Assembly: GCA_015232245.1 (NCBI GenBank)
Contig: JADGAB010000005.1
Location: 1-39,180 of the forward strand
Length of the DNA: 39,180 nucleotides
Reading direction: 5' to 3'
From: Magnetococcales bacterium
GTDB taxonomy: Bacteria > Pseudomonadota > Magnetococcia > Magnetococcales > Magnetaquicoccaceae
In this document: positions 1 to 39,180 of the stretch, one piece after another
Layout of the letters: the number at the start of each line of letters is the position of its first letter
Numbering within the stretch: position 1 is the first letter of the stretch
Position numbers and translations under genes: made by a program
Notes under the pieces: model-generated
What the model was told of the DNA's origin: nothing
Database searches by the model: none
What the model saw: only the letters and a program-made list of their open reading frames with translations

Positions 1-2781
1 CTCATCGTCCACCGCTTCTTTGAGCTTGCCCCGGTGCAGCACCAGGGCCTCGTGATATTTTCCCAGCTGCAGGTCGGCGGCCCCGATGGCGTCCACGAAA
101 CCCTTCCTGGCGGCGGCGGTGGGGCCGGAGATGGCGATGGAGAACTGTTTGAAGGTGTCGCTGAGTGTATTCACCTTCCCGGAAGTGGATGCCGCCGCTT
201 CGGTCATGCCACGAAAAAGGGTGAGAACCTGCGCTTTCGTGGCAGAATCGGCGTGGATGCCATCTATGGCCCGGCCCAGATCCTCCACCGACATTCCGGC
301 TTTTTTGGCCTCCGCCATGGTCTTGTTGATGGCGGCAGCCACCTCGTCGTGGGTGCGACGCAATTCGCTGCCCAGCACCTTGTTCTTCTCCAGGGTGCCG
401 TTCAGGCGATCCATCTGCTGCCAGTTCTTCTGGGAGGGGGTCTGCGTTTCACCCGTGGCCCCATAGCGCTTTTTCATGGTTTCCAGATAGGCGTCCAACT
501 CTTTCCTCGTGGCCCGGATCGCCTGGGCCTGCGTCTCCATCTGCGACGCCAGGTCAAAGGCGTCCTTGGCTTTCAGTTGGCTCAAGAATTTGTCCAGCTT
601 TCCGGCGTTGCCTTCGGCAGCATCGCCCACCTTGGCCATGATGCGCCCCTGGGCGTCCAGGGAGAGATTGGCTTCCGGCAGCAGACTTGCCAGTTTCTCT
701 TCCGCCTCGATATGCTCTTTGGTGCCCTCCTTGGTGGAGGCCAGGGTGGTTTTCAACTCCTGCAGGGTCTTGATTTTTTCCGCAGTCGCCTCCCTGGTTT
801 TGTTCATGGCGGACAGGCTCTCCAACAACGGCGGCACGCTGGATGCCGTGGCTCTGGAAAAGGCATAGGCCGCGACACTGGCGGCAGTCAGCACGGCACC
901 TACCGGGGTGAAAACCAACCTGCTGGCCGCCAGCGCGAGCGAACCCAGTTCTACAGTCAAGGCCACCACCCCGGCCCGCATCACGCTCCACGCCAACCGC
1001 AGCGCGGCGAAACCGGCCAGGGCGGTCACGACCGAAACGGCTCCAGCCGACAAAACCGGGAAACGGTCAGCCAGATCAGCGGCCCCGTGCGCCATGGCGG
1101 CAATCCCATGGGAGGCGGCCACGATGGCTGGCAAAAAGATGGTACCCAGGTTCACGCCCGCCTCGGAGAGCGCGTTGTTCGCCAGTTGCATCTGGGCGGC
1201 GGTGGTTTTCACCCGCTCGTTGAACTGGAACTGCATGGTGCCCGCGTAGGTCGTCTCCTTGGAGACCATCTCCAGGATCTCCTTGTACTTGTCCAATCCG
1301 GCCAAGAGAATCGCCAGATCGTCGGCGTATTGCCTGCCAAAAAGGGTCGAGAGGGTCTCGGATTGGGTCTGCTTGTCCAGACTCTTGACCGTTTCCAGAA
1401 AAGTCACCAACGCCTTCTGCGGATTCTTGCCGATGTCGGCGGCCAACTGCTCTGCCGAGAAACCGATCCGCGCCAACGCCTGTTTGAAATCCGCCTCGCG
1501 GGTGGGCGCGGTTTGCAGAATCAGCATCAGGGCGTTGATCGCCGTGGCCGCGATCTCCGGAGGGCGTCCCAAAGAGAGCATCGCCGTGCCCAGGGCGGCG
1601 GTCTGGGTGTTGGCCAGCCCGAACACCTGCGCCATCCCTCCGGTGCGGTTCATCACGTTGAGGATGTCCTTCTCCACCGCGTTGGTGCTTTTGCCCAGGT
1701 AGGAGATGGCATCACCCAGAAGATGGGTCTGGGGCACGGTCAACTTGAAGATGTTCATCATCCGCCCGATGCCTTCTCCGGCCTCGGCGGGCGCGATATT
1801 GAAGGCGGTGGACATTTTGGCCACGACATCCGTGAATCCCTTCATGTCCTGGGCCGCGATGCCCATCTGTCCACCGGCGGTGGCGATGTCAGCCAGGCCC
1901 GTCAGGGAGACCGGGATTTCGCGCGACATGGCCTTGATGTCGTTGGTCATCTCCTTGAAGGCTCCAGGCGTGGGAAACTCCACCACCTTGCGCACGTTGG
2001 ACATGGCGGTTTCAAAGGAGATCGCCTCCCTGGCCGCCAGCCCAATACCCGCCCCCACGATGGCCAGTTGCACCAATTGCTCCCGCACCAGCATCAGGCG
2101 TCCCGCCCAACTGTCGGTGCCGTTGCGCAAGGCGAGGATCCCCTCGGTCATGCGCACATGCGCCCTGGCCAGTTCGACGCCGGTCAGGTTGCCGGTGGCC
2201 CGCAGCCGTTCGTAGGCTGCCTGCAGGCGCAGCACCTCCCGGTCGGTGTTGACGCTGGGGCCAAGGTTGAGGACGTTTCTGGCGTCCTGGGTTCTCTGCA
2301 AGGAGCGGGCTTGGGCCTGATATTTTGCCTCGTTGGCCGCCAGTTCGGCGCGCAGTCTGGCTTGTGTGGCGGCAAGGCCGGTCGTCGATACTCCGACGGC
2401 GGCCATGGAGGTGCGCAGAGCGTTCAAAGCGATGCTCTGCTGGACAAAGGTAGCCTGGGCCTCCGCCGCCGCTTGTTTCGCCCGCTCGAACTCCTGCTTC
2501 AGCCCTTTGACTGGCGGGCCGACGACATTGAACGCGGCACCCAGACGAGTGGCTTCCGCGCTGGTTTTGTTCAACGCATCTCTGGCGTCCGTGACGTTCT
2601 GCTTGAGTTCCCGGAAGGCGGTGATGCTCGCCAGGGCGGACTGGATGCGTTGGCCTTCCTCTTTGGCTGCCTGGGTCATGCCACGCATGCCGTCGGCCAC
2701 GGTTTTCCTGACACTGCCCATGCCACGCCCGATGTCGGCGGTATTCATGAAAAGCGTGAATTCGAGCGAGGCGGTGGGCAT
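1..2781 (-). CDS. Phage tail tape measure protein (partial, runs off left edge)
   Basis: Open minus-strand frame from ATG at 2781 (MPTASLEFTLFMNTADIGRGMGSVRKTV...) to the window edge. It is absent from the ORF track because it has no stop in the window. TP901-type core read by eye (AISFETAMSNVRKVVEFPTPGAFKEMTNDIKAMSREIPVSLTGLADIATAGGQMGIA), with Ala-rich coiled-coil and hydrophobic segments. Confidence 0.88.
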   Translation of the reverse strand, partial: MPTASLEFTLFMNTADIGRGMGSVRKTVADGMRGMTQAAKEEGQRIQSALASITAFRELKQNVTDARDALNKTSAEATRLGAAFNVVGPPVKGLKQEFERAKQAAAEAQATFVQQSIALNALRTSMAAVGVSTTGLAATQARLRAELAANEAKYQAQARSLQRTQDARNVLNLGPSVNTDREVLRLQAAYERLRATGNLTGVELARAHVRMTEGILALRNGTDSWAGRLMLVREQLVQLAIVGAGIGLAAREAISFETAMSNVRKVVEFPTPGAFKEMTNDIKAMSREIPVSLTGLADIATAGGQMGIAAQDMKGFTDVVAKMSTAFNIAPAEAGEGIGRMMNIFKLTVPQTHLLGDAISYLGKSTNAVEKDILNVMNRTGGMAQVFGLANTQTAALGTAMLSLGRPPEIAATAINALMLILQTAPTREADFKQALARIGFSAEQLAADIGKNPQKALVTFLETVKSLDKQTQSETLSTLFGRQYADDLAILLAGLDKYKEILEMVSKETTYAGTMQFQFNERVKTTAAQMQLANNALSEAGVNLGTIFLPAIVAASHGIAAMAHGAADLADRFPVLSAGAVSVVTALAGFAALRLAWSVMRAGVVALTVELGSLALAASRLVFTPVGAVLTAASVAAYAFSRATASSVPPLLESLSAMNKTREATAEKIKTLQELKTTLASTKEGTKEHIEAEEKLASLLPEANLSLDAQGRIMAKVGDAAEGNAGKLDKFLSQLKAKDAFDLASQMETQAQAIRATRKELDAYLETMKKRYGATGETQTPSQKNWQQMDRLNGTLEKNKVLGSELRRTHDEVAAAINKTMAEAKKAGMSVEDLGRAIDGIHADSATKAQVLTLFRGMTEAAASTSGKVNTLSDTFKQFSIAISGPTAAARKGFVDAIGAADLQLGKYHEALVLHRGKLKEAVDDE

Positions 2782-2784
2782 GGT

Positions 2785-3042
2785 TTATTTTCTCTTCAAC
2801 GATGCGGTCAACTCTTCGGTCGCAGCCAAGAAAACGGGCCACGGGTAATCCCACACTTGCGTATGGCCAGCCCGCGCCAGGGTGCAGGCCGACCAGACCA
2901 AATTCTTGATCATGCTTGGGAAATCGTCTCGGCTGGCCCCGGATTGGCCAGCATCCATTGATCGGAGTTGATCAAGGCTGCATACGCTGAATGGGACTCC
3001 ATCTCCCACATCATCATCCTGCGCCTGCGCACGGTAAAAAAA
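2785..3042 (-). CDS. -1 frame extension (gpT-like part of a gpG-T fusion), or a separately initiated small ORF
   Basis: Frame open from the T7 run (plus-strand A7 at 3036-3042) through YRAQAQDDDVGDGVPFSV...MIKNLVWSACTLARAGHTQVWDYPWPVFLAATEELTASLKRK. It ends 4 nt upstream of the tape measure ATG. An internal ATG overlaps the upstream TGA (ATGA). Confidence 0.6.
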   Translation of the reverse strand, partial: FFYRAQAQDDDVGDGVPFSVCSLDQLRSMDAGQSGASRDDFPSMIKNLVWSACTLARAGHTQVWDYPWPVFLAATEELTASLKRK

Positions 3043-3317
3043 TCCGGGTTCAGCTCCTGGCAGGCATCGATCAACTGTCTGATCTCCGAGGGCACCAGCG
3101 CATCCAGGTCTGCCAGCGACAGATTGCTCATCAAGACCAGATCCGTGAGGGAGGCATCGTTGAACAGGCCGTGGGTCACGAAGTCGATGCTTTCTGTCCT
3201 GTTTTTTTCCAACTCAACGAGCCAGTTGCGCATCTCGGCAACCGTCGGCTCCCGGATGGTGATTGTTCTGGACGGCTCGCCCAATGTGATGGTTTTGCTG
3301 CGGCGCGCGTTCATCAC
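2910..3317 (-). CDS. Tail assembly chaperone (lambda gpG-like)
   Basis: 135 aa, located between tail tube and tape measure genes as in lambda-like phages; 'TIREPTVAEMRNWL...LTDLVLMSNLSLADLDALVPSEIRQLI' resembles tail assembly chaperones. Overlaps a second ORF in the -1 frame. Confidence 0.7.
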   Translation of the reverse strand: MMNARRSKTITLGEPSRTITIREPTVAEMRNWLVELEKNRTESIDFVTHGLFNDASLTDLVLMSNLSLADLDALVPSEIRQLIDACQELNPDFFTVRRRRMMMWEMESHSAYAALINSDQWMLANPGPAETISQA

Positions 3318-4219
3318 GCCACCATCTTGATGTTGCAGTAGGCGCTGATATCCTCGCCGGTTTTGGTGTCGTCATTCAGCACGGTGCCGGTCAGCGTCAG
3401 GGTGGCGAAGTCCTCGCCGATGAAGGCCAGATCCTTGGGGGCGGAGAACTTGACCCGGTACATGTCGACGCTCAATGGCTTGCCGTTGCGGGCGAAGTTC
3501 TTGCCCGCGAACACCACCTGGTACTCCTCTCCGGCCTTGACCAACGCCTCGATGTTGGTCCCCTCGGTGGTGGTGTAGGCCACCTCGACGGCAGTACCCG
3601 CTTCGGTGATTTTGCTGGAGGTGTCCGGGATGAAGATGCCCGCGCTGGTGATTTCGTATTCGCTGGCGGCCAATGCCCGCAACCCCTTGTCCGTCCAAAT
3701 GGCGGTGCCGTCGCTGGTGTCGGTGCCATCCGTTTTCCAGGTGGGGGCGGCGGCCCCGGAGGTGCCAGCCGTTTTGCACTCATAATAATGGGTGCCCGCG
3801 ATGGGTTTGACCAACTGCCCGACGACGTAGGCCGTGGATGCCACCCAGGCGTCCAGTGCCAGGGTCAGCGTCACCGCCGTCGGGCCGACGCCTGCAAGCT
3901 GGATCAATCCGCCAGGGTAGGCGGTGCGCGCCTCGCTGGTGAACGTTTGCGACGCCGAGACCGAATCAACCCCGCGCAAGGCCATGGCGAGGTTCTTCAC
4001 GGAGAGGCTCGCGAAGGTGATCGTGGTCTCCACCTTGGAGATGAAACTGACGCTGTCGGCGATCCCGCCGCCGTTCACATAGTCTTTCAACTCCTTGGTT
4101 TCTTCCGTGAAATCCAGTTTGTACTCCTTGCATTGCCCGACAAAGCGCAATTTCCCATCGGTGCGTAGCCCGATGAAGACTCTTCCGGCACCGATGAGAC
4201 TGACATGACTGCTAGCCAT
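3314..4219 (-). CDS. Major tail tube protein with an inserted carbohydrate-binding-like segment
   Basis: 301 aa; N-terminus 'MASSHVSLIGAGRVFIGLRTDGKLRFVGQCKEYKLDFTEETKELKDY' resembles a tail tube. Internal 'WVASTAYVVGQLVKPIAGTHYYECKTAGTSGAAAPTWKTDG' looks like a common phage decoration module. Confidence 0.72.
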   Translation of the reverse strand: MASSHVSLIGAGRVFIGLRTDGKLRFVGQCKEYKLDFTEETKELKDYVNGGGIADSVSFISKVETTITFASLSVKNLAMALRGVDSVSASQTFTSEARTAYPGGLIQLAGVGPTAVTLTLALDAWVASTAYVVGQLVKPIAGTHYYECKTAGTSGAAAPTWKTDGTDTSDGTAIWTDKGLRALAASEYEITSAGIFIPDTSSKITEAGTAVEVAYTTTEGTNIEALVKAGEEYQVVFAGKNFARNGKPLSVDMYRVKFSAPKDLAFIGEDFATLTLTGTVLNDDTKTGEDISAYCNIKMVA

Positions 4220-4240
4220 GGTGTGATCCCCTTGAAAAAG

Positions 4241-4657
4241 TCAGACGTTGAATACAAAACTGGTCGCAAACGCCACCGGGAAGTAATAGATGCCGTTGGG
4301 CGAGGTGTCCGGGATAAAACTGGATTTCACTCGCTTGAACGGAGAGAACATCTCCCCTGCGGGCTGCCAGCCATTCAGTGCCTGGATGACCTGGGCGATC
4401 AACGGCCCAGCCTCATTCTCGGCGTCGGCAACCACCACCAGGCAGAGCCATATTTGCTCCACCTTCTGCGTGGCCCCGTCCTCCAACAGTTGAATTTGGC
4501 CGGGCCGGTCATCTTCCAGCAAGATCATGACTGCCGGGGGGAGGTCGAAGGTCTCCTGGATCTTGGGCATGCCCCAGGTGGATTTTATGGTGACGTCATT
4601 GATCTGGTCGTTGAGTCGGGCCACGATCAGGGGTTCAACCGACAGATAGTCATTCAT
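4241..4657 (-). CDS. Tail terminator / tail completion-like protein
   Basis: MNDYLSVEPLIVARLNDQI...; size and position (between fibre genes and tail tube) fit a minor tail/terminator protein. The ORF track extends to 4720, but MNDYL is the likelier start. Confidence 0.5.
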   Translation of the reverse strand: MNDYLSVEPLIVARLNDQINDVTIKSTWGMPKIQETFDLPPAVMILLEDDRPGQIQLLEDGATQKVEQIWLCLVVVADAENEAGPLIAQVIQALNGWQPAGEMFSPFKRVKSSFIPDTSPNGIYYFPVAFATSFVFNV

Positions 4658-4886
4658 CGTGAACGTCTCCCGTGGATGTCTCCAACCTGTCTGGCATGAC
4701 AGGGCGTACCCACCCATCAACCGCCGAGAGTGTCACGACATCATCCTGCTGGCGTGCGGTGTATTTGCCCAACGCGAACGTATCGAAGAAATCGGCGGGC
4801 AATTCGCCTGCATACTCCAGCCCGTCGAAGAACGCGCCATTGCCTGCCGACAGGATGGCACCAGCGGCATTGAATACAATTTTCAT
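4650..4886 (-). CDS. Small hypothetical phage protein
   Basis: 78 aa ORF (MKIVFNAAGAILSAGNGAFFDG...), compactly packed between neighbours. Confidence 0.55.
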   Translation of the reverse strand: MKIVFNAAGAILSAGNGAFFDGLEYAGELPADFFDTFALGKYTARQQDDVVTLSAVDGWVRPVMPDRLETSTGDVHDE

Positions 4887-4902
4887 TTTTTAAACCCCTT
4901 GT

Positions 4903-7071
4903 TCAAGTTAATACCGATAGCGTATTGGCCCCCTGAATGGCCACATACATCCGATCCGTGGTGGGGCAATACGCCATTCCGGACGGGGCGAACCCGGCAA
5001 TAATCGTGGCAGCCACCGTGTTGGTGGAGGGTACGATCACCGACACCGTGGATGCGCCATTGTTGGCCACATAGATCCGGTCGTTCGTTGGGCAATAGGC
5101 GACTCCGTAAGGAATGCTGCCGACCGTGATGGTGGCCGTGACGACATTGGTCGCAGGAATGATCACCGAAACCGTGCCGGGGGTACTGTTGGTCACGTAG
5201 ATTCGATCATTGCTTGGACAGTACGCGACCGCGTAGGGAGAGGTTCCGACCGTGACTGTGGCCACGACTGCATTGGTCGATGGATTGATCACCGACACCG
5301 AACCGGAACTCCGGTTGGTCACATAGATGCGGTCGTTGCTGGGACAATAGGCGACACCATTCGCGGAGTTGCCGACGGTGATGGTCGAGACGACGGTATT
5401 CGTAGCCGGGTTGATCACCGATATCGAACCAGGCGTCCCAAGGTTTGCCACATACAGCCGGTCGTTGGTGGGACAATAGGCGATGCCGGTTGGCGCATTG
5501 ACCACAGAGATGGTCGTGATGATGGCGTTGCTCGCCGGATTGACGACAGTGACGGTATTGGCACTTGCCGTGACCACATAAATTCTATCGTTGGTGGGGC
5601 AATAGGCGATTCCGGTGGGATTGTTGCTCCCGATAGCGATGGTGTCCGTCACACTGTTGGTCTCCGGACTGACCACAGACACGGTATTTGTATAATTATT
5701 GGATACATACAGGCGATCATTGGTCGGACAGTAGGCAAGCCATAAAGGAGCGGATCCCACACCGACCGAGCCTGTGTTGATCACCACGCCCATCCAATCG
5801 AGCAGACCGAAGTAGCCCTTGATATGCGCCAACGGTGTTCCTGGCAAGACTGGTCCTGGGATGCCCTGAATACCTTGTGGTCCTGTTGGGCCGGTGGCGC
5901 CTGTCAGGCCAATGGGGCCAGTCGCCCCAGTGGCTCCCGTCAGACCAATCGGGCCGGTGGCTCCTGCTGGGCCGGTCAGACCAATCGGCCCTGTTGAGCC
6001 AGCAGGGCCGGTGGCACCCGTGGCTCCCGTCAGACCAATCGGGCCAGTCGTCCCAGTGGTCCCCGTCAGACCAGTCGGTCCAGTTGCACCAGCCGGACCG
6101 GTCAGACCAATCGGCCCTGTTGATCCAGCAGGGCCGGTGGCACCCGTGGCACCCGTGGCACCCGTCAAACCAATCGGTCCAGTTGTACCAGCCGGACCGC
6201 TCAGACCAATGGGGCCGGTGGCACCAACTGCTCCAGTCAGGCCTTGAATGCCCTGGAGACCCTGGGCACCCGTCGGACCGGTGGCTCCCGTGAGACCAAT
6301 GGAGCCAGTCGCACCTGCTGAACCTGTGAGACCAATGGGGCCAGTCGCGCCAACGGCACCAGTCAGACCTTGAATGCCCTGGAGACCCTGGGCACCCGTC
6401 GGACCGGCGGCCCCCGTGAGACCAATGGGGCCAGTGGCACCTGCTGGGCCTGTGAGGCCAATCGGGCCAGTCGCGCCAACTGCACCAGTCAGACCTTGAA
6501 TGCCCTGGAGACCCTGGGTACCCGTCGGACCTGTCGGACCAGTGGCACCCGTGAGGCCAATCGGCCCGGTCGCACCTACTGGACCGGTGAGGCCAATCGG
6601 TCCGGTAGCACCCGCAGGACCAATGTCACCCTGTAGACCCATCGGGCCAACAGGGCCAATAATCCCCTGCAGACCTTGCGGGCCAACGAGGCCAACTTCA
6701 CCCTGGATCCCCTGTGGACCCATCGGGCCAATCGATCCTTCAGGACCAACATGGCCAGCGTCACCCTGTGGACCCATCGGGCCAACGGAGCCAACTTCAC
6801 CTTGAAGACCATGTGGACCCATCGGGCCAGGGTCACCAATCGGTCCAACGAGGCCCACCCCGCGTTTGAGTACGCCAACGACAACCCACGACTCACCACG
6901 GTATTCAGACACCGACCACGTTTCCGAGTGCAAATACAGGTCGCCTTCGCCTGGCATCGGACTGGTTGGTTCCGAAGTGCCAACTGTCAGCGTCGGGATA
7001 TGCTCCCCTGGGATGTCATCCACCAAGACAAATGCGTTTGTGGTTGGATTGAACTCCAAATGCTTCGACAT
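4903..7071 (-). CDS. Collagen-like / seven-repeat beta-propeller tail fibre or receptor-binding protein
   Basis: 722 aa: short N-terminal domain, long Gly-X-Y tract ([31 protein letters not shown]...), then seven AYCPxxDRxYV repeats of about 42 aa. Confidence 0.85.
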
Positions 7072-7129
7072 GTTTGATTCTCCACTTGGAAAATTGAAAA
7101 GTTGTTTTTCCCATTGCTGCAGGCACGCT

Positions 7130-7468
7130 TCATTCGTTGTCGCAGTGCGTTTCCACGGACATGGTTTGAATCAACCTCAGCACGGACGCCTCTGTGGAGA
7201 TTGCCTGGATGGCCCTGATCACCTGCAACCATGGACAGACTGGCCGTGATGTTCTGTTGGCCGACCGTTGTCCGTCCTTCATCCATGCGGATGCCGCCAA
7301 ACCAATGCGTTTCCATGTCGTACCATCTGTCTGGAAGTACGCCGATCCCACCGGGAAAGAGGAGGTATCGATGATCCGGGGGTCTTCATCCCCGGAAAAA
7401 ACGCCGACGCTGCCATCGAGCGACAAGCTGCTGACGCGAAATGCGGAGTTGAAATCAGGTGTCGCCAT
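7130..7468 (-). CDS. Hypothetical phage protein adjacent to fibre
   Basis: [56 protein letters not shown]..., encoded immediately upstream of the fibre gene. Confidence 0.55.
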
Positions 7469-7554
7469 CGAAATCCCTTTAAAAAAAGCGGGAGGCTTGT
7501 GAGTGCCTCCCGCTTTGTCAAATGCCACTGGAATGCGCCACCAGGGCGCGAGGA

Positions 7555-9642
7555 CTACGCCACCCGGCGCAGCACCGCGCGGTTCATGGTCACGTCCACA
7601 GGCACGGCGGACGCCATGCGCAACCGCATGGTGCGCACGTTCAACGCCCCGGAGACCTCCACGTCCATGGTGATCTCAAACCCGTTGATCGGTTTGCCCA
7701 ACTCGATGATCGCCGACTCGTTGAAGGTCGCCGCCGTCGCCGCCACGCCGATGGAGGCATTGTGAGCGGCTACGACGCGGGTGACGTAGACATTGCCCGG
7801 ATGTGCCACCTCCCGCGCGTGAATGATCCACTCCGCCGCCAACTCCTGCTCCATGAGGATGGAGTCGGCGGTAACCTGGCTGGTGACGGCGGTGGCGCTG
7901 CTCTCGCGACTGACCAGGCCCAGACGGTCATCCAAAGCGCTGATGGCGGTTTCCAGGCTGGTGCCCTGGCCAACGATCTTGGTGGTCAGATAGGCCGGGG
8001 CCTCGTTCCCCACGCCCTTGCCGATGAAGGAGAGCAGGTAGCCGACCTCCCGGTCCAACTGGCTGATGCCGTCATTGAGGCTCGCACCCTGGGTGACGGC
8101 CACCGGATCGGCATAAAGCGGCATCTCCTCGCCGATGGCTTTGCCCATGAACGCCAGGGCATCCCCGGTCGCCGCGTCCAACTGGCCGATGGCGGTTTCC
8201 AGATTGGCGGCCTGGGTGACCACATCGGTGCTGGAGTAGGTCGGCAACTCCGAGCCATCGCCGGATTTGCCGATGAAGGTCTGGATGAAGCCGGACTCCA
8301 GGGTGCTGGACTGGCCCTGTTTCACCCACACGCCGTCGTCATTGAAGACGTAGACCGAGCCTTTCTCGAAGCCGTCGGCCACATAGACGGTATCGCCCAC
8401 ATGATTCTGCCGGGTCACTCCCTTGACCGTCCGCAGGGCAACCCGCTCGAAGCCCCAGGAGGCCGCGATACCTTGGGTGCCCGTCTCGTTGCACTCTTCC
8501 GTGATCAGAACGTCATCGGCGTCGGATTGGGCAGGATCCGAGTCAAACGCCAGCAAGGGGCCGGAATAGGCCTGGCCGTAGAACGTGCTGAACGTGGGTG
8601 CGCTCACGGCATTGATCACATCACCAACGGTCGCGGTAATGGCGGTGCCGTTGTTGGCCAAGTGGATGGTGAAGGTCTTGGCCACTTCGTCCACGACCAG
8701 GGAGGTGGTGCCCACCCCGTCCATGGCATTCGTGGTGGTCACGATGGAGAAATCATTCCAACGGCCCACGTCCGAGGAAAAGAAGTGCATCAGTCCCTGG
8801 CCCAGCGTACCCAGGGTCCATTCCGTGACGTCCGCAGAGCCGCTGCCATCGGAGCCGCCCGTGAAGGAGATCAACGCCATGGGAGGCATCGGGGTGGTGG
8901 TGTCGATCCCGGAAGAGATCTCCTCGGCGGTGAAATTGGGACAGGTGAAATAGACAATGTTGTTGGTGTCGGTCGCCTCGACGGCCCGGATTACCTCGAT
9001 CATCTTCGCCGTGGAGGCACCGGCGGTGTTTTTCAGATTCACCGCGATGGCGTTGCTGGTGATGGTGCAGGTGGTCTCGGTGGCGTCGGTCGGATTGTTG
9101 GTGGTGGCCACGAAGGTCAGGGCGTTGCCCGCCGTGGTCTCAGCCGTGGTCGGGAGGGACGAGCGCAAGGTATAGACATGACTGCCGGGAGGATTGGCAC
9201 CCTCCGGGTCCATGCGCACACTGGCCTGCGGATAGAAGCCGGTCTCGAAAATGCCCGGAGGAGCGCCGACGGTGTGGGTGTACAAGACCCGCTTCACCGC
9301 GTTGCCGGGCAGTTGCACACCGCCGACAATGCCTTTCTCGTTCATCCAGCTTCGCGCCGCGTTCAGGCTGAGGCTGCGGGTTTCCACGGCATCCACCGGT
9401 TGCAGCCACGTCGGGGCGATCCCGATCAGATCCATGGAGGTGGTCAGCGCGGCCCACTTGTCGGGACCGGCCCCGATGGTGGTCTTGCGATACCACTGGC
9501 CGGAGTCCTGGGCGATGCCCAGAGAACCCACGGACAGACTGTCCGCCATGAAACCGGACGGAGCGGACGGGAACACCTGGAATTGCACCTTGCCATCCAG
9601 ATCCAACCCACCCTTGATGCGAAACGGAGCGACAGTACCCAT
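7555..9642 (-). CDS. Large phage structural (tail/baseplate-type) protein
   Basis: MGTVAPFRIKGGLDLDGKVQFQVFPSAPSGF...; coherent ~695 aa protein in the tail module with internal repeats ('...LETAIGQLDAATGDALAFMGKAIGEEMPLYADPVAVTQGASLNDGISQLDREVGYLLSFIGKGVGNEAP'). Confidence 0.6.
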   Translation of the reverse strand: MGTVAPFRIKGGLDLDGKVQFQVFPSAPSGFMADSLSVGSLGIAQDSGQWYRKTTIGAGPDKWAALTTSMDLIGIAPTWLQPVDAVETRSLSLNAARSWMNEKGIVGGVQLPGNAVKRVLYTHTVGAPPGIFETGFYPQASVRMDPEGANPPGSHVYTLRSSLPTTAETTAGNALTFVATTNNPTDATETTCTITSNAIAVNLKNTAGASTAKMIEVIRAVEATDTNNIVYFTCPNFTAEEISSGIDTTTPMPPMALISFTGGSDGSGSADVTEWTLGTLGQGLMHFFSSDVGRWNDFSIVTTTNAMDGVGTTSLVVDEVAKTFTIHLANNGTAITATVGDVINAVSAPTFSTFYGQAYSGPLLAFDSDPAQSDADDVLITEECNETGTQGIAASWGFERVALRTVKGVTRQNHVGDTVYVADGFEKGSVYVFNDDGVWVKQGQSSTLESGFIQTFIGKSGDGSELPTYSSTDVVTQAANLETAIGQLDAATGDALAFMGKAIGEEMPLYADPVAVTQGASLNDGISQLDREVGYLLSFIGKGVGNEAPAYLTTKIVGQGTSLETAISALDDRLGLVSRESSATAVTSQVTADSILMEQELAAEWIIHAREVAHPGNVYVTRVVAAHNASIGVAATAATFNESAIIELGKPINGFEITMDVEVSGALNVRTMRLRMASAVPVDVTMNRAVLRRVA

Positions 9643-9698
9643 GATTCTTTTCTCCCATATGTTGTTGACTACGATTGGCAAAATGCCGAACTGCGACT

Positions 9699-10184
9699 TC
9701 AAGCAAAAACGCCTACTTGCATGATGATCACGTCCAGCAATCCGTCATAAAACGACGTGAACACCATTTGCACTTCATCACCGGCCACCACGAAATCGAT
9801 CTCGTAGGCGACGATGTCCGCATCCCCGGTGACCGCGTATTCCGTAAACTCGATGATTCCACCTTTCGTGAACGCATTGAGTTCGCTGCTGACACCCAGA
9901 CCGTTGGTGGCGTCTGAGACTGTCAGCAGCCACTTGGCTGCCAGGCACTTCCCCGGCATGGCCAGCCGCGCCACAACCGTCGGGACGCCTTGGGCAATGC
10001 CGTTCACATGCGCAGGCGTCCGGCCATCCGAGAAAACGGCTGGCACCACAAAGGTCATGATTTCGTTTCTGACGACGACATGGACGGGTTGCGCGCCGAC
10101 CGTGACATAAATCCTGTTCTCGTTGATCGTGGCGAGTATCGGTTGTTGACCGACGGTGACGTTGATGCGTTTCTGGTCGGCCAT
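9699..10184 (-). CDS. Hypothetical phage structural protein
   Basis: MADQKRINVTVGQQPILATINENRIYVTVGAQPVHVVV..., in the tail block, coupled to the upstream ORF. Confidence 0.5.
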   Translation of the reverse strand: MADQKRINVTVGQQPILATINENRIYVTVGAQPVHVVVRNEIMTFVVPAVFSDGRTPAHVNGIAQGVPTVVARLAMPGKCLAAKWLLTVSDATNGLGVSSELNAFTKGGIIEFTEYAVTGDADIVAYEIDFVVAGDEVQMVFTSFYDGLLDVIIMQVGVFA

Positions 10185-10189
10185 GACGA

Positions 10190-10561
10190 TCACCAGGCGC
10201 TGCGAGTGATGTCTTCCAGGACGCTGATGCGCCCGCTGGTCAGGGTGTACACCACCGGGGGCGTTTCAGTGATTACCCTTTGGATGTCATAGACGTACAA
10301 CCCTGGGTCGAATGCCCCTGTCTCGACAGAGGTCAATGTGATGATCCCGATCCCGGCCACGGATTGCGCCCCGGATGGGCAAACGAGCCGTTTCTGGATC
10401 ACGGCCTCGCCGTCCAGGTCTTTTGCAGCCCTCTTCATGGTGAACCACAGCACATGGTCTGTGATATCCACCGGCTCTCCAGTTGCAGTGGTGAACACAA
10501 CGCTGAGAGGTTGGGTATCGCCCCGGTAAAACTGGAAATCCTGGGTGGTGATGCGCACCAT
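10190..10561 (-). CDS. Hypothetical phage protein (baseplate upper-protein-like N-terminus)
   Basis: MVRITTQDFQFYRGDTQPLSVVFTTATGEPVDITDHVLWFTMKRA... resembles immunoglobulin-like N-terminal domains of baseplate proteins. Confidence 0.5.
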   Translation of the reverse strand: MVRITTQDFQFYRGDTQPLSVVFTTATGEPVDITDHVLWFTMKRAAKDLDGEAVIQKRLVCPSGAQSVAGIGIITLTSVETGAFDPGLYVYDIQRVITETPPVVYTLTSGRISVLEDITRSAW

Positions 10562-10630
10562 GGGCCGCCCCGAAAACAAAAAACGCGCACATGGCGCGTT
10601 GTGAATGAGCTTTGGTGGTTATATGACGTT

Positions 10631-10987
10631 CTAAGGAGCGAGCGGGTCGTATACCTGGTTGAGAACCAACACGGCCAGCCCCTTGCCGTCTGGCTGAACG
10701 TCCAGAATGCGATAGGTCAATCCGGCAACCGCCACATCGTCTCCGGCCATTGGATCAAAACCCAAGTCGGCGATTTTGATCTCAACCACCGAATGGAGGG
10801 TGACAGCCTCCATGCCGCCGCTGCCCCCAACCGACACGATTTCCCGCTTGCCATCGAAAATTCCCACCAGATCGATGGGGGTTCCGCCAAGCATTCGGGC
10901 CAATGCCGGGGTGTATGTCACCGGCACACCAAAGGTGGCAAAACAGGGCCGGTGAACCAGCGCGAGAAGATTGTCCCACCGACTCAC
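10631..10987 (-). CDS. Head-tail joining-like protein
   Basis: GTG start overlaps the upstream stop (GTGA). 'FATFGVPVTYTPALARMLGGTPIDLVGIFDGKREIV...GDDVAVAGLTYRILDVQPDGKGLAVLVL' fits lambda FII/head-tail joining proteins. Confidence 0.6.
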   Translation of the reverse strand: MSRWDNLLALVHRPCFATFGVPVTYTPALARMLGGTPIDLVGIFDGKREIVSVGGSGGMEAVTLHSVVEIKIADLGFDPMAGDDVAVAGLTYRILDVQPDGKGLAVLVLNQVYDPLAP

Positions 10988-11313
10988 GCAGCCACTCCGT
11001 TCAAACGCACCCGGCTGGTGGCATCCCCAACGGCGGCGGCTAGCAGGGCGCAACCGATCAGGGTGTTGGTCCCCACGGTGGTGGTGACGTTTTTGGCGGT
11101 GTTGTCCCAGTAGAGTTTGGCCCCCTGGATGATGGCCACGGCAGCCTTGGGCAGGTCCACCACGCCTTCGGTGATCATCTCCATGGTGTCGCCCGACGCG
11201 GCATCGGAGACGGCCACACCGAACAGCGCTCCGACAAGCACGCATCCGCCACTGCTCACAGCGGCAGGCGCGACCACCGTGACGATGTCGCCAGGCTGGA
11301 TAAAATTTTTCAT
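10984..11313 (-). CDS. DUF2190-like capsid decoration/cement protein
   Basis: MKNFIQPGDIVTVVAPAAVSSGGCVLVGALFGVAVSDAASGDTMEMITEGVVDLPK... is characteristic of DUF2190; lies directly downstream of the capsid gene. Confidence 0.8.
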   Translation of the reverse strand: MKNFIQPGDIVTVVAPAAVSSGGCVLVGALFGVAVSDAASGDTMEMITEGVVDLPKAAVAIIQGAKLYWDNTAKNVTTTVGTNTLIGCALLAAAVGDATSRVRLNGVAA

Positions 11314-11359
11314 CGTTCGATTCCTTTTAGAATTTTATGGGGACGAGTGTTGGGGAATG

Positions 11360-13399
11360 TTACGCCCCCGGATTTTTGTACATCCCACGCCAGTCGATGG
11401 CCTTGGCACCGAAGTCCAGGCGGGCCTTGATCTCCACCCCATCCACGTCATAGCCGATGCGGGTTTCGATGTAGACGCCGTTCTGGCCTTCCAGGTAGGC
11501 GTATTCGATGGTGTCGATCTGGCCGGGGTTGGCGGACATGTACCACGCCTTGTCGCCGTTGACGGCGGCGTCCAGACGGGGTTCGGCGATCACCGTCAGG
11601 GTGCGCAGGGACTGAGGCACCACATCGGAGGACTTGGCCGGAATCATGTTGACCGCCAGAAGCTGTTCGGCGGTCACCTCCAGGGCAGCCGGGACGATGA
11701 TGAAGGCAGGCCGCACGTTGAGGGTGGTCAGGCCGTCAATGCCGGTCTGAATGCCCATGGCCCTGCGGGCAGCACCCAACGTGGTGACGGAGATCACGGC
11801 ACCGGCTGCCGCCAGGTTCTTGTGGTTGGCGTGAAACAAGGGCGTGCCGTCGCCCATGTTCGGGTTGGCGGTGATCACACCCCACACCACGTCACTCTCC
11901 AGGTTTGCCGCCGAGACACCGAACAGTTGCGGGATGCGGGTGAAGGCGTTCAGGTCGTCGTTGACCAGCACCTGCCGGGAGATGGCGATGATCTTGCCAT
12001 AGGTCTCCACCCGGTAGGACTCCTTGCCTTCGCCCAACGGCCCCCGCTTGAATTCTCCGCTTTCGTTGACCTTCTCCAGGGCCGGTGCCTCGCCCAACTG
12101 CACGCGGGTCATGGCCTTGAAGTCGCTGGCGCTCACCTGACGGCAGAAGGGTTGGAAGGTGCGCGGGGCGGTGTCATAGGCATTGCGCAGGGTCTTGTTG
12201 GCGACGTTGGCCAGGATGTTCGGGAAATCCGAACCGGTCAGCAACGCGCGGGTGGCTACATCGTAGCGTGTCATCCCCTTGGTGGTGCGGCCACCGTCGG
12301 CTTCCAGAAAGGCGCGCGCCATTTCCACCAGGGTCATGCCGCGCCACTCGCGGGCGGCGTCGGAAAGTTTGTGCGCAGAGGGGTCGAAGCGGTGCAGCAG
12401 GGCATTTTCCAGCGCCGCGTTGCGGGTGGTTTTCTCATCCTGGCCGGTCATGACCACATGATTCTGGATCGCGCCGGAACCACTGGCGCGCCGGGCGGCC
12501 TCGTCGATCAGACTCCGGCGGGCATCGTCCAGGGTGACGCCACCTTGCACCAGTTTGTCGGCGAACGAGCGGTCCACTTTCAATTTCTCCTGGGCGTCGT
12601 AAATATCCGCAGACCGTTTTCGTTCCGCGATTACCGCGCTCCGGGCCATGGTTTCCGCCTCTTCCGGGGTGGTTTTTCTCGCCAATTGGACAGGATCGGT
12701 GGATTTTGCGGGGGTGGCGGATCTGGTCTCGGTGGTTTTTGCCGTTTCCTCCGGGGGTGGGGGTGACGCCTGACGGGTGGCGACATCGGCGACAGGGTCT
12801 GTCGCCGGTTCAACATGGGGTTTTACTTGATCAGGCATTTCAGCTCCTCTGATTTGGATCATTTGACATGGATGGGTGGCAGTCTCTTTCGAACGGAACC
12901 CCGCGCCGGGGTCGGCACCGATCGGCACGGCGGACAACTCCAAAGGCGTCCAATCCACCGCCCGCCAAAGCGGAACTTTTCCGGTTTCCTCGGTCACTTG
13001 GTATTTGCGCACGGTGTAGCCCACGGAGACATTGCGCAGGATTCCGTCCTGGACATCCTTGAAGATGGGGGCCACCTCCTCCCGACTGGAAAACCGCACC
13101 ACGGCGCGGCCAACCCCGCCATCGATCCAGGCCCTTTCCACCACGCCCAGGATGCCCTCCAGGGCCGAGGCGTTGTGGCTGTCCAAGAGCGGCGCCCCGC
13201 CATTGAGGCGGGACAGGTCCACATGGGCCGGGTCCATTGAGAGGGTTTCGTCATAGCTCTGGCCGGACATCCAATCCCGTCTTCGCACGACTGCACCGGT
13301 GGACCAGACCATCTCCACGGTGCGGGCATCGGCGTTCACGGATTCTGGAATAAAGCTCGCAGACCGAATCTGCATCGGCATCTCAACCATTTTTGGCAT
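11360..13399 (-). CDS. Fused prohead protease - major capsid protein
   Basis: N-terminal HK97-type prohead protease (MQIRSASFIPESVNADARTVEMVWSTGAVVRRRDW...LSRLNGGAPLLDSHN...VGYTVRKYQVTEE), acidic/Pro linker, then HK97-fold MCP (GDGTPLFHANHKNLAAAGAVISVTTLGAARRAMGIQTGIDG). Confidence 0.85.
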   Translation of the reverse strand: MPKMVEMPMQIRSASFIPESVNADARTVEMVWSTGAVVRRRDWMSGQSYDETLSMDPAHVDLSRLNGGAPLLDSHNASALEGILGVVERAWIDGGVGRAVVRFSSREEVAPIFKDVQDGILRNVSVGYTVRKYQVTEETGKVPLWRAVDWTPLELSAVPIGADPGAGFRSKETATHPCQMIQIRGAEMPDQVKPHVEPATDPVADVATRQASPPPPEETAKTTETRSATPAKSTDPVQLARKTTPEEAETMARSAVIAERKRSADIYDAQEKLKVDRSFADKLVQGGVTLDDARRSLIDEAARRASGSGAIQNHVVMTGQDEKTTRNAALENALLHRFDPSAHKLSDAAREWRGMTLVEMARAFLEADGGRTTKGMTRYDVATRALLTGSDFPNILANVANKTLRNAYDTAPRTFQPFCRQVSASDFKAMTRVQLGEAPALEKVNESGEFKRGPLGEGKESYRVETYGKIIAISRQVLVNDDLNAFTRIPQLFGVSAANLESDVVWGVITANPNMGDGTPLFHANHKNLAAAGAVISVTTLGAARRAMGIQTGIDGLTTLNVRPAFIIVPAALEVTAEQLLAVNMIPAKSSDVVPQSLRTLTVIAEPRLDAAVNGDKAWYMSANPGQIDTIEYAYLEGQNGVYIETRIGYDVDGVEIKARLDFGAKAIDWRGMYKNPGA

Positions 13400-14885
13400 T
13401 CGCGCTCTCCATCTGTTTGGGTTGGCCATTTTTGCTGGTCTGGCGGGCGTCGATGTCCGTGACGATCTTGAACAGATCCCAAATCTTGTACATCTCACTG
13501 AATTCGGCCATGACGACGTCCGGGTCGTATCCTTGGCGCGAGATGGCCGTCTGGGGCGACATCAGCCCGTTTCGCACCGACAGCACTTCCGCCATGATGT
13601 CCTTGACCGGATCGACCGACTCAAACCGGGGTGGTGTCCATTGCAATCGGATGGGCGTGTTGCCGAGCAATCCTGCGGCCTGGGCCGTGGCCAGGAATTG
13701 ATTCCACACCGGCTGGCAAATCTGGGGAATCAGCACATGCTTCTGGGTGGCGTCCACCCGGCGGCGGAACTCCAGCAGCCCGGCGCGAATGGAGGAGTAG
13801 TTGACCTTGGAGAGGTCGCCGGTCATCAGTTCGTAGGTCAGGCCCAGGCCCGCCGCCACGGCGTGATTGTGCAACTGGGCGTATTCGGCGTACCCGGAGG
13901 TCGAGGCCGGTTGGCCGAAACGGATGTCCTCACCGGGCTTGAGGTACTCCACCACCCCAGGCTCCAGCCCTTCAATCGTCCGGCCACTGGCATCCTTGTC
14001 GCCGCCGGTGTCCTCCGGGGCCTCCGCGCCGGTGACGAACGCGGTGAAGCAGGCCTCCATTTTCTTGCGCACCAACTCCGCCACGTCGTAATCGTCCAGG
14101 TCGCGCATTCTGAGCAGCGCCGGGGCGAACCAGGTGACGCCCCGGTTCTGGCCAGGGCGCAAACGGTCATACAGATGCAGCACGTCCGTGGCCGGGACGC
14201 GGATGCTTTTGGCCATGCTGCCCTGTCGCATGGAACCCGGATGGCGCGGGAAAATCCAATACGCCGTCCGACTGCCAAGGGCATTGAACTCGATGCCCTG
14301 CTGGATGAACCCACCTCCGGGCAGACCCCGGTCAGAGGTGCTGTCCAGGTGGTCACACTCCAGCACCCGCAATTGCAGCGGCACCCGCATGCCGAACGAG
14401 GAGGACCGACGCACAATCTGCAAAAGGCACTCGCCGCTCTCCACCATGCTGCGGGCCATGAGATACTGAATGCCATAGAAGGTCGTGCGACCGTCTGCGT
14501 CGCAGTTCTCGGCGAATGCGTCCCACAGATCGGTGATCTGGTCGTCCAGAGCCTGGGTTTCCGCTTTGGGGCGCGGCATGATGCCGGAGCCGATCATGCT
14601 GGAGGCGTGGGTCATCACCGCCTTGGCGGCATAGGGGTTGTTGCGCACCAGATCCCTGGCGCGGTCCCGCAGGCGGAAGGATGCCGTGGCGATTTCGGCA
14701 TTGGCGTCGGTGCCAGCGGTGGTCCAGCCACTGGTCATGCGCCCGGTTTTGGCACCGTCGTAGCCACGACGCAGGGCCTGCAAGGCATTCCTGGTCCGGG
14801 CATGACGCAGCGCCATCCCTGGCGCGATCCATCCCGCCAGGGTGTCAAGCCAATTGCCCATCGGTTTATCCTCTGGAGAATCCAA
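13383..14885 (-). CDS. Lambda-family portal protein
   Basis: 500 aa; 'RARDLVRNNPYAAKAVMTHASSMIGSGI...' and 'GLGLTYELMTGDLSKVNYSSIRAGLLEFRRRVDATQ' are lambda-portal-like. Confidence 0.88.
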   Translation of the reverse strand: MDSPEDKPMGNWLDTLAGWIAPGMALRHARTRNALQALRRGYDGAKTGRMTSGWTTAGTDANAEIATASFRLRDRARDLVRNNPYAAKAVMTHASSMIGSGIMPRPKAETQALDDQITDLWDAFAENCDADGRTTFYGIQYLMARSMVESGECLLQIVRRSSSFGMRVPLQLRVLECDHLDSTSDRGLPGGGFIQQGIEFNALGSRTAYWIFPRHPGSMRQGSMAKSIRVPATDVLHLYDRLRPGQNRGVTWFAPALLRMRDLDDYDVAELVRKKMEACFTAFVTGAEAPEDTGGDKDASGRTIEGLEPGVVEYLKPGEDIRFGQPASTSGYAEYAQLHNHAVAAGLGLTYELMTGDLSKVNYSSIRAGLLEFRRRVDATQKHVLIPQICQPVWNQFLATAQAAGLLGNTPIRLQWTPPRFESVDPVKDIMAEVLSVRNGLMSPQTAISRQGYDPDVVMAEFSEMYKIWDLFKIVTDIDARQTSKNGQPKQMESANAKNG

Positions 14886-15069
14886 GCACTGTGCGATTGG
14901 GGCGGGTGGTGCCGGAACTCCCGGCGATGGCCTGCTCGATCACCCGGATACGGCGCAGCAAATCGGCCTCCGAGCCGTATTCGACAGTTTTACCTTCGTG
15001 GACGATGCGCAGGGCACCGGCGGCGTAGGCCTGCTTGAGTTCGTCCAGTTCCGCTTGTGTGAACGTCAT
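14866..15069 (-). CDS. gpW-like head-tail connector
   Basis: MTFTQAELDELKQAYAAGALRIVHEGKTVEYGSEADLLRRIRVIEQAI; ATGA overlap with the terminase stop; located between terminase and portal as in lambda. Confidence 0.78.
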   Translation of the reverse strand: MTFTQAELDELKQAYAAGALRIVHEGKTVEYGSEADLLRRIRVIEQAIAGSSGTTRPNRTVLGFSRG

Positions 15070-16982
15070 CTCCGTCCCTCCCGCCATCTGTCACGCGCAT
15101 TTCCCAACCACGATTCGCGCTTTTTCCCTGAAACAATCCTGGGCTGTTCTGGCACCACGATTTTTGGTTTTTCAGGCAGGATGATCCTGGGTGCGGGAAT
15201 CTCCAGACCCTCCTTCATGGGGAACGCCTCGCGCCGGTCGGCCTCCTTGTTCAACTGGAGGCCCATGGACATCAGGCCGTGCAGGGCAGCCAACGCATAC
15301 ACCCGGCAGTCCAAGGCCTCGTTGCGGTCGCCGTCTTTTTTGTGCCACTCGCGTACCTGACGGCCCTTGATGTAACGGGTGGCGACCTTCTCCGCCGTCA
15401 ATTGGCGAAACCACTCGGCATCCCTCTCCTTCGGAAAATGGCAGTACCCTGGCCCAGGTTCTTGAATACGCAGCCGGGCGTAGATCGCCTCCTTGGCCGT
15501 ATCCACGCCGATCGCAAACAGAGGGACACGGGCTTTGTTGTTCGTTCGCCCAACTTTTGGCCAGATCAATTTCCCTGGCCCGCCAACCCCCTTGATCGGC
15601 CAGATTCTCCCGGCTTGACGCGCCTTGCAGAACAGGTAAACGCCCTGGGCATGGTGCCCGCCAGAGTCGATTGCAGCGGCACGGATGCGCAAATCAGGCA
15701 ATTGCCGGGCATGCGGGAACGTCCGCTGCAGCAGCACATCAAGATCATTCCAGATTGTCGGGCTGGTCGGGTCGCCATAAAGCACCCGGTAGTCTATTGA
15801 CCAGGACTCCTCATCCCGGCCCCAACCGACAAACTCGATTTCAAAACGGTTGTCCTGTACGTCCACACCGACGGTGATCAATACGACGCCAGCGGGGAGG
15901 GTTGGTCCAAAATCCTCGCGCCGAGCCATCAACCCTTCGCTGTCCAGCTTCTCGGCGGTCTCTTCCCACGATTGCGCCAACACCGTATTGATCCATTCCT
16001 TCAGTTGAAACGGGTCACGGTGCTTCTCCCCATGCTCCACCGCGATATCCCCCCATGAATTCCAGCCGAGCGGGCAATACAGTCCGTTGAGGTGGAATCC
16101 TGCCGCCTTCCTGATGCCCGGAGAACTGGCGATCCACCTCCCATGGAGCAGCATCTTTGTTTTGTGAAATTCCTGGATCTCTGCTTCGCAATGCACGCAC
16201 ACATAATGCGCCAGGTGGCGTTGGCCTTGCGCAAACCGGATCTGCGCCCACTCCAGAATCTGCAATGCGTTGCAGAACGGGCATGGCACCCAGTAGTACC
16301 TCTGGTCGCTTTCCTCAAAGGCCTTTTCGATCCGGGAGAAGCCCTTGATGGTGGGTGTCGAGGTCAACAGGATTTTTTTGCTGTTGCCGAAGGTGTTGGT
16401 ACGCCGCAGCGCCAAGCCAACCGGATCACCCTGGCCATCCACATCGCCTTCAAAACGGTCAATTTCGTCCAAAAAGACAAAGCGCACCGGCATGCTGGAC
16501 AGCGACGCGCTTGAATTCGACCCGACGATGCTTAAAATGCCTCCTCTGAATTCCTTCAACAACATGGTGTTGCCGCTGTCTCTGCTTCTTGAGTCACTGA
16601 CCAGACCTTTCAGAACGGGACTGGTTTCGATCATCGGCGTCAACCGCTGTTTCGAATACTTCTCAGCAGTGCCAAGCGTGGGCTGGACCATCAGGATCGG
16701 GCCGGGCGTCAAGTCGATGATGCTCCCAATCCAGTTCAAGCCAACTTCTGTTTTGCCAAGTTGTGAGGCCATCATCACCACCACCTTCTGGTGGGGTGAC
16801 GATTCAGACAGGCAGTCCATGATCTCCCGCAGGTAGGGGGTCCGGTCGGTGCGCCACAGTCCAGGCTCTTTTGCCGACACCGACGACAACACCCGGTTCC
16901 GGTCCGCCCATTCTGAGACGGTCATTCTTGGCGTTGGCTTGCGACCCGCACGGGCGGACAACAGATGAGACGAAATGACCAT
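15066..16982 (-). CDS. Terminase large subunit (GpA family)
   Basis: MVISSHLLSARAGRKPTPRMTVSEWADRNRVLSSVSAKEPGLWRTDRTPYLREIMD...ASQLGKTEVGLNWIG...; Zn-ribbon CPFC/CVHC; start preceded by GGGAAGAAA. Confidence 0.92.
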   Translation of the reverse strand: MVISSHLLSARAGRKPTPRMTVSEWADRNRVLSSVSAKEPGLWRTDRTPYLREIMDCLSESSPHQKVVVMMASQLGKTEVGLNWIGSIIDLTPGPILMVQPTLGTAEKYSKQRLTPMIETSPVLKGLVSDSRSRDSGNTMLLKEFRGGILSIVGSNSSASLSSMPVRFVFLDEIDRFEGDVDGQGDPVGLALRRTNTFGNSKKILLTSTPTIKGFSRIEKAFEESDQRYYWVPCPFCNALQILEWAQIRFAQGQRHLAHYVCVHCEAEIQEFHKTKMLLHGRWIASSPGIRKAAGFHLNGLYCPLGWNSWGDIAVEHGEKHRDPFQLKEWINTVLAQSWEETAEKLDSEGLMARREDFGPTLPAGVVLITVGVDVQDNRFEIEFVGWGRDEESWSIDYRVLYGDPTSPTIWNDLDVLLQRTFPHARQLPDLRIRAAAIDSGGHHAQGVYLFCKARQAGRIWPIKGVGGPGKLIWPKVGRTNNKARVPLFAIGVDTAKEAIYARLRIQEPGPGYCHFPKERDAEWFRQLTAEKVATRYIKGRQVREWHKKDGDRNEALDCRVYALAALHGLMSMGLQLNKEADRREAFPMKEGLEIPAPRIILPEKPKIVVPEQPRIVSGKKRESWLGNARDRWREGRR

Positions 16983-17004
16983 GAGATTTTCTTCCCGCAC
17001 CTGT

Positions 17005-18345
17005 TTACGATGCGTCGGAGGAATCCAGCGCAACGCCGCGCTCTTTCGCCACTTGCTCAAAAGTCTTGCCGCCAGAACCTTCCAGGTAGGCGATTTTGCC
17101 CGTGGCCTGGATGAACCGCTTCACGCCCACATCAACGTAAATCGGGCTGATTTCCATGGCATACACCCGGCGGTGGGTCAGGTGACCGGCCATGATCTGG
17201 GAACCGGAACCGCTGAATGGCTCATAGCACAGCCCGCCAATCGGGACGTGTTGCCTCATCGGGATGCCAAAGCAGTCCAGGGGCTTGGGCGTCGGGTGAT
17301 CCGGGCGTTCGTCCCCGGCCAGCGACTTCAGATCCCAGACTGTTGACGCTGACTCGGCATCCTCGATCTTGGCTGGCCGGTTGCCCCGGATCCAGCCATA
17401 GAAACAGGGTTCGTGCTTCCACAGGTAATGGGTGCGGGTCAAGACGGAGGCGTTCTTGTTCCAGATGATTTGTTGATGGACAAAAGCCCCCAGTTTTTCC
17501 CAAACTGCCTCCACCATGGCCTGACGCTTGGAAGCGTGCCAGCAATACCATGCCGCGTGAGGGTCGATGGCATGATCGATGGCCGCCCGGATGAATCCCT
17601 CGTAAAGTTCCGGCCCCTGACTGGCGTCATCCCAGGTGACGCCGTAGGTGCCTGACCAGTCCTTGTTGCCGCCCACCCAGCCTTTTTTGCCAACGGCGGC
17701 CACGGCGTCTGGTCCTTCATTTGCGGATTTTGCCTTGTCCCGTTTGTTCGGCGGATGATTTGTTCCATCATAATCCACAAGGTAGGGCGGATCGGTCGCA
17801 AACAGGATGGCCCGTTCGCCATTCATCAGGCGGATGACGTCCTCGGCCTTCGTGCTGTCGCCGCACAGGAGGCGGTGATCCCCCAGCACCCAAAGATCGT
17901 TGGGACGGGTGACCGGGTTGACGGGTGGTTCGGGGATGACGTCCTCGCCGCCGATGCCATCACCATCGCCTTCCTCACCATCTCCCTGTTCAAATCCATC
18001 CAGAAAACCGGCGACATCCTCGTCCGAGAAGCCGATCACATCGGTGTCAACCGGAGGGGCTGCGGCAACCGGAGGGGCTGCGGCAATTGGAGATGCCCCA
18101 GTGACTGGACGTGCCTCGGTTGCTGGAGGTGTCCCGATGACTGGAGGTGCCCCGGTTGCTGGAGTCGGCTGTGGACGATTGCGCTGTTGCGCTGGATCAG
18201 TGTTTGATTCCCATGCTTTGTCGGCCTTGGCCTGATCTATCGATCCGTCAGGATTGCGCTGAATGCGACCACTCTTGATCGCTTTGTCCACCGCCGATGG
18301 TGCAACGCCTCGATGTCTGGCGTATTCACGAACCCCCATGCCCAT
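17005..18345 (-). CDS. TerS-like HTH domain fused to a DNA methyltransferase (DPPY, beta-class order)
   Basis: N-terminus MGMGVREYARHRGVAPSAVDKAIKSGRIQRNPDGSIDQAKADKAWESNTDPAQQ is Nu1/TerS-like. A Pro-rich hexapeptide-repeat linker follows, then 'NPVTRPNDLWVLGDHRLLCGDSTKAEDV...FATDPPYLVDYDG...YEPFSGSGSQIMAG'. Confidence 0.82.
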   Translation of the reverse strand: MGMGVREYARHRGVAPSAVDKAIKSGRIQRNPDGSIDQAKADKAWESNTDPAQQRNRPQPTPATGAPPVIGTPPATEARPVTGASPIAAAPPVAAAPPVDTDVIGFSDEDVAGFLDGFEQGDGEEGDGDGIGGEDVIPEPPVNPVTRPNDLWVLGDHRLLCGDSTKAEDVIRLMNGERAILFATDPPYLVDYDGTNHPPNKRDKAKSANEGPDAVAAVGKKGWVGGNKDWSGTYGVTWDDASQGPELYEGFIRAAIDHAIDPHAAWYCWHASKRQAMVEAVWEKLGAFVHQQIIWNKNASVLTRTHYLWKHEPCFYGWIRGNRPAKIEDAESASTVWDLKSLAGDERPDHPTPKPLDCFGIPMRQHVPIGGLCYEPFSGSGSQIMAGHLTHRRVYAMEISPIYVDVGVKRFIQATGKIAYLEGSGGKTFEQVAKERGVALDSSDAS

Positions 18346-18366
18346 GATCGATCTCTACCACCCGAC

Positions 18367-18549
18367 TGTTCATTCGACTGTTCGGCAAGTACTTGTTCAC
18401 TGTTCACCCGGAGTGTTCACCGAATGTTCGCTCACTGTTCACCCGGAGTGTTCACCGAGTGTTCACTCGCTGTTCACCCGGATTCGGATTTTTTATGTTA
18501 TTTTTCAAGTGATTGTCTCTCTTGATTTTCAGAAAATTTCAGGGTGTTC
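18367..18549. repeat. Phased TGTTC(AC) iteron array, including a 35-bp direct repeat in about 2.3 copies
   Basis: TGTTC at 18367, 18379, 18394, 18401, 18414, 18425, 18436, 18449, 18460, 18471 and 18545. The 35-bp unit TGTTCACCCGGAGTGTTCACCGARTGTTCRCTCRC repeats at 18401, 18436 and (partly) 18471. Confidence 0.9.
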
Positions 18550-18941
18550 ACCCGGTTTTTGGTCTGACGCTGGGCGGCTTTCGGGGTCGCGCGGACCGCG
18601 CGGCCCTGGAGGCCAGGAAGGAACCATGGATGCCAGTGGCATGGAGCAGCAGCCAGGACGCGACACGGCGCGCCATGTGCGGCCTGTTGGCCATTTTTGA
18701 CCGCCGAATCATCTTTTTGTTTTCGACTCCATGTTGGTTGCCGTTCTCAGGCTGCGAACCATTCTCTTGCCCAAGCGTATCTGGTGCGGCTTCTCCGCAG
18801 CCTGCGGTACCATGGGCACACTTGGCATTCATCATAAAAATCTTCAAAAACATATAATTCATCAAAACAGTGCTTGATAAGGTGGCGCGACCGATGGCTT
18901 CATGTGTCCAACGCAAACAACCACCTTCAGGAGCAAACACC

Positions 18942-19403
18942 ATGAGCGAACTCACCACCACTCAACAGACCGTCCTCCACGCCGCAGCCGCGCGCGAAGA
19001 TGGGTCCATCCACCCTATGCCAAGCAACGTCAAGGGCGGTGCCGCCATGAAGGTGATCGACTCCATGCGTACCAAGGGGCTGATCAAGGCCGATGCAGAC
19101 ACCATCAGCGACGTTGGATACCGCGCCATCGGGTTGGAGGCACCCACAGCCTTGGCCCTGGCAACGACCAAGACCAGTCGCACCAATACCAAAAAGGCCA
19201 AGGTGATCGAATTGATGAAACGCCCCGAAGGGGCCACCGCCGCCCAGATCGCCGAGGTCACCGGGTGGCAAAGTCACACGATTCGGGGCTTTCTCTCCCT
19301 GGCCAAATCGAAAATGGGATTGGCGATCACCACCAACCGCCTGTGGGTGGCGGGTGCGAACCAACTGGGGTCACCGGGTTCCTACACGACCTACTTCGCA
19401 TGA
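18942..19403 (+). CDS. DUF3489-domain protein (paralog 1)
   Basis: MSELTTTQQTVLHAAAAREDGSIHPMPSNVKGGAAMKVIDSM...KVIELMKRPEGATAAQIAEVTGWQSHTIRGFLSLAKSKMGLAI. Confidence 0.8.
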   Translation: MSELTTTQQTVLHAAAAREDGSIHPMPSNVKGGAAMKVIDSMRTKGLIKADADTISDVGYRAIGLEAPTALALATTKTSRTNTKKAKVIELMKRPEGATAAQIAEVTGWQSHTIRGFLSLAKSKMGLAITTNRLWVAGANQLGSPGSYTTYFA

Positions 19404-19414
19404 CCGGGCCAGAT

Positions 19415-19436
19415 GCCGCCCTGGCAGCAGGGCGGC
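19415..19436 (+). other. Perfect 9-bp stem hairpin (GCCGCCCTG-GCAG-CAGGGCGGC)
   Basis: Direct sequence reading, 12 nt after the DUF3489 stop; no T-tract. Confidence 0.75.
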
Positions 19437-19473
19437 CAGACCAATCACGACACTGGCAGATAAGGAGAACGCC

Positions 19474-19716
19474 ATGACCACATACACCACATCCCCCTCG
19501 TCCAAGCTCCTGGCCACTGCCAGGCGGAACATCACCGCCGCCCAGGTGAACATCGACACTGCCAGGACGGCGCTCGAAACCGCGCCAGACCGGTTTGGCC
19601 TGGCCGAGGATTACCTGCATGACGCCGAAATCGCCATCACCAATGCCCTGCAAGAGATCGAAGAGTGGATCGCTGATGCCGAGAATGCCTTGGTCCTGGA
19701 TGAGAACCAATCTTGA
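19474..19716 (+). CDS. Small hypothetical protein
   Basis: MTTYTTSPSSKLLATARRNITAAQVNIDTARTALETAPDRFGLAEDYLHDAEIAITNALQEIEEWIADAENALVLDENQS; preceded by AAGGAGA. Confidence 0.65.
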   Translation: MTTYTTSPSSKLLATARRNITAAQVNIDTARTALETAPDRFGLAEDYLHDAEIAITNALQEIEEWIADAENALVLDENQS

Positions 19717-19950
19717 ACCTTCTTCCGCCTTGCACTCCTGCATCAGCAGATTCCCCGACGCTCACCCCCTGACGTTCCCATCCATGCCGCCCTGACAGCG
19801 GGGCAGCATGGGTTGGTCAGAACCGCCTTAAACATTAATGATAAAAAATATCGAAAAAATGAATTTAATTTAAAATTGCCTTGATATGGTTGCGTCTTCG
19901 ATGGCTTCATTGTGGCCATCGCAAACAACAACCAAGCAAGAGCAACCACG

Positions 19951-21303
19951 ATGAACGAACTGACCCCCACTCAAAAAACCATCCTTGAAGCCGCCATTGG
20001 TCACCTCAACGGCTCGATCCACCCCCTGCCAGAGAACCTCAAGGGCGAGGCCGCCCGGAAGGTGATCAAGTGCCTGCTCAAGAAAGAACTGATCGAGGAG
20101 GACGGCCATGAAGCCTGGCGCATCACCGAAGCCGGATACCGGGCCATCGGGTTGACCCTGCCCCAGGATGCGGAAGTGCAACACAACGCCATCGATGATT
20201 ACGAAGCGGATGTCGTCACTGCCGAGCAGTCCGTGATGACCGAAACAGCCGATGCCACCACAGACCTTGCAACGGACATCCCCACCACTGTCGGGCAGGC
20301 TGATGGCGAACCCTTCACAACCCTGAATGTGGAAGTCGACGACACCCTCGCGCAGTTGCCGGAGGAGACCTCCTGCCTCAACGTGTCCACGACCGCAGCA
20401 TTGACCCTGGCCGACGCAGAGAAGGCCTACGCTGAAGCCGACGCCGCATACGAAGCGGCGGCCAAGGCGTACCAAGATGCAGACGACGCACTGAACAAAA
20501 CCATCCGCAAGGGGAAGAGCCAGGCCATCATCGAGCAGGCCCGCGAGGAGATGGTTGCCGCCAGGGAAGCCGCCAACCAGACCGCCGAGGCCGCCATGAC
20601 CGCGCAGACCATTCTGAACAGCATCGCGTCACAAGCAACCACGGATGCGGACACCACCGACGAAACGCCCACGGCCCTGCCAACTGCCGACAAGCTGCCA
20701 AAATTCATCACCATCGAGGTTTCGCCGGTCATGCGCATTGCCATCGAAGCGGCCTTGAACACCCCTTTGGCCATGACGATTGACGGCGAACCGGACCCGA
20801 CCATGGAAACCGGAGAGAATTTCGAGGAGGACATTGCCGCCGCCGAACAGTCTCTGGCCGAAACGCAAACCCAGGCATCGACGGAAGCCGACGAGCGTGC
20901 CCTGATCGCCTTGCTTGAAATCATCTCGCGACGCCATCTGAGCATCGAGACGTTGGAAACCCGACTGTCAGACAGCCTGGATTTCCACAACATTGCGGTT
21001 TGGTGCATCAGAAATGCCTTGATCGCCGCCTACGAGGCCGGGTTGCAGGCAGCCAAAAAGCCCACCATCAAAAGGACGCCCAAGGCCTCCGCCGACAAGG
21101 CACCCAGAGACAACAAAAAGTCCATGGTCCTGGCGATGCTCGCCCGGCCTGATGGTGCCACCATCGAACAGATCGCCGATGCAACCAACTGGCAAACCCA
21201 CACGATCAGGAGTTTTCTTTCCATCGCCAAAAAGAAGGGCGCGAACATCGAGATGGCGGGCACCAGCACCGACGGATCCCGCATCTACCACATTGCCGCC
21301 TGA
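19951..21303 (+). CDS. DUF3489-domain protein (paralog 2, expanded middle region)
   Basis: MNELTPTQKTILEAAIGHLNGSIHPLPENLKGEAARKVIK... and C-terminal 'KSMVLAMLARPDGATIEQIADATNWQTHTIRSFLSIAKKKGANIEMAGTSTDGSRIYHIAA', with a ~270-aa Ala/Glu-rich middle. Confidence 0.8.
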   Translation: MNELTPTQKTILEAAIGHLNGSIHPLPENLKGEAARKVIKCLLKKELIEEDGHEAWRITEAGYRAIGLTLPQDAEVQHNAIDDYEADVVTAEQSVMTETADATTDLATDIPTTVGQADGEPFTTLNVEVDDTLAQLPEETSCLNVSTTAALTLADAEKAYAEADAAYEAAAKAYQDADDALNKTIRKGKSQAIIEQAREEMVAAREAANQTAEAAMTAQTILNSIASQATTDADTTDETPTALPTADKLPKFITIEVSPVMRIAIEAALNTPLAMTIDGEPDPTMETGENFEEDIAAAEQSLAETQTQASTEADERALIALLEIISRRHLSIETLETRLSDSLDFHNIAVWCIRNALIAAYEAGLQAAKKPTIKRTPKASADKAPRDNKKSMVLAMLARPDGATIEQIADATNWQTHTIRSFLSIAKKKGANIEMAGTSTDGSRIYHIAA

Positions 21304-21447
21304 CGCCACGCACACCTGATCAGCAACCGCCACCCTGGCAACGGGGTGGCGGCCCGTTGCCACCTTTCATCCCAGCCGCGCCCAACCCCACCACCAACCA
21401 AACCCGCGCCACAAGGGCGCGCGCAGCGCCACCGTACCGCCGCGCCG

Positions 21448-22056
21448 CTACCGCGCCGTGGCCAACGCCTTCTGCAACGCCTCCGCAAACCGTCGGGGGG
21501 CGTTCTCCAAAGCCACCCTGCGCACCGTCTCGTTGAAACCGAAGCGCGGCTTGAGTCGGACCTGATGAGGGAGGACATACATCAGCTTCAACCGCTCCCG
21601 GCGGCCTTTGCCAATGCGTCTCCAGACCGCCTTGACGTTTGCCCCCTTCTTGAGGGGAGCGATGAAATATCCCGGCCTCCGCAACATCGCGCCTGGGAAG
21701 CTGCCGGGCCGGGTCACAGACGTCGGGGAGGAACGCGCCCCAACCGGGACGCCCAGTGCCCTGCCAAAGACGCCCACCTTGGTGCCACCGGTTTCCTGGA
21801 TCGCCATGAACTGGTCCAACACCATCACGGTCGCTTTCAGGTCGCTCTTGCTGGCCGAGCGAATCTGGATGCCTTTCGCCACCCACCCGGTGCGGATGGT
21901 GAACTTTTGCGGCAACAGCCGTCGCACTTCGGCCTGGGCGTCTTTGGCCACATTGGTCAGGGTCAGGGCGGACGCGAACAAAAGCTGTTTGCCAACGTCC
22001 GCCACCGCCCGGTTGAGCGCGGACTCGTTGAACTCAATCCTGAGCAGGCCGCTCAT
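21448..22056 (-). CDS. Hypothetical phage protein (minor structural-like)
   Basis: MSGLLRIEFNESALNRAVADVGKQLLFASALTLTNVAKDAQAEVRRLLPQKFTIRTGWVAKGIQI...; coupled to upstream ORF. Confidence 0.6.
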   Translation of the reverse strand: MSGLLRIEFNESALNRAVADVGKQLLFASALTLTNVAKDAQAEVRRLLPQKFTIRTGWVAKGIQIRSASKSDLKATVMVLDQFMAIQETGGTKVGVFGRALGVPVGARSSPTSVTRPGSFPGAMLRRPGYFIAPLKKGANVKAVWRRIGKGRRERLKLMYVLPHQVRLKPRFGFNETVRRVALENAPRRFAEALQKALATAR

Positions 22057-22442
22057 TCGGCTTCCTCGGCTTCGCCTTTGCTCAAATGGAGCGGACGGGA
22101 TGCAACTCGAAAATCAGCCCGCGCCTGCATGGAGGCCAGGCAGTCCTTCCCGCATCGGCCAGCGTGATCATCGAGCCGTTCAAACATCCGCGCGATCAAA
22201 GCCTTGGTCGTGTCGTGACTCTCTTTGATCATTTCCTTGATCTCATCCACGTCCGCTTTCCGAACCTTCTCGTTGGCGTTGGTGATTTGGAATTCATTGA
22301 ACTCTTTGGTAATCGCTTCAAGGTCATGCCTGAGGTCCATGATCGTGATGTGTTGCATCCACATGAGACCGGCCATGATCAGGAACATCACGGTCGGACC
22401 GCCGCTTTGGTTGAGCATGTTCAGAATCGCCACGACGTCCAT
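22053..22442 (-). CDS. Small membrane protein with one N-terminal TM and a coiled-coil tail
   Basis: MDVVAILNMLNQSGGPTVMFLIMAGLMWMQHITIMDLRHDLEAITKEF... Confidence 0.6.
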   Translation of the reverse strand: MDVVAILNMLNQSGGPTVMFLIMAGLMWMQHITIMDLRHDLEAITKEFNEFQITNANEKVRKADVDEIKEMIKESHDTTKALIARMFERLDDHAGRCGKDCLASMQARADFRVASRPLHLSKGEAEEAE

Positions 22443-22777
22443 TAAAATTTCTCCAGAGAGTTCATCACGTTGATCAGGTAAGTCCGCATGGAGTGCGCAT
22501 GCAGCATGGCGAGCGGGGCTTTGCGAAACGTCACCAGGGCCTTGAACGCCTCGGACACCCGGTGCCAGCGCGACGGGTTTGCCTTCAGCCCGTCAGGGTC
22601 AAAAAACAGCTCCCGGCCCGCATGCGTGAAACGCAGCGCGGTGGGCAGGTGCGGCACCAGGTCGCCAGAGTTGCAGACCCGGGTGTAGGTGTTGGGCAGG
22701 TATCCTCCCCTTGCCATTTGGTTTGATCCCAACTGCGCCAACTGCGCCGATGTGCGCCAGTTGCGCCAGTGCGCCAC
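22442..22777 (-). pseudogene. Lipase class 3-like C-terminal remnant
   Basis: 'YTRVCNSGDLVPHLPTALRFTHAGRELFFDPDG...HAHSMRTYLINV' resembles the C-terminal catalytic-His part of lipase_3 proteins. No GxSxG nucleophile part is present in the ORF. Confidence 0.5.
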
Positions 22778-22859
22778 TACTTTTTCCCAAAACCCGATTT
22801 TTCACTTTCCATACCCACCCCTGGCGCACTGGCGCAGTTGGCGCAACTGGCGCACATCG
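22748..22859. repeat. 29-nt inverted repeat built from TGGCGCA units
   Basis: Left arm 22748-22776 CGATGTGCGCCAGTTGCGCCAGTGCGCCA. Right arm 22822-22859 is its reverse complement with one extra 9-nt unit (gttggcgca); AT-richer 45-nt loop. Confidence 0.85.
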
Positions 22860-23556
22860 GGTTGAGTTGGAACATGACGGTACGTTGCCCCCGTTCCACG
22901 GAAACCCTGCGTGCCCAATTGAGGTCAATCATGAAGTCCATGACCGCCTCCGCATCCTTTGGGGCCAGCCTGGGACGCGGCAAAGAACGACCCAGTGTCC
23001 GAATCGAGAACTCCATATTCCCGGACTTCAAAGCCCAGCGCGCCACTCGCAAAGCGGCTGATTCAAGCGCATCCCCCTCGGCCATCCGTTGCACCCGCAC
23101 CGCCTCGGACAGGTGGTATTCCCCAAGCACCTTGGCCCGCTCCCAGGTGGCCAATCCCAGCTCCGATTCCTCTTCCATGAGCAGACCGGGGCGTTCCAGA
23201 AGATGAAGCACCAGGGCCGCCTTGACCGCCGCCGACACCGCCTTGCTGGCGATATCCCGCACGTCCTCCAGGTCACGGCCTTCGGCCATCTGCATTTCCA
23301 CGAGGTTGTGCCATTGCCGCCGGGATTCCCTGGCCTCGGGGGAGAGTTTCACCAGATGGCAAACGGGTTTATCGTCCTTCTCCTGGGGTTTGGTATTCAA
23401 CAGGCCCAGAATGGCTTCTTCGTAGGGCTGCAGAATGAAGTCGTTGAGGCCGAATTCGTTCATCTCCTCCAGTCGAGTGCCAACCAGCGATGGCAGCCAG
23501 ACCGGCCAGATGCGGGCCAGTGCGCCGGAGGCCCGCAGCGAGGGATGGCTTCGCAC
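22777..23556 (-). pseudogene. C-terminal part of a DUF3987 (primase/YfjI-like) protein, N-terminus missing
   Basis: 'SGALARIWPVWLPSLVGTR...VKLSPEARESRRQWHNLVEMQMAEGRDLEDVRDIASKAVSAAVKAALVLHLLERP...' is DUF3987-like. The upstream ATPase part is absent and the helicase frame abuts directly. Confidence 0.6.
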
Positions 23557-24698
23557 TCAGGGCATTGTTTGGTGGGAGCCTCTCCAGTGCCGTCGCTGCC
23601 ATCCAGGTCCACATCCTGCTCCAACGAGCCGTGCAGCAAGGTGGAAATGCCGAAGTCCAGGACGATGCAATCGGTCTTGATGACGCCGGGGTGTTCGTTG
23701 GGGTCGACCGTGCGCAGCCCCCGACCCACCATCTGGATCAGGGTGGATTTGTAGGAACTGGGGCGCAGCAACACCACGCAGGAGGTGGGAGGATGGTCCC
23801 ATCCCTCGGTGAGAACGGCGACATTGACCACCAGCCGGGCATCACCTGTTTCAAATCGTCGCAACACGGCCCGGCGCTCGCCGTCTGGCAGGTCGCCATG
23901 CACCAGAACCGCGTTGTCCCCGGCGACATTGAAGGCGTCGGTGACATTACGGGCATGGTCCACGGTGGAGCAGAAGACCACGGTTTGGCGTTCCCTGGCT
24001 TTTGCCTGCCAATGGCGGATGACCGCTTCGGTGACCGGAGCCTTGTTCATGATCCGGTCCACCTCGGCCATGTCGAAGTCGTCCGCCGTGCGCTTTACTT
24101 GGCTCAGAGCCTCGCCGGTGCCGACATCGATGACGAAGGTGCGCGGTGGCACCAGGTGACCGGATCGGACCAGTTCCCCCAGACGCACCTGATCGGCCAC
24201 GTTGGAGAAAATAGGACGCAGGGCTTTGCGGTCCCCTCGGTTCGGGGTCGCAGTCACTCCGTAGATGCGGCATTCCGGATTACGCTCCCTGGCCGTGTCG
24301 ATGATCCGGCGATAGCCCGCCGCTGCCGCATGGTGGGCTTCGTCGATCACCAGCAGATCCAGAGGCGGCATGTCGTCCAGATTGCTCTGACGTGACAGGG
24401 TGGGCACCATGGCGAAGGTGGCCCGGCCACGCCATGATTTGGAGTCCGCATCCACGACGGAGATGGAGATGCCGGGATTGACCCGGCTGAATTTGGTCAC
24501 GTTCTGCCGGGTCAACTCGTCCCGATGGGCCAGGACGCAGGCCTTGCCATCCCCTTTGGCCAGCATCCGGCCTACCACGGCGGACAGCGCTATGGTTTTT
24601 CCAAAGCCGGTGCTCGCCACCGCCAGGGTGTTGCCGTGTTCGTGGAGGGCCGTCACCGACCGCTCCACGAACATCTGTTGTCTGGGCCTGAGAATCAT
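23460..24698 (-). CDS. DEAD/DEAH-box superfamily 2 helicase, C-terminus apparently replaced
   Basis: MILRPRQQMFVERSVTALHEHGNTLAVASTGFGKTIALSAVVG...VIDEAHHAAAAGYRRI...VGRGLRTVD...DFGISTLLHG. After PTKQCPECEA the frame becomes IPRCGPPAHWPASGRSGCHRWLALDWRR. Confidence 0.85.
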   Translation of the reverse strand: MILRPRQQMFVERSVTALHEHGNTLAVASTGFGKTIALSAVVGRMLAKGDGKACVLAHRDELTRQNVTKFSRVNPGISISVVDADSKSWRGRATFAMVPTLSRQSNLDDMPPLDLLVIDEAHHAAAAGYRRIIDTARERNPECRIYGVTATPNRGDRKALRPIFSNVADQVRLGELVRSGHLVPPRTFVIDVGTGEALSQVKRTADDFDMAEVDRIMNKAPVTEAVIRHWQAKARERQTVVFCSTVDHARNVTDAFNVAGDNAVLVHGDLPDGERRAVLRRFETGDARLVVNVAVLTEGWDHPPTSCVVLLRPSSYKSTLIQMVGRGLRTVDPNEHPGVIKTDCIVLDFGISTLLHGSLEQDVDLDGSDGTGEAPTKQCPECEAIPRCGPPAHWPASGRSGCHRWLALDWRR

Positions 24699-24715
24699 TC
24701 CCTGTCTCCCTTTGA

Positions 24716-25411
24716 TCACTGCGCCCAGGTCGGACGGGTGAAGGTGCCGCCACCGTTCTGCCCCTGGGTAGGGGTCGCCTGTTGGGTGGGAGGACGCCAG
24801 CCGTTGGCAGCGGGGACCGACGCAGCAGCGGGCTGGGAAGTGGCAGCCGGTTGGAAGCCGGTGGTCTGCTGGTATCCGGCGTGGGCCACAGGGGCTGCGG
24901 CAGGTTGGAATCCCTGGTACTCCTTCATGTCCGGGGTGACAGCAAACTTGATCACGTTTTTCGGATCTCCGTTGGCATCCTTTTCCACATCGATCTTGGC
25001 CAGAAACTCGATGCCGTCCAGGTCAACGAATCCACGAATGCGACGGGCCTCGATGGCGCGAGGCGAGGTGTCCTTGTCCGACAGACCACGGGCGGAATTG
25101 AGGATGGCCCGAATGAATGCGCGACCCATGTTGCCCCATTCCGGTCCCTTGGGGCTGTGGAGACCGATAAGGCTCCAGACCTTGCGCTTGGTATATTCCC
25201 CCGCCAGGATGACAAACTCACAGCTCAAATAAACCGATTCGCCTTCCTTCGAGAGAGTGGCATAGCCACCGGTCCAGCCCCGGCTGGGATCATCAATGCC
25301 GCCTGGCTTGATGGTCATGCGTACCGGGGCGATGCTCCCCTTGGGGATCAGATCAAAGTTGTTTTGGACGTCGGCGTCGTTATAGTCTTGCCAAGAAGTG
25401 TTCATGTTCAT
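24716..25411 (-). CDS. Phage protein, putative ssDNA-binding/recombination accessory
   Basis: MNMNTSWQDYNDADVQNNFDLIPKGSIAPVRMTIKPGGIDDPSRGWTGGYATLSKEGESVYLSCEFVILAGEYTKRKVWSLIGLHSPKGPEWGNMGR...; Q/P/A-rich tail; operon with an ATPase. Confidence 0.6.
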   Translation of the reverse strand: MNMNTSWQDYNDADVQNNFDLIPKGSIAPVRMTIKPGGIDDPSRGWTGGYATLSKEGESVYLSCEFVILAGEYTKRKVWSLIGLHSPKGPEWGNMGRAFIRAILNSARGLSDKDTSPRAIEARRIRGFVDLDGIEFLAKIDVEKDANGDPKNVIKFAVTPDMKEYQGFQPAAAPVAHAGYQQTTGFQPAATSQPAAASVPAANGWRPPTQQATPTQGQNGGGTFTRPTWAQ

Positions 25412-25433
25412 GGTAAATCTCCTTTTGATTTCG

Positions 25434-26303
25434 TCAGTTGGAAACAGGGGTTGTGGTTTCGGCAGGTGCCGGTTGACCGTACTCAAGGCGTTCAAGGATG
25501 GGACGCACCGGGCCAGAAATTTTGGCCATGAGGCGGCCCAAATGGGGTTCTTCCACCATGGTCAAACGACCAGAGCGGTCCTTGGCTGGATAGCCCCAGG
25601 GGTTGAGGGTGGTGCAGACGAAGGCGCGATAAAGCTGACCGCTTTCGGTCGACAACTCTGTCAGGGTGACGACCTGATCAACAATGCCGGGCAGTTCCAG
25701 GCCGGTCTTTGAACCTTCCAGTTGCAGTGCGAAATAGGGACGGTTGAAGTCGTCCAGTAACTTGTTCAGGATGCCAACGAACCAGATATTTTTGTTTCTG
25801 GTGTGTTGGATGTGGGTCAACCAGCCAATCATTTCCTGACCCAACAGTCCGTAGGCCCCACGCAGATCGGGTTTACCGTTCTTTTCGCTGAATGCCTGTG
25901 GCTGGCCTTTGCACCACTGAAAGCAGAGTCGCGCCGCCACAGTGATCGAGTCGATATAAACCGTTTCATATTTGTCCAGAGCAGCAGGATCGCCGAACTG
26001 GGCCACCACAGCCTGATAATGGGCGGTGCTGTAATACTGATCGTTGCGCAAAGCCGGGTTGGGTCCGCCGATAAAAACGGAAAAATCCCTGATTTCATCC
26101 CAGGTGCGGGGGCGCAAGGTATCGCCGGGCCAGCCTTCGACTGCCAAATCACCCGCTTCCATGTCGACAAATAACGTGGTCTGCGGGTCCAAGGTCCAAA
26201 GCTGGGAGGTCTTGCCGATGCCGACCGGCCCGATGAGAACACCCTTGATGCCGTGCCGCTCGGCCATACGCTGATCGGCGGTGATGATCGGAAGTTTGCC
26301 CAT
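25434..26303 (-). CDS. ATP-binding protein (AAA_24/Sak4-like)
   Basis: MGKLPIITADQRMAERHGIKGVLIGPVGIGKTSQLWTLDPQTTLFVDMEAGDLAVEGWPGDT...YETVYIDSIT: Walker A GPVGIGKTS and Walker B-like VYIDS. Confidence 0.78.
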   Translation of the reverse strand: MGKLPIITADQRMAERHGIKGVLIGPVGIGKTSQLWTLDPQTTLFVDMEAGDLAVEGWPGDTLRPRTWDEIRDFSVFIGGPNPALRNDQYYSTAHYQAVVAQFGDPAALDKYETVYIDSITVAARLCFQWCKGQPQAFSEKNGKPDLRGAYGLLGQEMIGWLTHIQHTRNKNIWFVGILNKLLDDFNRPYFALQLEGSKTGLELPGIVDQVVTLTELSTESGQLYRAFVCTTLNPWGYPAKDRSGRLTMVEEPHLGRLMAKISGPVRPILERLEYGQPAPAETTTPVSN

Positions 26304-26896
26304 TACGCCACCTCCTTCCGACCAAACTCTTCGACCATCCATTGGGTCACGACGAATTTGCCGAATGGTCCTTTGCATGCTGGGCGAAAATCACCGAGAC
26401 CGATCCGGGAACCAGCGGCATCCACGATTTCCCGAAACAACTTGGCCGTGATGATCCCGTCATCCAGGAGGACCGTGAACCCAAGCCGCCAATCGTGGAA
26501 ACAGGGACGATGGGAAAGAATACGTCCACCAGTTACGGGAATGCGCACGGCCCTGGTATCCACCATCCAGGCTTCTTTGTGTGCCAGGGGCAATTCAATC
26601 TCCTCAATGGAGACGCAAGCCGGAATCAGGGACGATTTCTGGGTGGTGATGAGAGATCTGCCAGCTTTGAAAAATTTTCCGGCATCAATGATGGCCCGGA
26701 ACAAATTAGGGGCAGGAACCATCGGTTCGCCGTCATGGCCGATGTAAAGCCTGCTTTCCGCGATCTCGCGAGGTGTTCCCTTGTCACCCACAATGCTCGT
26801 GCGGGTGCTGTCGGTGGCGGCCATTTGGGCCGCATCGGTGAATTTGTTGCATAGGAGAGGCGTTGTGCCTTCTATGTTGATTCCGAGTCGTTTCAT
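26303..26896 (-). CDS. Conserved hypothetical phage protein
   Basis: MKRLGINIEGTTPLLCNKFTDAAQMAATDSTRTSIVGDKGTPREIAESRLYIGHDGEPMVPAPNLFRAIIDAGKFFKAG...; RBS AGGAGGAATTC upstream. Confidence 0.65.
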   Translation of the reverse strand: MKRLGINIEGTTPLLCNKFTDAAQMAATDSTRTSIVGDKGTPREIAESRLYIGHDGEPMVPAPNLFRAIIDAGKFFKAGRSLITTQKSSLIPACVSIEEIELPLAHKEAWMVDTRAVRIPVTGGRILSHRPCFHDWRLGFTVLLDDGIITAKLFREIVDAAGSRIGLGDFRPACKGPFGKFVVTQWMVEEFGRKEVA

Positions 26897-26950
26897 CAGA
26901 ATTCCTCCTTGGTGGTTGATGTCCGAAAGATCAATCAAATTTGTTAAAAT

Positions 26951-27052
26951 CCGTGCCTTACTGCGCCTTGCCGCGCCAAGCCTCGCCCGGCCCAGCCTCG
27001 CATCGCCCAGCCGTGTCGTACCAAACACGTCTGGCGTAGCCTTACCGCGCCA
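26951..27052. repeat. (NNGGC)n pentanucleotide-phased repeat tract (minus strand)
   Basis: Minus strand reads gaGGCtgGGCcgGGCgaGGCttGGCgcGGCaaGGCgcagtaaGGC, with GGC every 5 nt. Confidence 0.75.
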
Positions 27053-27530
27053 AATCAGCCTCCGTCTCGAATCGAAACGTCTGTCGGCCACGATGGACCG
27101 TCCGCGCTTCCCCGAAGGCAGCCTTGATATGGTTCGGCCACGCAGAAAATTTTCTCTCATCAACCGTATGGGTCGTTTTGCTGGTGATGTATTCTCCAGG
27201 GTCTTCGCCGCTTTTCGCGATGTGACCGGCAATGGCCTCCAGCTTTTTTTGATCCCACTTCACCTCCTTTTTCATGTCCGCGATGATCTCCAGTCCGTCC
27301 TCGTGGAACCGGATCACGCCGAACTCCTTGCCGGACTCCTGGCGAATGGCGGTGGACTGCTCGCCGAAGCGACGGGCGAAGACGCCATCGAGCAGGTCGT
27401 TGATGAGCTTGACCCGGCCCATGGCCTCGCTGGTTTCCTGTTGAAGTCGGGCCAGTTCCCGGACCGGCAAGGATGCGATGTCGCCAACGGGCATCTGTCG
27501 CAGTTGATCAAGTGTGATGGGTTGGTTCAT
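27042..27530 (-). CDS. Conserved hypothetical phage protein
   Basis: MNQPITLDQLRQMPVGDIASLPVRELARLQQETSEAMGRVKLINDLLDGVFARRF...; recurrent family next to phage AAA_24/ssDNA-binding modules. Confidence 0.65.
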   Translation of the reverse strand: MNQPITLDQLRQMPVGDIASLPVRELARLQQETSEAMGRVKLINDLLDGVFARRFGEQSTAIRQESGKEFGVIRFHEDGLEIIADMKKEVKWDQKKLEAIAGHIAKSGEDPGEYITSKTTHTVDERKFSAWPNHIKAAFGEARTVHRGRQTFRFETEADLAR

Positions 27531-27701
27531 GGTGTCGTTCTCCTTTGTTTCGACTGTTCCTTGATGCCGCCACGCTTGTTGGTAAAAGAAGCCGGGGGTG
27601 GCGCCGCCCAAGGAGTTGCGGTGGGGGTATTTCCCGATTGGGTGTTGTATTGTCCCCAAGCCCCGGCTGGTTTCGTTTCATGCTGAAGTCGTCATGCTTG
27701 G

Positions 27702-27756
27702 CTCCTTACCCCTTACATACCGGCGGGATTCGGAATCTGTCGGACTTTATTTTTGC
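27702..27756 (-). promoter_or_regulatory. Bipartite motif copy A (candidate phage promoter)
   Basis: Minus strand: GCAAAAATAAAGTCCGACAGATT-N11-CGGTATGTAAGGGGTAAGGAG. Overlaps the 3' codons of the sigma-factor gene and points towards the 27530 gene. Confidence 0.5.
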
Positions 27757-28320
27757 TATTTTTATCTGATTGAATTTGTTTCTTATTTTTTCGACAGCGA
27801 CGTAGAGCATATGGCGCGGGGTGCCAGTCGCGGTGGAAAGTTCGGAGATGGTCTCCTCCATCAACCTCTCGGCAAGCCACCGCAGGGATGGTGGCAACCG
27901 CGCCAACAGACGTGAAACATCCGTTTGCAAATCGATGGATTCGTGCCAAGGCAGGCCATGCGTAAACCAGGGGGATTGGCTGGAGGAGATGGTGTCGATC
28001 AACTCGCTGACCATCCCATCTCCGTCATGCACCGTTTCATGAAGGGAAATCATCTCGATGTCGCCATTGCGAACCTGGCGCAATCCCTCCAGCATGGTGG
28101 CCACATGGTTCACGACCACTCTGGCGATGAAGGTTCTGACGCCAGCTTTCGAGTCATCAAAGCGGGCGAGTCGTCGGTGCATGTCGAGCATCAGTTCCTG
28201 TTCGATGTCCTCGACATCAGCGGGGAGAAAGCCGGGACTCCTGACAAGCCGCCGGGCGTGATGACGAACGGTGCTGACCGCGTAGGGGTGAATGCCGTGG
28301 TAGTGATTGCGTGATTCCAT
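27706..28320 (-). CDS. Small sigma-70-family (ECF-like) sigma factor
   Basis: HPYAVSTVRHHARRLVRSPGFLPADVEDIEQELMLDMHRRLARFDDSKAGVRTFIARVVVNHVATMLEGLRQ (region 2-like) and C-terminal DVSRLLARLPPSLRWLAERLMEETISELSTATGTPRHMLYVAVEKIRNKF (region 4-like HTH). Confidence 0.75.
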   Translation of the reverse strand: MESRNHYHGIHPYAVSTVRHHARRLVRSPGFLPADVEDIEQELMLDMHRRLARFDDSKAGVRTFIARVVVNHVATMLEGLRQVRNGDIEMISLHETVHDGDGMVSELIDTISSSQSPWFTHGLPWHESIDLQTDVSRLLARLPPSLRWLAERLMEETISELSTATGTPRHMLYVAVEKIRNKFNQIKIAKIKSDRFRIPPVCKG

Positions 28321-28496
28321 GGATGTCGCCTTTATCCGTAGGTGGCGGGCAAGTGCCCGAATGCCTGGATTGGCGACATGTCATCGAAGGGGGGTGGCGA
28401 GGCGTGATCAGGAGACGCTCGAATCTACAAAGTTATTCAAAATCAATTTGTTATTTTTTAGATTGCCATCAAAAAAAATTGCAAAAATTTCTCCAG

Positions 28497-28518
28497 CCAG
28501 GATGACATGTCATCCTGG
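28497..28518. promoter_or_regulatory. Perfect 22-bp palindrome, candidate operator upstream of the sigma gene
   Basis: CCAGGATGACATGTCATCCTGG; a partial copy GACATGTCATC lies at 28374-28384. Confidence 0.6.
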
Positions 28519-28570
28519 ACTTCATGACGGGGTATTGGGTCGGGCTGGCTGACCGCCGGAAGCGGACATG

Positions 28571-28593
28571 AAAAAGCCGGGACAATGCCCGGC
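28571..28593 (-). terminator. Rho-independent terminator of the lexA operon
   Basis: Minus strand GCCGGGCATTGTCCCGGCTTTTT: 6-bp GC stem followed by T5. Confidence 0.75.
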
Positions 28594-28621
28594 GTTCAAA
28601 CCTGATGGGAATGGGTCGGTT

Positions 28622-29728
28622 TCAGCGTGATGGACGCCTGCCGGGGGAGACCAGCGCGGGCTTGTCGCTCTCCTGGAGGATTTCGAAGGCCGTGCAGTAG
28701 GCTTGTTCGTCGTCCTTCCAGGTGACAGGGCGACCGGCGATGCCGAAAAATCGCTCCAGATCGTCATTCATGCGTCGGACCTGCTGGGGAATCTGGTTGC
28801 TGGCATCCGATGAATGCCAGGAGATTTTTCCGTGGTTCCGGGCGAACGCCCAAAGCAGGGTCCATTGTACGGAAGGTTCCCGGCTTCTCCGGTTCTCCAT
28901 GCCCATGGTGGAAAAGTTGACCGTTTCGGAGACTCCCTGGCAAAAGAGCGTGGCGCGATGGCCGTCGATGAAGGAAATGCGCAGATCCCCCCAGATGGCA
29001 TCGGGAGGGGTGGGAAAACGCACCATCGGTTCTCCGGGGGCGGGTTCCGGCAGGACCATGGCGCGGAAAGCCGCCATCACATCCCTGGAAATGGCGGATG
29101 ACGTCAATTGGTTGTGACCATCGGCGACCAGCAGGTCGGCCAAGGGATGAAAGCTGGCCCGATGCTCCCGGAGCAATTCAAACGCATGCGGGGGAATGGC
29201 GTGCTGGGTGGGCGCAAGCAGAATGAATGGCACAGGGGTGGTGCGGCACAGATGAGCCACGGCATTCATCCTCTGGCCGTCGTCAAAGGCAAGGAGCAGA
29301 TAGACAGGAAACCGCTTCCCGGCAATGGGATGAAAGTCACCGACCCGGAAGGTCTCTCGCACACCGTCCACCGGCGCGAACTCCGGTTTGATGCCCAGGG
29401 CGTTGGCCACCCGAATCGCCAGTCCCTGACGGTGCAGTTCGTAAACGACGAGGTCTTCCGGCTGCAATGACACGTCATCACAATTGCGACCGCCCTCGTC
29501 GCTGCAAACCGCGACGATTCTGTCCCGCCCCAGGTCGACGATCCGCCTTGGACAACCCGTCCCGCCCGGACTGGGACAGGGGTAACTTTCCGCACGGTGG
29601 GCGGTGGGACGCAGAAGCAGCACCCCGATCTCATGATCCTCCCGCAGGAGCTGCCGCCATTCCACAGGAATCGTCGAAAGCCCCGGCACGGTTTCCAGCG
29701 CCGACCACAACCGGTTCAAAATCCGCAT
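28622..29728 (-). CDS. Unknown protein B of the lexA operon (368 aa)
   Basis: MRILNRLWSALETVPGLSTIPVEWRQLLREDHEIGVLLLRPTAHRAESYPCPSPGGTGCPRRIVDLGRDRIVAVCSDEGGRNCDDVSLQPEDLVVYELHRQGLAIRVANALG...; Cys-rich N-terminal segment. Confidence 0.65.
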   Translation of the reverse strand: MRILNRLWSALETVPGLSTIPVEWRQLLREDHEIGVLLLRPTAHRAESYPCPSPGGTGCPRRIVDLGRDRIVAVCSDEGGRNCDDVSLQPEDLVVYELHRQGLAIRVANALGIKPEFAPVDGVRETFRVGDFHPIAGKRFPVYLLLAFDDGQRMNAVAHLCRTTPVPFILLAPTQHAIPPHAFELLREHRASFHPLADLLVADGHNQLTSSAISRDVMAAFRAMVLPEPAPGEPMVRFPTPPDAIWGDLRISFIDGHRATLFCQGVSETVNFSTMGMENRRSREPSVQWTLLWAFARNHGKISWHSSDASNQIPQQVRRMNDDLERFFGIAGRPVTWKDDEQAYCTAFEILQESDKPALVSPGRRPSR

Positions 29729-30893
29729 CGTCTTCCTCGCTATCGATTGCCGCAGTCCGAATGAATCCCCGCCGTTTCATCCACTCCTCCAAAAGCAGGC
29801 TGTCATCGTCCCGGGTGTACATGGCCTGATTGGCAGGCCGGATGGTCACGGTTCGTGGATTCCTGGAAGCGGTGAATTTCACCTGGAATTTGGCCAGAAA
29901 CAGGCGGGCTGTCCTTGGCAGGGTGTATCCGCGCCGCTGGAAGGACGCAAACAGATCCTTGGCCCGCTTGATTTCAATTTCGCCATGTTCTCCACCCAAA
30001 TGGATACCGATCTCCAGCAATTTGATCCAAACCACACCATCGATGTCACTGCACACCAGCGAAGCCGCCATATCCGTCCGCAACGGCTCCAGGGTGTATT
30101 TCTCCTCTCCGGGGAAATGCGCCTCGTTGCCGAACAGGTGCTTGCCGATCATGGCGAGGTACATCATCCGTTCGGCCTTGGATCCGGCCTTGATGCACAG
30201 TTCGTTTCGGTCTCGGTCATAAACCAGGACATCGTGGGATTCTGGCCGGAAATAGACGGCTCCGGACTGTCCATCCTGCTCCATGGCTCCCTCGCGCCGG
30301 AAAGGCATGCCGTGCCGCACCACCAAGTTCACTTTTCGACCATGGTCGAGAAGGAACACCCGGCATCCGCGACCGCGTTTCCTCTCTTCGAACCAGTCGT
30401 CCATATCGGACTCAAGGGATCGCAATGCAGCGGTGGCGGGCAGGACAAACTTGCCCCGCCACCCTGGGTTTCCCTGGAAGTACAGAAACGAACGGGCGCG
30501 GTTGATGAACACGTTGGCGTGCTGCCGTTCGATCAGTTCCCGATCCTTGAGAAACACCTGGACAGCGATGTCCGCCGGGCTGGAGTCGGGTGCGAAATCA
30601 ATGCTGAGGCCTTGTCCCTTGGCAGCTTCCAGCAGACGGTCCATGCCGTCCTGGTTCGCCATCTCGTGGACGACGTAGAGGGATTCCAGCAGATCCCTGG
30701 GGGCGTCCTCACCCAGGTTCATCAGAATGGTCGCCAACTGTTCGCAATCCATGCCACAGCCATTGGAGGGGAAGATCACACCGCAGCCCTCCAGAAAATC
30801 CCGGTGAAGCCCCATGAATGCGGCCAATCGTCCCGGCTCGATGGTCTTCAGAGTATCCGGCTGGGCGAAGCGACGGGGATTGAACATGGCCAT
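29631..30893 (-). CDS. Unknown protein A of the lexA operon (420 aa)
   Basis: MAMFNPRRFAQPDTLKTIEPGRLAAFMGLHRDFLEGCGVIFPSNG...; coherent protein composition, starts 12 nt after lexA, overlaps protein B by 98 nt. Confidence 0.7.
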   Translation of the reverse strand: MAMFNPRRFAQPDTLKTIEPGRLAAFMGLHRDFLEGCGVIFPSNGCGMDCEQLATILMNLGEDAPRDLLESLYVVHEMANQDGMDRLLEAAKGQGLSIDFAPDSSPADIAVQVFLKDRELIERQHANVFINRARSFLYFQGNPGWRGKFVLPATAALRSLESDMDDWFEERKRGRGCRVFLLDHGRKVNLVVRHGMPFRREGAMEQDGQSGAVYFRPESHDVLVYDRDRNELCIKAGSKAERMMYLAMIGKHLFGNEAHFPGEEKYTLEPLRTDMAASLVCSDIDGVVWIKLLEIGIHLGGEHGEIEIKRAKDLFASFQRRGYTLPRTARLFLAKFQVKFTASRNPRTVTIRPANQAMYTRDDDSLLLEEWMKRRGFIRTAAIDSEEDDADFEPVVVGAGNRAGAFDDSCGMAAAPAGGS

Positions 30894-30905
30894 GCGTGGA
30901 TCTCC

Positions 30906-31607
30906 TTATGCGGTGGATGTTGTCTTGCCACGCACCGCCAGGACTTTTCCCAGGATGCGCAAATCGTCTTCCGGCCCCACCACAATGGGTTGGTACGCGG
31001 CATTCGCCGGTCGCAGTTCGATGCGATTCTCGGCGACGTACAATCGTTTGACCGTGGCCTCGTCTCCCACCAGGGCGACGACAATGTCGCCATTCTCCGC
31101 AATGGGTTGACGGCGCACGATCACCAGATCCCCGTCGTTGATGCGGGCATCGATCATGCTGTCGCCCTTCACCTGCAACGCAAAACAACTTCCTCGCGCC
31201 ACATGGGCTTCCACCAGGACTTCACCCACATGGTTCTCTGTGGCCAGAATCGGTACTCCGGCGGTCACTGTGCCAATGATGGGGACGGAGATCAGCTCCA
31301 GGATCGTGGGGGAGGCATGCACGATTTCCAGGGACCGGGCCTTGTGGGGAATGCGACGCAACACCCCTTTTTCGATCAGGGCGGCGACCTGTTCATGCAC
31401 GCTGGGGGCGCGAATGCCGAGAATCGTCCCCAGTTCCTGAACCGTGGGGGACATGCCATGCGTGTCGATAAAGTCGCGGACGGTGTTCATCATCCGTTCC
31501 TGGGCAGGAGTCGGCCCATCCATGGCCTTTGGCCCTCCACGTCCTCTTTTTTGCGGCAATTCCGTCACGGTTCTTCTCCCGGCAATGGGGCCACACGCTT
31601 CATACAA
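30906..31607 (-). CDS. LexA-like S24 repressor
   Basis: PTPAQERMMNTVRDFIDTHGMSPTVQELGTILGIRAPSVHEQVAALIEKGVLRRIPHKARSLEI (wHTH) plus IIGTVTAGVPILATENHVGEVL (cleavage region) and VKGDSMIDARINDGDLVIVRRQPIAENGDIVVALV...EATVKRL (Ser/Lys peptidase). Exact start uncertain. Confidence 0.9.
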   Translation of the reverse strand: MYEACGPIAGRRTVTELPQKRGRGGPKAMDGPTPAQERMMNTVRDFIDTHGMSPTVQELGTILGIRAPSVHEQVAALIEKGVLRRIPHKARSLEIVHASPTILELISVPIIGTVTAGVPILATENHVGEVLVEAHVARGSCFALQVKGDSMIDARINDGDLVIVRRQPIAENGDIVVALVGDEATVKRLYVAENRIELRPANAAYQPIVVGPEDDLRILGKVLAVRGKTTSTA

Positions 31608-31661
31608 GACTTGCCTGAATAATATTAGGCGATGATGGCAAAATCAACCCCTTTGTTGGTC

Positions 31662-31715
31662 GCAAAAAAAAATCCGACAGATTGTCGCGCTGCCCGGTAT
31701 GTAAGGGGTATGGAG
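31662..31715 (+). promoter_or_regulatory. Bipartite motif copy B (candidate phage promoter)
   Basis: GCAAAAAAAAATCCGACAGATT-N11-CGGTATGTAAGGGGTATGGAG, 29 nt upstream of the first ATG of the recombinase operon. Confidence 0.5.
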
Positions 31716-31743
31716 ACCATCACTAATTGCTTCGAGGCACCCC

Positions 31744-31923
31744 ATGAACACCACCCATCCTGACCAAATGCCCCCCGACCAACGCCTGCGCGAAGTAGCC
31801 ACCATCCTCGCCACCGGCTTCCTTCGATACATAAAAAAGCAGAAAACAGAGAATATTCATGTTGATAAGTTGCCAGACCAATGGCCTTATGGTCGAAAAT
31901 CAACCAAAGGAGAAAAGACATGA
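31744..31923 (+). CDS. Small hypothetical protein (59 aa) heading the recombinase operon
   Basis: MNTTHPDQMPPDQRLREVATILATGFLRYIKKQKTENIHVDKLPDQWPYGRKSTKGEKT; ATGA overlap with the DUF2924 gene. Below the ORF-track cutoff. Confidence 0.6.
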   Translation: MNTTHPDQMPPDQRLREVATILATGFLRYIKKQKTENIHVDKLPDQWPYGRKSTKGEKT

Positions 31924-32363
31924 ATATAGACATCATCAAGCAGGTGGCGGCCTTGTCGGAGATGCCAACCGCTGACCTGAAGAAAAAATGGACGGATTTG
32001 CATCCCAAAACCGAACCGCCTCCCTTCAACCGGACATTCTTGGTGAGACGGCTGGCTCACCGCATTCAGGATCTGGCGCTCGGCGGAGTGGTGGCCAGAA
32101 CAGACAAACAAATGGACCGCCTGGCCAATGAGGAGGGTGCGCCGCAGGAAAGAAAACGTCCGCCGGGGGAACAGCTTTTCCCCGGCACCCAACTGATTCG
32201 GGAATGGAAGGGGGCGGAACATTGCTGCACCGTTCTGGATGACGGCTTTGAGTATCAAGGACGAAAGTTTGGCAGCTTGTCGGCGGTTGCAAACTTTATT
32301 ACCGGAACGAGGTGGAACGGGCGGGTGTTCTGGGGTCTCAAAAAACAAGGAGAAATGGCATGA
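31920..32363 (+). CDS. DUF2924-domain protein
   Basis: MNIDIIKQVAALSEMPTADLKKKWTDLHPKTEPPPFNRTFLVRRLAHRIQDLALGG...PGTQLIREWKGAEHCCTVLDDGFEYQGRKFGSLSAVANFITGTRWNGRVFWGL. Confidence 0.85.
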   Translation: MNIDIIKQVAALSEMPTADLKKKWTDLHPKTEPPPFNRTFLVRRLAHRIQDLALGGVVARTDKQMDRLANEEGAPQERKRPPGEQLFPGTQLIREWKGAEHCCTVLDDGFEYQGRKFGSLSAVANFITGTRWNGRVFWGLKKQGEMA

Positions 32364-33688
32364 ATACCAAGAAACCAATCATACTAAAAATACGTTGCGC
32401 TGTCTACACCCGGAAATCCACTGAGGAGGGGCTGGATATGGAATTCAACAGCCTCGACGCACAGCGGGAGTCGTGCGAGGCCTACATCGCCAGCCAGAAG
32501 GGGGAGGGGTGGTTTCTGGCGCCTGATCGTTATGATGATGGTGGTTTTTCTGGCGGCAACATTGAACGCCCCGCCTTGAAGCGCCTCATGGCCGATATTG
32601 AAGCTGGAAAAATTAACGTGGTGGTTGTTTATAAGATAGATCGTCTGACCCGGTCCTTGATGGACTTTGGCAAGCTGGTGGTGGTCTTCGAGCAGCACGG
32701 GGTGACATTCGTGTCCATCACCCAGAGTTTCAATACTACAACGTCTATGGGTCGATTGACGTTGAATATACTGTTATCGTTTTCTCAATTCGAAAGAGAA
32801 CTTTCGGCAGAGAGAATCCGGGACAAGTTCGCGGCGTCCAAACGCAAGGGGATGTGGATGGGGGGACATCCGCCCCTGGGATATGTTGTGAAGGATCGGA
32901 AGCTCGTGGTGGAAGCCGCCGAGGCGGAAACGGTGAGGAATCTCTTTCTCCGGTTCGCGGAGAGCGGTTCCGTCACCCTGAGGGTCAAGGAGATGGGAGA
33001 GGCGGGGGTGGTCGGCAAATACGGCAGACCCCTGGACAAGGGTGCGATCTATCGCATCCTCGACCACCACGTCTACATCGGCGAGATCGCCTACCACGGC
33101 GAGATCTACGCCGGGGAACACCAGGGGATCATCGACCGGGAACTATGGGACAAGGTCCATGCCATTCTGGCAAGCAACAACCGCCAGCATTCCGGGCCGA
33201 CACGGGTGCAGACCCCCGCGCCGTTGAAGGGGATCATTCGGTGCCGCCACTGCGACCGGGCCATGAAACCCACGTTCACTCGCAAGGAGGGGCGACTGTA
33301 CCGGTATTACACCTGCCAGGCGGCGGACAAAAACGGCTCCAATGCCTCCTGCCCACTGCGCACCGTCGTCGCCGGTGAGATCGAGGCGGTGGTGATGCAA
33401 CATGTGCGCACCATGTTGAAGTCTCCAGAGATGATTGTCCAGACTTGGCAGGTCGGCAACGAAGAAGATAGCGGGGTCAAGGAGCGGGACGTGGCTGATG
33501 CCCTGCGTCGGATTGATCCGATCTGGGAGGAGCTTTTCCCGGTGGAGCAGCAACGTTTGGTGCAACTTCTCATCGGCAAGGTGGAGGTGGACAAGAGGGA
33601 TGTGCAGGTGCATTTGAGGACTGAGGGACTCGACACCCTGGCCCGCGAACTGATGGACATTGGCAATCGGAAGGAGGTGGTGGCATGA
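32360..33688 (+). CDS. Serine recombinase (resolvase/large recombinase family)
   Basis: RCAVYTRKSTEEGLDMEFNSLDAQRESCEAYIASQ...KIDRLTRSLMDFGKLVVVFEQHGVTFVSITQSFNTTTSMGRLTLNILLSFSQFERELSAERIRDK; Zn-ribbon IIRCRHCDRAMKPTF; ATGA overlap with DUF2924. Confidence 0.93.
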   Translation: MNTKKPIILKIRCAVYTRKSTEEGLDMEFNSLDAQRESCEAYIASQKGEGWFLAPDRYDDGGFSGGNIERPALKRLMADIEAGKINVVVVYKIDRLTRSLMDFGKLVVVFEQHGVTFVSITQSFNTTTSMGRLTLNILLSFSQFERELSAERIRDKFAASKRKGMWMGGHPPLGYVVKDRKLVVEAAEAETVRNLFLRFAESGSVTLRVKEMGEAGVVGKYGRPLDKGAIYRILDHHVYIGEIAYHGEIYAGEHQGIIDRELWDKVHAILASNNRQHSGPTRVQTPAPLKGIIRCRHCDRAMKPTFTRKEGRLYRYYTCQAADKNGSNASCPLRTVVAGEIEAVVMQHVRTMLKSPEMIVQTWQVGNEEDSGVKERDVADALRRIDPIWEELFPVEQQRLVQLLIGKVEVDKRDVQVHLRTEGLDTLARELMDIGNRKEVVA

Positions 33689-34086
33689 AGGCAGAAATGA
33701 GCAAGGACGGCAAGATGATCGTGGTCACCATTCCCATGGTGGTGAAGAAAAGGGGTGGGCGAAAGCTGATCATCGCTCCACCTGGGATGGAGATGGCACC
33801 GCCGCGAGATGAGACGCTCGCGAGGTCGGTGGCAAAAGCCCACAAGTGGTTGAAGATGCTGGAGAGCGGGCAATTTCCATCCATCCGGGCACTTGCCGAG
33901 CAAGAGAAGGTGGGCGAGTCCTATATGGCCAAGGTGCTGCGATTGACGCTGCTGGCGCCGGATATCGTGACCGCCATCATCGATGGGCGTCAACCGGATG
34001 TGTTGACCTGGCGGGAATTGATGAAGCCGTTCCCGATGCTCTGGCACGAGCAGCGTGAGCGTTGGGGCATTCCAGAGCCGGTGTGA
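33685..34086 (+). CDS. Recombinase-associated HTH-like protein
   Basis: MKAEMSKDGKMIVVTIPMVVKKRGGRKLIIAPPG...SIRALAEQEKVGESYMAKVLRLTLLAPDIVTAIIDGRQPDVLTWRELMK; ATGA overlap with the recombinase stop. Confidence 0.75.
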   Translation: MKAEMSKDGKMIVVTIPMVVKKRGGRKLIIAPPGMEMAPPRDETLARSVAKAHKWLKMLESGQFPSIRALAEQEKVGESYMAKVLRLTLLAPDIVTAIIDGRQPDVLTWRELMKPFPMLWHEQRERWGIPEPV

Positions 34087-34300
34087 CTCGAAACGGGGGC
34101 CGGACGCGCAGTCTCCTCGCGTCCAATCCCGGTTCTGCCACCCCTTGTAATTGTTTTCCCGTACTTTTTCGTTTTCCCGCTTTTCATTCCTTCGTTGCTG
34201 CATTATCATTCTCTCGTTTCCTCACGCTGAAAGGTGCGGCTCGCTTGGTTTCCGGGAAGGCTCCCGGCGAGTCGCTCCTGCCTCCACCAAATCAAACCCG

Positions 34301-34606
34301 ATGGACGATATGGCCACAACGACCAAAGCCGATCTTGTTGAAGCGGTGCACCATCACAGCGAACTGTCGATACCACGTTCAACCACCCTCGTTGCACAGG
34401 TCTTCGAGACCATCACCCAACGGTTGGAGAAGGGAGAAACCGTGAAGCTGTCAGGGTTTGGGGTGTTTTCAGTCCGCAAAAAACGGGCGCGGCCAGGACG
34501 GAATCCGAAAACCGGGGAGCCTATTGAGATCACGGCGCGCAAGGTGGTGACGTTTCGAGCCAGCCCACAGGTGCTGGAGAAGAACGAGAATAGCCCGCCA
34601 TCCTGA
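34301..34606 (+). CDS. Integration host factor alpha-like DNA-binding protein
   Basis: MDDMATTTKADLVEAVHHHSELSIPRSTTLVAQVFETITQRLEKGETVKLSGFGVFSVRKKRARPGRNPKTGEPIEITARKVVTFRAS: canonical HU/IHF signature GF..F...(K/R)..R.GRNP.TG. Confidence 0.9.
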   Translation: MDDMATTTKADLVEAVHHHSELSIPRSTTLVAQVFETITQRLEKGETVKLSGFGVFSVRKKRARPGRNPKTGEPIEITARKVVTFRASPQVLEKNENSPPS

Positions 34607-34623
34607 AATACCCTTGGGGGTCC

Positions 34624-35028
34624 ATGCTGATGCCGCGCCAAAAATCAGCCAAAAAAATCAGATCGCAAACCAGGGCCGCGCGGAAAAGAACAGCGAGAGG
34701 CCGCGCCCATCCTCGAAAAAACAGCCGCCCAACCGACCAACCAGACTCGGTGGCAAAACTGGATGCGGCACTCGCACGACTGGTGGATGCATCGCCGATT
34801 TCCCAGCGAGAGATTACGGATGAAGAGGAAGAAGTCTTTCTGCGCCAAGTGCTGGATGTGAACGCCAAAGCAGTCGCCCAGCACAGTGGCGTGAAGGAAA
34901 GGGATGCACGTGTGGTGCTGGAGGCGTTGGTTCAGGCCGGGACTTTGACGTTGCGGGATGATCTGCATCTGGTGCCGATCAAGCCCCTGCAACAGAAGGA
35001 GGATCAAGGCGTCGCGGAAGAGTCGTGA
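34624..35028 (+). CDS. Hypothetical protein with strongly basic N-terminal tail
   Basis: MLMPRQKSAKKIRSQTRAARKRTARGRAHPRKNSRP... then a folded-looking HTH-like domain; directly downstream of the IHF-like gene. Confidence 0.5.
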   Translation: MLMPRQKSAKKIRSQTRAARKRTARGRAHPRKNSRPTDQPDSVAKLDAALARLVDASPISQREITDEEEEVFLRQVLDVNAKAVAQHSGVKERDARVVLEALVQAGTLTLRDDLHLVPIKPLQQKEDQGVAEES

Positions 35029-35537
35029 GGATCTGGACCCTGGCCGCACCAGTCGCGCCGTGTCGCGTTTTCTTTCTGACGGGCAAGGCGTGTTGGCGGG
35101 TACCTGTGAAACGCGACAGTGCGGCGTAAGGGCGCTCAAGCACGTAGCCGGTCTGCCAGTCCATTTTTCGTAGGTGGATGCTAACCATTAAATTCCAATT
35201 ATCAAATTTTAGGCGGCACTCACAACAACAATGGTTAAAAATTCTCATTCCTGACATTCAATCGGAATCGAGTTTAACTCCTTCTCTGCATTTTCGCCGA
35301 CCAAGTGTTCCATCGAACGAGTCATACTTTAGAAAACACTGTTAAACTTTGAAATTTCAATGAATTTAGTGAGTCCGACTGAGTCGGAATCACTGGTGGT
35401 GAGTCCGAAGCTTTTGGAGAATATCGGCGGAGAGAGAAGAAAAATCTCGTTTTCAACTCCCGTGAATCCGACTCTGCACCAAGTGTAATTTCGAACTGTT
35501 CCTGCCAACTATTTGAAACATTGGACTTTTTTGGAAC

Positions 35538-35566
35538 AAAAAAACCGCCCTGGGGCGGGGCGGTTT
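35538..35566 (-). terminator. Rho-independent terminator downstream of the ssrA 3' fragment
   Basis: Minus strand AACCGCCC-loop-GGGCGGTTTTTTT. Confidence 0.75.
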
Positions 35567-35593
35567 CAATGAGAAAAATCTTACAACTTAAAA

Positions 35594-35625
35594 TGGTGGA
35601 GGTGGCGGGAGTTGAACCCGCGTCC
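35594..35625 (-). ncRNA. ssrA: Displaced tmRNA (ssrA) 3' end / attachment-site remnant
   Basis: Minus strand GGACGCGGGTTCAACTCCCGCCACCTCCACCA matches the conserved tmRNA T-arm/acceptor/CCA end. No tag-peptide reading frame or tmRNA 5' half recognised upstream of it (35626-36060). Confidence 0.75.
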
Positions 35626-36062
35626 AACTTTTAACTTCTTCCCGTATAACAGTTTGATATTAAAATACTTTCATGTGCTGGAACCCTGTCGAACGGATCA
35701 CAGAAACGGATCATTTTTCAGTGAACACAATAGGTAATTTGTGGTCGTATATCAACTGAAATGTGAGATTAATCAGATATTTTGAATTGTGGTTATTGCG
35801 CGATCCGACCATTCGTGACGCATTGTCTTCAAGGCCAAGTTCGGTTTGAATGTTCACGAGGGGTTCGCCAAAAGTCGCCCATTGTGCGTTCGTGGGCGCG
35901 TTATCCGCCCTGAGTGGCCCACAGGCGCGTTCCGTTTCTTGCCCACGAAACCCGTGGCCGACAACGAATACGCCGCGACACGGGGCGTTCTGTGGCAATT
36001 TCTTCAGAGGGATACAACAAATTCTCATCACAGTATCAATGTACGCCAACCACAGACTACCC

Positions 36063-36091
36063 TTGACAATCATGCCATATTTGGCATAGAT
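36063..36091 (+). promoter_or_regulatory. Candidate promoter/operator of the toxin-antitoxin operon
   Basis: TTGACA at 36063-36068; perfect inverted repeat ATGCCA-TATT-TGGCAT at 36072-36087, about 12 nt before the toxin ATG. Confidence 0.6.
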
Positions 36092-36098
36092 TTCTGGT

Positions 36099-36464
36099 AT
36101 GAGTGATTATTTCAAACCCCTTGTCTGGATTGGCAATTCCAAAGAATGTCTGCGGGACTTCCCGGAACCGATCCAGCAAACAGTGGGCTACGCCTTATTC
36201 CGTGCTCAGGAGGGGAAAAAACATCCAGACGCCAAACCTCTAAAGGGATTCATGGGGGCGGGCGTCTTGGAAATTGTTGATGACCATGACGGCGACACCT
36301 ATCGCGCCGTGTACACCGTGAGACTGGAGGGTGTGGTGTATGTTCTGCATGCCTTCCAGAAAAAATCCAAACGGGGGATTGCAACCCCGAAACAAGAAAT
36401 TGACTTGGTAAAGAGTAGGCTGCAGCTTGCCCAGCAGATTCATGAAAAAAGGAACGCACCATGA
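36099..36464 (+). CDS. HigB/Gp49-like toxin
   Basis: FKPLVWIGNSKECLRDFPEPIQQTVGYALFRAQEGKKHPDAKPLKGFMGAGVLEIVDDHDGDTYRAVYTVRLEGVVYVLHAFQKKSKRGIATPKQEIDLVKSRL. Confidence 0.88.
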   Translation: MSDYFKPLVWIGNSKECLRDFPEPIQQTVGYALFRAQEGKKHPDAKPLKGFMGAGVLEIVDDHDGDTYRAVYTVRLEGVVYVLHAFQKKSKRGIATPKQEIDLVKSRLQLAQQIHEKRNAP

Positions 36465-36817
36465 GCGGTAAAACCGATTTTCAAGAAAGTAGCGGTAACG
36501 TTTTCGCGGATCTTGGACTGCCTAACCCGGATGAACACTTTGCCAAGGCCCAGCTTGCCAGTCGGATCAATGACATCATTGATGAACTGGGTCTCACTCA
36601 GGGCGAAGCCGCCAAACTGCTTGGCGTGGATCAGCCCAAAGTGTCGGCCCTTGTGCGTGGTCGGCTTGCTGGATTTTCTTTGGACAGACTGTTCGGATTC
36701 TTGAACGCCTTGCATTGTGACGTGCAGATCGTCATCAAACGCAAGCCACACTCCCAGCCAGCCCATACCTTTGTGGCACCGGAAAAAAAACGCAAGGCCA
36801 TGGCGTTGCCTGCCTGA
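36461..36817 (+). CDS. HigA-like XRE-family antitoxin
   Basis: NPDEHFAKAQLASRINDIIDELGLTQGEAAKLLGVDQPKVSALVRGRLAGFSLDRLFGFLNALHCDVQIVIKRK; ATGA overlap with the toxin. Confidence 0.88.
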   Translation: MSGKTDFQESSGNVFADLGLPNPDEHFAKAQLASRINDIIDELGLTQGEAAKLLGVDQPKVSALVRGRLAGFSLDRLFGFLNALHCDVQIVIKRKPHSQPAHTFVAPEKKRKAMALPA

Positions 36818-37110
36818 CGTTTCCACGCCGGGATGCGAAGCCAGACCAATGGATGCACGGCTATCATTGCCAGTGCAATTATTGCATCCGCACAACATCT
36901 GATGACTGTCTACGACCCAACGCCCAACCATCCCACCTGCCCCAAAAACAGGAGCAGTGGTACTCTCACCAGATAACAATACTTACAAAGTTATCAAAGA
37001 CTTAAAATGCGATTGGCGGATGGGGTGGGACCATCGGCCACAAGCTTGTAACATTTGAATTCTAAAGAGAATTTTAAAGAGCCATCAAAAATTGGGGTAA
37101 CAGTCAGGGG

Positions 37111-37243
37111 GGCCTTGATCATCGTTTGGGCCAAGTCGGTCAGGCAAACAGGAGAGATTCAAAAACTTCTGAACCTTTACAACCGGATGCGTCGCATGAT
37201 GGGCAAAAACACCCACCCGGTGGCCGAAACGATGATCAAGGCC
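37111..37243. repeat. 22-bp inverted repeats flanking ~89 bp
   Basis: GGCCTTGATCATCGTTTGGGCC (37111-37132) and GGCCGAAACGATGATCAAGGCC (37222-37243), 21/22 complementary; GTCAGGGG-type sequence on the outer flank of both. Confidence 0.75.
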
Positions 37244-37424
37244 GTCAGGGGTAACAGTGGGGTAACACTTTTCCGCCCAGAATCCCAGTTCGAATCCCGG
37301 CCTTGGATTCGAACCCACGGCCAAAAGGTATGGGCATGTCTTGAAAATTTTTCCGCACAGGACGCGCTGTGTTGCATTTTTCCTGGCAAGGCAGGCCAGA
37401 ACATCCTGGCGCAACAAAGTCACC

Positions 37425-38435
37425 TTACGAAGCGTGTACGCCAAAACCGCTTCCATCCACGCACAGCCAATGCCACCCAGTCAGCCAAGAGTTACCTGTG
37501 CGAGTTGGTCTGCGATCATGACTTTTCATCCAAATCTCCCACATCCCCGCCAATTCCGCTTCAATCTCAGCAATGCTCGGCAAGTTACGCCCCAACATTT
37601 CCGGCAAATTACGCAGCAATTGGTACTCGGCAACGCCGATGGGCTTCTCAATACCGGACAGCGCATATTCCGCCACCAACCGGTTTTGTTGTTTGCACAG
37701 CAGTAGACCGATGGTGGGTTTATCATCTTCGGCCTTGACCTGCGCATCCACGGCGGCAAGATAAAAATTGAGTTGCCCGGCATGTTCTGGCTTGAAAACG
37801 GTGGCTTTGAGTTCAATGACCACGTAGCACTTCAAGCGCGTGTGATAGAAGAGTAGGTCAATGAAAAATTCGTCTCCAGCCACCTCCAGTCTGAACTGCC
37901 GCCCGACAAAGGCAAAACCAGCACCCAGTTCCAGCAAAAAACGGGTGATGTGGCGAATCAGCCCGGATTCGATTTCTCGTTCGTGCGCGTCATCACCCAA
38001 ACCGAGAAAGTCGAACAGATATGGGTCTTTCAGCGTGTCATGGGCCAAGGCCGAATCGGGTGATGGCAAACGCGCCACGAAATTGCTCACTGCCGTCCCT
38101 TGTCGCAGGTGCAGCCGATTCTTGATGTTCAATTCCAGCGTCGTGCGTGACCAGCCATGTTGCACGACCTGTGCTGAGTACCAATCACGATCGGCAGGGT
38201 TATCCAGCTTGGTCAGCAAGATCACGATATGGAACCACGGCAATTGGTCAGCGGGCTGCTGACCAAATTTGCCATCCGGGCAATGCTGAGCAAAAAACCG
38301 CATATACTTGAGGTTACTGGACGACCAACCGCGCATATCCGGGAAGCTATCCTTCAAATCACGCGCCAAACGATCAATCACCTTTGCGCCCCAACCTTGC
38401 ACTTCCTGCCGCAACAGAATATCTGGTACCACCAC
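37425..38435 (-). pseudogene. DUF1016/YhcG-like PDDEXK nuclease, N-terminus missing
   Basis: QGWGAKVIDRLARDLKDSFPDMRGWSSSNLKYMRFFAQHCPD...LLFYHTRLKCYVVIELKATVFKPEHAGQLNFYLAAVDAQVK. The usual ~50 N-terminal residues are replaced at the junction with transposase sequence. Confidence 0.75.
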
Positions 38436-38437
38436 AT

Positions 38438-38926
38438 CTAACCGTGGTTGATTAAAGTTTTACATTTTGGGCGCACTTTATAGCTCAGAAGCTCTTTCAT
38501 CGTCCACTGATGATCAGTCAATCCTGCCGCCATGGCAGGAGTTCGTTCAATCCATTTTCTGGATCCGCCAACGGGTGCTGCGATACGCAGTGAATCATGA
38601 GAGTAACAAAAATTATATGTGCAGCCAGCCAAATACATTCCTTGTCCCAACAGTTTGGAGTCCGTATGCGCAATTGCACGCCCCTTACGTACCAGAGTCG
38701 CCAAATGCCCACGGAAGGTGGCGTTCAGCCTTTCTATAAATGATGTGTTGATCTTCACACATCCAGTCTTTTCCAACATCAAAGCGACCGCCTCAGCACT
38801 GCCTCGTACAATCCGACGCACAACATCAACCACTCGACCTTTCGAGTACCCTTTGACGACCTGGACAATCATCAAGCCTGGCACGGTCTCCCGCTTGGGA
38901 CGCCCTCCATGCCCAGTAAAAATCAA
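38438..38926 (-). mobile_element. Transposase C-terminal fragment (IS remnant)
   Basis: 'INTSFIERLNATFRGHLATLVRKGRAIAHTDSKLLGQGMYLAGCTYNFCYSHDSLRI...WIERTPAMAAGLTDHQWTMKELLSYKV' is transposase-like; the catalytic N-terminal part is not continuous upstream. Confidence 0.65.
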
Positions 38927-39180
38927 CCAACTAAAAACAAATTTAAAAACAGATATATGAGTCCCCCGAAAGAACCTCGCGCGCGTCTCAAGCCTGCTGA
39001 CCGTCCGGCGACTCTTTTTGGGCGGATTTTAGCCAAAAGAGCGCGTCATGGACCAAACAGGCCGATTTTTGCCTCCAAACGAAGGTTTTCCCCCTTTTAT
39101 GCCATTATTTCGACCAATTTCGGCTGATTTTCCGTCAATCGGGCGCAACTGTAGCGTACGAAGCGTTTGACGTTGCAGGC

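What the first reader, a model, noticed from the sequence alone, without database searches (positions are those of the whole stretch)
28622..31607. Operon of LexA-like repressor plus two unrecognised proteins (A 420 aa, B 368 aa)
lexA, A and B are tightly packed on the minus strand (12-nt gap; A and B overlap by 98 nt) and end at a clear Rho-independent terminator (28571-28593). I recognise no domain in A or B, apart from a Cys-rich segment in B (CPSPGGTGCPRR...AVCSDEGGRNC). They sit between repressor and sigma factor, in the regulatory centre of the element, so they could be SOS-controlled regulators, anti-sigma or partner-switch proteins, or a defence cargo pair. This is the most plausible location for an undescribed system here.
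Basis: partly seen in the sequence, partly recalled or inferred. Interest (0 to 1): 0.7.

Follow-up and report, generated by a model that had tools for sequence, protein, structure and literature searches.

The report
Prophage SOS-to-sigma switch module
Two unrecognised genes in a prophage of a Magnetococcales bacterium turn out to be core parts of a genetic switch that seems to link DNA damage to a phage-made sigma factor, and the same gene pair recurs, undescribed, in dozens of uncultured phages.

Summary
The operon is real. LexA is a genuine, apparently cleavable repressor. A (420 aa) and B (368 aa) match no Pfam, PHROG, NCBIfam or PADLOC family, but they are not cargo. A is followed by B in 62 of 67 testable IMG/VR and named-genome loci, and then by a sigma factor; lexA directly precedes A in only 12 of 66. 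The A model has the RdgC / Chl4 / CENP-N fold, which the literature also assigns to lambda RexA (fold only, no sequence similarity). B has four invariant cysteines and a C-terminal domain that, in a distant homologue, passes Pfam's cut-off for Trans_reg_C, a winged helix. Three conserved DNA elements outline the circuit: a single dyad CCTAATnnnnATTAGG at the lexA promoter; a pair of dyads about 120-130 bp apart upstream of sigma, whose centre tracks B's recognition helix; and a fixed-spacing element CCGACAG-N14-CGGTAnGTRA that points into the recombinase and replication operons. Exact copies of all three occur in this 3.7-Mb genome only in this prophage. Best reading: LexA controls lexA-A-B, B controls sigma, sigma drives the lytic and recombination genes, and A is a RexA/RdgC-like DNA-binding modulator. 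A's role and the sign of B's action are unproven.

The parts
30906..31607 (-). lexA: LexA-type repressor with Ala-Gly cleavage site (VTAGVP), Ser (GDSM) and Lys (ATVKR) of the autoprotease; probable start GTG 31568
   Evidence: TIGR00498 172.5 bits over cut-off, PF00717 and PF01726; catalytic motifs read
29631..30893 (-). A, 420 aa: RdgC/RexA/Chl4-fold protein; residues 384-420 disordered and clade-specific
   Evidence: AlphaFold2 pLDDT 88; Foldseek PDB best RdgC 2owl E 3.1e-5 prob 1.00, then Chl4/CENP-N; viral library best hits phage RdgC; homologues
28622..29728 (-). B, 368 aa: four-Cys N-terminal region, alpha/beta middle domain, C-terminal winged-helix-type domain (about 236-352), long helix 313-328 with N321
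   Evidence: Alignment, model pLDDT 91; distant homologue L068:9000-10001 has Trans_reg_C over cut-off and matches the B profile
28571..28593 (-). intrinsic terminator closing the lexA-A-B unit
   Evidence: 6 GC pairs plus T5
31614..31629 (-). putative LexA operator CCTAATATTATTCAGG, overlapping the -10 (TATTAT) of the predicted lexA promoter
   Evidence: One copy in front of lexA in most Magnetococcia loci that hold the region; not found in L064, L043 and L065; only match in the whole genome; promoter prediction
28497..28518 (.). O1: perfect 22-bp dyad CCAGGATGACATGTCATCCTGG upstream of sigma; proposed B operator
   Evidence: Only perfect dyad with arms of 8 or more in 39,180 bases; conserved in relatives
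28372..28385 (.). O2: second, imperfect copy GATGACATGTCGCC near the sigma start, about 130 bp from O1
27706..28320 (-). phage sigma-70-family factor (204 aa)
   Evidence: PF04542 32.4 bits over cut-off; phrog_1740
31674..31704 (+). sigma-promoter candidate P1, CCGACAG-N14-CGGTATGTAA, pointing at DUF2924-recombinase
27713..27743 (-). sigma-promoter candidate P2, same element, pointing at the replication/recombination operon
31881..34086 (+). DUF2924 gene, serine recombinase and small companion gene (31881-32363, 32312-33688, 33685-34086)
   Evidence: PF11149, PF00239/PF07508, phrog_95, phrog_14161
23460..27611 (-). operon after sigma: unknown 27042, unknown 26303, Sak4-like AAA ATPase 25434, unknown 24716, DNA helicase 23460
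   Evidence: order conserved

Best explanation
A and B are the middle tier of a prophage induction switch. SHOWN (computed): A-B-sigma is a conserved gene order; lexA-A-B is one unit ended by a terminator; a unique dyad overlaps the lexA promoter; a pair of dyads brackets the sigma promoter region; a fixed-spacing promoter-like element faces the recombinase module and the post-sigma operon. INFERRED: LexA represses its own operon and is cleaved through host RecA when DNA is damaged; released B binds the paired dyads through its C-terminal winged helix and sets sigma expression (activation, or relief of a loop-type repression); sigma directs RNA polymerase to the CCGACAG-N14-CGGTAnGTRA promoters and switches on recombinase/excision and replication genes. 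A is an RdgC/RexA-fold, probably dimeric DNA-binding protein that tunes the switch, either by limiting RecA-driven LexA cleavage (as published for RdgC) or by biasing it to the lytic side (as published for RexA).
For: B next to A in 62 of 67 loci, sigma (detected with the window's sigma) in 43 of 60, at least one of the others holding a diverged sigma. A: RdgC/Chl4 fold in two libraries, the fold published for lambda RexA (PMC11077077). B: Trans_reg_C over cut-off in a homologue at the same place. LexA operator: one per locus, one per genome. Dyads: 17 with arms of 7 or more in B-sigma gaps vs 0.85 expected; paired at 116-135 bp in phages whose B is only 20-40% identical to the window's; still upstream of sigma when sigma has moved away from B (L063). 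N321 goes with centre CATG, S/T/A/V with A/T centre. Sigma element: 62 hits at spacer 14 against 0-1 at each other spacer from 8 to 20; 52 of 62 at the two expected sites and strands, none on the opposite strand there; divergent phages show other sequence pairs at the same two sites and orientation.
Against: Nothing was tested at the bench. The helix/dyad association rests on only 1-2 independent changes in the tree and the dyad lies near B's 3' end in most loci, so linkage could explain part of it. The fold match of A is modest (TM 0.30-0.44), with no profile similarity to RdgC or RexA, although RdgC and RexA show none to each other. B's model matches no solved structure, and its own C-terminal profile does not significantly match Trans_reg_C. 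Host sigma-70 plus an activator could read the sigma element. Several phage groups show no recognisable dyad or element. LexA is absent upstream of A in most loci, so the top tier is exchangeable.
Confidence: 0.55

Rival explanations
1. RexAB-like exclusion pair: A is a RexA-type sensor and B its effector, expressed from the repressor operon to protect the lysogen.
For: A has the RexA/RdgC fold and sits right after a repressor, as rexA does in lambda and near-lambda phages and in a P. putida prophage (PMC12894663).
Against: B is not RexB-like: 368 aa, Cys4 plus winged-helix type. A and B are kept in nearly all members together with sigma, unlike optional exclusion genes. lexA is usually not upstream of A.
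Confidence: 0.1
2. A and B are recombination/replication accessories, with A as an RdgC-like RecA antagonist or end-protector serving the downstream Sak4/PD-(D/E)XK/helicase cassette, and no switch role.
For: Phage RdgC proteins are among the best viral fold matches; the downstream operon holds a Sak4-like annealing protein and a helicase, and relatives have PD-(D/E)XK nucleases.
Against: Position in the repressor operon rather than in the recombination operon; B's winged helix; the dyads at sigma.
Confidence: 0.2
3. A or B binds the sigma factor directly (anti-sigma or co-activator), and the dyads belong to another regulator.
For: Conserved adjacency A-B-sigma.
Against: L063 separates B from sigma and keeps multiple dyads at sigma; B has a DNA-binding-type domain; no known anti-sigma domain was found.
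Confidence: 0.1
4. The CCGACAG-N14-CGGTAnGTRA element is read by host sigma-70 (TAnGTR as a -10) with a phage activator, possibly B or A.
For: The 18-nt distance from CCGACA to TAnGTR and the TATGTA hexamer are compatible with a weak sigma-70 promoter (sequence inspection).
Against: Strong -35 conservation unlike TTGACA; exact copies only in the prophage; phages with other sequence pairs at the same sites.
Confidence: 0.2

Closest known systems
lambda cI-rexA-rexB operon; RexA
   Same: Repressor gene followed at once by a protein of the RdgC/Iml3/Chl4 fold; RexA binds DNA non-specifically and biases the lysis-lysogeny switch (PMC11077077).
   Different: No detectable sequence or profile similarity; the third gene is not a RexB membrane protein; LexA-type instead of CI repressor; a dedicated sigma follows; A and B are core genes.
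RdgC (PF04381)
   Same: Best solved-structure match of A; phage RdgC proteins are among its best viral matches. RdgC inhibits RecA and RecA-dependent LexA cleavage (cited in PMC11077077).
   Different: Extra N-terminal helical region, no Pfam or profile match, TM 0.3-0.44.
OmpR-type winged-helix regulators (Trans_reg_C, PF00486)
   Same: Strand-helix-helix-hairpin order of B's C-terminus; over cut-off in the homologue L068.
   Different: No receiver domain; fused to a Cys4 region and an alpha/beta domain; B itself below detection.
Phage-encoded sigma-70-family factors
   Same: PF04542 region 2, phrog_1740.
   Different: Here paired with A-B and with a putative dedicated promoter that controls the recombinase and replication modules.

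Membership tests
LexA (TIGR00498) | profile over curated cut-off; Ala-Gly site, Ser/Lys dyad | tested here: met
   172.5 bits vs 110.95; TAG, GDSM, ATVK motifs
LexA (TIGR00498) | binds and autoregulates through an operator at its promoter | not testable with these tools
   Candidate dyad conserved and unique; binding needs an experiment
RdgC | Pfam PF04381 or profile similarity | tested here: not met
   No Pfam hit; hhalign E 0.16 over 20 columns
RdgC | RdgC fold | tested here: met
   Foldseek 2owl E 3.1e-5, prob 1.00, but TM only 0.30-0.44
RexA | sequence or profile similarity to RexA | tested here: not met
   hhalign E 0.3 over 12 columns
RexA/RexB system | RexB membrane partner | tested here: not met
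   B is a confident multi-domain model with Cys4 and winged-helix type regions, not a small membrane protein
RexA/RexB system | location directly after the repressor | tested here: inconclusive
   Met in the window, but lexA directly precedes A in only 12 of 66 loci; other repressor types not checked
OmpR-type wHTH (PF00486) | profile match of the C-terminal domain | tested here: inconclusive
   B: none; homologue L068: 28.6 vs 26.2 bits
Sigma-70 family | region 2 over cut-off | tested here: met
   PF04542 32.4 vs 24 bits
Known anti-phage defence system | PADLOC model match | tested here: not met
   A and B: no families

The most novel reading that the evidence does not exclude
The A-B-sigma module is an undescribed, widespread type of lysis-lysogeny switch in which a RexA/RdgC-fold protein is an obligatory core component rather than an exclusion accessory, and an exchangeable top tier (LexA or another input) feeds a dedicated winged-helix regulator that controls a phage sigma with its own promoter code. 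RexA of lambda would then be a relic of, or parallel to, a switch component.
Probability: 0.35. Interest if true: 0.8.

Novelty: new variant of a known kind. Interest (0 to 1): 0.62.

Why it matters
It assigns a likely role and a testable regulatory map to two protein families that no library names, in a phage family seen in metagenomes and Magnetococcia but absent from 50,697 cultured phage records by tblastn with the window proteins. It predicts three operators/promoters to the base, offers a self-contained and possibly orthogonal sigma/promoter set, and bears on why a RexA/RdgC-fold protein sits behind phage repressors.

Tried and rejected
Family libraries for A and B, also member by member over the alignments: nothing usable; a few divergent A members match phrog_37634, unnamed. 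Solved-structure sequence search: nothing. Foldseek of B: only low-probability hits. Profile comparison of A with RdgC, RexA and B, and of RdgC with RexA: no signal. tblastn of A and B in cultured phages and plasmids: none. Reading the CCCCTTACATACCGG...TTTT element as a terminator was considered and rejected, since the T-run is missing in other phages that keep the spaced blocks. Reading the 98-nt A-B overlap as functional overprinting was rejected: the overlapping tail is disordered and clade-specific. Counting the helix/dyad association as statistically independent was rejected after the tree test.

Full report
OBSERVATION. The window is a prophage-bearing contig (G000:C437) from a genome whose nearest named relatives are Magnetococcales. 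lexA, A and B are real minus-strand ORFs at the stated coordinates, with a 12-nt gap and a 98-nt overlap, and end at a GC-stem/T-tract terminator. The phage context is clear: terminase, portal, Sak4-like protein, helicase, and a serine recombinase with DUF2924. LexA passes TIGR00498 and keeps the cleavage and catalytic motifs. A and B have no family in four libraries.

DISTRIBUTION. In 299 genomes of the phylum, A occurs in 18 and B in 19 (a few of the B matches are short and marginal), mostly in the same genomes and adjacent. A profile of A finds 74 IMG/VR loci. In the gene maps, A is followed by B in 62 of 67 loci, and by a sigma recognisable with the window's sigma in 43 of 60; at least one of the 'unknown' genes at that place also scores weakly as sigma region 2 (L139). 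lexA precedes A in only 12 of 66. Thus A-B-sigma is the conserved unit and LexA an exchangeable top. No cultured phage or plasmid record matches by tblastn with the window proteins.

PROTEIN A. AlphaFold2 on 59 natural sequences from the window and from loci found here gives pLDDT 88. Foldseek ranks E. coli RdgC first (E 3.1e-5, probability 1.00), then Chl4/CENP-N chains; in the viral library several of the best matches are phage proteins annotated as RdgC. RexA of lambda was shown to share this RdgC/Iml3/Chl4 fold, to bind DNA non-specifically and to bias the switch to lysis, and RdgC is cited as lowering RecA-dependent LexA cleavage (PMC11077077). There is no sequence-profile similarity between A and RdgC or RexA, nor between RdgC and RexA. 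I therefore claim the fold, not membership. TM-scores are modest, so the fold claim carries about 0.7 confidence. The disordered last 37 residues explain the unusual overlap with B.

PROTEIN B. Four invariant cysteines (C51, C59, C75, C83) suggest a metal site (inference). The model is confident (pLDDT 91) but matches no solved structure. The C-terminal third has strands, a helix, a long helix and a hairpin, as in OmpR-type winged helices (my reading of the secondary structure). In the distant relative L068, the gene directly after A matches the B profile and carries Trans_reg_C over the cut-off at its C-terminus. The B profile itself does not reach Trans_reg_C.

REGULATORY DNA. (1) Alignment of lexA upstream regions shows a 16-bp dyad CCTAATnnnnATTAGG, one per locus; it was not found in L064, L043 and L065, and L025/L053 do not hold the region. 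In the window it overlaps the predicted -10 and is the only match in the 3.7-Mb genome. (2) Between the terminator and sigma lies a perfect 22-bp dyad, the only one with arms of 8 or more in the window, with a second, imperfect copy about 130 bp on. Divergent phages have other dyads at the same place, again paired at 116-135 bp; dyads with arms of 7 or more total 17 against 0.85 expected. In L063, sigma has moved away from B and has five dyad copies upstream. The dyad centre goes with the residue at B position 321: N with CATG, S/T/A/V with A/T. The tree shows only 1-2 independent changes, so this is supportive, not decisive. In L057, B's C-terminal domain is 75% identical to the window's while its N-terminus is 73% identical to L058's; its dyads are of the window's type, and L058's are not, but proximity could explain this. 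(3) The element CCGACAG-N14-CGGTAnGTRA occurs 62 times in 68 loci at spacer 14, and 0-1 times at each other spacer from 8 to 20; 52 lie divergently upstream of lexA/A or directly after sigma, in promoter orientation only. In the genome, exact copies occur only at 27713-27743 and 31674-31704.

MECHANISM. The simplest circuit is LexA -| lexA-A-B; B -> or -| sigma through paired operators; sigma -> recombinase and replication operons. Conserved anatomy is shown; every arrow is inferred. Estimated probabilities: the dyad is the LexA operator 0.85; B reads the sigma dyads 0.75; sigma reads the spaced element 0.75; A is a DNA-binding protein of the RdgC/RexA fold 0.7; A modulates RecA/LexA or the switch 0.4. 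B is more likely an activator in the LexA-controlled version, because LexA cleavage raises B, but the placement of O1 and O2 on both sides of the sigma promoter region also fits loop repression.

COMPARISON AND VERDICT. It works like the lambda immunity operon in layout and in the fold of the second gene, but it is not a RexAB system: the partner is not RexB, and sequence membership fails. It is best called a new variant of a phage regulatory switch, with two undescribed core families and a dedicated sigma. The finding deserves follow-up; the decisive experiments are ordinary binding and reporter assays.

Noticed in passing
window 27713-27743 (-) and 31674-31704 (+): Fixed-spacing element CCGACAG-N14-CGGTAnGTRA, a candidate promoter of the phage sigma, conserved through a large phage family.
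   Followed up: yes
G000:C77:877-907: A two-mismatch copy of the same element in another contig of the genome, closest to the L054/L060 type: probably a second related prophage.
   Followed up: no
window 18376-18482: Three tandem copies of a 35-bp repeat rich in GTTCAC, upstream of the gene at 17005-18345 (-).
   Followed up: no
window 18942-19403 and 19912-21303: Two plus-strand genes share an 88-nt stretch at 73% identity: a duplicated N-terminal domain inside an otherwise minus-strand structural region.
   Followed up: no
L058:4084-5214 and L057:9890-11032: An extra gene inserted between A and B in two related prophages; the L058 one matches DUF3800.
   Followed up: partly
L061:8719-9117: An extra short S24/LexA-like protein between B and sigma in this complete genome (about 4.72 Mb in one contig, from memory Magnetococcus marinus MC-1).
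   Followed up: no
L123:4373-7676 and L097:4335-7674: In phages without lexA the divergent module is a D5-type primase, a PD-(D/E)XK-like protein and a DUF6511 gene instead of DUF2924-recombinase (Pfam run on L123 only), yet it keeps the same promoter-like element.
   Followed up: partly
MW057783.1 (hit H9): A 'Campylobacter phage' record carries a rexA 100% identical to lambda's, which looks like a mislabelled or contaminated record.
   Followed up: no
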